This document shows positions 1 through 46,684 of a stretch of 46,684 nucleotides of DNA, in pieces. Position numbers and translations under genes: made by a program. The stretch comes from Synechococcales cyanobacterium GL140_1_metabinner_5_sub (lineage in GTDB: Bacteria > Cyanobacteriota > Cyanobacteriia > Cyanobacteriales > Chamaesiphonaceae). Every line of letters starts with the position of its first letter. The stretch's first letter is position 1. The stretch is taken from positions 1 to 46,684 of the forward strand of contig JANYHM010000030.1 in assembly GCA_025359065.1 (NCBI GenBank), read 5' to 3'. The notes beneath the pieces are model-generated. The model ran no database searches and had not been told where the DNA came from. It saw only the letters and a list, made by a program, of their open reading frames with translations.

Positions 1-126
1 TCCCGTTATTTTAGTAACAGTGCCCAATTTTGGTTGAATTTGCAAGCTGGATACGATCTCAGACTGGCTCAAGCAGAACATTCGGCGATGTACGATCGAA
101 TCCCAACAGCAAGTGGTGTTAGTTAG
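1..126 (+). CDS. HigA-like antitoxin, C-terminal end (partial)
   Basis: The reading frame is open from the window edge to a TAG and gives 41 residues. The segment around FWLNLQAGYDL matches the conserved helix after the HTH in HigA-type XRE antitoxins (usually NSAEFWLNLQ.RYDL). The N-terminal HTH lies outside the window. The family is the DNA-binding antitoxin of type II HigBA modules. The same signature recurs in the broken antitoxin at 5026-5329, so two HigA relatives bracket the restriction-modification genes. Whether this copy is intact, and whether a HigB toxin precedes it, cannot be seen. Confidence 0.7.
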   Translation, partial: SRYFSNSAQFWLNLQAGYDLRLAQAEHSAMYDRIPTASGVS

Positions 127-271
127 TTTTAGAGAAAACACTAGTTGATGTGGAATTTCTCTCCGTTCAGCCCAGCCTACAAATCTAAATAGATTCAGCG
201 ATCGAGTAAACTTGTCTAGCTGCAAGTATCTACTCACCCCAACCCCTCCGGGGAAGGAAAATAATAACGAA

Positions 272-1711
272 ATGACTGCGACTACTGATATTGTTCAAAA
301 ATTGTGGAGTCTGTGTAATGCTCTGCGGGATGATGGCATTAGCTATCTCCAATACACTACCGAACTCACCTACCTGCTGTTTCTGAAGATGACGCAGGAA
401 CGGGGGATGGAAGATAAATTACCAGAGGGCTATCGGTGGCAAGATCTCACGGCAAAGGATGGGATCGAACAGTTAAATTTTTATCGGGAATTGTTGCTGC
501 ATCTGGGTGCTCAGGAAGCTAAACCGCTGGTGCAAGCTATCTACGCCAATGCGAATACGGCTCTGAAGAAGCCGACGATCTTGAAGAAGCTGATTACCAA
601 TATTGATGAATTGGATTGGTATTCGGCGAAGGTAGAGGGCTTGGGGGATTTGTATGAAGGATTGCTGGAGAAGAACGCCACAGAGAAGAAATCGGGGGCG
701 GGGCAATACTTTACGCCGCGTCAGTTAATCGATTGCATTGTGGAGTTGATGCAGCCCCAAGCCAAGGAAACAATCCAAGATCCGGCAGCGGGGACGGGTG
801 GGTTTTTGATTGTGGCGGACAGGTATATTAAGCAGCAGACGGATAATTTATTCGACCTACCAGAGTCGGTGCAGATGTTTCAGCGCACTCAGGCTTTCTA
901 TGGGCTAGAGCTGGTGCAGGATGCTCATCGGCTGCTGTTGATGAATTTGATGCTCCATGACATTGAAGGGGGGATCGATCTGGGGGATACTCTGGCATCG
1001 GAGGGGCAGCGTTTACCCAAGGCAGATTTGATGCTATCGAATCCACCTTTTGGCACTAAGACGGCGGGGGGGAAACCGACGCGGGATGATTTTACTTACC
1101 AGACTTCTAATAAGCAGTTGGCGTTTCTTCAGCATATCTATCGGGGCTTGAAACCAGGGGGACGGGCGGCGGTGGTGTTGCCAGATAATGTGTTGTTTGA
1201 AGATGGGCAAGGCCGATCGATTCGATCGGATTTGATGGATAAATGCAATCTCCATACGATTTTGCGCCTGCCAACGGGGATTTTCTATTCTCCTGGGGTG
1301 AAAACCAATGTGCTGTTTTTCCAACGAGGGAAGACGGAGAAGGGAAATACTCAGGCGGTGTGGGTGTATGACTTACGGACGAATATGCCTTCATTTGGCA
1401 AGCGCACGCCGTTGACGCGGGGACATTTTCAGCCGTTTATAGAGGTGTATGGCAACGATCCGAATGGTGGGAGTCAGCGGGTGGATCTGGGTGAGGAAGG
1501 GCGATGGCGGTGTTTTGCGCGGGATGAAATCGTCAAGCGGGGGGATAATCTGGATATCTCCTGGCTGCGGGATGAAAGTTTACAATCGGCGGATGATTTG
1601 CCTGAGCCTGGGGTGATTGCGCTCAAGATTATGGAGCGGTTGGAGACGGCGATGGAAGAAATGGCGGCTTTGAAGGATTTGTTAGAAGTTGGTGAGGGGG
1701 ACTTAGTTTGA
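272..1711 (+). CDS. hsdM: Type I restriction-modification DNA methyltransferase subunit M
   Basis: N6-adenine methyltransferase subunit of a type I restriction-modification enzyme. It transfers methyl groups from S-adenosylmethionine to the sequence recognised by HsdS. An N-terminal helical HsdM_N region (residues ~1-130) is followed by the SAM-binding motif DPAAGTGGF near residue 170 and the catalytic NPPF motif near 256. The ATG at 272 is preferred: it follows a GGGGAAGGA ribosome-binding site, whereas the open frame extending back to a TTG at 212 adds a non-conserved stretch. The stop overlaps the start of hsdS by 4 bases (TTGA), so translation is probably coupled. No hsdR lies within the window; it may be upstream or absent. 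Confidence 0.93.
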   Translation: MTATTDIVQKLWSLCNALRDDGISYLQYTTELTYLLFLKMTQERGMEDKLPEGYRWQDLTAKDGIEQLNFYRELLLHLGAQEAKPLVQAIYANANTALKKPTILKKLITNIDELDWYSAKVEGLGDLYEGLLEKNATEKKSGAGQYFTPRQLIDCIVELMQPQAKETIQDPAAGTGGFLIVADRYIKQQTDNLFDLPESVQMFQRTQAFYGLELVQDAHRLLLMNLMLHDIEGGIDLGDTLASEGQRLPKADLMLSNPPFGTKTAGGKPTRDDFTYQTSNKQLAFLQHIYRGLKPGGRAAVVLPDNVLFEDGQGRSIRSDLMDKCNLHTILRLPTGIFYSPGVKTNVLFFQRGKTEKGNTQAVWVYDLRTNMPSFGKRTPLTRGHFQPFIEVYGNDPNGGSQRVDLGEEGRWRCFARDEIVKRGDNLDISWLRDESLQSADDLPEPGVIALKIMERLETAMEEMAALKDLLEVGEGDLV

Positions 1712-3303
1712 AGCAAGAACACAAATTTAATGGTGAAGGACTGTTTGAAATACCTGATTTGTGGACATGGGCTATTTCTAATGAAGTATGCTCATCAGTT
1801 AGAGATGGTACGCACGATACTCCCAAATATGTCGATAACGGAATCCCTCTCGTCACATCTAAAAATTTAAAGAATGGTTATATTAATTTTGATACAGCAA
1901 AATTTATTACCATTGAAGATCATAAACAAATAAGCTTTCGTTCTGAAGTTGAAAACGGAGATATTCTTTTCGCAATGATTGGCACAATTGGAAGTCCAAT
2001 TGTTGTGAATACTGATAGGCAATTCAGCATAAAAAACATTGGGCTTTTCAAGAAAAATGAAGCTGTTATTCAATCACTTTTTCTTAAATATTGGTTGTTG
2101 AGCGAGCCTTTAAATAAAATATTAGAAGTTCAAAGATTCATTAACGGTACCACTCAGAAATTCATTTCGCTTGGAAGTCTTAGAGCTATTCCTATTCCCC
2201 TTCCACCTCTCAATGAACAGCGGCGGATTGTGAACGCGATCGAACAACTGACCGATCGATCGAACAAAGCCCGCACAGCCTTAGCAGAAGTACCCAAACT
2301 AATCGAGCAATTCCGTCAATCCGTCCTCGCCGCCGCCTTTCGAGGCGATTTAACCGCCGACTGGCGCAAGCAAAATCCCGACATCGAACCTGTTTCAGCA
2401 TTATTAGAGCTGATATCGTATGAGCGCAGATTTCAATATGAGCAGCTTTGCATAAAAGCTAATACAGATGGTAGAAAGAAACCAAGAAAACCAGAAAACC
2501 TCATCCTCGAGTCTAGGATTGGTATAGAGCATTCAATATTGCCTGAAACATGGACATGGCTTTGCTTTAAAGATATTTCAGCCACCACTCAATATTCAAT
2601 GAGTAGTGGCCCATTTGGTTCTGCACTTGGTACAAAAGATTATAAAGAAAATGGAATTCCAATTATCAGAGGACAGAATATCCAACAAGGTAAGTTTATT
2701 TCAGAAAATTTTGTTTATATTACAGAAGGCAAGGCTGAGGAACTAATCAGAAGTGCTGTGTATCCAGGGGACATTATTATAGTTGCAGTAGGTTCTTCAG
2801 GTCAAGCTGCATTAGTCCCAAAGGAAATAAAAAAAGCGATTTTATCTCAAAACTGTAACAAATTTACGATTGATACATCTTTAGCTATTTCTGATTTTAT
2901 TGTTTATTTGCTTCAAAATGCAATACTAAAGTCTCAAATGCAAGAGAAGACGACTGATACAGTTCGTCAATTTTTAAGTCTTACTAATCTTAAAGAATTA
3001 ATATTCCCAATTCCTCTAATTGATGAGCAAAGACAAATAGTTAAAATAATTGATTCTATTTTTGAAACTTGTGACAAAATTGAGTCTCTTTATTACCAAC
3101 ACTTAGAAGAGATGAATCAACTCGATCGATCCATCCTAGCCAAAGCCTTCCGAGGCGAACTCGTGCCCCAAGATCCCAGCGACGAACCTGCTGCGGTATT
3201 GCTCGATCGAATTCGTGCCGAACGAGCAACCAGCATCCCCAAACAGCGCGGGAAAACCACCCGCAAGAATAGTAGCAAACAACTCTCGATAAATTTGGAA
3301 TAG
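1708..3303 (+). CDS. hsdS: Type I restriction-modification specificity subunit S
   Basis: DNA-recognition subunit that directs HsdM (and HsdR) to a bipartite target. Two variable target-recognition domains (residues ~10-165 and ~275-430) are each followed by a conserved helical spacer. The central spacer carries LPPLNEQRRIV...AAAFRGDL and the C-terminal one IPLIDEQRQIV...LAKAFRGEL. The likely start is the TTG at 1708 overlapping the hsdM stop. Both recognition domains are visibly AT-rich, while the spacers are GC-richer with abundant CGATCG. This mosaic pattern is typical of recognition domains exchanged by recombination. The last ~180 bases recur, damaged, at 4022-4142. Confidence 0.92.
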   Translation: MKQEHKFNGEGLFEIPDLWTWAISNEVCSSVRDGTHDTPKYVDNGIPLVTSKNLKNGYINFDTAKFITIEDHKQISFRSEVENGDILFAMIGTIGSPIVVNTDRQFSIKNIGLFKKNEAVIQSLFLKYWLLSEPLNKILEVQRFINGTTQKFISLGSLRAIPIPLPPLNEQRRIVNAIEQLTDRSNKARTALAEVPKLIEQFRQSVLAAAFRGDLTADWRKQNPDIEPVSALLELISYERRFQYEQLCIKANTDGRKKPRKPENLILESRIGIEHSILPETWTWLCFKDISATTQYSMSSGPFGSALGTKDYKENGIPIIRGQNIQQGKFISENFVYITEGKAEELIRSAVYPGDIIIVAVGSSGQAALVPKEIKKAILSQNCNKFTIDTSLAISDFIVYLLQNAILKSQMQEKTTDTVRQFLSLTNLKELIFPIPLIDEQRQIVKIIDSIFETCDKIESLYYQHLEEMNQLDRSILAKAFRGELVPQDPSDEPAAVLLDRIRAERATSIPKQRGKTTRKNSSKQLSINLE

Positions 3304-3311
3304 CTTTAACT

Positions 3312-3629
3312 TTATTCTTGATAATCACTTAGCAGAATTGGATCTTTATTTGGCACTCTGACAATAATTTCGATTGTGCCACCCAAAGCATTGACAACCG
3401 ATCGCAATGTATTCAATTCTAGATTTTGTCTGCGTTCGAGTTTAGATATCGCTGGCTGCTGTACTTCCAATCGTTCTGCTAACTCTGATTGCGATAGACC
3501 GAGTTTCTCGCGCAAATGCCTGAGTGTAACTTCTTCTAACCGAATCTGAGAAACTCTAGATTCGATCGCTGCTTGTCGCTCTGGGGGGAGTGCATTTAAT
3601 TCTTCAGTTATAGTAGTATATTTAAGCAT
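3312..3629 (-). CDS. XRE-family antitoxin (HigA/HTH type)
   Basis: A 105-residue protein with an HTH_3 domain at residues ~38-92 (LREKLGLSQSELAERLEVQQPAISKLE is the core helix-turn-helix). Such proteins neutralise a RelE/HigB-type mRNA interferase and repress their own operon. It is the second gene of the pair: its ATG shares one base with the toxin stop (TAATG). Toxin-first order is typical of HigBA-like modules. The pair is antisense to hsdS and ends 9 bp from the hsdS stop. Confidence 0.85.
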   Translation of the reverse strand: MLKYTTITEELNALPPERQAAIESRVSQIRLEEVTLRHLREKLGLSQSELAERLEVQQPAISKLERRQNLELNTLRSVVNALGGTIEIIVRVPNKDPILLSDYQE

Positions 3630-3982
3630 TAATTTTCCTCTTTAAGTGTTTCTAGATATCGTTCGTATCGTCGATCAGCGATTGGGATATTTTCTTTATA
3701 CCAGCGATTATTACCAGATTTATTGCCCCCAACTAGTAAGATTGCCTGTCGCAGTGGGTCGAAAGCAAATAAAATTCGCCAAGGTTCGCCCTGATATTGA
3801 ATCCTAAGCTCCTTCATATTATTGAAATCAGAGCCTTGGATTGTATCAACTCGCGGTCTGCCGAGTGTCGGTCCCGATTCTGCCAGAATCCTAATTACGG
3901 CAAATGCTTCATCTTGCAATCCTTGTTCCTGCTCGTAAAACCAGACTCTAAAATCTGGATCGAAGACGATATTCCATTCCAT
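3629..3982 (-). CDS. RelE/HigB-like toxin (phage Gp49-like family)
   Basis: A 117-residue protein resembling the RelE/ParE-superfamily Gp49-like (DUF891) toxins. Supporting features are the central MKELRIQYQGEPWRILFAFDP strand region, the ILLVGGNKSGN segment and a C-terminal YERYLETL helix. Members are usually ribosome-dependent or free mRNA endonucleases; that activity is inferred from family only. It is followed with one-base overlap by an XRE antitoxin and preceded by a 24-bp perfect palindrome. The module lies between an intact hsdS end and a decayed copy of that end. Confidence 0.82.
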   Translation of the reverse strand: MEWNIVFDPDFRVWFYEQEQGLQDEAFAVIRILAESGPTLGRPRVDTIQGSDFNNMKELRIQYQGEPWRILFAFDPLRQAILLVGGNKSGNNRWYKENIPIADRRYERYLETLKEEN

Positions 3983-3989
3983 AAACCCA

Positions 3990-4013
3990 TATTATTCTAT
4001 ATATAGAATAATA
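3990..4013. promoter_or_regulatory. Perfect 24-bp palindrome, likely antitoxin operator
   Basis: The 24 bases equal their own reverse complement (arms TATTATTCTATA / TATAGAATAATA). They lie 8 bp upstream of the toxin start on the minus strand and overlap an AT-rich promoter-like region. XRE antitoxins normally bind such palindromes as dimers to repress their operon; this assignment is inferred from position and symmetry. Confidence 0.6.
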
Positions 4014-4021
4014 ATATCATC

Positions 4022-4142
4022 TTGGGGCTGCGATCGATCCTAGCTAAAGCCTGCCGATGTGAATCCATGCCGAGCGAGAAACCAGCACCCCCAAACAGCG
4101 CGGGAAAACCACCCGCAAGAATAGTAGCAAACAACTCTCGAT
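4022..4142 (+). pseudogene. Decayed copy of the hsdS 3' end
   Basis: Bases 4083-4142 match 3231-3290 (last coding part of hsdS) with a single mismatch, and 4029-4082 match hsdS sequence from about 3121 with substitutions. About 50 bases present in hsdS between its two GTGCC motifs (3164-3215) are missing here, which looks like a microhomology deletion and shifts the frame. It has no start and no recognition domains. The toxin-antitoxin pair lies exactly between the intact and decayed copies. Confidence 0.8.
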
Positions 4143-4182
4143 TACCTACGGTAGACCAGAGGTCAACGACCTTGAATCATGA

Positions 4183-4320
4183 GATTTACGGTACGATCGT
4201 CCGTATCAGAAAATCAAAGTAATTCCCGCTCAACTATGTTTATTAAAGCCTATTGGCGAAATCGAAGAAGAGTATCTTCGCAATCATCCAGATGAAATAA
4301 ATGAATTTGACTTAGCTTAA
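4183..4320 (+). pseudogene. Orphan open segment, unidentified protein tail
   Basis: A 45-codon open stretch without a plausible start ends at TAA. The last ~35 residues, including KPIGEIEEEYLRNHPDEINE, look protein-like (acidic, helical). I do not recognise the family. It follows the decayed hsdS tail directly and may be the end of the gene that originally lay next to that copy. Confidence 0.3.
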
Positions 4321-4625
4321 GCCATTATCGATGGAATGGAATCTCGGAGGATATACCCTAGAGCATTTTATATTTAATTAAGCCCAGCCACTTACTTCAA
4401 CACATTCTCTATTTTCTGGCTGCCATTTGTTACGAAACATGTGCGGTTGCCATACAGATCTTTACACATAAAACAGCATCAAGTAAAATATGCTAGCATC
4501 TTATGTCCGTATGGGTCTTACCTAACGAAAATGGCTGTAGAGCCTGCACTCTCAGGCAAAACCCCAAACTATTTTAGGACAAGTTGTCTCGCCTTACGTT
4601 GGTACCGATTAGTAACTATACAAAC
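4321..4625. other. Non-coding gap, nothing recognised
   Basis: No convincing gene, repeat or RNA was found. A 62-codon open frame (4441-4629) has no ribosome-binding site, overlaps the next gene start and has unremarkable composition. Confidence 0.4.
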
Positions 4626-4970
4626 ATGAAAAAAACTATTTCGTTATTTACCACACTAGCTTTCACTCTTGCTTTTTCTGTAACTAGCATAAATCTTACA
4701 GCACGAGTAGCCGATGCCGGATCGTGTCGTAGTTTAAAAGAAGGGGATTCGTATTATCCAAATTGGGTTAGATGTTGCGATACAAAAGATTACAGAAGCA
4801 ACTGGACTGATAGATACGGATCTGTATCAAATTGGGCAAATAGCTGCTCTTGGTGGTTAGGCCGATGTCCCCATAGTTACGATACACAAGGGTCAGAGGG
4901 AATGAATCTCCCTACAACGGGGACACCCCTTACTGGGCTAAAAGACTGGGTAAGCATCCTGAGCTACTAA
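4626..4970 (+). CDS. Small secreted Cys-rich protein, possibly frameshifted
   Basis: The ATG at 4626 opens with a signal peptide (MKKTISLF..., hydrophobic core ~6-24, Ala-Asp-Ala around residue 31), followed by a Cys/Trp-rich mature part with five cysteines (SC, RCC, SC, RC). The family is not recognised. The last ~24 residues in frame look unlike the rest. The alternative frame stays open from about 4878 to a TAG at 5021-5023 and encodes a more protein-like Lys-rich tail (TPYWAKRLGKHPELLKTVAK). This suggests a single-base frameshift near 4895. In that frame the gene would end 2 bp before the HigA-like ATG at 5026, in operon-like spacing. Function unknown. Confidence 0.55.
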   Translation: MKKTISLFTTLAFTLAFSVTSINLTARVADAGSCRSLKEGDSYYPNWVRCCDTKDYRSNWTDRYGSVSNWANSCSWWLGRCPHSYDTQGSEGMNLPTTGTPLTGLKDWVSILSY

Positions 4971-5025
4971 AAACGGTAGCAAAGCTCCTCAAGTCACAGA
5001 AGGGCAAAAATTGCAGAACATAGCT

Positions 5026-5329
5026 ATGGTTCTTATTCCAAAAGACCGCCCGCCAACCCATCCCGGCGAAATGCTACTCACCGAGTTTTTGGAGCCATTA
5101 GGCTTAACTCAAAAACAGTTAGCCGACAGTATCCATGTGCCTTACCAAAGGATCAATGAAATCATCAATGGTAAACGAGGCGTAACTCTTTGCACTGCGC
5201 TTGGCGAAGTTTTTTAGGATGTCTAGCGGCTTCTGGTTAAACTTGCAAGTGCGCTGGGATCTGTATCATGTCCAGAAGCAAGAAGGAGAAGCAATTCAAC
5301 AGATTCAAGTTTTTAGCAAAGCTTCCTAG
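5026..5329 (+). pseudogene. HigA-family antitoxin, frameshifted
   Basis: Residues from ATG 5026 show the HigA signature (PPTHPGEMLLTEFLEPLGLT, then the HTH ending INEIINGKRGVT). After TALG the frame hits a TAG at 5215-5217. In the next frame the expected continuation resumes (AKFF.MSSGFWLNLQVRWDL...) and ends at TAG 5327-5329. A short deletion after TAL, where homologs have R-L-A-K-F-F, explains both the missing residues and the shift. The N-terminal HTH would still be made as a ~63-residue product. No HigB toxin sits immediately upstream. Confidence 0.8.
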
Positions 5330-5487
5330 CAACTGAATGGGCACTACTAAAAGTACATCTGGTTCAGCAGCCTGATCACGGGGAATATGCCAACAACGAG
5401 ACGAGCAGAAAATTTCTGAGCTGTTAGATAGGTGTGTAGTAGTCCATAATTGATGGAAAGTCTGAAAACTTGTGGAGGCTTAGAGTT

Positions 5488-6087
5488 ATGCGATCGATCG
5501 AAAACAAACCCACGTTAATAGATATTGGTAGAATTACGCTTCGACTCACCCATGAGAACTTTGAGAAGCTGTGCCAAGATAACCCTGAGCAAAAGTTTGA
5601 GTTAACAAAAGATGGAGAATTAGAAGTTATGGCTCCAACTGGTGGAGAGAGCGGTAGAAAAGAGTCAAAGCTGATTACTCGCTTGACCAACTGGAACGAG
5701 CAAACCGAATTAGGCGAGACCTTTAGCTCTTCCACCGCATTTATATTGCCCAACGGCGCGGAGCGATCGCCTGATGCAGCGTGGGTAGAACTTTCGCGCT
5801 GGGAAGCATTAACCCCCGAACAACGTAAAAAGTTCCCAACCTTAGCGCCAGATTTTGCCCTCGAACTTCGCTCTGAAACCGATAGTCTGACAAAGTTGCA
5901 ACAGAAGATGGTGGAATATCGTGACAATGGAGTGCGCTTGGGTTGGCTGATTAACCCCCAGCAGCGACAGGTAGAGATCTATCGCCAGGGGCAGGATGTT
6001 GAAGTGTTAGAAGATCCCAATACTCTAAGCGGCGAGGACGTACTCCCCGGATTCTTGCTAGATCTGAGATCTATATTTGGCAGCTAG
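5488..6087 (+). CDS. Uma2 family endonuclease-like protein
   Basis: A 199-residue protein of the Uma2 (DUF820) family, which has a PD-(D/E)XK restriction-endonuclease fold and is hugely expanded in cyanobacteria. Its biological role is not established. The nuclease-like core is visible: SPDAAWV (Asp), then PDFALELRSETD (Glu) and LQQKM (Lys), followed by GWLINPQQRQVEIYR. The ATG at 5488 is chosen because TGGAGGC lies 10 bp upstream. It is monocistronic and converges on the thioredoxin gene. Three further Uma2 genes occur in the window. Confidence 0.88.
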   Translation: MRSIENKPTLIDIGRITLRLTHENFEKLCQDNPEQKFELTKDGELEVMAPTGGESGRKESKLITRLTNWNEQTELGETFSSSTAFILPNGAERSPDAAWVELSRWEALTPEQRKKFPTLAPDFALELRSETDSLTKLQQKMVEYRDNGVRLGWLINPQQRQVEIYRQGQDVEVLEDPNTLSGEDVLPGFLLDLRSIFGS

Positions 6088-6129
6088 AGAGTGAGTCGGG
6101 AGACGTTGTACCAATTACAGGAAACCGGG

Positions 6130-6699
6130 CTAACTTGGTTGAGCTTGGCTGCTATGACTCCGAGGATCAGTGGGTTTTGCCGCCGTTCCGGTGGTCATCG
6201 GAGAAGTTTGGCCTTCTTGCTGCTCGATTTTGGCATTGTCTGACTTAATGCGATCGGCCATAATTTCATCTAGAGTAGAGCGCATCACGCTCTCGGGCTG
6301 TTCGCCAATTACTTCCCCCAATGTTTGACCCTGGCGATTAAAAAACACAAAGTGCGGAATGCCATCGACTCGATATTTTTCTATTTCTGGCAGCCACTTG
6401 GTATTGTCTACGTTCAACATCGCAAACTCCACTTTGCCATGGTAGTCCTGCTTGATTTTAGCCAAATTGGGAGCCATGGCTTTACAGCTTCCACACCAAT
6501 CGGCATAAAATTCCATCAGAGTTGGTCTACCGCTGGCCAAGGCTACTTCGATCGGAGTAGCAGCTTTAGCTTGAGCAGATAAGGAGTTATTACCCTGCTG
6601 TAAACGCTGGCCAAAAAAGAGCGCCACTGCTAACAGCACTGCGACGATCGCCACGATGATCTTGGGAAGTTTGTTACTGGGAGCTGTTTCTTGTACCAT
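6130..6699 (-). CDS. txlA: Membrane-anchored thioredoxin, TxlA/HCF164-like
   Basis: Thiol-disulfide oxidoreductase tethered by an N-terminal membrane helix (residues ~12-30), with a thioredoxin domain carrying WCGSC at 68-72 and the cis-Pro loop GIPHF. Plant HCF164 and cyanobacterial TxlA act on the lumenal side in redox delivery for cytochrome biogenesis and thylakoid assembly; this role is inferred from similarity. The C-terminal ~35 residues are low-complexity, rich in Gln, Thr and Ser. It is transcribed opposite to its neighbours and is probably monocistronic. Confidence 0.85.
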   Translation of the reverse strand: MVQETAPSNKLPKIIVAIVAVLLAVALFFGQRLQQGNNSLSAQAKAATPIEVALASGRPTLMEFYADWCGSCKAMAPNLAKIKQDYHGKVEFAMLNVDNTKWLPEIEKYRVDGIPHFVFFNRQGQTLGEVIGEQPESVMRSTLDEIMADRIKSDNAKIEQQEGQTSPMTTGTAAKPTDPRSHSSQAQPS

Positions 6700-6789
6700 G
6701 ACTGCTGAGAATTGTGCTAATCCATTGTAACTGGTTTGGATTTCTAACGGTAGCAGCCGTCAACTCGATCAAAATGTAGGGCTAAATAT

Positions 6790-7254
6790 TTGACTGAAAT
6801 TTGGCAAGATCCACAAATTATTCACTGGACAGAGATTTTGTTAGCTAGCTACCGCAAGCTGTTGGGTCGCGAGCTAATCGAATGCTCTGGATCGCCTGGT
6901 GAGCAGGCTAGATTGCTATATACTGCCCCGGCGGTGGTGGTGTCTCATAACACCCAGAGCAATCCGGTGTTGAACTATGGCAACCAGGTAGCATTGGATC
7001 TATGGGAGATGGATTGGGCAATGTTTACTCGCACCCCCTCGCAATCTACCGCTGAGCCGATAAATCAGGCTGCACGAGCAGTAATAATGGCACAGGTGCA
7101 GCAGCAAGGCTTCATCGAGAATTACCAAGGCATCAGGATTTCGAGCAGCGGGAGACGTTTTGTGATCGATCGAGCCACAATCTGGAATCTCACCGATCTG
7201 CAAGGTCAGCCCTGTGGTCAGGCTGCTACTTTTGCGAATTGGCAATACTGTTGA
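6790..7254 (+). CDS. MEKHLA domain protein
   Basis: A 154-residue single-domain protein resembling the MEKHLA family, a PAS-like sensor module also found at the C terminus of plant HD-ZIP III proteins. Typical features are HNTQSNPVLNYGNQVALDLWEM and the later GIRISSSGRRF.I..A..WNL. No ATG exists upstream in frame; the TTG at 6790 is the best start. The function of free-standing MEKHLA proteins is unknown; a ligand or redox sensing role is inference. Confidence 0.72.
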   Translation: MTEIWQDPQIIHWTEILLASYRKLLGRELIECSGSPGEQARLLYTAPAVVVSHNTQSNPVLNYGNQVALDLWEMDWAMFTRTPSQSTAEPINQAARAVIMAQVQQQGFIENYQGIRISSSGRRFVIDRATIWNLTDLQGQPCGQAATFANWQYC

Positions 7255-7348
7255 AATTTTGGGGACTAATTCTTCAGCAGCCACAGCAAAGAGTCAGAGA
7301 CCGTTCTAGGGTGAAATTGCTGTAGGGCATGACTTTTTGGAGATAAAT

Positions 7349-8581
7349 TTATCCGCCGACTACCGAAAGATGATAAGGCCGATCGAAATACTTAATGGCC
7401 ACATCTTCAATTTGGGCGGTGGTCAAACCATCGATCGACCTACTCAAAGTCTGGTCAAAATCCCAACCCAGTCCCAAAGATTCATACCAGCCATAAATAT
7501 AGGCCAACTGACCATTTGTTTGTTTACTTAAAGCATACTTGCCCAACAGCTTGGTTTTAGTATCAGCCAGTTCTTCTTCACTCAACTGAGCTACACACAG
7601 CCTTGCTAGTTCTGCTTGCAGACCATTGATCGCCATTGCCACTTTCTCATTAGCCGTACCCATATAGACCGCAAAAATCGATCGATCAAGCTTAGTCGAA
7701 AAAACACTAGCTACTTCGTAGGCCAAGCCGCGCTTTTCGCGTAACTCCACAAACAGCCGACTAGATAAACCGCTACCCAAATAGGAATCGATCGCTCTCA
7801 AAGCAAAATAATCTGGGTCAGTAGCCGCCACACTCAAATGACCAAGCATAACGATCGACTGCTGAGTATCTTTGGCTAGAGTTTTTTGCTGGGCAGGTGA
7901 CTCCATAGCATGATGCTGCATAGTAGGTGCTGGAGATGCCGGTAAAAACCAATCGATAAAAACGTCATCTACTAACTGTTCTACCGCCGCCAAATCTACA
8001 TTGCCCGCAATACTAATGGTTACTGAGTCTGGTCGAAAGTAAGTCTGATGAAAATCGACTAATGCTTGGCGATCGATATTCATCACGCTGTGGGTCATAC
8101 CCAACAGCGGACGAGCATAGGGGTGGCTTTGATAAATGCTTTCTCTAAGCTGCTGGAAAGCCAGGGTCAAGGGACGCTCTGCCTGCGATCGAATGCGCTC
8201 CACCACCAATTTTTTTTCTAATGCTACCTGTTCAGCCGGGAACGATGGGTTGCGGATAATTTCTCCCACCAGCCGGAAGATATCGGCAAAGTCGCTGGTA
8301 ACACTTTTAAAGCTGACTTCGATATGGTCATTGTTGGCCTCTGCACTCACTCCTGCCCCTACCGACTCAATGCGGCTGGCAATTTCCATGGCCGAAAGCT
8401 CGGTTGTGCCTTTGGTAAGCAACGTTGCTGCCAAGTTGCTGGTACCCGATCGATCAATGGGGTCAAAGTAGCTGCCAGCTCTAATAAAAATTCGACCGGC
8501 GACGATGTCTGTTGTATTACTGGGCGTAACAATCAGGGTGATCCCATTCGGCAATTGCTGGTAATGAGGGATAGCTGGCAT
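7349..8581 (-). CDS. M16 peptidase-family protein, non-catalytic type
   Basis: A 410-residue pitrilysin/MPP-family (M16) protein with both halves of the fold. The zinc-binding HxxEH motif expected after the first glycine-rich strand is absent: the corresponding segment (residues ~46-59) reads GTSNLAATLLTKGT. The C-terminal substrate-binding R..Y pair is kept (SRLFVELREKRGLAYEV). This is the signature of the non-catalytic partner of a two-gene M16 peptidase. The catalytic partner, usually adjacent, is not next to it. It is monocistronic and divergent from the DUF5895 gene. Confidence 0.85.
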   Translation of the reverse strand: MPAIPHYQQLPNGITLIVTPSNTTDIVAGRIFIRAGSYFDPIDRSGTSNLAATLLTKGTTELSAMEIASRIESVGAGVSAEANNDHIEVSFKSVTSDFADIFRLVGEIIRNPSFPAEQVALEKKLVVERIRSQAERPLTLAFQQLRESIYQSHPYARPLLGMTHSVMNIDRQALVDFHQTYFRPDSVTISIAGNVDLAAVEQLVDDVFIDWFLPASPAPTMQHHAMESPAQQKTLAKDTQQSIVMLGHLSVAATDPDYFALRAIDSYLGSGLSSRLFVELREKRGLAYEVASVFSTKLDRSIFAVYMGTANEKVAMAINGLQAELARLCVAQLSEEELADTKTKLLGKYALSKQTNGQLAYIYGWYESLGLGWDFDQTLSRSIDGLTTAQIEDVAIKYFDRPYHLSVVGG

Positions 8582-8724
8582 AAATAAGCAGACAAATGAC
8601 CAATCAATTATAGGTGATCGATATCACTTGCGCTCAGGGAAGTTAAATCACTCGTAATACTTGTCATATAAAGGTTTCACAGATTACAAAAAAAACTTTT
8701 GCCAAACCCCTTGCCAATCTCTTT

Positions 8725-8736
8725 GTACTATAGTAC
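8725..8736. promoter_or_regulatory. 12-bp palindrome GTACTATAGTAC in a promoter region
   Basis: A perfect inverted repeat about 110 bp upstream of the DUF5895 start, inside an AT-rich promoter-like region. It could be a -10 element or a regulator site; only the symmetry is observed. Confidence 0.25.
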
Positions 8737-8844
8737 TCTTTAACCATGGATAAAATAAAGCACTAACGAACTACTTCAATACAAGTTTTTCTCTGTGCTC
8801 TATTCCGTTTCATATTTTCACTCAGCAACCCAAGGAATATTACA

Positions 8845-9648
8845 ATGACCACCCTGCAAACTGTCCCAGCTCAAACTCCTGTAACTCTCGATCGCTTTGC
8901 CAGCCCCGAATATACTGACCCACAAGCCCGCCTGCCTCGCATCCAAGCCCTACGCGGTGAAAAAGGCGATATCGACTGCGGCTATTTCATCACCGAAGCC
9001 GAAATGGAAAAAGCAGGCTGGCATTCTTTTAAGGTTAAAGATTTGGTGACATACCAGTACAACAGCGGTGGCCAAGAAAAAGGTCTGCTGCTGAAAAATC
9101 CCCGGATGCTGGTAGTCCAAAGATCACCAATATTTGCTTTCGATCGCCAAGCCTCTGTTCAAGAAAAGCGGATGATCGTCAGCGGTGCATATTCTCGCCA
9201 AGCTCACAACGAACGGGAAAAGTATGGCTTGGGTCAATACTACGAAGTGCTGTTACTGGATGAAAACAACGAACCACTGCACGAGCTTTCTCTGGGCTAT
9301 TTGGCTAAAGGTGCTAACCAGGCGAGTTTTAGCAGCCACTGGCAACAGTTGGTAAACGAAATCACTCGTTTTCACGCCCAGGCCAACCAAATTCCGGCAC
9401 GCCCCAAGAATTCGATGTTTACTAGTCTCTGTGTGTTTCAGTTCTCGGTAAAACGTGAACTCGCCGGTACATCCATGAAGTCTTATGCCTGCAAAGTCGA
9501 TAGTCATGTATCGCCCACAGCGGCTAACTGGGAGAGCTTCTTCTTGGGCAGAAATAATGCTACTGCCGATCGATTCTTGCAACTCATGGCTCCTACCGCT
9601 GAGCTAAGTCTGATTATGCCAGAACAAAATCTAGAAGAAACTGCCTAA
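8845..9648 (+). CDS. DUF5895-like cyanobacterial protein
   Basis: A 267-residue soluble protein that resembles the cyanobacterial DUF5895 family. Visible features are the N-terminal DPQARLPRIQALRG segment, the CGYFIT strand and a central region ending in LGQYYEVLLLDENNEPLHE. No catalytic motif is recognised. The start at 8845 follows AAGGAAT. A strong hairpin follows the stop. Some family members occur on mobile DNA with single-strand-binding or recombination genes; no such context is present here, so function remains unassigned. Confidence 0.6.
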   Translation: MTTLQTVPAQTPVTLDRFASPEYTDPQARLPRIQALRGEKGDIDCGYFITEAEMEKAGWHSFKVKDLVTYQYNSGGQEKGLLLKNPRMLVVQRSPIFAFDRQASVQEKRMIVSGAYSRQAHNEREKYGLGQYYEVLLLDENNEPLHELSLGYLAKGANQASFSSHWQQLVNEITRFHAQANQIPARPKNSMFTSLCVFQFSVKRELAGTSMKSYACKVDSHVSPTAANWESFFLGRNNATADRFLQLMAPTAELSLIMPEQNLEETA

Positions 9649-9672
9649 ATCTCAGACTAAAAGCGCAGGGTA

Positions 9673-9717
9673 GGCGGTAGTTGTCTAAGATTCGCTTGAC
9701 TAACGACAATTACCGCC
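9673..9717 (+). terminator. Hairpin after the DUF5895 gene
   Basis: Arms GGCGGTAGTTGTC (9673-9685) and GACAATTACCGCC (9705-9717) pair over 13 positions with one G-U. No U-tract follows directly, so termination is inferred. Confidence 0.55.
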
Positions 9718-9766
9718 TGTTAAATTATGGTATAATTTTACTAATTCTTAGTTGAGGTGCCGATCG

Positions 9767-10345
9767 ATGATTGCAGCACGCGAACAATTACCAAAGCTCA
9801 CCCCCGAAGAGTACTTCGCCTGGGAGGAACAGCAGGAGGTCAAGCACGAGTATTTTGATGGTGAAGTCTTCGCGATGACTGGTGGAGTCCCGAACCATAG
9901 CAGAATTGCAGTTAAGTTGACAACTTTAATCGATACTCACCTAGATGACGGCGGCTGTCAGGTATTCAACTCAGATGCGCGAATCAAAGTCGAGAATGCT
10001 AATAAGTTTGTTTACCCCGATCTGAGTGTTAGTTGTGACGAACGAGATCGAGGTGCCGAAAAATTTATCAGCTATCCATGTTTGATTATCGAAGTGCTAT
10101 CCCCCAGTACAGAAGCTTACGACCGTGGAAATAAATTTGAGCTTTACCGAAGATCGAGTACCTTGCAAGAGTATGCGCTAGTGAGTGCAGATAAGACTGC
10201 CATCGATCTCTATCGCAAGGACGACCTTAATCGTTGGCAGGCAATCTATTATCGAGATGGCGATATAGTCGAATTGAAGAGTATCGATCTGACTTTCCCC
10301 GTCGAGAGAATCTATCGCGGGATTGAGAAAAACAGTGACTCCTAA
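9767..10345 (+). CDS. Uma2 family endonuclease-like protein
   Basis: A 192-residue Uma2 protein with the canonical N terminus (LTPEEYFAWEEQQEVKHEYF, then GGVPNHSRIA) and PD-(D/E)XK core residues in VYPDLSVSCD, CLIIEVLSPSTEAYDRGNK and the ELYRR helix. The ATG at 9767 follows GAGGTG by 6 bp. A TATAAT at 9731-9736 lies in a small inverted repeat (AAATTAT/ATAATTT) and is a plausible -10 element. Its tail converges on the Cys-cluster gene with 5 bp between stops. Biological role unknown. Confidence 0.9.
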   Translation: MIAAREQLPKLTPEEYFAWEEQQEVKHEYFDGEVFAMTGGVPNHSRIAVKLTTLIDTHLDDGGCQVFNSDARIKVENANKFVYPDLSVSCDERDRGAEKFISYPCLIIEVLSPSTEAYDRGNKFELYRRSSTLQEYALVSADKTAIDLYRKDDLNRWQAIYYRDGDIVELKSIDLTFPVERIYRGIEKNSDS

Positions 10346-10350
10346 AGCAA

Positions 10351-10707
10351 TCAGCTAATAATGCCCACCTCCCGATCGAACTTTAGTAACTCCAAACTGC
10401 GATCGCCATAGACATCTTCAATTTGCTGATGACAGCAGTCGATCGCAAAGTCGTCTAGATCTGCGGGTTCAATGCCAAACATCGCCTGAAAAGTATCTGC
10501 TTGTACCCGGCAAAAATCTGGTCGATCGGTATAAATATTACAATCTCGATCAGCCTTATTAAAATTCACGCACCAGCCATCGTTCCCCACCATGCTCATG
10601 TATATTGCTAGCTGATCGGGATTAAGGTAGGCATCTAGATCGGGACGACTCTCTGGATCTAGGTTACAGCAAGCACCACAGCCACTTATACATTTCCACT
10701 TGTTCAT
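10351..10707 (-). CDS. YkgJ-type cysteine-cluster protein
   Basis: A 118-residue protein of the zinc/iron-chelating YkgJ family (CxxxCxxCC). The N terminus carries CISGCGACC, followed by WCVNFNKADRDCNIYTDRPDFC, which supplies the remaining conserved Cys residues. Members bind a metal through the Cys cluster; the physiological role is unclear. It is divergent from psb30. Confidence 0.85.
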   Translation of the reverse strand: MNKWKCISGCGACCNLDPESRPDLDAYLNPDQLAIYMSMVGNDGWCVNFNKADRDCNIYTDRPDFCRVQADTFQAMFGIEPADLDDFAIDCCHQQIEDVYGDRSLELLKFDREVGIIS

Positions 10708-10821
10708 AGATTAAACTTTTGTAAAGGTTTGTAACAAAGACTCAGCTTAGCAGCTTGCTGATAGGTACGATGATATAGCAGGATCTATAAAAATATTTTA
10801 AGTTAATATATCGGAGAAACT

Positions 10822-10953
10822 ATGGACATGATTACCGGCGCAGTGAGCGCAATTAACTGGGAAGTAGTTGCCCAGCTCTCGATGGTCGGCTTGATCATGA
10901 TCGCCGGACCAGTGGTAATTTTTGTGCTCGCGGCTGTTCGCGGCAACATGTAG
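10822..10953 (+). CDS. psb30: Photosystem II subunit Psb30 (Ycf12)
   Basis: A 43-residue protein with one transmembrane helix. The segment INWEVVAQLSMVGLIMIAGP, followed by VVIFVLAAVRGN, matches Psb30/Ycf12, a peripheral low-mass subunit of the photosystem II core near cytochrome b559 in thylakoid membranes. The ATG at 10822 follows GGAGAA; a second ATG two codons later is an alternative. An intrinsic terminator follows closely, so it is probably a single-gene transcript. Confidence 0.92.
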   Translation: MDMITGAVSAINWEVVAQLSMVGLIMIAGPVVIFVLAAVRGNM

Positions 10954-10972
10954 ATTTTAATATCTGTATCTT

Positions 10973-11008
10973 AAAGCCCTCACCTTAGTTTATCTAGGTG
11001 AGGGCTTT
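10973..11008 (+). terminator. Terminator after psb30
   Basis: Perfect 13-bp arms AAAGCCCTCACCT / AGGTGAGGGCTTT with a 10-base loop. It lies between convergent psb30 and the GTPase gene and may act in both directions. Confidence 0.85.
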
Positions 11009-11059
11009 GTGGTGGCCGTAAGATCATTAAGTCTCGGCGAACAATAACACTCCTGCTTC

Positions 11060-12616
11060 TTAAGCCCGATCTTTCTCCTTCGATCTCAATGGCATCACTA
11101 TTCGGGTCATCGCCTCCTGCAAAAATCCTTTGACAAAATCATCCTTCTGCGCCAACTTAAACTGCTCTTGAACCACCTCATCTATCCCACCATCACCCCA
11201 GTCTTGATTACTGCGGAAATACTCAATAAAGCTCAGACCAGCAATGCGAGTCAAATAAGCCCCAGTTACTCCCTGAATTGCTTTGCCCACTACATAAGTG
11301 GCGATCGTCAGTTTTAGAGCATTACTTAACAGCTCGATCGAACCGCGCAAAATTCCCAGCCCCCCCACGGTTTTACCTAAAGACAAAGCCAGCTCCTTAG
11401 CATTCGATTTATCTAGCTGACAACCATAGACCTTACCAATATCAATAATCATCTGACTGTTAATTGCCGCCGTCGCAATTAGATCTACTACTGGTAAAGG
11501 ATTAATGGCGATCGCCCCCGCACTCATCCACTGATATTTAGTCACAATCTGCAACGCCTGCTGGCGGCGCTCCTGATCAATCAACAGCTTTGCTGCACTG
11601 CTAAGCTGCTGCGATCGCTGCAAAATATTTGCCGCCACCATGGCCTCGCCGCTAGCAAACAAAATCTGGGCAAAGCGATCTAAAAATGGATTGATATTTG
11701 CTGGTGGCTGGTGTGACTTGCCATTTTCTAAGGTCAACGGACGCGGTGAGGCTGAGATTGCTATCACATTCTCTGGTTCAATTAATCCAGATACCCTCGA
11801 TCGAAGCTGATTCAAGACCAAATTTTGATCGGCTACCGTAAACAAATCGGCCTTATTCAACACCAACAAAGACTGCTTTCCTACAGCGGCGATCGCCTGC
11901 AACGGTTCCATCTCTGACTGGCGCAGATCATTATCGACCACAAACACTACCATCGCTGCTGCTGCCGCTTCTTCCAGAGCAATTCGTCCTCGATCGGTGC
12001 CCGCTAAGCCTGCCTCCAAAATCCCTGGGGTATCTACCAATAAGATCTGACGATTCAGCCCCCGTAAATCCACCGGATACTCTACTGGTCGATCGGTAGT
12101 CCCCATTGCGGCTCCCACCTTACCAGCGACTTCATCGGCGTTTGTCAACGCCACCCCAAACTTACCGCCAACTTGACCAGCCATTGCCGCAATCAGCGAA
12201 GTCTTGCCTACCGAGCCAGTCCCAAACACAATCACCCGAATCGCTCCGCGTTTTAGGTTCTCAGCGATTTGTTGAGATTCTTCTAATAAAGCTTGGCGGG
12301 CTACCTCATCTTGAATCTGCACCACCTGCTGTTGCGTCGTCGCCAAATTCAGCTCCGCTGCATCCCGATCGTTTTTAGGTATTGGTTGTTTGACCCTAGG
12401 CTTTTTAGATGGGCGCTTAGAGAAAGCTGAACCGTAGTAAAGCAACAGACCGATCGCCCCCAAAATCAGCGCTACAATGCCACCCAACACCAGATTGGCC
12501 AACCAGGGAATCTGAATTGCCACGTACAGGCTATAAATAGAGTTCACTAGCCAGAGGCTGAGGACAATAATTACCCCCAGGCCAAGAATCCTAATCCAAA
12601 AAGGTGGCAATGACAT
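11060..12616 (-). CDS. Membrane GTPase with DUF697 domain
   Basis: A 518-residue protein. Two N-terminal membrane helices (~8-30 and ~40-62) precede a GTPase domain with G1 GTGSVGKTS (131-140), G3 DTPG (195-198) and G4 NKAD (254-257). A C-terminal DUF697 region contains two hydrophobic segments (~365-385 and ~415-445). DUF697 GTPases are common in cyanobacteria as membrane-associated proteins of unclear role, possibly in membrane or stress homeostasis. It is divergent from the small membrane protein at 12687. Confidence 0.85.
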   Translation of the reverse strand: MSLPPFWIRILGLGVIIVLSLWLVNSIYSLYVAIQIPWLANLVLGGIVALILGAIGLLLYYGSAFSKRPSKKPRVKQPIPKNDRDAAELNLATTQQQVVQIQDEVARQALLEESQQIAENLKRGAIRVIVFGTGSVGKTSLIAAMAGQVGGKFGVALTNADEVAGKVGAAMGTTDRPVEYPVDLRGLNRQILLVDTPGILEAGLAGTDRGRIALEEAAAAAMVVFVVDNDLRQSEMEPLQAIAAVGKQSLLVLNKADLFTVADQNLVLNQLRSRVSGLIEPENVIAISASPRPLTLENGKSHQPPANINPFLDRFAQILFASGEAMVAANILQRSQQLSSAAKLLIDQERRQQALQIVTKYQWMSAGAIAINPLPVVDLIATAAINSQMIIDIGKVYGCQLDKSNAKELALSLGKTVGGLGILRGSIELLSNALKLTIATYVVGKAIQGVTGAYLTRIAGLSFIEYFRSNQDWGDGGIDEVVQEQFKLAQKDDFVKGFLQEAMTRIVMPLRSKEKDRA

Positions 12617-12686
12617 GATCGATCCCCACGAGATACAATAATCTTGCTAATCTTAAGGATAGTGCAGAATATTTGGAGTCGATCGA

Positions 12687-13097
12687 GTGGGACAGTACGA
12701 GCGTTTAATTTTGCTGGCAGAAGACCAGCTCACCGAATACAGCAGTGATGCCCGCAAAATTGAAAAACTGCGGCAGAAATTTGGCCTTTCGGTGTCTCGC
12801 CGCGAACAAGACGAAATTAGAACCCAGCTTGAAGCAGAGCTACCTTCTGGGGGCATCGCCAAAATTGTGGAAGATCAGCGGCAGGCGGTTTCATTGCCCT
12901 TTTGGGGTATTGCTGGATTGGGGTTGCTGTTTGGGATTGCTGCCAATCAACCCCTCGATTATTTGGCTACTGCTGGCGGACTGGCCGGGGCGATCGTGTT
13001 ACAAAAATGGGGATGGCAGCTTCAGGCTAAACGTTTAGTACTACAAACATTACAAGATATCAAGCAGCGCATAGAGAACCCATCTGACAAAAAATAG
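12687..13097 (+). CDS. Small membrane protein, unrecognised
   Basis: A 136-residue protein starting at GTG 12687. The first ~65 residues are helical and charged (KIEKLRQKFGLSVSRREQDE). A hydrophobic hairpin follows (~70-110: FWGIAGLGLLFGIAANQ..., then a second helix), and the tail is charged. I do not recognise the family. It shares a ~70-bp divergent promoter region with the GTPase gene, which hints at co-regulation. A strong terminator follows 12 bp after the stop. Confidence 0.65.
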   Translation: MGQYERLILLAEDQLTEYSSDARKIEKLRQKFGLSVSRREQDEIRTQLEAELPSGGIAKIVEDQRQAVSLPFWGIAGLGLLFGIAANQPLDYLATAGGLAGAIVLQKWGWQLQAKRLVLQTLQDIKQRIENPSDKK

Positions 13098-13109
13098 CTT
13101 GAGATCAAC

Positions 13110-13137
13110 AAAGCCCGTTTACCTTAAAACGGGCTTT
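13110..13137 (+). terminator. Terminator between convergent genes
   Basis: Arms AAAGCCCGTTT (13110-13120) and AAACGGGCTTT (13127-13137) are perfectly complementary with a 6-base loop. Confidence 0.85.
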
Positions 13138-13156
13138 GAAGTCGTATCTGCTATTG

Positions 13157-13354
13157 TTACTCGGTCTTCCAAGGAGAAGGGGTTGGTTTGGCAAATCGCC
13201 GGGTGCGGCGATAGAAACGTTTTTTGCAGCTCAGCTCTTCGCAAAAGTATGGATAAAACCCGGCTAATGAGAATAAATATTCTATTTTGCGTCGGCGCGA
13301 TCGATAGACATCTTGAGAACCACATCTAGGACATAAGTAGCCGCTAGTAGCCAT
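13157..13354 (-). CDS. Small zinc-ribbon protein
   Basis: A 65-residue protein with CPRCGS near the N terminus and a second Cys pair in YFCEELSCKKRFY, joined by a basic SRRRK segment. This is a zinc-ribbon pattern found in many small cyanobacterial proteins. The second pair is C-x5-C rather than the usual C-x2-C. The ATG at 13354 is chosen so that the product begins just before the ribbon; the frame is open further upstream. Possible nucleic-acid binding is inference. Confidence 0.6.
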   Translation of the reverse strand: MATSGYLCPRCGSQDVYRSRRRKIEYLFSLAGFYPYFCEELSCKKRFYRRTRRFAKPTPSPWKTE

Positions 13355-13467
13355 GATCTTACCGCCTGAAACTCTAATATTGTGTCGAAGATTAGGGTAG
13401 TCTATGGCACTTATCACAGCTAAGTTGTAACTGAAATCACTGGAAGCCCCTATTTCAGCCAATTCTA

Positions 13468-14199
13468 TTACAAAATATCACCGTATGTTGACCATAGCTC
13501 AGTCGTTTGTCGCAGGCTAGCCCAATCACCGTTTCCTAAGATTAAATGATCAAGTAACGGCACATTTAATAGCTTTGCCCCGGCCAGTAATTGCTCCGTC
13601 AAACGTAAATCTTCGCTGCTTGGATCTAGACTGCCCGAAGGGTGATTGTGTGCGACGATTACTCTTGTAGCACCTTGTCGTAATACTTCTCGAAAAATCT
13701 CTCGGGGTGGCGCTAAAGTCTCGGTAGCTGTGCCTATAGTGATAATGTGGGTACCCAATAAACGGTTTTTTACATCTAGCAACAACACCGCAAATTTTTC
13801 TTGGCTCATCCACATCAATTCATGACTTAGCGCTGCTGCTGCGGAACCAGGGCTGTCAATGATCGATCGCTCATCGGGCTTAATTTGAAAAGTTCTTTTG
13901 CCCAGCTCGATCGCTGCCAAAATTGCCGTGGCCTTGGCCGGACCCACTCCCGGAATTTCAATTAACTCTGCGGCACTTACTTCTCGCAGTCGCACCAAAG
14001 GGTCTCGCTGAGACTCACCCAAATACTTTAATAAATACTGTCCTAATCCTACCGCCGATAATTTACCGGGGCCTTGACCAGTCCCGAGCAAAATGGCAAT
14101 TAGTTCGGCAGTGCTTAAATGATTAGCTCCATTAGCTAACAGCCGCTCTCGGGGGCGTTCATCGATCGGCAAGTCTGTAATACGCAGGTTATAAGTCAC
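13468..14199 (-). CDS. radC: RadC/JAB-domain protein
   Basis: A 243-residue RadC-family protein: N-terminal UPF0758 and helix-hairpin-helix segment ([20 protein letters not shown]) and a C-terminal JAMM/MPN+ domain with the metal-binding [14 protein letters not shown] motif. Despite the name, a role in DNA repair is not established; the fold suggests a metal-dependent isopeptidase-like hydrolase. Start ATG 14199. It lies in a minus-strand run after the response regulator but is separated from it by a hairpin. Confidence 0.92.
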
Positions 14200-14251
14200 A
14201 ATTTTAATCGCACATCTTTATGTCCGATTATCGCCAACCCAACCCAAACAA

Positions 14252-14312
14252 ATAGAGAGCTAATTGGCCTAAGTTTGGCTGTGTGGTTTCGTGACCTAGT
14301 TTAGCTCTCTAT
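14252..14312 (-). terminator. Long-loop hairpin downstream of the response regulator
   Basis: Arms ATAGAGAGCTAA (14252-14263) and TTAGCTCTCTAT (14301-14312) are perfectly complementary, with a 37-base loop. It lies between the response-regulator stop and the radC start on the minus strand. A terminator or a stability element is plausible. Confidence 0.55.
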
Positions 14313-14339
14313 CCTTAAATTGAAATTTTGGGTCAAAAT

Positions 14340-14987
14340 CTACGCCATGCGGCTTTCGATCGCCCACCGTGCTAGTTCGGTGCGGTTATTTAAACCAGTT
14401 TTACCCAACATGTTAGATACATGACTCTCTACCGTTCGTTGGCTGAGCTTCATGTTCTGGGCAATATCCTTGTTGGCTAAGCCCTTGGCCACCAGTTGGA
14501 CTACTTTGAGTTCAGTAGGAGTGAGTTCTACTGAAGGGTTAACCTGAATCAAAGTCTCGCTAGGCGCTCCAGTATCGGCATGTTGACGGATGCGGCCAGA
14601 TTGATTTAATGAAGATTCTACTTGTGCGACCAGTTCTTCTGGCTCGAAGGGCTTGACCATGTAAACATCGGCACCCAGGTTTAAGCCCTTGATCCGGTCT
14701 TGGCTTTGCCCCTTTGCAGATAAGAATAATACCGGAATCCAGCCAATGTCTTGACGCTTGCGCAGATCGGCTACAAAGCCATAACCATCTACTTCTGGCA
14801 TCATTACGTCACAAATAATCATGTCTGGAATATCTTTATCCAGCACTTCTAAGGCTTCCCGGCCATTGTTGGCCGCTATTACTTCATAACCCCGAAACTC
14901 TAGATAGTCTTTAACTAATAAAACCAGGTTGGGATCGTCATCTACTAGAAGTAGTTTCTTTTTATCTCGATCGGTAGATCCTTTCAT
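14340..14987 (-). CDS. NarL/LuxR-type response regulator
   Basis: A 215-residue two-component regulator. The receiver domain (~10-125) has the acidic pair in LLLVDDDP, phospho-acceptor Asp60 (ICDVMMPEVDG) and Lys112 (VKPFEPEEL). A LuxR-type HTH (~148-210) contains LTPTELKVVQLVAKGLANKDIA and the recognition helix SQRTVESHVSNML. It resembles the cyanobacterial/plastid Ycf29-type regulators, but I cannot fix the ortholog. No histidine kinase is adjacent. Upstream (14988-15170) is AT-rich and gene-free. Confidence 0.9.
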   Translation of the reverse strand: MKGSTDRDKKKLLLVDDDPNLVLLVKDYLEFRGYEVIAANNGREALEVLDKDIPDMIICDVMMPEVDGYGFVADLRKRQDIGWIPVLFLSAKGQSQDRIKGLNLGADVYMVKPFEPEELVAQVESSLNQSGRIRQHADTGAPSETLIQVNPSVELTPTELKVVQLVAKGLANKDIAQNMKLSQRTVESHVSNMLGKTGLNNRTELARWAIESRMA

Positions 14988-15169
14988 GATTATCTGGCCA
15001 CAAACTTGTAGATACTTAATGTTACGGATGTAATATAAAAAGTGTTTGATCTGAATTATATTGATTACAAAATGGCTATTTATAATTAATATATTACATA
15101 AAACGCTTCAATTAGAATACATTACTCTGGAGGAGTGCCATTATTATAAGTGCAATGGTTCTTTTGGGA

Positions 15170-15622
15170 TCATTCCAATTTTTTAGAAGTCAAAGAATTC
15201 TGACAGAATAAATACTCACTCACTATTTCATTGCCGATTAAGTGTCGTTGAATGATTTCTTCTACCACGCTAGGCGTGACAGAGTGATACCAAACTCCAT
15301 CGGGGTATACAACTGCGATCGGGCCGTGTTGACAAACGCGTAAGCAATTGGCCTTGGTTCTAAAAACCATTTCTGTAACTTGATCCGATATTACGTCCGA
15401 ACGTTCGTTTAATTGTTGTTTAGAGGGACGATCAAGTTTTAATTCTTGCAGCCTTTTTTTTAAGTATTCCCAAGATTGCAGACTAAGTTCACGATCGACA
15501 CATTTTGGTTTGGTAGCGTCAGAGCAGATAAAAATGTGTCGATCAATGCAGCGTAGTCCTAGGTTTTGAGTGGCAGCTTCTAACTGTTCTGCCACCTGAT
15601 CTGGGCTTAAATGCTCACTCAT
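15170..15622 (-). CDS. Thioredoxin-like [2Fe-2S] ferredoxin domain protein
   Basis: About 150 residues. Four cysteines follow the thioredoxin-fold ferredoxin spacing: [12 protein letters not shown] (C-x7-C) and, ~70 residues later, CLRVCQHGP (C-x3-C). This pattern coordinates a [2Fe-2S] cluster as in NuoE-like ferredoxins. The tail region [14 protein letters not shown] is also typical. The ATG at 15622 (MSEHLSPDQ) is preferred; an ATG at 15628 is possible. It lies 52 bp upstream (in sequence order) of the TerC gene stop on the same strand. The electron partner is unknown. Confidence 0.8.
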
Positions 15623-15673
15623 AATCATCTTATACACAATTTTTTGGCACGATCTTTTGGCACAGGCTTCATA

Positions 15674-16369
15674 CTAGGACTCACCACCGCCTTGACTGAC
15701 CACCTTGTTGGAGAAGCCCCACAGAAAAATTCCGGCAATCAGCACGATCGTCACCCACTCTGGGGGCACTAGGCTGGGCTGGATGGCACGAGTAGCTAGT
15801 CTTAAACCCACTAAACCGACTGTGACATAGCCAGCGTCTTCTAAGTTGGCATACTCGGTGAGCCAGCGAATAAACAGACCAGCCATAAACCGCAGCGTAA
15901 TCACGCCTGCTGTACCGCCAGCTAATACCAACCAAGTGTTATTAGAAATCGCCGTGGCAGTAGTCACGCTATCTAAAGAAAAAGCTAAATCGGTAATGCC
16001 GATAATTGGCACCACCTGCCATAGAGAACTATATTCACTAACCTCTTCACCATCGCTTTCTTCGACCTTGCTAGAGAAATGCTTGTAGGTTAACCACAGT
16101 AAGTAAGCGGCACCCAAAATCTGAAATTGCCAATAGCTGTTCACCCAACTAGCTGTCAAAATCAAGGTCATTCGTAAAACGTAAGCTACCACCAGACCCA
16201 GATTCAAAGCTTTCTCTCGATCGGCTTCATTGGGTAAACCTTTGGCGATCGCCGCCAGGGCAATGGCATTATCGGCAGAAAGTACAGCCTCCAAGGCGAT
16301 CAACACAATCAAAATCGCGGGGGTCTCAAGACCCATGTTCCCAAGTGCGGGCAAAATTTGCTCTAGCAT
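15674..16369 (-). CDS. TerC-family integral membrane protein
   Basis: A 231-residue protein with about seven membrane helices and the two TerC acidic signatures EAVLSADNAIALA and DLAFSLDSVTTATAI. TerC homologs are implicated in metal (Mn2+/Ca2+) handling in bacteria and thylakoid biogenesis in plants; the substrate here is unknown. The ATG at 16369 is preferred over a TTG three codons upstream. It is divergent from psaM. Confidence 0.87.
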   Translation of the reverse strand: MLEQILPALGNMGLETPAILIVLIALEAVLSADNAIALAAIAKGLPNEADREKALNLGLVVAYVLRMTLILTASWVNSYWQFQILGAAYLLWLTYKHFSSKVEESDGEEVSEYSSLWQVVPIIGITDLAFSLDSVTTATAISNNTWLVLAGGTAGVITLRFMAGLFIRWLTEYANLEDAGYVTVGLVGLRLATRAIQPSLVPPEWVTIVLIAGIFLWGFSNKVVSQGGGES

Positions 16370-16560
16370 TAACTTCAAAGATAGTATTCCGACTGATTCG
16401 AGTTTAACGCAACTGCCGTGTTTATGATTCTGGTGAGGCTGCTGGCTGTAAAATTTCTGGCTAAATCAATACAAAATTTTACTAAAGGCTGACAGAAGCG
16501 CCAAAAGAATGAAACTATTGGTTCTTATTAAGAATTTAAAAATCTTAGGAGAATCGATCA

Positions 16561-16650
16561 TGACCGACACCTACGTTTACATCGCCCTGGCAGTGGCTCT
16601 AGTTCCCGGTTTCTTGGCTCTACGTTTGGCCACTGAGCTTTACAAGTAGA
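16561..16650 (+). CDS. psaM: Photosystem I subunit XII
   Basis: A 29-residue single-helix protein ending VPGFLALRLATELYK, which matches the strongly conserved PsaM C terminus. PsaM sits in the photosystem I core and supports trimer formation. Start ATG 16561 lies 8 bp after AGGAGA. The gene is very short and easily missed by gene callers. Confidence 0.92.
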
Positions 16651-16667
16651 GATATACTGCGGTTAGC

Positions 16668-16708
16668 TGATCGCTCCTGATCAGAATTACTTCTGCAAGG
16701 AGCGATCA
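16668..16708 (+). terminator. Hairpin after psaM
   Basis: Perfect 11-bp arms TGATCGCTCCT / AGGAGCGATCA with a 19-base loop, 17 bp after the psaM stop; no strong U-tract. Confidence 0.65.
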
Positions 16709-16790
16709 AATGCTATATATTCTGTCTAGGGTACTGTTGGGTCGCCCTAGGTATTATGCTTTTCTCTATCAGTTTGGGTAACTTACTATC

Positions 16791-17180
16791 ATGACAGCTC
16801 TACCATCTCGCGATTTCCGGAAGCCTGTGTACGATAATGCCACCGCCCGCCCTCGACGGATTACGTCGAAAGCCACTGTTTCTCAACAGCAGCAGCTACT
16901 TGCCTCTAGTACGAAGCTAGTAATCTATTTGTTACTTTCCATTTTGGGCATCACCTCCTTGACCAACTTGGTGCTTTACAGCATGAATCAACAAAATAAG
17001 CTGTACCACCTTCGGTCTGAAGTGAAAGATGCCAAACAGCGCATTGCCACCAAAAATGCCGATTTCCAATATTCCTTCGATCCCCGCGTTTCTAAGTCTT
17101 TGATGGAAGAAAACAGCTATCGAGTAGCCAAAGATAAACTGCCGATCGTCTCTTACAATGCCGAAGAAGTCCGTCGCTAG
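16791..17180 (+). CDS. Single-pass membrane protein with coiled coil
   Basis: A 129-residue protein. A basic N-terminal region (~40 residues) is followed by one membrane helix (~41-65), a short coiled coil (NQQNKLYHLRSEVKDAKQRI) and a polar tail. This layout resembles FtsL/DivIC-type septum proteins, but no sequence identity to them is recognised, so a division role is only a possibility. It ends at a strong bidirectional terminator shared with the convergent gene. Confidence 0.6.
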   Translation: MTALPSRDFRKPVYDNATARPRRITSKATVSQQQQLLASSTKLVIYLLLSILGITSLTNLVLYSMNQQNKLYHLRSEVKDAKQRIATKNADFQYSFDPRVSKSLMEENSYRVAKDKLPIVSYNAEEVRR

Positions 17181-17196
17181 GCTCTAAATTCCAATA

Positions 17197-17233
17197 AAAA
17201 AGCTATCCAGCAAATTTTGCTGGATAGCTTTTT
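17197..17233. terminator. Bidirectional terminator overlapping a stop codon
   Basis: 18-bp perfect arms (17197-17214 and 17216-17233) around GCTATCCAGCAAA, flanked by A- and T-runs. The hairpin contains the last codons and stop of the minus-strand gene at 17203. Confidence 0.88.
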
Positions 17234-17853
17234 AGCAAAGTCTGAAATTTCACATTGCTAGGGATCAACAAATCTAAAATCGGCTGGCCAGTCAAACAGC
17301 GCCAATGACAAACAAACAAATTGGGCTGCTGCACCTTGATACTAGCCAAAGCCGCCGTAGTCGGAAAAGGCAAAAGCCGATCGAACACCAATTCCCCATT
17401 CTGAAATCCACAACCCATCAAATACACCGATGGTGGTGCCTGCAAATACTCTAACAACCTGAACCCCAGTTGATACAGAGGCTGACGCTGTTGGTCGGTT
17501 AAATCTAACGGCTGTTGATGATGGGGATGGGTAATGGCCTCAGCATACAGTGGCCCTTTTATGGTGTGGACGATCGGCAGCCAAAACTGTAACTCCCCCA
17601 CCCCGTAGCCCATTTGTTGCACCACCTGCCGCAAAGCCTCTAAATCTTGACAGGCTGCAAAAACCTTACTCCCCCAAAATTTCAGGTTTGGGGGAAGCTT
17701 TAGAGTCAAAGGACACAAGACATCATAATCTGCTTGCTTTAGCGCTTCAGTAGCCTGCCAAAGGCGGCTGTGATAGCCAGCTTCGATCGCTGCTGCCTGG
17801 ATGGCCACAAATACTGCAACATCATCACCAGGAATAAAAATTGCGCTGGTCAT
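17203..17853 (-). CDS. Cyanobacterial protein of unknown function
   Basis: A 216-residue soluble protein without membrane segments. Notable pieces are an N-terminal IFIPGDDVAVFVAIQAAAIEAG helix region, LQFWLPIVHTIKGPLYAEAI and PPSVYLMGCGFQNGELVFDRLLPFP. No family motif is recognised. It lies 3 bp downstream of the coiled-coil gene at 17857 on the same strand, so the two are likely co-transcribed. Confidence 0.65.
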   Translation of the reverse strand: MTSAIFIPGDDVAVFVAIQAAAIEAGYHSRLWQATEALKQADYDVLCPLTLKLPPNLKFWGSKVFAACQDLEALRQVVQQMGYGVGELQFWLPIVHTIKGPLYAEAITHPHHQQPLDLTDQQRQPLYQLGFRLLEYLQAPPSVYLMGCGFQNGELVFDRLLPFPTTAALASIKVQQPNLFVCHWRCLTGQPILDLLIPSNVKFQTLLKSYPAKFAG

Positions 17854-17856
17854 AGG

Positions 17857-18399
17857 TTAGGAGCTAAAAGCCATCCCACTACGCGGCAACTCTGGTAAAT
17901 CTAGCTCTACCTTGCTGGGTTTGATCACTTTTTCGGCAGATCGATCTGCGGCTAGCTGCAACTCGTTTTGTAAGCGCTGATTTTCTTGGTGCAGCTTGGC
18001 GATCTTGTCCCGAATCGGAGCCAGACGCTCGGCGAATTTTTGGGTGTAGATCTTAGGTAGCTCTTGCACTACCTGCTCTAACATCCGACTCCGATCGCTT
18101 AGTTCCCGCACGGTACGTCGGAGCTGTTGAATCTCGGCATCGCGAGTATGCAGTTGCTCCTGATAGTACTGTACCTGGGTTTCTACTCCTTGGAGCTGTT
18201 CCCGCAGGGCGCGGATTTCGCCTTTGTAGTCGCCGGCTAGCTCACCCCGAGGTGGCTGAGAGTGATTGGTCTTGACGATCCGAAATAACTCTTGAGATAG
18301 CTGCTGCACAAGCTGATCACGAGTATTGAGTTCTTCACGAAAATGCGCGATTTCTGCTTTGAGCGCAGAAAGATTACCGGGCTGGGTAGAATCCACCAT
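17857..18399 (-). CDS. Coiled-coil protein of unknown function
   Basis: A 180-residue, highly charged protein with heptad-rich helices over residues ~8-150 (for example LREQLQGVETQVQYYQEQLHTR and KLHQENQRLQNELQLA). A Pro-containing C-terminal tail ends ELPRSGMAFSS. It may belong to the Npun_F5560 group of cyanobacterial coiled-coil proteins; this is from memory and uncertain. It is the first gene of a likely two-gene unit with 17203-17853. Confidence 0.65.
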   Translation of the reverse strand: MVDSTQPGNLSALKAEIAHFREELNTRDQLVQQLSQELFRIVKTNHSQPPRGELAGDYKGEIRALREQLQGVETQVQYYQEQLHTRDAEIQQLRRTVRELSDRSRMLEQVVQELPKIYTQKFAERLAPIRDKIAKLHQENQRLQNELQLAADRSAEKVIKPSKVELDLPELPRSGMAFSS

Positions 18400-18458
18400 G
18401 AAGGTATTCTGAAAAATTAGTCAATGTTTCATTAGATTTTACATTTTCTGCGGACAAA

Positions 18459-18490
18459 AAAAAGGGTTCTAGCAAATCTAGACCCTTTTT
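18459..18490 (-). terminator. Terminator after acsF
   Basis: Arms AAAAAGGGTTCTAG / CTAGACCCTTTTT pair with one bulged base; it lies 20 bp beyond the acsF stop. On the minus strand the stem is followed by a run of T. Confidence 0.8.
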
Positions 18491-18509
18491 ATTTATTAAG
18501 AATTAGAAA

Positions 18510-19598
18510 CTATCTAACAGTGCCTTCTAATTTAGCAGTGTCGATCGGCTTCATGACGTACATTCTGACGGCATTCCAGCCGATCGCTGCGATATGAGGA
18601 ATATTTTTCGCAATTTTCAAGAATTTAGGCAAATTGCTCGCTGGGGCATTCACAATTTTGAGGTAGCTAGCTGCCGATTTATCTAGCAAAGCTGTGAACT
18701 TAGGATTATTCACATCCAAGATGATCGGGAATACTCGCCCGGCAGTCCAGTTGGTTTCTTTGATCACATCCAGGTTGAAGTCCCGAGTGGTCATACCCAT
18801 AGCTTCATAGAACCGAGTACGCTGATGGTCATTCAAATACATGGTGAGGAACACACTCAACAAGAAGAACCGACACCAGAGTTTGGCTTTCCAGTCGTTC
18901 AAAATATGGGGCTGAGACTTCATCACTGCATCAAAGAAGTCACCATGGCGGTTTTCGTCTTGGCACCAGTTCTCAAAATAGTTGAACAGCGGATATAGCT
19001 TATTCTCAGGATGAGCTTCTAAATGGCGGAAAATCTTGATATAGCGCCAGTAGCCAATTTTCTCGGAGAGATAGGTGGCGTAAAAGATAAATTTGGGTTT
19101 AAAGAAAGTGTATTGATGACTCTGAGTCAAAAAGCCTAAATCTAAAGACATATCAAAGTCGGCCATGGCCTTGTTTAAGAAGCCTGCATGACGAGCTTCG
19201 TCCCGAGACATCAGGTTAAAACCTTCAGCCAATAAGGGATTTTTCTTTTTCAAACGTCTGCCCAGTTCTTTGTAGAGCAGAAAGCCCGAAAACTCGGCGG
19301 TACAAGAGCGCTCTAAAAATTCACTAAACAACTGCCGGGTTTCGTCGTCAATGCTGTCCCAAGAGTTGTCAAACTGTTCATCGCGCACGAAGTGATGGCG
19401 ATTGTAATCTACTTTAAACTCGGCAATGATGGCGCGCATCTCTTCTTCGTTGTAAGAGATGTCCATTTTCTCCATTTCTTCAAAGTCGGTGGTGTAAAAC
19501 CGAGGAGTCAAAATGGTTTCCTTGGCTGGCATCTTGACCGCGTTTTGCAGGTCGGGGTTTTGCAGGTCGGCTGCCGGTTTCGTAAGTGAGTTTACCAT
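18510..19598 (-). CDS. acsF: Mg-protoporphyrin IX monomethyl ester oxidative cyclase
   Basis: A 362-residue aerobic cyclase (AcsF/ChlA) that forms the isocyclic E ring of chlorophyll with O2 and a di-iron centre. Ferritin-like iron ligands are visible in ERSCTAEFSGFLLYKE, MSRDEARHAGF and WCQDENRHGDFFD. The family's C-terminal region (AIGWNAVRMYVMKP) is present. The N-terminal ~25 residues hold a 15-base tandem duplication encoding DLQNPDLQN. Start ATG 19598. The upstream region carries spaced direct repeats. It is probably a single-gene transcript. Confidence 0.95.
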   Translation of the reverse strand: MVNSLTKPAADLQNPDLQNAVKMPAKETILTPRFYTTDFEEMEKMDISYNEEEMRAIIAEFKVDYNRHHFVRDEQFDNSWDSIDDETRQLFSEFLERSCTAEFSGFLLYKELGRRLKKKNPLLAEGFNLMSRDEARHAGFLNKAMADFDMSLDLGFLTQSHQYTFFKPKFIFYATYLSEKIGYWRYIKIFRHLEAHPENKLYPLFNYFENWCQDENRHGDFFDAVMKSQPHILNDWKAKLWCRFFLLSVFLTMYLNDHQRTRFYEAMGMTTRDFNLDVIKETNWTAGRVFPIILDVNNPKFTALLDKSAASYLKIVNAPASNLPKFLKIAKNIPHIAAIGWNAVRMYVMKPIDTAKLEGTVR

Positions 19599-19620
19599 AG
19601 TGTTTTTTTATAGGTTTGAC

Positions 19621-19675
19621 GGCTACAAGGCATGGTTTGGAAGGCTACAAGGCATACTTAGATGGCTACAAGCCG
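19621..19675. repeat. Three spaced direct repeats upstream of acsF
   Basis: GGCTACAAGGCAT occurs at 19621-19633 and 19643-19655; a third partial copy GGCTACAAG starts at 19664. Spacing is 22 and 21 bp, about two helical turns. The array begins 23 bp upstream of the acsF start codon, in its promoter or leader. It may be regulator sites or a simple local duplication. Confidence 0.6.
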
Positions 19676-19749
19676 TTCGCTCTCTAGATATTTTACCAAC
19701 ACCATGAGAGTTAGGGTATGGGTTTGTATTAAGAGTTGCAAAGAATTAG

Positions 19750-20253
19750 CTAGTTTGGCAACAGCCATTTCTGGGCATTTAGGCGTTTGGTGAGGCCAAA
19801 CAGCAGTAAATCTAAGGTCATTTTGCGTTCGTCAATTAAGAAGGACTCGATCGAACTCGCTGTCCCACCGTTAGATATACAAGAAAATCCCCGCTGGCCT
19901 TGAATGTTTTCAGCAAAGAAGTACAGGTTGAATTGACGAGTATTGTTTTTCCATTTACCAACGATCTGCCAGCAGTCTGGCACATTGGGCACTCCCGAGA
20001 TAGTCACGGGAGCTTTGGCAAATTCTAACTTCAAATCAGCCAGACCCTGGGCACTCAGGCCACTTTGAATTGCTGGCACAAAGTCTTGCTGAATAAAATC
20101 AGCGAAAGGTTTGTCTTCTAAAGCGGGCGCTTTTTCTTTTTTAGCGGCGGGGGCTTCGGTTGTTTCTGCCGCTGCTGGATCTGCTTTGGTATCAGCGACA
20201 TCACCAGATGCTGCTGTTTTGGGAGTCTTGGGGGTTTTGCTGGCTTCAGTCAT
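19750..20253 (-). CDS. DUF2996 protein
   Basis: A 167-residue protein. A low-complexity Ala/Lys/Thr/Pro-rich N-terminal ~50 residues is followed by a compact domain with FADFIQQDFVPAI, NVPDCWQIVGKW and ENIQGQRGFSCISNGG and a C-terminal helix. This matches the cyanobacterial/plastid DUF2996 family, whose function is not established. Start ATG 20253; it lies upstream of acsF on the same strand with ~150 bp between. Confidence 0.8.
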   Translation of the reverse strand: MTEASKTPKTPKTAASGDVADTKADPAAAETTEAPAAKKEKAPALEDKPFADFIQQDFVPAIQSGLSAQGLADLKLEFAKAPVTISGVPNVPDCWQIVGKWKNNTRQFNLYFFAENIQGQRGFSCISNGGTASSIESFLIDERKMTLDLLLFGLTKRLNAQKWLLPN

Positions 20254-20351
20254 AAAAAATATTTTGATATGGGGAGGATTTTACTGTTAGTGGTTGGTTT
20301 TGATCACGCCAGAAAAATCCTTCTTGGCTATTTTAGTCTGACAGCTTCCAC

Positions 20352-20621
20352 TTAGCCAAAGGTACGAAAAAATAAAAAGCCACCCACCACCTGCATCATC
20401 CACGAAAATCGCAGAGTTGGCCAAAAAATAACGCCATTAACCATAGCGACCAATGGCCAATCTAGGTGAAGTTCTGAAGTTGACCAATTGAGCCACAAAA
20501 ACAAGCTAGCCAACAAAAACAGCAGTCCAGATAGGATGTAGCGAAATACAACTAGCTCAAAGCTCAGAGGCTTGTTGCTGAACATCATTTCAGATAGTTG
20601 TTTGCCAAGGAAATCAAACAT
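20352..20621 (-). CDS. Small two-helix membrane protein, unrecognised
   Basis: An 89-residue protein starting MFDFLGKQLSEMMF at ATG 20621, with two hydrophobic helices (YILSGLLFLLASLFLWLNW and a second one near the C terminus). An in-frame start further up at 20675 would add 18 basic residues. Family not recognised. It lies ~100 bp upstream of the DUF2996 gene on the same strand. Confidence 0.55.
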   Translation of the reverse strand: MFDFLGKQLSEMMFSNKPLSFELVVFRYILSGLLFLLASLFLWLNWSTSELHLDWPLVAMVNGVIFWPTLRFSWMMQVVGGFLFFRTFG

Positions 20622-20982
20622 GTGGGTGAATCTGTAGACTAGAAAAATTCTACCTTTTTTGTGACGAGAATCCAAGCCTTCAAGCGGCTTACTTTGAGTG
20701 GGGTCAAGTTGAGCTATCGATCTATTGAACCAGCTTAAAACCTTTGCTGAATAAGGTTTTCAGGGTTTGCGGTTCAATCTGAGCAGTTTTTTGGATGTCA
20801 GGCGATCGACAATACTTTCAAACAAAGAATTTTTGTTGGCAACATTAATCGATGTTCTTGCATCTTTGGGTATATTACTAGCAATACAAATTGGATCGAT
20901 TGTCAAGCAATCTTTACATTTGGCGTTTTGCCCATACCCAGAATTCAATCTGCTTCAGCTCAAACCAAAGGAGTGACCAGCC
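20622..20982. other. Divergent intergenic region upstream of nblA
   Basis: 361 bp between a minus-strand membrane gene and nblA. A 69-codon frame (20767-20976) ends just before nblA but begins at a TTG without a ribosome-binding site and overlaps the nblA ribosome-binding site; I do not call it. No exact GTA-N8-TAC (NtcA) site was found by eye. Confidence 0.4.
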
Positions 20983-21201
20983 ATGATGTCTCAGAATTTT
21001 GACCTAACTCTCGAACAACAATTTAGCGTTCGATCGTTCCAAACCCAAATCCAAGATATGAGCCGCGAACAAGCTCAGGATTTTTTGGTGCAGCTCTATA
21101 GCCAACTGCTCTGGCAAGAAACCACTTACAAGAAATTACTCAAACACCAATGGGGCATCGAAGACTGCTCTGACTGTCCTGGCTGCGCTAAAAATAATTA
21201 A
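20983..21201 (+). CDS. nblA: NblA-type phycobilisome degradation protein with C-terminal Cys motif
   Basis: A 72-residue protein. Residues ~6-60 (LTLEQQFSVRSFQTQIQDMS, then REQAQDFLVQLY and LLKHQWGIE) match NblA/Ycf18, the adaptor that brings phycobilisome subunits to Clp protease during nutrient starvation. Unlike standard NblA, which ends shortly after KHQWG, this protein continues with DCSDCPGCAKNN, a C-x2-C-x2-C cluster that could bind a metal or act as a redox switch. Start ATG 20983 (double ATG) follows AAAGGAG. A terminator follows. Confidence 0.88.
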   Translation: MMSQNFDLTLEQQFSVRSFQTQIQDMSREQAQDFLVQLYSQLLWQETTYKKLLKHQWGIEDCSDCPGCAKNN

Positions 21202-21207
21202 TTGGCA

Positions 21208-21240
21208 CGTAGGGGACGATTGAAATGTCACGTCCCTACG
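21208..21240 (+). terminator. Hairpin after nblA
   Basis: Arms CGTAGGGGACG (21208-21218) and CGTCCCTACG (21231-21240) pair with one bulge; it lies 7 bp after the stop. Confidence 0.65.
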
Positions 21241-21267
21241 GTCAGTAGATTAGTGATAGACATTTCT

Positions 21268-21936
21268 TCAATCGGACTTGCTCGGTAAATCTTTTATTTG
21301 TGCCGCGAACCATTTCGCCGCGTTACCGTTGTTTTTCACCATCTGTTCCAAAGCTTGCTCAACAATGCAGATTGGCAATCCACTAAGCGCAACTGATTCT
21401 AAGCACTGTTGATAACTGCCATCTACTAATTGGAAAGCCAACACCTGTCTGCCTTTAACATCAATCACCCAGTACTCTGGAATGCCCAAAGCTAGATAGA
21501 GCCTTTTCTTGGCATCTAAATCTACGGCTAAAGTTGTATCCGAAATTTCGGCTACTAAATCTGGAACTCGCCATTTGTCTAAGTTAATGCGGCGAGGTTC
21601 ACCAGTTTGCCATTGGGGAAAACCATCACCAATATATAGAACTTCGTCAGGTGCTGCTCCTTGATTTAAAGGCTTCTCGATCGTGCAACCACCCAACAGG
21701 TCAAACTCTATCTCTGCATTCCTGGAAAACCAGGCATACATGATCATGGTTAATAGCTTGTTAAATCTGGAGTGGTTAATGCCCTCATTACCCATATCGA
21801 TCCACAGTTGACCCTGGTTAAAAAAAACTCGCTCGAATTCTGTCTGGGGATTTTCTACTTGTTGTAAGTAATTTTCCCAAGTGGCGCTATGAATAGGATG
21901 AGCAAGCCCGATCGGTATTTCAATAACTTCAGCCAT
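21268..21936 (-). CDS. Uma2 family endonuclease-like protein
   Basis: A 222-residue Uma2 protein of the subfamily with an N-terminal FFNQGQLWIDMGNEGINHSRF segment. PD-(D/E)XK residues are in AAPDEVLYIG, WRVPDLVAEISDTT and the LDAKKRLY helix, followed by IPEYWVIDVKGRQVLAF. The ATG at 21936 (MAEVIEIP) is preferred over a start seven codons earlier. It is convergent with nblA and lies 57 bp beyond the start-side of hemF. Role unknown. Confidence 0.88.
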   Translation of the reverse strand: MAEVIEIPIGLAHPIHSATWENYLQQVENPQTEFERVFFNQGQLWIDMGNEGINHSRFNKLLTMIMYAWFSRNAEIEFDLLGGCTIEKPLNQGAAPDEVLYIGDGFPQWQTGEPRRINLDKWRVPDLVAEISDTTLAVDLDAKKRLYLALGIPEYWVIDVKGRQVLAFQLVDGSYQQCLESVALSGLPICIVEQALEQMVKNNGNAAKWFAAQIKDLPSKSD

Positions 21937-21993
21937 GGTTAAGCACAAGAAACTCAATATCTTTAAGTCTAATCGCAGACTTTAGCAGATTAA

Positions 21994-23031
21994 CTATTTT
22001 TCGATACCCAGCCAATCTTGAGGCTTCAAGTAAGTTTTATACAGCTCTGCTTCTGGGCTGTTTGGCTCAGGCTGATAACCATATTCCCAGCGTACTGCTG
22101 GTGGCAAGGACATTAAAATAGACTCGGTGCGACCATTGGTTTGCAGGCCAAAAATTGTGCCCCGATCGTACACCAAGTTAAATTCTACATACCGCCCTCG
22201 GCGATAGGTCTGAAAATTTCGCTCTCGATCGCCGTAAGGAGTATCTTTGCGCTTCTCCACGATCGGCTTGTAGGCAGCCACAAACGACTGGGCACAATCC
22301 TGGGCAAAAGCAAAAATATGATCCCAGTTCCGAGCTGGCTGCTCACCGATCGACTTACTATATTGTGCGGCTGGACTATCGGGCTTGTCCCCGCGATAAA
22401 ACTCGCCCGCTAAACTGTCTTGATAGTCAAAAAACAAACCGCCCACACCTCTGGTCTCATCTCGGTGGGGTAGGTAAAAATATTCGTCACACCACCGCTT
22501 AAAAGTGGGGTAATAGTTGGGGTTGTGCCGATCGCAAGCGTCCTTCAGAGTCTGATGCAGGTGCTTCACATCTTCAATAAAAGGGTAGTAAGGGGTTAAA
22601 TCCAAACCGCCACCAAACCACCAAACAGGTCCAGCTTCAAAATAGCGGTAGTTTAAATGCACCGTTGGAATGTAGGGGTTATGGGGGTGCAGCACCATCG
22701 AAGTACCAGTCGCGTAAAAACGATGACCGGCTGCTTCGGGGCGCTGCTTGAGAATCGAAGGTGGCAGATTATCTCCCCACACCTCCGAAAAATTCACCCC
22801 GCCCTGTTCAAACACGTTGCCACTCCTGATCACCCGAGAACGGCCACCGCCGCCCTCTGGACGAGTCCAGGAATCCTCCCGAAACTCACCTCCGCCATCT
22901 GCGTCTTCCAGCTCTTTACAGATCACATTTTGAATCTGTTGCATAAACCCGCTCACACGAGTTTTGGCATCGAGAGGTGGCAGCGTGTCAGGGTTAACTG
23001 ACGTAGCAGGGGCGGTGGAGCTGGAGGTCAT
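21994..23031 (-). CDS. hemF: Aerobic coproporphyrinogen III oxidase
   Basis: A 345-residue oxygen-dependent enzyme that decarboxylates coproporphyrinogen III to protoporphyrinogen IX for heme and chlorophyll. Signature segments are [52 protein letters not shown] and [15 protein letters not shown]. The length agrees with the family. The ATG at 23031 is preferred over a TTG 11 codons upstream. Like acsF, this is an O2-requiring tetrapyrrole step. Confidence 0.95.
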
Positions 23032-23450
23032 AAGATAATTTTCGGACTTAATTAATTTTCGCAATTCTGGAGTGAGTACTTATGCTTATAGGGCAATAAA
23101 AACTTTAGCAGAATTGAGCTGGGATCTAGTGTCCGTGCTATGAGTAATATACTTTGGGAGCCTCTCATTTTGCAGAGATCTTTACAAAACATTACCTAAT
23201 TTTGCAGTGAGACTTTAAAAATATTCAAAAGTGGCAATCGAATACCAGATCAGCGATCCCCGGCCACAGCTCAGAATCCGCCGCCCATCAAAGATAACGA
23301 AATATCAACTGGGCAAAGAATATCCAGAATGGCTGAGTTAGACTAGGTGCCATTGGTGGAAGATCAGGGTTGCACGTTACCAAGTTACCTCGATGAGAAG
23401 CCGACCGCAAACAAAGCTGTCTTAAACCAGAGCGCAGGCAAGAATTTTTT
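23032..23450. other. Divergent hemF/ndhD intergenic region
   Basis: About 420 bp. A short open stretch (about 23231-23342, 36 codons) has no recognisable identity. No tRNA, hairpin terminator or repeat was found. It presumably holds the two divergent promoters; TATACT at 23149-23154 is a possible plus-strand -10. Confidence 0.4.
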
Positions 23451-25028
23451 ATGACTGATTTCCCTTGGTTAACGACTATTATTATGTTCCCGATCGTTGC
23501 GGCAACGGCAATTCCATTTTTGCCCGACGAAAAAGGCCGTACCGTTCGCTGGTATTCACTAATCGTCGCCCTGATCGATTTTGCGATTATTGTCTATGCC
23601 TTCATCAACCACTACGATGTCCATAATCCTGGGATGCAGATGGTGGAAAGCTATACCTGGGTGCCTCAAATCGACCTGAAGTGGTCGGTGGCGGTGGATG
23701 GTTTGTCGATGCCGCTGGTGCTGCTGACTGGCTTTATAACTACCTTGGCTACCTTGGCAGCTTGGCCAGTGACTTATAAACCCAAGCTTTTTTACTTTTT
23801 AATGCTGGTGATGTACGGCGGTCAAGTCGCAGTATTCGCTGTGCAAGATATGCTGCTGTTCTTCTTGGTATGGGAGTTAGAGCTACTGCCAGTCTATTTA
23901 TTTCTGTCAATTTGGGGCGGTAAAAAGCGCCTCTATGCTTCTACTAAGTTCATTTTGTACACCGCTGGCGGCTCACTGTTTATTTTGATTGCTGCGCTAG
24001 CCATGGGCTTTTATGGTGGCACTACCACTTTCGATATGCAGGCGTTAGCCCATAAAGACTATGCCTTAAACTTCCAGCTTTTTATGTATGGGGGCTTGCT
24101 AATTGCCTACGGCGTGAAGCTGCCGATTATTCCTTTGCATACCTGGCTGCCCGATGCCCATGGGGAAGCCACTGCACCAGTTCACATGCTGCTGGCCGGG
24201 ATCTTGCTCAAGATGGGTGGCTACGCCCTGATTCGGATGAATGCCGAAATGCTGCCGGCGGCTCATGCTGCGTTTGCGCCAGCACTAGTGGTGCTGGGGG
24301 TGGTGAATATTGTCTACGCTGCCTTAACTTCCTTTGCTCAAAGAAATCTGAAGCGCAAGATTGCCTATTCTTCGATTTCTCACATGGGTTTTGTATTGAT
24401 TGGGATCGCCTCTTTTACCGAATTAGGAATGAGTGGAGCCTTGCTACAAATGGTTTCCCACGGATTGATTGGAGCCAGCTTGTTCTTCTTGGTCGGTGCT
24501 ACTTACGATCGAACTCACACCTTAATGCTGGATGAAATGGGTGGCGTAGGCCAAAAGATGACCAAGATCTTCGCCATGTTCACCACCTGCTCGATGGCCT
24601 CTTTGGCCTTACCGGGCATGAGCGGTTTCGTTGCCGAACTAATGATCTTTGTTGGTTTTGCCACTAGCGATGCTTACAACGACCAGTTCAAGCTGGTAAT
24701 GATTATACTGATGGCCGTCGGGATCATTCTGACTCCGATTTATTTGCTGTCGATGCTGCGTGAAATTTTCTTTGGCAAAGAAAACAAAGAGCTGGTTGCC
24801 CACGAAGCACTGATTGATGCTGAGCCGCGCGAAATTTTTATCATTGCTTGCTTGTTGGTGCCAATTATCGGTGTAGGTTGCTATCCCAAGATCTTGACCC
24901 AGATCTATGATTCCACCACGGTTCAGTTGACAGCCCACCTGCGAGAATCGGTACCCACTATTGCTCATCGAGCTTTACCGGCATCGATCGCCTTTTCAGC
25001 ACCAGATATCAAAAAAGCTCTCAAATAG
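23451..25028 (+). CDS. ndhD: NAD(P)H dehydrogenase (NDH-1) subunit 4, NdhD1-like
   Basis: A 525-residue antiporter-like membrane subunit of the photosynthetic NDH-1 complex, which couples electron flow from ferredoxin to plastoquinone with proton pumping in thylakoids. It has about 14 helices. Conserved segments include [21 protein letters not shown] (with the key helix-5 Glu), [21 protein letters not shown] and [16 protein letters not shown]. It looks like a respiratory/cyclic-flow NdhD1/D2 type rather than the CO2-uptake NdhD3/4; this subtype call is tentative. ndhF is not adjacent. Confidence 0.93.
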
Positions 25029-25071
25029 CCGCTAAGTTGATGGTTCGGTTCGACTCCTACCACATATGTCT

Positions 25072-25108
25072 TTTAACGGTTGGTAAGCGTAGCCGAACCA
25101 CCGTTAAA
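25072..25108. terminator. Terminator between convergent ndhD and aminotransferase
   Basis: Arms TTTAACGGTTGGT and ACCACCGTTAAA pair with one bulge. A competing stem TGGTTCGG (25041-25048) / CCGAACCA (25093-25100) is also possible. Confidence 0.6.
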
Positions 25109-26270
25109 TTAACTCATGCACAAACTTCCCAATCCGCTCCATGCCTCTCTCGATCGTCTCTAAATCTGTGGCATAAGAAAGCCGGATATGGTCATCAGCC
25201 CCAAAGGGCAAGCCGGGGATTGCCGCTACCTGCTGTGATTCCAACAATCTTTGGCAAAACTCCAAAGAACTTAAGCCCGATCGACGAATATTCACAAATA
25301 CATAAAAAGCCCCATCTGGCTTGGCGCAATCTAAGCCAGGAATCGCCTTCAACATCTGTAAAATCACTTCTCGACGGCGACTAAAAGCCTGCAACATGTC
25401 TGATACACATTCCTGAGAACCAGCCAAAGCTGCGATGGCTCCATACTGAGCAAAGGTACAAACATTAGAAGTACTATGTCCCTGAATCATGCTGGCGGCT
25501 CTAATTAACTCCGTTGGTCCTGCTAAGTACCCTACTCGCCAACCGGTCATAGAATAAGCCTTTGCAAAACCACTGCTGATGATCGTGCGATCAAAGATCT
25601 CTTTACCTAAAGAACCAATACTGACGTGCTCGATCCCGTCATAAATAATCTTGGCGTATATTTCGTCAGATACCACCAATATATCGTGTTCTACGATCAC
25701 CGCCGCTAAAGCAGTCAACTCGGCACGAGTGTAGACCACTCCGCTAGGATTAGAGGGAGAATTTAAAATCAGCAGCTTAGTCTTACTGGTAATACTTGCT
25801 GCCAAAAGTTCTGGCGAAATTTTATAGTTGGTGCTGGCATCGGTATGGACAATGACCGGAGTACCATCAGCTAATCGCACCATCTCGGGATAACTCAGCC
25901 AAAAAGGTGCTGGAATAATTACTTCATCTCCCGGATTCAGCAGCACCATCATTAAATTAAACAGCGAATGCTTGCCGCCATTGGTTACCAAAATATTGGC
26001 GGCTTGGTAATTTAACTGTACTTCCCGCTGCATTTGCTGGGCGATTGCCTCCCTTAAGGCTGGTTCACCCGCCGCCGCGCCATATTTGGTTTTTCCCATA
26101 GCCAGAGCGGCGGCAGCGGCAGCTTTAATATGCTCTGGTGTATCAAAATCCGGTTCCCCAGCGCTAAAACTGCAAACATCAATTCCACTAGCTTGCATAG
26201 CTTTGGCCTGCGCGGAAATGGCGAGGGTGACAGAAGGCTTGACCTCTCTGGTGCGATGTGCCAATTCCAT
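25104..26270 (-). CDS. aspC: Aspartate aminotransferase (class I PLP)
   Basis: A 388-residue fold-type I PLP aminotransferase of the Ib subgroup. Conserved features are [57 protein letters not shown] and the PLP-lysine segment [17 protein letters not shown], with the substrate Arg in HIRLSYA. It interconverts aspartate and oxaloacetate; some members also act on prephenate. The ATG at 26270 ([13 protein letters not shown]) is chosen because the family begins there. Confidence 0.88.
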
Positions 26271-26424
26271 AACTGATCGATGCCCTCCCACGGCGCTGGT
26301 CTTTTCGGACGCTATTTGCTAATCATGCCCGAGCTTAGCCATTATAGACCTTGTGCGAGTGAATTTTTGCCATTTTTACAGCAAATTCCCGCCTATTTGT
26401 TTTTTTGCATCCACCCAAATCACT

Positions 26425-26814
26425 ATGTTTAATTATTCTGCCGCCTTGGTGACGATCGCCGCCATAGATTTCGATCGACTTTTAGCTTTTTATTCTGTCT
26501 TGCTCCAACAGTCACCCCAGCCCTATCAACCCAATGTCTATGGTGGTTTTAAAGTAGCCGGAGTTGATTTAGGCATCTTTCAACCCAAAGCTGGCAGCAA
26601 GGAGTTTGCTCCGCAAACTGCCCAACCGATTTCGGGTGCTGTTAGTCTTTGCCTATCGGTGGACAACCTAGAAAAAGCCCTGGAACACTTAGCTACTAAT
26701 GGCTACCCCCAAACCTCAACGGTGTTAAATGCCAGTCATGGCCGGGAATGTTACATATACGATCCTGACGGCAATCGGATTATTTTGCATCAGGGTCAAA
26801 AACTGACTCGTTGA
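26425..26814 (+). CDS. VOC/glyoxalase-fold protein
   Basis: A 129-residue protein of the vicinal oxygen chelate superfamily: LVTIAAIDFDRLLAFYSVLL at the N terminus and the C-terminal YIYDPDGNRIILHQ strand with the conserved Asp-Pro-Asp-Gly-Asn. VOC proteins include dioxygenases, lyases and resistance proteins; the substrate cannot be deduced. The ATG at 26425 is chosen because upstream in-frame sequence is not conserved-looking. It lies ~105 bp before kaiA. Confidence 0.8.
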   Translation: MFNYSAALVTIAAIDFDRLLAFYSVLLQQSPQPYQPNVYGGFKVAGVDLGIFQPKAGSKEFAPQTAQPISGAVSLCLSVDNLEKALEHLATNGYPQTSTVLNASHGRECYIYDPDGNRIILHQGQKLTR

Positions 26815-26918
26815 CTTAATTAATTTGCTGGCTGGCTCTAGGTTGAACAGCTTAAGTTTCTATGAATTTTCTGTAAATTTTATGTGATATCATTAAGATT
26901 AATTTAGCGTAAATTAGC

Positions 26919-27758
26919 TTGTCTGCCCTCCTTACCATTGCGATTTCGGTAAAGTCACCTCAGCTTTTGCAACAACTACGTGCAGCCCTGAGCGATGGCC
27001 GCTATGTTCTGAAAGAGTTAGAAAGCGGTGAAGATTTGCTGCGATTAGTTGGTAGTCGCAAGCCAGAAATTGATTGCTTGGTGTTAGAAGTAGATGATGA
27101 ATTATTGGTTAGCGTTAGTGCCCTACGCGAGCAAAGCACTATCCTGCCGGTAGTTTTTGTTACTGGCTCTAATACTCCGCCGTTACCCCCACCGCTCTAT
27201 CACTCCTCGGAAGTCACCATTTCGCCAGATAAAGTGGTGGTCTTGGACAAGTCGATCGAGCGTGCCATTGCCGAATTTTTATCCTTAGCCCCAGCCGTTG
27301 AGCAACTAAGCTGCCCCCTGCCCGATTTAAAATCGATCGCTTTTTTGCTTCAACAGCAGCGTCGCCTCACCGAAAAACTTAAAGAGCGTTTAGGCTATTT
27401 AGCGGTTTATTACAATCGCAATTCTGAACACTTTTTCCGCAATCTTTCAACCGCAGAACGAGAGACGCTCTCCGCCCAGCTCAAGGTGCAGTACCACGAG
27501 ATTGTCTTGGCCTACTTTTCTCCTGAACTCAATCTCAATGACATGCTCGATGAGTTTGTCACTCTGCTGTTTTTTGCTGATCTTTCGGTATCCGAAGTAG
27601 TAGAGCTACACATGGAGCTGATGGAAGAATTCTCTAAACAGCTCAAACTAGAAGGTTGGAGCGAAGATGTCTTGTTAGACTATCGCCTCACTTTAATTGA
27701 TGTCATTGCCCATCTATGCGAAATGTATCGCCGATCGGTGCCCCGCGAAAGAAATTAG
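26919..27758 (+). CDS. kaiA: Circadian clock protein KaiA
   Basis: Full-length 279-residue KaiA, which stimulates KaiC autophosphorylation. The N-terminal pseudo-receiver domain (~1-135) lacks a normal phospho-acceptor context. The C-terminal four-helix KaiC-binding domain (~165-279) includes YHEIVLAYFSPELNLNDMLDEFV and VVELHMELMEEFSKQL. The best start is TTG 26919 (MSALLTIAISVKSPQ), since no ATG fits. It is separated from kaiB by 380 bp and is probably transcribed on its own. Confidence 0.95.
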   Translation: MSALLTIAISVKSPQLLQQLRAALSDGRYVLKELESGEDLLRLVGSRKPEIDCLVLEVDDELLVSVSALREQSTILPVVFVTGSNTPPLPPPLYHSSEVTISPDKVVVLDKSIERAIAEFLSLAPAVEQLSCPLPDLKSIAFLLQQQRRLTEKLKERLGYLAVYYNRNSEHFFRNLSTAERETLSAQLKVQYHEIVLAYFSPELNLNDMLDEFVTLLFFADLSVSEVVELHMELMEEFSKQLKLEGWSEDVLLDYRLTLIDVIAHLCEMYRRSVPRERN

Positions 27759-28138
27759 CGATTGTTAGTTTAGCGATTGACGGTGGAGAATCAAAGCTTC
27801 ACACAATCTTAATCCAGCCTGAAAGCCATAGTAACAGCAGCGATCGTTTGAAGCTGGTCACCAGGTATTTTAGTGGCTCAAAGTACTAATACTTATAATG
27901 TTTTAAGAAATGATAAGTTGATTGACTGCTAGAATCGGAACATTGAGATGCAACGTTTTTGTAACAATTCCTAGGTCACTGCTGTTTCTAGCGGAGTCTG
28001 GATGGGATAATCAAAACAATTTTTGCTAGTTCTGGCTACTTGCCAGTCTTCATGATTTTGTCTGCATCCCAAGTCCAAGCTTGTCCCATTACAAACATTG
28101 CTTGGGTCTGACCAAATAAGTACAAAAAGCGATCATTT
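27759..28138. promoter_or_regulatory. kaiA-kaiB intergenic region, probable kaiBC promoter
   Basis: 380 bp with no gene. It must contain the kaiBC promoter, by analogy to other cyanobacteria where kaiA and kaiBC are transcribed separately under RpaA control. I could not identify a definite binding site; TTTTTGTAACAATTCC near 27955-27970 is a direct-repeat-free AT-rich candidate. No terminator hairpin after kaiA was evident. Confidence 0.4.
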
Positions 28139-28447
28139 ATGAGTCCTCTAGCTAAAACTTACGTACTGAAACTATACGTGGCCGGTAACACTCCTAACTC
28201 GGTGCGGGCATTGCGCACCCTCAAAAACATTCTAGAAGAAGAGTTTCAAGGCGTTTATGCTCTGAAAGTAATTGATGTGTTAAAAAATCCCCAATTAGCC
28301 GAAGAAGATAAAATTTTGGCTACACCAACCTTAGCTAAGGTGCTACCGCCACCAGTGCGAAAAATCATTGGTGATTTATCCGATCGAGAGCGAGTCCTTA
28401 TTGGCTTAGACCTACTCTACGAAGAATTAGTAGAAGGTGGCTTTTAA
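28139..28447 (+). CDS. kaiB: Circadian clock protein KaiB
   Basis: A 102-residue fold-switching clock protein that binds phosphorylated KaiC, sequesters KaiA and recruits output kinases. Conserved segments are [40 protein letters not shown] and [20 protein letters not shown]. The start at ATG 28139 and the acidic C terminus (EELVEGGF) are typical. It is 99 bp upstream of kaiC, forming the kaiBC unit. Confidence 0.97.
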
Positions 28448-28546
28448 TAGAAAAACAGCAGACTATAAATATCTTTCGCCGCAAAAATTTTAATCTAAAA
28501 GCCTAATAAGTAAGCCAAATTACAAGTAAATTTCTCGAGTTTCCCA

Positions 28547-30142
28547 ATGACCATATCCAATTCCCTAGCCACCCCCGAAGAAAAAAATAATCCTTCCAGT
28601 ATTCAGACCATCACTACTTTGAACAATGATCTAGGGGTAAAAAAAATTCGCACTATGATCGAGGGCTTTGACGACATTTCCCATGGGGGATTGCCAGTAG
28701 GCCGCACCACGATCGTCAGCGGTACTTCTGGTACGGGCAAAACCATGTTGGCTGTGCAGTTTTTGTACAACGGCATCACCCAATTCGATGAGCCTGGCGT
28801 GTTCGTTACCTTTGAAGAATCGCCTGCCGATATCATTAAAAATGCTCATAGCTTTGGCTGGGATCTTCAGAGTTTAGTAGACCAAGGCAAGCTGTTTATT
28901 TTGGATGCTTCCCCCGATCCAGATGGCCAAGAAGTAATTGGGAGCTTTGATTTATCCGCGTTGATCGAGCGCATTCAATACGCCATCGGTAAATATAAGG
29001 CCAAACGAGTATCGGTAGATTCCATGACTGCTGTGTTTCAGCAATACGATGCTGCTTCGGTAGTCCGTCGGGAAGTGTTTCGGCTAGTGGCCAGACTGAA
29101 GCAAATGAATGCCACCACGATTATGACCACCGAGCGCCTAGATGAATACGGTCCAGTTGCTCGCTATGGGGTAGAAGAATTTGTCTCGGATAACGTAGTG
29201 ATTGCCCGTAACGTTTTAGAAGGAGAACGTCGTCGTAGAACGATCGAAATTCTTAAGCTGCGCGGTACCACTCATATGAAAGGGGAATATCCCTTCACTA
29301 TTACTAATAAAGGCATTAATATTTTCCCTTTGGGAGCCATGCGCCTTACTCAAAGATCTTCAAATGTGCGGGTATCTTCGGGAGTCAAAACCCTGGACGA
29401 AATGTGCGGTGGGGGCTTTTTCAAAGATTCGATTATTTTGGCAACTGGTGCCACGGGTACCGGCAAAACCTTGTTGGTCAGCAAATTTATTCAAGAAGCC
29501 TGCAACTCTGGCGAAAAAGCAATTCTATTTGCCTATGAAGAATCGCGAGCGCAGCTCTCCCGTAACGCCTACTCGTGGGGCACCGACTTTGAGGAAATGG
29601 AACGCAAGGGCTTACTCAAAATTCTTTGTACCTATCCTGAATCGGCTGGTTTAGAAGATCATCTGCAAACCATCAAGTCGGAAATCGAAGACTTTAAACC
29701 GGCCAGAATTGCGATCGACTCCCTATCAGCCTTAGCGCGGGGCGTAAGCAACAACGCTTTTCGTCAGTTCGTCATTGGAATCACCGGCTACGCCAAACAA
29801 GAAGAAATCACGGGCTTCTTTACCAACACCTCCGATCAGTTCATGGGTTCACACTCCATCACCGACTCCCATATTTCTACTATTACCGACACAATTTTGA
29901 TGTTGCAATATGTAGAAATTCGCGGCGAAATGTCTCGCGCTATCAACGTCTTCAAAATGCGCGGCTCTTGGCACGATAAAGGCATCCGCGAATACACTAT
30001 TAGCAAAGACGGTGCAGAAATCAAAGATTCTTTCCGTAACTATGAAGGTCTCATCAGCGGCTCCCCTAGCCGCATCACAGTGGACGAAAAGAGCGAATTA
30101 TCCCGCATTATGCGTGGCGTAAGAGACAAAGGCAGCGAATAG
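28547..30142 (+). CDS. kaiC: Circadian clock ATPase/kinase KaiC
   Basis: A 531-residue two-domain RecA-like clock protein. CI has Walker A GTSGTGKT (59-66) and catalytic Glu90/Glu91. CII has GATGTGKT (301-308) and EES (331-333). The phosphorylation pair Ser444/Thr445 in [13 protein letters not shown] corresponds to Ser431/Thr432 of Synechococcus elongatus; the offset of 13 comes from a longer N terminus. The C-terminal KaiA-binding tail ([20 protein letters not shown]) is intact. The stop is followed after 14 bp, including AGAGGAG, by an AAA ATPase. Confidence 0.98.
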
Positions 30143-30156
30143 AGGAGTCAACTTTA

Positions 30157-31260
30157 ATGGCTCGTTCCACCAAAAAAGCAGCTCCAACTATCCAACGCCC
30201 CCCTGCGGAAATTCTTCACGCCCTAGAACTCCAAAAACTGCAAGAGCGCGATGGGAAAGATCCGCGTCCTGCTAATTGGGTGCTCACCCCCCGATCGATC
30301 TTAGATTTTATCCTCGGCAACACGGCACTGGGCATCGAACCCAAGTTTGTTGGCAGCCGTAACTCGATCGAGCGCTGCATAGTTTCTTTAGCCACTAATC
30401 GAGGACTAATGCTCATTGGCGAACCGGGCACCGCTAAAAGCTACCTAAGTGAATTATTGGCAGCCGGGATTTGCGGTGACTCGACTCTCACGATCCAAGG
30501 TAGCGCAGGCACTACCGAAGATACTATGAAATATTCCTGGAACTATGCTTTGTTGCTAGCCGAAGGAGCCAGCGATCGATCACTAGTTCCTGCACCACTA
30601 CATCGGGGAATGGTGGCGGGCAAAATTGTGCGATTCGAGGAAATTACTCGCTGCCCATTGGAAATTCAGGACACTATGCTATCTATTTTAAGCGATCGAG
30701 TAATGGCAATTCCTGAGTTACCCGATGAAGGTCGCAACCTCTATGCTCAAATGGGTTTTAATGTCATTGCTACGGCCAACAGCCGCGATCGCGGGGTGAA
30801 CGAAATGAGCGCAGCTCTGAAACGACGCTTTAACTTTGAGACAATTGTGCCGATTAATAATTTGCCCCGCGAGTTAGAGCTGGTACAGCGTCAAACCGAT
30901 GCCCTGTTGGCACAATCAAATATCCCCATATCGCTACAGCCGGAATTAACAGAGCTATTGGTAACTACGTTCCACGAGTTGCGCACTGGCAAAACTACTG
31001 ATGGCAAGTCGCTGGAGCCTTTAACTACAGTGATGAGTACGGCGGAAGCTGTTTCGGTGGGACATGCAGCGGGGATTCATGGTTTCTATTACAATGATGG
31101 CCAGGTGGCGGCGCAGCATTTAGTCCAAAGTTTGCTGGGCAGCGCCATCAAAGATTCTCAAGATGATGTGAAAAAGCTGGGTCATTACTTCGATCGGGTA
31201 GTTAAAGATAAGCCGGGTGAACATTGGCAGCAGTATTACGCCGCCCGCAAATATCTTTAG
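30157..31260 (+). CDS. MoxR-like AAA ATPase, kaiC-linked
   Basis: A 367-residue AAA+ ATPase (AAA_5/MoxR-like): Walker [17 protein letters not shown] (~87-102), Walker B region [15 protein letters not shown], sensor 1 [16 protein letters not shown] and an Arg-rich LKRRFNFE segment. Such ATPases are usually encoded next to a VWA-domain partner and act as chaperones for complex or metal-cofactor assembly. No VWA gene follows here. Its start is 14 bp behind kaiC with a good ribosome-binding site, so it is probably co-transcribed with kaiBC. Whether it has any role in the clock is unknown. Confidence 0.85.
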
Positions 31261-31402
31261 TTATTTATTGATCTTGAGAATGACTCGATCAGAAAAATTT
31301 TCATTAAGTCTATAGTCAAAGTCTCGTTGTTTTGTGTCATTCCTTTATCCCTGGCATTTGCTATGAGTGCTAGGATTAGTACAGTTTTGGGATACACTAC
31401 AC

Positions 31403-31957
31403 ATGGCAATTTTACGGCTCACTGATGGCACCATTTACCACGATCGAGCAGATATCGATCGAGAGCTGGCTCCCCTAAACATTCAGCTCCAAGATTGGCC
31501 GATCAGTAATGATCCTGAATTGCTCAAGATCCTTGATCAACCCCAACTCAGTGCAGAGGATCACAATGTCGTCCTCGACCACCTCGATCACTATTTTGAG
31601 CAGCTTCGTGCCAGTGGCTACCAGATGCGAGATCTGATTGATCTGTATGCTAACTTGGTCGGACTAGATGCAATGCTTGCCCGGTTTAATCGATCGCATA
31701 CCCATGCTGATGATGAAGTGCGTTATGTGGTGGCTGGTGCCGGAATCTTTGGCTTTGTGCGCCCCGATCGATCCCAAATAGAACTTACCATCCAAGCCGC
31801 TGAACAAATCAATGTCCCTGCTGGCACCGAACACTGGTTTTGTCTTACACCCGAGCAGCGATTCGTTGCCCTGCGCTACTTCCGTGATACCAGCGGGTGG
31901 CATCCAAATTACCTCGACACGCCAATTCTTTTCCGGACGGCTCTAGCAAGCAAGTAG
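31403..31957 (+). CDS. mtnD: Acireductone dioxygenase
   Basis: A 184-residue cupin metalloenzyme of the methionine salvage pathway. It cleaves acireductone with O2 to formate and the 2-keto precursor of methionine (Fe form). Metal ligands are visible in HTHADDEVRYVV and the later His in PAGTEHWFCL. The ATG at 31403 (MAILRLTDG) is chosen; the frame continues upstream without similarity. No other mtn gene lies nearby. The EamA transporter starts 38 bp downstream. Confidence 0.93.
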   Translation: MAILRLTDGTIYHDRADIDRELAPLNIQLQDWPISNDPELLKILDQPQLSAEDHNVVLDHLDHYFEQLRASGYQMRDLIDLYANLVGLDAMLARFNRSHTHADDEVRYVVAGAGIFGFVRPDRSQIELTIQAAEQINVPAGTEHWFCLTPEQRFVALRYFRDTSGWHPNYLDTPILFRTALASK

Positions 31958-31995
31958 AATAGCTGGTGTCACTTTCTAATTACCGGGTCAATCCT

Positions 31996-32442
31996 ATGCT
32001 TCAGCCCTGGATACTTTTTTCGATTCTTTCAGCTCTGGCTTACTTTGGTCATGATTTAGTGCTCAAACAAGTCGCTGGCAAAGTAGATAGTGTCTTGGCC
32101 TCGATGCTGCTGAACTTTGCGGCTTTCAGCAGCCTGTTACTCTACAGTCTGCTCATGCAGGCTGCTGACTGGAAAAAGTTCTCCTGGATTTCGATCGAAA
32201 GTGGATTGATTTTTGGGGCAGGAATTTGTCTAGCTATGGCCTCCGTATTTTTTGTGAACATTTTCAGTAATGGTGGTTATCTGAGCCTAGCTATTCCCTT
32301 TATGTATGTACTGATTATCTTGTTAGGAGTGCTGTTTGGAGTGATGCTATATAGAGAATCTCTCAACCTGGGCCAATATTTGGGAGTGCTATTTATTATT
32401 ATCGGAATTATTTTAATTACTGGCCAAACACCAGTAGTTTAG
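31996..32442 (+). CDS. Single-domain EamA/DMT-superfamily transporter
   Basis: A 148-residue protein with about five membrane helices that corresponds to one EamA half (drug/metabolite transporter superfamily). The typical C-terminal pattern LYRESLNLGQYLGVLFIIIG is present. Family members of this size work as dimers; the substrate is unknown. ATG 31996 is chosen; a GTG at 31966 would add ten polar residues. The last 26 bp overlap tail-to-tail with the decarboxylase gene. Proximity to mtnD and to a possible ornithine decarboxylase could hint at polyamine or thio-metabolite export; this is inference. Confidence 0.75.
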   Translation: MLQPWILFSILSALAYFGHDLVLKQVAGKVDSVLASMLLNFAAFSSLLLYSLLMQAADWKKFSWISIESGLIFGAGICLAMASVFFVNIFSNGGYLSLAIPFMYVLIILLGVLFGVMLYRESLNLGQYLGVLFIIIGIILITGQTPVV

Positions 32443-33556
32443 CGCGAGGAACAAAGTTAAAATCGGTGGCAGTAGCCATGCTGTAAGCACCAATGTTGTG
32501 AGTGATCAAATAATCACCAATTTCCATGTCTGGTAATATAGCCTGATCATCGATAATATCGATTGAGTCACAAGTTGGCCCAGCTATGACCGATGAATAG
32601 CAATGTGCTGTGGAATTGATCAAAGGAGCAACAATGTGCCGTTGATGGTCATATATCACCCCAGAGAAGCTACCATAAACACCATCATCGATGTAGTACC
32701 AAGTTTGACCATTCTTATATTTTTTGCCCACAATTTGCGTGATTAGGCTGAGGGCTGGAGCTGCCAAGCAACGACCCGGCTCACTGAGAATCCGGCAGTC
32801 TGGAAAATTGTGATGAAAGCGATCGAGTGGCAATTTAATCTCGGCTAAAAATGTCACCAAGTCTATATCCTGGCTGGTATAGCGAGCTGGAAAACCGCCG
32901 CCAATATCCAAAAGACTAAAGAAAATACCTTCTTCTTGCAACTCTAGGTATAAATTATTAGCCCAGTTGATCGCCTCCTGATGAACCTTGCTGCTGGGCA
33001 TCTGACTACCCACATGGAAAGAAATGCCTCCAATTGTCAGGTTTAGGCTTTGAGCCAACTGAATTAAATCACGGCAGTCTGCTTGAGCGCAGCCAAACTT
33101 TGCAGAAAGATTGCAGGCGGCTAAATTGTTTTCAAAGGCTACCCGCAAAATCAGCACTACCCGTTCGCCAAACCCTCTAAACTTAAGGATTTCAGCCGGA
33201 TTTTCTACTATAAAATGCTTGACTCCATAATCCAGCGCATAGTTAATGTCTTGTAGGCGCTTGATTGGATGAGTATGAATACAATGCTCGGGATTTACTT
33301 GGGCATCTCGCAACAGGTCGATCTCTCCGTTAGTAGCAATATCAAAATATCCATCTAGATCTCGGATGGTTTTAATTGCCGCAGCGCTCGGTAAAGATTT
33401 GATTGCAAAGTGGTGCTCTACGTACGGTAAAGCCTTGGTCAACAGTTGGTACTGAGCAGCTACTTCTACTGGTTGATATACCAAAAGAGGAGTTTCACTG
33501 ATCTTTGCTAAATCTAAGAAAATAGAAGTAGGAGCTAGTAAAGCAGTGATGGACAT
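32417..33556 (-). CDS. Ornithine/diaminopimelate decarboxylase-family PLP enzyme
   Basis: A 379-residue fold-type III (alanine-racemase-like) PLP decarboxylase closest to eukaryotic-type ornithine decarboxylase. The PLP lysine is Lys53 (HHFAIKS). Phosphate-binding GGGFPARY, the EPGR segment and the catalytic Cys in GPTCDSID near residue 324 are all present, as is the C-terminal GAYSMATATDFN. GPTCDS points to ornithine (or related amino acid) decarboxylation and so to polyamine synthesis rather than diaminopimelate. Its 3' end overlaps the EamA gene by 26 bp. Confidence 0.85.
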   Translation of the reverse strand: MSITALLAPTSIFLDLAKISETPLLVYQPVEVAAQYQLLTKALPYVEHHFAIKSLPSAAAIKTIRDLDGYFDIATNGEIDLLRDAQVNPEHCIHTHPIKRLQDINYALDYGVKHFIVENPAEILKFRGFGERVVLILRVAFENNLAACNLSAKFGCAQADCRDLIQLAQSLNLTIGGISFHVGSQMPSSKVHQEAINWANNLYLELQEEGIFFSLLDIGGGFPARYTSQDIDLVTFLAEIKLPLDRFHHNFPDCRILSEPGRCLAAPALSLITQIVGKKYKNGQTWYYIDDGVYGSFSGVIYDHQRHIVAPLINSTAHCYSSVIAGPTCDSIDIIDDQAILPDMEIGDYLITHNIGAYSMATATDFNFVPRAKLLVFGQ

Positions 33557-33693
33557 TGTAATAAAGGTTAAGTTTTGTCACTTACCAGAATTGTATCTGC
33601 TAAATCTGCTCAACATCCCAAATTTAGTTTATGATCAGCTAAAATACTGGACTTAATTAACTGATTAAGGAAATTTTGTTTAAACTGTGCATA

Positions 33694-33909
33694 TTATGCT
33701 GTCAGTAATTTGGACTTTGTGACATGCGCAACAATCTGGTGACAACAATGCTTAGCTAAAATTTTCCCACGTACTCCTAACCAATAATCCGGATATTTTC
33801 TAGTAGTGTAGGACAACACCAATATTGTCTCTTGAATTCGGGATAAATAGGCACGCCCAATTAAACTTAATATGACTTTAGTCTGGGCAAGGGTTTCAGG
33901 TTGATCCAT
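33694..33909 (-). CDS. Possible small protein, unrecognised
   Basis: A 71-codon frame with ATG 33909 after AAG, basic and with two adjacent Cys (KHCCHQIVAHV). Codon use is not unlike the neighbours, but nothing confirms expression. It sits alone in a 526-bp gap between the decarboxylase and the SLH protein; the rest of that gap shows no feature. Confidence 0.3.
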   Translation of the reverse strand: MDQPETLAQTKVILSLIGRAYLSRIQETILVLSYTTRKYPDYWLGVRGKILAKHCCHQIVAHVTKSKLLTA

Positions 33910-34082
33910 CTTACATTTAATTGAGCGTTGCTACTTAGAGTATGATTGCCATGAAATAGTTCTTGAGCTAAGTGGTAGAAATATTAAGTTCTGGGGCAGT
34001 AAGGCGATCGATCTGGGGGAAGCAGGTTATCATACTAGTCAAAAGTTTTCGTAAACTCCATTAGTTAGCCGAACTAAGCGTT

Positions 34083-35060
34083 ATGACTCAAAGCCCTAAT
34101 CCCAACAACAATAATCGCCGCCGTCGGCTGACCGCAGATGAATTGATTGCCATTTTGGTGGCCATGACTGGAATCGGCGGGATTTTTTGGTGGGTGATCT
34201 CTCACCGCACGCCAAACCAAGGTTTTTTTCAGGCCAACTCTGGCCAGCCCGCCGATGTTCGTACCATCTTGCCTTTAACTGAAGGTCCTGCAAACCCTCA
34301 GCCTAGCAGTCGTGACAAGCTTGTAAAACCCAAAACACTGGCGATTCCAGCGCAAGCCGCTGGGGTAACGGCAGCACCTGATGCTGGCGAGGGAAATACA
34401 GCAGAAGTTCCAGGCACTACGCGCACTGTGCTTGTGCCACCTATTATCCCTCCGATCGCTGGTGCATCAACTAAAGCTGCCACACCAGTACCTAAATTTA
34501 CTGATGTCCCAGACAAGTACTTTGGTAAGAGCAAAATAGAGGTACTGCAATCAATGGGAGTACTGCAAGATTTTGGAGGTGGGAAGTTTGACCCTAACCT
34601 GCCAATTACCAGAGGTGAATATGCCAAAATGCTCGATCGGGCATTTGTTGATAGGGCTACAGCCCAGCAAGTATTGGAATTCAAAGATATTCCTACTACC
34701 TATGCTCGCCGCGAGGCTCTAGATCGATCGGTGAAAATGGGTTTTATGACGGGTTACTCTAAAACTCTCTTTAAGCCTGATGAGAAAATCCCTCGCTATC
34801 AAATGCAGATATCTTTGGCTAAGGGGATGAATCTGAAGCCACCAGCCGATGCTGCTGGTGTACTCAGTAAGTTCACTGATCTTAAAGGCTTACCCGATTG
34901 GGCTAAGGAAAAAACAGCAGCAGCGATCGGGTCTGGGCTAGTCGTTAAAGATGGTCAAGATAACATGCTACAGCCCGTTAAGGCTACCACCAGAGGCGAA
35001 GCAGCAACGCTGATTTATGGAGCCTTGGTCAAAGAGGGCAAAATCAAGCCCAGCAAATAG
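34083..35060 (+). CDS. SLH-domain membrane-anchored protein
   Basis: A 325-residue protein. A basic N-terminus is followed by one membrane helix (~19-40), a Pro/Ala-rich linker (~45-135) and S-layer homology motifs: FTDVPDKYFGKSKIEVLQSMGVL, ITRGEYAKMLDRAF and a second copy around TGYSKTLFKPDEKIPRYQM, with a third, weaker one near the end. SLH domains bind secondary cell-wall polymers or peptidoglycan; in cyanobacteria they anchor envelope proteins. ~24 bp separate it from the NifU-like gene. Confidence 0.82.
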   Translation: MTQSPNPNNNNRRRRLTADELIAILVAMTGIGGIFWWVISHRTPNQGFFQANSGQPADVRTILPLTEGPANPQPSSRDKLVKPKTLAIPAQAAGVTAAPDAGEGNTAEVPGTTRTVLVPPIIPPIAGASTKAATPVPKFTDVPDKYFGKSKIEVLQSMGVLQDFGGGKFDPNLPITRGEYAKMLDRAFVDRATAQQVLEFKDIPTTYARREALDRSVKMGFMTGYSKTLFKPDEKIPRYQMQISLAKGMNLKPPADAAGVLSKFTDLKGLPDWAKEKTAAAIGSGLVVKDGQDNMLQPVKATTRGEAATLIYGALVKEGKIKPSK

Positions 35061-35108
35061 CGGTTACAATGGATCTCAACTGAGTTGAAGCAAAATAGCA
35101 GCAAAATC

Positions 35109-35348
35109 ATGGAAGCATTAGCACTAAACAATCAAAACGTCGAAACCATCCTAGATGAGATGCGCCCCTATCTTATCTCTGATGGCGGTAACGTCGAGTT
35201 AGTAGAAATCGATGGCCCGATCGTCAAACTACGGTTGCAGGGAGCTTGTGGTTCTTGCCCTAGCTCTACTATGACCCTGCGGATGGGCTTAGAGCGCCGC
35301 CTGCGCGACGCGATTCCCGAAATCGAAGAAGTTGAGCAAGTTTTCTAA
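35109..35348 (+). CDS. nfu: NifU-like Fe-S scaffold protein (Nfu type)
   Basis: A 79-residue protein consisting only of the NifU C-terminal domain, with the cluster-binding [16 protein letters not shown] motif. Such proteins (cyanobacterial NifU/Nfu, plant CnfU) assemble and deliver Fe-S clusters, including to photosystem I. The ATG at 35109 gives the expected length. A terminator follows directly. Confidence 0.93.
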
Positions 35349-35361
35349 TTTTATTGACAGT

Positions 35362-35396
35362 AAAAGAGCCGTGCTGAAGTCCAGCGCGGCTCTTTT
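35362..35396 (+). terminator. Terminator after nfu
   Basis: 15-bp arms AAAAGAGCCGTGCTG / CAGCGCGGCTCTTTT with one G-U pair, ending in a T-run. Confidence 0.88.
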
Positions 35397-35452
35397 GTTA
35401 TGTAGATATTTGTAGTGCGCTAAAATTTAGGAACGTTGCCAACACTGAATTT

Positions 35453-36100
35453 ATGATCGATCGACATTTTAGTATTTGTGGGATTTTGTTAATTGGATTG
35501 ATGGGTTGTTCTGATAGCCCTAATCATGGCAACCGATCGACGGCGGCGGCTGCACTTCCGACAATAGCTGCGGAATCCCCTCCGCCTCCAGATGCCCCAA
35601 AACCAACGTTAGTTGCCAAGAAAAATAGCGATCGGCGAACAGTAGCAGACTATTTTTTGGCAATGCCTGCTAAGTATTTGCAGCTCATGATTGCTGGCCG
35701 TCAAAGACAGCAAATGCTGAATGGGGCAAAGCGGGGAGAAGCTAATAGCATTTACGATCTCAAGAATGGCTATCTATCAATGAATCCAGGTGGTGATACT
35801 TGTGGCTCTTATACGATGGCTATTTTTAACCGACCCACCGGTACTCCCTTAGTTGCCAGTAATATTTCTTGCACTGTTGGAGATGTTCTCGTAATCCTAG
35901 ACCCGGCTCAAAATTGGCAAGACGTGACTAAGACAGTTCTACCAGCAGATCTAACTCCCGATCCTGATCTCAAATATACGATTGGAGTAGTTCTACCTCG
36001 TATGGGTCGCGTTATTGAAATATTGCGTGTCAATGAAGATGGTAGCAAAAAGTCGATTGATCGCTATCGCTTTGAAGGTCAACGATTTGTTCAAAGATAA
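35453..36100 (+). CDS. Putative lipoprotein, function unknown
   Basis: A 215-residue protein with a lipoprotein signal: hydrophobic helix ICGILLIGLMGC with lipobox L-M-G-C at residues ~16-19, then a Pro-rich linker. The folded part begins near residue 60 (RRTVADYFLAMPAKYLQLM) and includes two further Cys (DTCGSYT and NISCTVGD) that could form a disulfide. I do not recognise the family, but it is likely periplasmic and membrane-tethered. 21 bp separate it from the Rpn-like gene. Confidence 0.7.
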   Translation: MIDRHFSICGILLIGLMGCSDSPNHGNRSTAAAALPTIAAESPPPPDAPKPTLVAKKNSDRRTVADYFLAMPAKYLQLMIAGRQRQQMLNGAKRGEANSIYDLKNGYLSMNPGGDTCGSYTMAIFNRPTGTPLVASNISCTVGDVLVILDPAQNWQDVTKTVLPADLTPDPDLKYTIGVVLPRMGRVIEILRVNEDGSKKSIDRYRFEGQRFVQR

Positions 36101-36121
36101 ATTAAAGCCCAGTTGATATAA

Positions 36122-37090
36122 ATGACAACACCCTTAGATAGCCCGTGGAAGCAGATTTTAGAGTCTTACTTCCCACAATTTATGGCTTTTTTCTTTCCAG
36201 AGGCATACAGCCAGATTGATTGGAATCGAGACTTTGAATTTTTAGATGGAGAGCTTCAGCAGGTAACGCTGGAAGCCGAGACTGGCAAAAGAATTACCGA
36301 TAAATTGGTTAAGGTCTATCTACAAAACGGTGAAGAACGATGGATAGTTGCGCACATCGAGATTCAGAATCAAAAAGAGGCCGAATTTGGTGAACGGGCC
36401 TTTGTTTACTATGCGCGATTACGAGATAAATTCAAGCGAGAGGTGGCCAGTTTTGCAGTGCTGGGAGATACCGATGTAAATTGGCGACCCAATTCTTTTG
36501 CGCGGGAGACGTTGGGCTTTAATCTTCAGGCTTCTTTTCCAATCGTGAAATTGGTAGACTATAAGAAGCGGAAGGATGATCTGGCTGCCAGTGACAATCC
36601 TTTTGCAGTGGTAGTACAAGCTCATTTAGCAGCTCAAGCTACTAAGGGTAAAGAAAGTCAGCAGCGGCGCAGAAAGCAGAAGTTTGCTCTGATGACGATG
36701 ATGTACCAAAAAGGGTACAGCCGTCAGGAAGTTATTGACCTGTTTCGTTTCATCGCATGGGTGATGACTTTGCCGCCAGAGCTAGAAGAGGCTTTCAAAC
36801 AAGATTTAATAGCTTATGAGGACGAAAGAAACATGCCATATATTAGCAATCTTGAAAAGGAAGGCGAAGCCAGAGGTCGAGAAGCTGGCAAAGTTGAGTT
36901 GGTTATTAAGCTCTTGGAACGTCGGATTGGCAAGATCTCTGAGGAAACTTTTGTGAAGATTAAGATGTTGCCGATAGCTCCGCTTGCGCCAAAGGCGATC
37001 GAACAAATAGAGCAGCTTGGTGAAGATCTAATGGATTTCACAAGCAGTAAAGATTTGACAGATTGGCTTCAGCCTTTTGCTGGCTCTTAG
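36122..37090 (+). CDS. Rpn/PD-(D/E)XK family protein with DUF4351-like tail
   Basis: A 322-residue protein of the Rpn/YhgA-like transposase-nuclease group common in cyanobacteria. The N-terminal PD-(D/E)XK core shows DWNRDFEFLDGEL, VKVYLQNGEERWIVAHIEIQ (Glu-x-Gln active-site pair) and RAFVYYARLRDKF. The C-terminal part is charged (GEARGREAGKVELVIKLLERR) and ends with the DUF4351-like EQLGEDLMDF. A short insertion IAPLAPKAI in that tail coincides with a dispersed DNA repeat. Recombination-promoting nuclease activity is known for E. coli Rpn proteins; activity here is inference. Confidence 0.8.
   Translation: MTTPLDSPWKQILESYFPQFMAFFFPEAYSQIDWNRDFEFLDGELQQVTLEAETGKRITDKLVKVYLQNGEERWIVAHIEIQNQKEAEFGERAFVYYARLRDKFKREVASFAVLGDTDVNWRPNSFARETLGFNLQASFPIVKLVDYKKRKDDLAASDNPFAVVVQAHLAAQATKGKESQQRRRKQKFALMTMMYQKGYSRQEVIDLFRFIAWVMTLPPELEEAFKQDLIAYEDERNMPYISNLEKEGEARGREAGKVELVIKLLERRIGKISEETFVKIKMLPIAPLAPKAIEQIEQLGEDLMDFTSSKDLTDWLQPFAGS
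36976..37001. repeat. Short dispersed repeat, copy 1
   Basis: GCTCCGCTTGCGCC-AAA-GGCGATCG, inside the Rpn-like gene. It matches 37378-37402 except for one base and a central AAA/TTT inversion. It is read in frame as APLAPKAI. Confidence 0.55.
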
Positions 37091-37308
37091 CGGCTCTCTA
37101 AAAGGTTGAGCCTGTCTAATATCTTTAGACCTTCGGCAGCACTTCCCCGCGTTGCCATCAGCTTAAATCTGGTGTGGGTATCAAACTCCACCAAGGCGAT
37201 CGTAGAAATCTTTTCGATCAGCTTGTTTACACTAACTCCTTGAGACTCAGCGAGTTCTTTTAATCGGAGATGTTTATTGTCTGGTATCCGAATGGTCAAA
37301 GTAGCCAT
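37087..37308 (-). CDS. Ribbon-helix-helix-like antitoxin
   Basis: A 73-residue protein with the N-terminal pattern MATLTIRIPDNKHLRLKELAESQGVSVNKLIEKI, typical of CopG/HicB-like ribbon-helix-helix antitoxins that pair with PIN-domain toxins. Ribosome-binding site GGAGTT precedes the ATG. The remnant of a PIN toxin lies immediately upstream on the same strand. The gene overlaps the Rpn-like stop by 4 bp in antisense orientation. Confidence 0.75.
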   Translation of the reverse strand: MATLTIRIPDNKHLRLKELAESQGVSVNKLIEKISTIALVEFDTHTRFKLMATRGSAAEGLKILDRLNLLESR

Positions 37309-37312
37309 AGGG

Positions 37313-37490
37313 TTAACTCCTAATGATTTGCTCTGGTTTCAAAATTGATACATTTGGGAAAGTCAGCTCAGGCGATGGCTTCGCTTGCGCCTTTGGCGAT
37401 CGAAAGTCCCTAAGATTATTGGTGGCAACAATCCTAGCATTTCCGGTCACGGCTAACTCAATTAGATACTTACAAGCCCCGCAATGTTAA
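37313..37490 (-). pseudogene. Truncated PIN-domain toxin, C-terminal remnant
   Basis: Minus-strand frame ending at TAA 37313-37315 reads ...YLIELAVTGNARIVATNNLRDFR..., then ELTFPNVSILKPEQII. This matches the C-terminal third of PIN-family toxins (typically LAVAGNA..IVTNN..DF followed by LRFPNLRVLTPEEF). The N-terminal catalytic part is missing, cut where the DUF3370 3' end begins. Between the two conserved parts an extra SPKAQAKPSP coincides with a dispersed repeat. The toxin is almost certainly inactive; the antitoxin survives. Confidence 0.7.
37371..37402. repeat. Short dispersed repeat, copy 2
   Basis: GGCGATGGCTTCGCTTGCGCCTTTGGCGATCG, partly self-complementary (CGATGGC...GGCGATCG). It interrupts the PIN-toxin remnant in frame and is nearly the same as 36976-37001. 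Confidence 0.55.
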
Positions 37491-38834
37491 AACTTGGGGA
37501 GGAGTAGCATCTGGAGGATAGAGTAAATCTACCTGCACAGATCGATTACTGCGGGGTGGCAAAGTCAGATTCACCAATGGACTACCCTGGTCGCCACGTC
37601 TTTGCACCAAGTGATAATACTTTGTTTGCATAGTGCCTTGGTCATTAGGATAACTAACTTTCACCGTGCCTCGAAAATGCACAGCACGCGGTAATGGGTT
37701 CAGAAATCGCAAAACACCATCGATCGATTCTTGCTTCAAAGGAGTTTGTAAGGCCACTGTTACCTGTCGAGCCGTAGCACTCGGATTCGAGAGCGGTAGC
37801 TTCAAACTATAGTGCACTCCATAGTTACCGTGCGATTCATAAGCAGTATCGGGGTAGCGCACCGCCATTTTGGCTGATGCCACTTGCCCGGTGCCCATTT
37901 GACCACCCACAAGTGTTGAAATTCCCCAAGAGATGGCTTTGCCTGCTGCTGGTACCGTCAAATTTTGTTTTCCTAGATCAGTCAAGTTAGCCTGCCAGCG
38001 AGAACCGATCGATACCCCAGCCACGCGGCCATAGGTAATACCGCCGGGGCTATTGGGAACAGTAGGTGCTACGTCACGCGGGCTAGACAGCTCGCCTTTC
38101 TGTAACAAGTTTTGCCATTCAGCCAGAGTAGGAGCACGTTCGACACCGTTGGAACTGGGGGCAAATAGCGCCATGCTGGCGGCATAAACCTTGCCGTTGC
38201 TCTGAAGACGAATGTAGCTCGATCGACCGTTCAAAGGTGGAGTTAGTCCTTTTACCGGCACTGGCAAGTTCATTAACATTTGGCTGCCGCCGGGAGGAAT
38301 AACGATTTGCTCAGGAAAAATACTTTGTCTGCGATCGCGCAGCACATCACTAGTTGCCCGACTACCTGGTCCGGCAAACACGCTGCCGTTGGGGTCTTCG
38401 ATTTGGCCAGCCAAGCTCACAAAAGGGGCATCGGGTTGGCTGAGGTAACTCGCACCCTGTAAAACTTTGACTGTTACTGGTTTGTTGGTGGGGTTCTGGA
38501 GCATTACGCCGATGTATAAACTGCGCAGATCTTTCTCGGGTTTGGCTTGGGCTACATGGTGAGCAAAAACATCAAAGTTTCCAGAAAAAGCATAGTTTAA
38601 ATGGGCTGCTGGATGGGCTTTGTTCTCACCAGGAAAAGTGGAAAGCAGAATGCCTTCTTTTAAGACTTTTTCAGGGCTGTTGCTGTTAAAGACTGGTGTT
38701 CGATCGAGTCTTCCTGGCAAAGCGCGAACTTCTTGGGCAAGAGAAACTTCTTGGGGTGGCGGGGTGGCAGCGAGGAGAGATTGGGGGTAAACGAAGGCAA
38801 TTATTGGCAGCATATTGTAAGGCAGAGATAGCAT
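37470..38834 (-). CDS. DUF3370 family exported protein
   Basis: A 454-residue protein with an N-terminal signal-like helix (MLSLPYNMLPIIAFVYPQ, then LLAA). The domain has LPGRLDRTPVFNSNSPEKV, EGILLSTFPG, NYAFSGNFDVFAHH and later GNYGVHYSLKLPLSNPS. This is the cyanobacterial DUF3370 family, probably periplasmic or surface-associated; function not established. Start ATG 38834, 22 bp beyond the folD stop on the same strand, so co-transcription with folD is likely. Confidence 0.85.
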   Translation of the reverse strand: MLSLPYNMLPIIAFVYPQSLLAATPPPQEVSLAQEVRALPGRLDRTPVFNSNSPEKVLKEGILLSTFPGENKAHPAAHLNYAFSGNFDVFAHHVAQAKPEKDLRSLYIGVMLQNPTNKPVTVKVLQGASYLSQPDAPFVSLAGQIEDPNGSVFAGPGSRATSDVLRDRRQSIFPEQIVIPPGGSQMLMNLPVPVKGLTPPLNGRSSYIRLQSNGKVYAASMALFAPSSNGVERAPTLAEWQNLLQKGELSSPRDVAPTVPNSPGGITYGRVAGVSIGSRWQANLTDLGKQNLTVPAAGKAISWGISTLVGGQMGTGQVASAKMAVRYPDTAYESHGNYGVHYSLKLPLSNPSATARQVTVALQTPLKQESIDGVLRFLNPLPRAVHFRGTVKVSYPNDQGTMQTKYYHLVQRRGDQGSPLVNLTLPPRSNRSVQVDLLYPPDATPPQVLTLRGL

Positions 38835-38855
38835 GAATATTTAGGACTGTGTTGA

Positions 38856-39722
38856 TTAGAGCTGCTGTTCCCAACTCCACACCGTATTCTCTAGCAGCAT
38901 AGTGACAGTCATAGCTCCAATGCCGCCAGGGACAGGGGTAATATGACTAGCGATCGGCAAAATACCATCAAAATCCATATCGCCCACGAGTCGAGACTTG
39001 CCATCGGGTTGGGTGATGCGGTTGATACCTACATCAATGGCGATCGCACCGGGTTTAACCATCTCGGCAGTAATCATTTGCTCTCGACCCACAGCGGCCA
39101 CCAAAATATCAGCTTGGCAACAGACTGCGGCGAGGTCTGGGGTTTTAGAGTGGGCAATGGTGACGGTGGCGTTGGCATCTAAAAGCATGAGGGCTAATGG
39201 TTTGCCCACAAGAATGCTGCGACCGACAACTACGGCAGTTTTTCCGGCTGCTGCTAGGTTGTATTCAGCCATTAACCGCATTACCCCTGCGGGGGTGCAA
39301 CTGCGCAGTCCTGGTTCGCTGCGGACTAGATGGCCAAGGTTGAGTGGGTGGAGTCCGTCGGCATCTTTGTGGGGGACAATTTCGTAAAGGAGGGCGATGG
39401 AGTCGAGGTGGTCTGGGAGGGGGAGCTGGACTAAGATGCCGTCTACTCGATCGTCGTTGTTTAGTTCGTGGATGACGGCGGTGAGTTCTGCTTGGGTGGC
39501 GCTGGTGGGGAAGTGTTTGCCGAAAGAGTTGATGCCGATTTTGGCGCAGGCGGTTTCTTTGCCTTTGACGTAAGCGGCGCTGGCGGGGTTGTCGCCGACC
39601 ATCAAGACGGCTAGCCCAGGTGGACGACCTATTTGGGGCTGTAGTCGATCGATCTTGGCTTTCAGTTCACCCTGCATTTTCTGGGCGAGGGCTTTACCGT
39701 CCAAAATTGTTGCTGTAGACAT
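38856..39722 (-). CDS. folD: Bifunctional methylene-THF dehydrogenase/methenyl-THF cyclohydrolase
   Basis: A 288-residue FolD that interconverts 5,10-methylene-THF, methenyl-THF and 10-formyl-THF using NADP+. Signatures are [15 protein letters not shown] (catalytic Lys), [14 protein letters not shown] and the Rossmann segment [17 protein letters not shown], with the final [18 protein letters not shown]. Length is normal. Divergent from the 39853 gene. It is the last core-metabolism gene before the accessory island. Confidence 0.95.
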
Positions 39723-39852
39723 CTCGAATCTTTCCTCGGGGCAATTGCAGCTCTATCTTAGCCGAAGTGCTATTCCTTGGTGGCAAGGGAAAATCTGTAG
39801 CCGGTCGATCGAAGATTTGATAGTATGAGATGGTATTAATGCGGTGTTAGTG

Positions 39853-40119
39853 ATGTTCGATATGCTGTTAGAATTGGCTCGCTCTGGTGCCCCACAGCAC
39901 GCGATCGAGGTGTTGCTGGGTTCTGCTGCACTCAAGACGATGGAGGATGGGGCGCTGAAGGATTTGGGTAAGCAGGCGGCGGCGCAGGGACTGGAAGATG
40001 TGCGGAAGCTGGGGGCTAAGATATGGCAGCGGTTGGGGTGGACGGCGGCGGAGACTACGGAGCGGTTGAAGGCTGTTGATGAACCAGAGGTGATGGAGGC
40101 AATGGTGGTAGAGGTTTGA
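39853..40119 (+). CDS. Small helical protein, first segment of an NB-ARC gene interrupted by TGA
   Basis: An 88-residue, Ala/Glu-rich helical protein (LARSGAPQHAIEVLLGSAA... LGKQAAAQGLEDVRKLGAKI... WTAAETTERLKAVDEPEVM). No family is recognised. It ends at TGA 40117-40119. The same frame continues after that TGA through the 40123 segment and, past a second TGA, into the NB-ARC domain. It may be the N-terminal domain of one large STAND protein, or a separate, translationally coupled small protein. GTG starts at 39844 and 39850 are alternatives. Confidence 0.6.
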   Translation: MFDMLLELARSGAPQHAIEVLLGSAALKTMEDGALKDLGKQAAAQGLEDVRKLGAKIWQRLGWTAAETTERLKAVDEPEVMEAMVVEV

Positions 40120-40122
40120 TCG

Positions 40123-40272
40123 GTGGTGGATCAGGATGCGTCTTTGCGATCGGAAGTTGAGGCGCTGTTGAAAAAGTTGGCTGCTGGGAATAAGGTATCT
40201 GGGAATAACTCGATTAACATTGGGGGAAATGCTTCTGGCAATACTTTCAACTTCAATAATAACTATGGCTGA
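40123..40272 (+). CDS. Asn/Gly-rich linker segment between two in-frame TGA codons
   Basis: 49 codons between TGA 40117-40119 and TGA 40270-40272, in the same frame as both neighbours. It starts with two GTG codons, has a helical part (LRSEVEALLKKLAAGNK) and then an Asn/Gly-rich stretch NNSINIGGNASGNTFNFNNN, as seen in linkers of cyanobacterial STAND and effector-associated-domain proteins. It could be a small protein from GTG 40123, or the middle of a gene broken by two nonsense codons. Confidence 0.5.
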   Translation: MVDQDASLRSEVEALLKKLAAGNKVSGNNSINIGGNASGNTFNFNNNYG

Positions 40273-40317
40273 CTGGAGCCGGCGAAACCGGAATCGCCTA
40301 AAAGCTATCTGCCGCCT

Positions 40318-42432
40318 TTGCCTGGTAGTCTGGTGACTCAGGCTCAGTTTATGGGTCGAGATGAAGATTTGCAGGCGGTGCATGAGTTTTTGCAGCAGGC
40401 TGCGCCAGTGGTGCTCTGTGCTTTAAAGGGGATGGGGGGTATTGGAAAAACGGAGTTGGCGTTGCAATATGCCAGTGCGCACACAGCAGATTATCCGGGC
40501 GGTGTGGGTTGGTTGAATGCGCGGGAAAATTTGGAATTGCAGTTAACGCCTTTGGATTTGGAGCCAGCGCCGAGTGATTGGACGCAGGAGCAGCGGATTA
40601 GACGCTGTTGGAGTTACTGGGGGCAGGGTGTCAAGCTGTTGATTTTTGATGATGTGCAGGACGATGAGTCGGTGCAGCCTTTTATCCCGCCTTCTGGTTT
40701 GGGGTTTAAGGTGTTGATGACAAGTCGTCGTCGTTTGTTGGGTTCTTGTTATGAGGTGCAAGTATTGAGTGAGGAGGCGGCTTTGAAGCTGTTGCGGTAT
40801 TTGACAGATCAGGAGCGGATTGATCGGGAGTTGGGGACGGCAAAGGAAATTTGTAATTGGCTGGGCTATTTGCCGTTGGGTTTGGAGTTGGTGGGTCGAT
40901 ATTTGGCTTGGCAGCCAGATCTGAGCTTAGTAGATTTATGGGAGTCGTTGCAGGCTGAGCGGTTGGCTGCGGAGGCGATGTTGGAGGCTGTGCCGGGGAT
41001 GACGGCAAAGGTGGGTGTGGTGGCGGCTTTTAGTTTGAGTTGGAAGCAGTTGAGTAAGAATGCTCAAACTTTGGCGATGCTGTTGAGTGTGTTTGCTTTG
41101 GCAGAAATTCCGTGGCGATTGGTGGTTGATTGTTGGGAAGGGGATGATAGCACTAGGCTACGAGATAGGGAGCTACAGCAACTCAGTCTGTTAAGCAGGG
41201 TACGGCAAGAAGTTTATGAACTACATTCTTTGCTGCGGGAGTTCTTTGCGGTGAAGTTGGCTCAGTACCCAGAGCGGGAGTCTTTGATCACTCGGTTTGC
41301 TGAGGCGCTGACAGCAGAGGCGAAGACGGTGGAGCAAATTGTGGTGATCGAGGAACAAGAGCGATTGAAGTTGTCGATTCCTCATTTGCGGGAAGCGGTA
41401 CAGTATCATGAATATCTGTCAGTAGACGATAAGACTTGGTGCTGTACAGCTTCAGCCCGTTTTCATGAAAGTTGTAGCTTGTTTAAGAAAGCGGAAGAGT
41501 TGTATATGCAATCGCTGGAGATCCGAGAAAATCAGTCAGGAGCAGAGCACCCAGACACCGCCACCAGCCTGAATAACCTCGCTACATTTTATTATTCAAT
41601 GGGACGGTATGGGGAAGCAGAGCCTCTGTATTTGCGATCGTCGAAAATCCGAGAAAAGTATTTAGGAGCAGAGCACCCAGACACTTCTGCCAGCCTGAAT
41701 AACCTCGCTGGATTATATAAATTTATGGGACGTTATGGAGAAGCTGAACCACTGTTATTGCGATCATTAGAAATCCGAGAAAAGCAGTTAGGAGAAAAGC
41801 ACCCAGACACCTCCATCAGCCTGAATAGCCTCGCTGAATTGTATAAATCTATGGGATGTTATGGGGCAGCGGAGCCTCTATATTTGCGATCGTTAAACAT
41901 CCGAGAAAAGCAGTTAGGAGGAGAGCATCCAGACACCGCTGAAAGCCTGAACAACCTTGCTACATTCTTTTGTGCAACAGGACGTTATGGGGAAGCGGAG
42001 CCTCTGTATTTGCGATCATCAAAAATTCGAGAAGAGCAGTTAGGGGAAGAGCACCCAGACACCGCCGACAGCCTAAATAACCTCGCTTTATTATATCGAT
42101 CAGTAAGAAGTTATGGGAAAGCGGAGCCTCTGTATTTGCGATCATTAAAAATCCGAGAAAAGCAGTTAGGAGGAGAGCACCCAGACATCGCCACCAGTCT
42201 GAATAACCTCGCTGAATTGTATCATGCAGCAGGATGGTATGGGGAAGCGGAGCCTCTGTATTTGCGATCACTAGAAATCCTTGAAAAGCAGCTAGGAGCA
42301 GCACACCCCAACACCGTTACTTGCTCAAAGAATCTTGCTGGACTCCGTGAAGCCATGGGTCGATCAAATTCTCCTGTCAAACGGCTTCTAAACTGGATTG
42401 TCGATTTCGTCAGCACAATCTTCAAACGTTAG
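40318..42432 (+). CDS. NB-ARC ATPase with TPR array (STAND/NLR-like)
   Basis: A 704-residue protein when started at TTG 40318. It has an NB-ARC core: FMGRDEDL, P-loop GMGGIGKT (38-45), Walker B LLIFDDV (107-113), TSRRRLL and the GLPL-equivalent YLPLGLELVGRYLA (183-197). A winged-helix region follows and then about seven kinesin-light-chain-type TPRs of 42 residues (~380-680). The repeat units (GRYGEAEPLYLRSL.IREKQLGAEHP) are almost identical at DNA level. Such STAND proteins are signalling or anti-phage sensors. The frame is open upstream to a TGA at 40270 with no good start, so the true N terminus is uncertain. Its 3' end is duplicated at 43321. Confidence 0.82.
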   Translation: MPGSLVTQAQFMGRDEDLQAVHEFLQQAAPVVLCALKGMGGIGKTELALQYASAHTADYPGGVGWLNARENLELQLTPLDLEPAPSDWTQEQRIRRCWSYWGQGVKLLIFDDVQDDESVQPFIPPSGLGFKVLMTSRRRLLGSCYEVQVLSEEAALKLLRYLTDQERIDRELGTAKEICNWLGYLPLGLELVGRYLAWQPDLSLVDLWESLQAERLAAEAMLEAVPGMTAKVGVVAAFSLSWKQLSKNAQTLAMLLSVFALAEIPWRLVVDCWEGDDSTRLRDRELQQLSLLSRVRQEVYELHSLLREFFAVKLAQYPERESLITRFAEALTAEAKTVEQIVVIEEQERLKLSIPHLREAVQYHEYLSVDDKTWCCTASARFHESCSLFKKAEELYMQSLEIRENQSGAEHPDTATSLNNLATFYYSMGRYGEAEPLYLRSSKIREKYLGAEHPDTSASLNNLAGLYKFMGRYGEAEPLLLRSLEIREKQLGEKHPDTSISLNSLAELYKSMGCYGAAEPLYLRSLNIREKQLGGEHPDTAESLNNLATFFCATGRYGEAEPLYLRSSKIREEQLGEEHPDTADSLNNLALLYRSVRSYGKAEPLYLRSLKIREKQLGGEHPDIATSLNNLAELYHAAGWYGEAEPLYLRSLEILEKQLGAAHPNTVTCSKNLAGLREAMGRSNSPVKRLLNWIVDFVSTIFKR

Positions 42433-42452
42433 AGAAAATACAGCATCCTAAC

Positions 42453-43247
42453 TCACTCCAGAGTTTCTGGATCGATGCCCAATTCCCGTAGTTTATTGGC
42501 CAATCGATCGGCTCGTTCTTGAGCAGCCTCGGCTCGTTGAACCTCCTGCTCAGTCCTCTCCACCTGCGTAGGAATCCAATTACCTTGCCGATCGAACCAG
42601 CGCAACCAACGACCACTCACCCCTTGATAAACACCCTCCCACACCCTCAAACCCAGATCTAACATCTCAAACCAAAACCCATCCTCATTTACCACTACCT
42701 CTTGATAGCGATTCTCTTGGTGTTGAAACAATCGAAAATGATTAGTAGTGCGGTCATAGATAGCGTAATAGGGTACTTGCAGCATTTGTTCATACACATG
42801 CCATTTCGTCGGTGGCTTACCCACGACTTGTAAAGTTTGTCCCAGATCTTCTTCTTCCGTACCGGGCGACAGCAGTTCCACTATCAAAAAAGGCGCAGCC
42901 CCCTCCTGCCACAACACATAACTCCAGCGCAACTCTTCCTGAGAACGACTAGCCGGGACACCCAACACCAAAAACCAATCTGGTCGTTTGTGCCACAAAG
43001 TATGATCAACATCGTAGTAAAGATTGAGATCAGCAGCCACAAAGTAGTCAGCCACCGCTGGCGGCAAGCAAGTTTCAGTCAATAACTGAGGCTGAAAACC
43101 ATGAAATTCATCACGCGCGGGGCAAGCGCTGGAGGAAACCTCCAGCGAAACCCCTTTAGCACTAGGCAAACCCATCTCCTCCGGGTCTTCACTGGGTAAA
43201 TCGTACATAGTCGGCAGATTCACCACCGGAGAACGAAGCTGGAACAT
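42453..43247 (-). CDS. Uma2 family protein with C-terminal coiled coil
   Basis: A 264-residue Uma2 protein of the longer cyanobacterial class. PD-(D/E)XK-like core: LYYDVDHTLWHKRPDWFLVLGV, FLIVELLSPGTEEEDLG and YEQMLQVPYYAIYDR. A C-terminal coiled coil (VERTEQEVQRAEAAQERADRLA) ends in LRELGIDPETL. The ATG at 43247 (MFQLRSPVVN) is chosen: upstream codons in the same frame are antisense to a TPR-gene remnant. It is antisense to the island and sits between two copies of the TPR gene 3' end. Confidence 0.88.
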   Translation of the reverse strand: MFQLRSPVVNLPTMYDLPSEDPEEMGLPSAKGVSLEVSSSACPARDEFHGFQPQLLTETCLPPAVADYFVAADLNLYYDVDHTLWHKRPDWFLVLGVPASRSQEELRWSYVLWQEGAAPFLIVELLSPGTEEEDLGQTLQVVGKPPTKWHVYEQMLQVPYYAIYDRTTNHFRLFQHQENRYQEVVVNEDGFWFEMLDLGLRVWEGVYQGVSGRWLRWFDRQGNWIPTQVERTEQEVQRAEAAQERADRLANKLRELGIDPETLE

Positions 43248-43318
43248 AAAAGCGCCCCAAGATTTTTGTACTATATTTTGAGTGTAACTCAAGACAGAAT
43301 ATGCAGCAAAGAAATCAC

Positions 43319-43545
43319 GGTATGTCCGATCGCTAGAAATCATTGAAAAGCAGCTAGGAGCAGCATACCCCAACACCGTTGCTTGCTCAAAGAATCTTGC
43401 TGGACTCCGTGAAGCCATGAGTCGATCGCCATCCCCAGTCCAACGACTCCTAAACCGGAGTGTGGATTTTATTCGCACAATCTTTAGTGTCTCTGACCTT
43501 GTGTTAAACTCGGAGCCATCCGCTACAAGAGAGCCACCATCGTAA
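43319..43545 (+). pseudogene. Remnant of the TPR gene 3' end
   Basis: Bases 43321-43428 match 42259-42366 (last TPR of the NB-ARC gene) with about 5 mismatches per 100 in the core. Similarity continues at protein level (LNRSVDFIRTIF versus LNWIVDFVSTIF) to about 43490, and the frame then runs to TAA 43543. No start or P-loop is present. It shows that the Uma2 gene lies between two copies of this end. Confidence 0.85.
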
Positions 43546-43572
43546 ACCTCCGCCTACCTATTCCCCCTAACC

Positions 43573-45027
43573 ATGTTTAGCCCAGACGCGGCCATCCTCC
43601 AGACTACTCCGGCTCAAACCCTAGACAAGGTGTACCGCACCCTCCAATCTGGCCCACTAGAAACCAAAGAACAACTAGATGCCTTCTATCGCGAAGAACT
43701 CAACCAAGTGAGGGGCGATAATCGTACTAAAAGGATGGAGTTTGGGCTGCGGGAAGCTCAGAACGATCGACTATTCTACAAAGCTCTGTTTATGGGTCAT
43801 GCCGGATCTGGTAAATCTACAGAACTCAGTCGATTAGTTAACACTCTCCAAGACCAAATATCCCCAATTCGGATCAGGGCTTTGAGTACGCTTAACCCCA
43901 GTAGTTTTCAGCCATTGGACGTGCTGCTAGTGATGATGATTGAGCTGGTAGAAAAAACCAGATTACCCCTTGAAGAAGGCGGTGCTAATCAGATGCCATC
44001 CGATGCTCGCTTGCGTGAAATCTGGGATTGGTTTGCGATCGAGAAAAACGTCACCGAAAGTGTTCAGTCAACAAGTATTGCTGCCGAAGGCGGTGCGGGC
44101 ATTAAGGAAAACTCGCTGTGGAACAATGTGCTGGGTCTGTTCGCAGGAATTAGGAGTGACATTAAATACAACGTAAACCGCAAAGCAGAAATTACAGAGC
44201 ATCGTATTAGTCGCCTAGATGAATTAATGAAGCTAGCAAATCGGCTGCTCGATGATTGCAATAACTTACTGCGTAGCCAGACTGGAAGAGAATGGCTATT
44301 TATTGGAGAAGATTTTGATAAAGGTCGTATCCCCACAGCTCGCCTAGAAGATTTATTTATCAACTATGGTGGAATTTTTTTAGAGCTGCGGACTCACTTG
44401 ATTTTCAATTTGCCTGTCAATCTCTACTACTCTAGTCAGGCTCCTCGCTTGCCTTTCTCTGGCGATTCTGCTCCGCAGACACTTCGTGAACGCAGCTATG
44501 TCCTGCCAGATATTCCGGTGTTCCAAGCAGACAAGTCTCCCAATCAACCGGGACGAGATGCCTTGGTGAGTATTTTGCAGGTGCGCATGAATCTAGATTT
44601 ATTTGCTCCAGATCAGATGATGCGCCTCATCGTGGCTTCTGGTGGCAATCTGCGCGATCTTTTTGGGCTGGTGAAATACGCAGCGGATACCGCAATTATT
44701 GATGGCCGTTTAACTATTACAGAAAAAGATGCCAAAGCAGCGATTAACCATTTACGCAGTGACTATGAGCGCCGATTGGGTCAAAGTCCCTACGATATTG
44801 ATGTAGTTACTTATGAGGCCAAGGCTGAACGACTGTTGAAAATTTATAACAATGATTCCACAGCTAAGATTGCTGACCCGGCGGTTTATTCGTTGTTGAA
44901 TGCCCGTGCGGTGCAGGAATTTAATGGTAAGCGCTGGTTTGGCATACATCCCCTGGTGGTAGATATTTTGGTGGAACAGGGAAAGATTCAACCTGTTAAT
45001 GGCGCTGTGCCGGGAGGGATTGATTAA
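43573..45027 (+). CDS. P-loop ATPase (STAND/KAP-like), partner of the TPR protein
   Basis: A 484-residue ATPase. Walker A FMGHAGSGKSTELSRL (~73-88) and a Walker B-like WLFIGEDFDKG (~241-251) flank a helical insertion (EITEHRISRLDELMKLANRL). A later segment (VASGGNLRDLFGLVKYAADTA) resembles the sensor/lid region of STAND and AAA ATPases, and the C-terminal part (VYSLLNARAVQEFNGKRWF.IHPLVVDIL) looks like a winged helix. I do not recognise a named subfamily. The stop is one base before the ATG of the TPR gene, so the pair is translationally coupled. Confidence 0.78.
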   Translation: MFSPDAAILQTTPAQTLDKVYRTLQSGPLETKEQLDAFYREELNQVRGDNRTKRMEFGLREAQNDRLFYKALFMGHAGSGKSTELSRLVNTLQDQISPIRIRALSTLNPSSFQPLDVLLVMMIELVEKTRLPLEEGGANQMPSDARLREIWDWFAIEKNVTESVQSTSIAAEGGAGIKENSLWNNVLGLFAGIRSDIKYNVNRKAEITEHRISRLDELMKLANRLLDDCNNLLRSQTGREWLFIGEDFDKGRIPTARLEDLFINYGGIFLELRTHLIFNLPVNLYYSSQAPRLPFSGDSAPQTLRERSYVLPDIPVFQADKSPNQPGRDALVSILQVRMNLDLFAPDQMMRLIVASGGNLRDLFGLVKYAADTAIIDGRLTITEKDAKAAINHLRSDYERRLGQSPYDIDVVTYEAKAERLLKIYNNDSTAKIADPAVYSLLNARAVQEFNGKRWFGIHPLVVDILVEQGKIQPVNGAVPGGID

Positions 45028-45028
45028 A

Positions 45029-46576
45029 ATGGCTTTACCGGAAGGTTCGATCGCGGATACTGAAGCTAGGCTGATGCTATGGGCGGCGCGTGAATCTGAT
45101 GATTTGGTGCGGGTAGAGTTTGTTTCAGAAATTTCTCGGCAGCGAGTTTGGCAGGTGGTGAAGGCGACGATGGCTAAACAGGGGGTGCCTGTCTATGAAA
45201 TTGCTTTGCCAGTGCAGGCTGATGCGGCGGCAGTGGTGGGGGCTTTGATTGAACAGTTAGAGCAACTGTCTAATGGAGTTGTTTCTATTACTGGTTTTGC
45301 CAGGGCTTTTAACAATAGTATGTCTTTGCCAGAGGCTCAGACTATCCTGAATTTTAATCGCGATCGATATATCCAACCGGGGCTGCGCCAAATTTGGTGG
45401 ATGACTCCGACTTTTGTAGATATCTCTATTCATACTATGCCAGATATGAATAGTTGGTTTAGCTATAAGCTCCGGTTGACTGAAGCACTGCCGGTGGAAA
45501 ATGCTGTGGCTGCTGAGTCGATCGCTTCCCCTGGCGGCACTTATAGCAATATTGACGATGCCTACCGCCGGTCAGATGATTTGTTGCAGCGCCTGCGGCA
45601 AGCTCAAGCTAGCAATAAACGCAGCCCAGAGGGTGATTTAGCATTGCTGACGACTTACTTACTGCCAGCTCTGGAGGCTTTGGCAGAGGTGGGAGCACAT
45701 CGTAAGCTTCATGATCTGACGTTGCAGTTTGAAGGGGCGATCGGCGATTTACAGGTTGGTGATTCCATTGAGCTAGCTGTTGCATTTTCAAGGGTCGCTA
45801 AGTTGTATGAGGATCAAGGTAGCTACGCGGAAGCAGAGCCATTTCGGCTGCGATCATTGGAAATCAGTGAAAAGCAGTTAGGAGCAGAGCACTCAGACAC
45901 CGCCAATAGTCTGAATAACCTCGCTTCCTTGTATGAATCTATGGGACGTTATGGGGAAGCGGAGCCGTTGTATGTTCGATCGCTGAATATCCATGAAAAG
46001 CAGTTAGGCACAGAGTATTCAGACACCGCCGCCAGCCTGAATAACCTCGCTGGATTATATCGGTTTATGGGACGGTATCAGGAAGCGGAGCCGCTGTGTG
46101 TTCGATCGCTGAAAATCAGTGAAAAGCAGTTAGGCGCAGAGCACCCAGACACCGCCACCAGCCTGAATAACCTCGCTGGATTGTATTATTCAATGGGAAG
46201 GTATGGGGAAGCCGAGCCGCTGTTTGTTCGATCACTAGAAATATTTGAAAAGCAGTTAGGCGCAGAGCACCCATCCACCGCCGCCAGCCTGAATAACCTC
46301 GCTGGATTGTATGAATCTATGGAACGGTATCAGGAAGCGGAGCCGCTGTATATTCGATCGCTGAAAATCCGTGAAAAGCAGTTAGGAGCAGAACACCCAC
46401 ACACCTCCACTAGTCTGAATAACCTCTCGGCATTGTATGAATCTATGGAACGGTATCAGGAAGCGGAGCCGCTATATATTCGATCGCTGAAAATCCGTGA
46501 AAAGCAGTTAGGAGCAAAGCACCCACACACCTCCACTAGTCTGAATATCCCTGATTTGTCACTCTGGGTGAGCTAA
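45029..46576 (+). CDS. TPR-repeat protein with degenerate NTPase-like N-domain, 3' end cut by an IS
   Basis: A 515-residue protein. The N-terminal ~160 residues (ESDDLVRVEFVSEISRQRVW... ITGFARAF... LRQIWWMTPTFVDISIHTMPDMNSWFSYKLRL) resemble the N-domain of cyanobacterial TPR proteins usually ending LFWLP...APDFWSWRS, but lack a P-loop. A helical linker is followed by TPRs of 42 residues (~260-510) nearly identical to those of the NB-ARC gene. The last repeat breaks after SLN into IPDLSLWVS and a stop, where IS-like DNA begins. ATG 45029 follows GGGAGGGA and is one base after the ATPase stop. Confidence 0.78.
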   Translation: MALPEGSIADTEARLMLWAARESDDLVRVEFVSEISRQRVWQVVKATMAKQGVPVYEIALPVQADAAAVVGALIEQLEQLSNGVVSITGFARAFNNSMSLPEAQTILNFNRDRYIQPGLRQIWWMTPTFVDISIHTMPDMNSWFSYKLRLTEALPVENAVAAESIASPGGTYSNIDDAYRRSDDLLQRLRQAQASNKRSPEGDLALLTTYLLPALEALAEVGAHRKLHDLTLQFEGAIGDLQVGDSIELAVAFSRVAKLYEDQGSYAEAEPFRLRSLEISEKQLGAEHSDTANSLNNLASLYESMGRYGEAEPLYVRSLNIHEKQLGTEYSDTAASLNNLAGLYRFMGRYQEAEPLCVRSLKISEKQLGAEHPDTATSLNNLAGLYYSMGRYGEAEPLFVRSLEIFEKQLGAEHPSTAASLNNLAGLYESMERYQEAEPLYIRSLKIREKQLGAEHPHTSTSLNNLSALYESMERYQEAEPLYIRSLKIREKQLGAKHPHTSTSLNIPDLSLWVS

Positions 46577-46684
46577 AATAGAAATAAAAGGCTCGATAGC
46601 AAGCAGGGTATATGACACAGGCACGACCAGCATCACCCACTATCAATTTAATAGACCAATATTGCAGCCAGTATCAAATGATCT
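46548..46684 (+). mobile_element. Left end of a probable IS701-like insertion sequence
   Basis: TPR similarity stops at 46547 (CTGAATA), and the following TCCCTGATTTGTCACTCTGG is unrelated to the repeats, so it is the likely element end. A transposase-like start follows at 46612. The rest of the element, including the right inverted repeat, is outside the window. Confidence 0.6.
46612..46684 (+). CDS. Transposase, N terminus (IS701-like, partial)
   Basis: The ATG at 46612 gives MTQARPASPTINLIDQYCSQ and then YQMI up to the window edge. This resembles the N terminus of IS701-family transposases in cyanobacteria (M-x-Q-P-R-P-x-x-P-T-V-x-F-V-D-E-Y-C). Only 24 residues are visible, so the call is tentative. 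Confidence 0.55.
   Translation, partial: MTQARPASPTINLIDQYCSQYQMI

Follow-up and report, generated by a model that had tools for sequence, protein, structure and literature searches.

Parts of PMC3893208 divide the MoxR proteins into seven subfamilies, YehL among them, and describe them as generally co-occurring with a VWA protein that is usually encoded close by; in a portion of PMC12691664, the MoxR under discussion is a member of a conflict-system cluster. Among the literature matches listed, none dealt with a linkage of yehL and kaiC or with a tested function of YehL, and DUF5682 returned no match. We examined a window of 46,684 nucleotides from Synechococcales cyanobacterium GL140_1_metabinner_5_sub, which is contig 47 of a 121-contig assembly of 3.92 Mb (99.84% complete). 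Profile matches in this window place kaiA, kaiB, kaiC and a MoxR-class ATPase gene in that order on one strand (Table 1), and the reading frame of the ATPase is intact.

Table 1. Coordinates of the features discussed, in the window and, where a contig is named (C64, C84, C85), elsewhere in the same assembly
Feature	Position	Strand	Matches and remarks
kaiA	26919-27758	+	PF07688, PF21714
kaiB	28139-28447	+	TIGR02654, PF07689
kaiC, 531 aa	28547-30142	+	TIGR02655 (1034 bits), PF06745; upstream of yehL, possible source of read-through
kaiC-yehL junction, 14 bp	30143-30156	+	Shine-Dalgarno-like AGGAG at 30143-30147
yehL (367 aa), YehL-type AAA+ ATPase of the MoxR class	30157-31260	+	PF07728 (AAA_5), 116 bits, E 1.3e-33
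ARD-family gene after yehL	31367-31957	+	PF03079; possible later start, ATG at 31404
VWA gene, YehP-like	C84:12188-13315 (match); frame C84:12185-13417		77% identity to L003 VWA; VWA_CoxE
YehQ-like gene (SWIM-type)	C84:10249-12183		directly behind the VWA gene; 54% identity to L003 counterpart
DUF5682 gene, yehM	C84:54889-57246		62% identity to L003 counterpart
DUF4132 gene, yehI-like	C64:36893-39550		
Second set, DUF5691-ATPase-DUF5682-VWA	L126:6405-14418 (G000:C85)		contiguous

A sequence-only reading had placed a MoxR-like ATPase 14 bp after kaiC, with its own ribosome-binding site and no terminator in between, and in these respects it was borne out: coordinates, strand and the AAA_5 match agree, the AGGAG motif lies 9 nt before the ATG, and a consensus scan found neither promoter-like sites nor terminator-like sites on the + strand in the gap. 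Over the full scanned range (27700-31500) there was a single promoter-like site, at 29848 on the + strand within kaiC, and a single terminator-like site, on the - strand, both counts being below those in shuffled sequence. The missing terminator says little, because the same scan likewise found none downstream of kaiC in G388, a genome of the same genus in which the next gene is 165 bp away; its absence here thus permits read-through without indicating it. Short same-strand gaps of this kind are ordinary, as 7 of the 26 same-strand neighbors in a mechanical ORF set for the window, the kaiC-yehL pair included, are no more than 14 bp apart. Judged from the gene arrangement, co-transcription of yehL with kaiC is plausible. 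The ARD-family gene begins 106 bp beyond the end of yehL.

The ATPase shares 54% identity with Escherichia coli YehL over 356 of its 367 amino acids (E 2.5e-129), and its translation carries, at residues 88-95, a GEPGTAKS motif that we take to be Walker A. A quick tree, to be read with a warning for long branches, clusters it with the yehL of G390 and L003. Homology thus identifies the gene behind kaiC as yehL, encoding the AAA+ motor of a chaperone-like and widespread bacterial set, YehI-L-M-P-Q, a subfamily assignment made with E. coli YehL as its reference. No NCBIfam model reached its cut-off on the ATPase, with MadB and GvpN far below, and the only solved structure matching it was Midasin. 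We also considered a MoxR-vWA ternary conflict system (VMAP, iSTAND or beta-propeller type), which does not fit as judged by its MoxR profile and by the gene neighbors: the bpMoxR profile scored 19.3 bits against a cut-off of 27, and the genes neighboring the relatives are DUF4132, DUF5682, VWA and SWIM. The main text of PMC7159879, which treats such conflict systems, has no mention of YehL, DUF5682, SWIM or DUF4132. Membership in a known defense system was likewise set aside, as PADLOC matched none of five proteins, the DUF4132 protein among them being that of L005 and not that of this genome.

Searches identified 119 relatives of the ATPase, and the gene neighborhoods of the best 80 of these were counted in the DNA around each ATPase. 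A homolog of yehM or yehP is nearby in 51 of these 80, a VWA homolog in 49, and homologs of yehQ and of DUF4132/yehI in 36 each; kaiB or kaiC is near none. The recurring order, DUF4132-ATPase-DUF5682-VWA-SWIM, equals that of E. coli yehI-(yehK)-yehL-yehM-yehP-yehQ. The 29 loci that have no yehM or yehP homolog nearby comprise a gammaproteobacterial clade of 17 and 12 others, and four of the latter (L016, L018, L033 and L050) are contigs shorter than 6 kb.

Several variants were seen among these relatives. In the clade of 17 (Halopseudomonas, Zhongshania, Porticoccus and others, between L051 and L072, for example L061:5683-7974), none has a yehM, yehP or yehQ homolog beside yehL, which instead lies directly behind a member of one gene family; two of the 17 loci were scanned for domains, and in both the upstream gene encodes a PCMT-MshEN-T2SSE fusion ATPase. 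Asgard archaea (Lokiarchaeota and Sigynarchaeota; L077, L078, L080 and L081) carry a YehL-type ATPase with DUF5682 and VWA homologs, in each case preceded by a common gene of 380-394 amino acids. At L188:4556-8296 (G427:C28), the DUF5682 (YehM) and VWA (YehP) matches lie in a single open frame of 1246 amino acids, and frames of 1156-1375 amino acids in the same place at L021, L028, L032, L034 and L065 may, judging by length, be the same YehM-YehP fusion. The genome of L004 has a yehL that lacks a yeh neighbor, and its VWA is on another contig, in one 1246-amino-acid frame with DUF5682.

The sequence-only reading had also held that the VWA partner usual for MoxR ATPases was missing, which is correct for the neighborhood and incorrect for the genome. 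Using the proteins encoded beside the 81%-identical ATPase of L003 as queries, we found on contig 84 a YehP-like VWA gene, a YehQ-like gene directly behind it and a DUF5682 gene. In all, the yeh set is spread over four places: yehL behind kaiC, yehP with yehQ and, apart from these, yehM on C84, and a yehI-like gene on C64. Relative to their E. coli counterparts, identities are 53% for YehP, 33% for YehM, 32% for YehI and 26% for YehQ. The VWA protein carries a MIDAS-type motif, DESGS (DxSxS). In the YehQ-like protein, both CxC..CxH motifs of YehQ recur at equivalent positions, although the Pfam SWIM domain was not called in it. The tie of the C64 gene to the set is less sure, because DUF4132 genes are present in several copies. 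Given the fitting VWA on C84, we rejected the idea of an orphan MoxR without a VWA.

The possibility that all the dispersed yeh pieces sit tightly behind unrelated genes was dropped as well, the spacing being too soft given likely later starts. The longest frame of yehM begins immediately behind the lepA stop, with no base in between (L125:5994-10253, G000:C84), and its true start is possibly some codons later; the match to YehM begins at residue 31, versus residue 9 of E. coli YehM. The longest frame of yehP starts 32 bp after a flavodiiron-type gene. Its relatives match from residue 34, with an ATG at residue 35, and the start suggested by homology, which is the more likely one, would leave a gap of about 134 bp.

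A second MoxR-type set, on C85, has a GmrSD-type (type IV restriction) gene behind it on the same strand. The ATPase of this set shares 46% identity with the YehL behind kaiC and falls in a different clade of the quick tree, and its VWA is 32-35% identical to the fitting VWAs, so we discarded it as a source of partners for YehL.

To follow YehL and YehP across cyanobacteria, we used a panel of 388 cyanobacterial genomes, this one included, and defined close YehL by an identity of at least 56% and close YehP by at least 47%, cuts placed at gaps in the identity lists and chosen after viewing them. Each is present in 16 of the 388 genomes and both together in 14, an overlap with a Fisher p of 9e-22 when the genomes are treated as independent and kinship is ignored. 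The ATPase occurs alone in G093 (62% complete) and G166, and the VWA alone in G244 and G070 (68% complete). In G047 and G098, a single contig carries yehL and yehP with some 2 to 2.7 Mb between them; in this genome (G000), G111 and G365, they are on separate contigs, those of G365 being short and its distance uninformative. Within family f1, this genome and G390 carry both close YehL and close YehP; neither is present in the remaining nine, a few of which are incomplete assemblies. The pair thus stays together in genomes though often unlinked, which is evidence that YehL and YehP work together.

KaiC is distributed quite differently, being found at an E-value threshold of 1e-200 in 364 of the 388 genomes, compared with 16 for close YehL. 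Three genomes that have close YehL and YehP (G047, G083 and G291) gave no KaiC match. Two of them, G083 and G047, the latter complete in a single contig, belong to family f29 and are probably kin of Gloeobacter, a group not known to carry kai genes. G291 is 82% complete, so that its missing KaiC may be a gap. Among this genome and 59 relatives, 57 of 60 have KaiC, and the kaiC loci of 30 of these 57 were read, this one included, with that of G391 offering only 122 bp downstream. The sequence-only reading had named conservation of the kaiC-ATPase linkage in other genomes as a check, and the check came out negative: yehL follows kaiC in none of the 28 other informative loci, each covering about 1.1 to 6 kb downstream, and a functional reading of the linkage fails for the genomes examined. 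Conversely, neither kaiB nor kaiC was present at 29 further cyanobacterial yehL-type loci (L083-L111, 15 with close YehL and 14 of a 45%-identical kind) within flanks of at most 1.5 kb. The linkage is therefore seen, among the genomes examined, in this one only, and we rejected yehL as a conserved kai neighbor since no other has it beside kai.

The same-genus genome G388 has a KaiC 98% identical to that encoded here, and its kaiBC DNA is 87% identical. Its DNA is syntenic with positions 21981-30141 of the window, the match ending at the kaiC stop, and the gene 165 bp behind kaiC is rlmN. The synteny block that includes the ARD gene is on another contig, from G388:C30:9066 onward. Just after pheA and before a KAP-type NTPase gene on that contig, 2.4 kb before the ARD gene, lies what is left of yehL, 24 codons from its 3' end (L186:4565-4636; 87.5% identity, E 1e-9, equaled in 0 of 1,000 shuffles). 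Neither close YehL nor close YehP is present in G388, which has only hits of 47% and 35% belonging to the other set; kaiABC has been kept and yehL destroyed. Behind the G388 kaiC, 12 of 14 bases resemble the start-codon region of yehL, a likeness noticed by eye that would fit a history with a single break. We discounted it as a 5' remnant on shuffle tests: with the initial 40 bases of either side compared, 77 of 5,000 shuffles equaled it, and when the 165 bp gap was set against the opening 80 bases, the opening 314 or all of them, 387, 765 and 435 of 2,000 shuffles did so.

The simplest history to be read from these remains would be a single break in an ancestral kaiC-yehL-ARD order, with most of yehL lost in G388, though each lineage may instead have had its own events. 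The remnant suggests that the linkage may reach back as far as the genus itself, and so not be a very recent accident; at most, it was present in the ancestor that the genus shares. If the single-break history is true, the linkage predates the species and, as G388 shows, can disappear from a lineage that retains the clock.

We consider it most probable (about 0.8) that yehL is the motor of a Yeh set with dispersed partners and a passenger of the clock operon, not a part of the clock. Assembly with YehP in trans, read-through from kaiC and the status of passenger are what we infer from the evidence above. By analogy with MoxR/VWA pairs, for which parts of PMC3893208 and PMC9976466 serve as the model, a YehL ring would most likely use YehP, a VWA protein with a MIDAS motif, as its adaptor and remodel a client recruited through it, and YehM, YehQ and YehI would be further subunits or clients. 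Expression of yehL probably draws on kaiBC transcription and on its own ribosome-binding site, so its level may be rhythmic, and the dispersed machine may perhaps have only its motor under the clock promoter.

That possible rhythm is the starting point of an alternative that we regard as unlikely, in which yehL is kept behind kaiC for useful rhythmic expression and its product is a clock output: with the other Yeh parts constant, rationing of the motor would gate the YehL-YehP machine by time of day, and contact with Kai proteins would be unneeded. The 14 bp gap, the good ribosome-binding site and the lack of a visible terminator or promoter between the genes would all suit it, as would a single ancestral break, which would explain both the end of kai synteny in G388 and the remnant on the ARD side. 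Yet G388 has retained kai with its yehL destroyed, and the other informative kaiC loci, 0 of 28, do not share the linkage. The more specific proposal, that the linkage arose in the ancestor of the genus and that placing the motor alone under the clock promoter times the whole machine to one phase of the day, seems to us slightly more doubtful again.

The arrangement might also be an artifact, the assembly having wrongly joined two stretches at kaiC/yehL, given that the junction is present in this assembly of 121 contigs only and that the kaiC stop is precisely where synteny with G388 ends. However, the genes on both sides of the break are intact, the gap contains a Shine-Dalgarno sequence at good spacing, and the order yehL then ARD agrees with the position of the remnant in G388, which leaves such an error very improbable. 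Least credible of all is a component of the clock itself, an ATPase that remodels Kai complexes, for instance by dissociating KaiB from KaiC or exchanging KaiC subunits. The only points in its favor are that the genes are adjacent and that MoxR ATPases are chaperone-like; against them stand the sparse distribution of close yehL relative to KaiC (16 versus 364 of 388), the 3 of 16 genomes with no KaiC match, the pairing of yehL with yehP (14 of 16) and the absence of yehL behind kaiC in any other genome examined. The link to Kai complex remodeling suggested in the sequence-only reading is accordingly unsupported.

With yehL as a passenger motor, a guessed clock chaperone is replaced by a named, widespread and little-studied machine, and the dispersal of the set makes it simple to test whether YehL and YehP function in trans. 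Clock research can take a warning from the case, since a gene that lies tightly beside kaiC in a single genome does not thereby give evidence of a role in the clock.

The closest known counterpart is yehI-yehK-yehL-yehM-yehP-yehQ of E. coli MG1655 (NC_000913.3 2200279-2210944), all five protein types of which are matched here, the ATPase and the VWA at 53-54% identity. The E. coli genes are clustered, whereas here they occupy four places, one of them directly behind kaiC. Planctomycetota, Myxococcota and other cyanobacteria likewise have the DUF4132-ATPase-DUF5682-VWA-SWIM set, or parts of it, contiguous where this genome has it dispersed, and yeh-type sets with an ATPase 66-81% identical to the YehL described here are present at L003, L005, L008 (Gloeobacterales) and L009. 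The C85 set is similar to yeh in architecture, but it has DUF5691 in place of DUF4132, is contiguous and has a GmrSD-type gene behind it. RavA-ViaA and NorQ-NorD, as presented in sections of PMC3893208 and PMC9976466, also combine an AAA+ ATPase with a VWA partner, and they represent other MoxR subfamilies with known associates.
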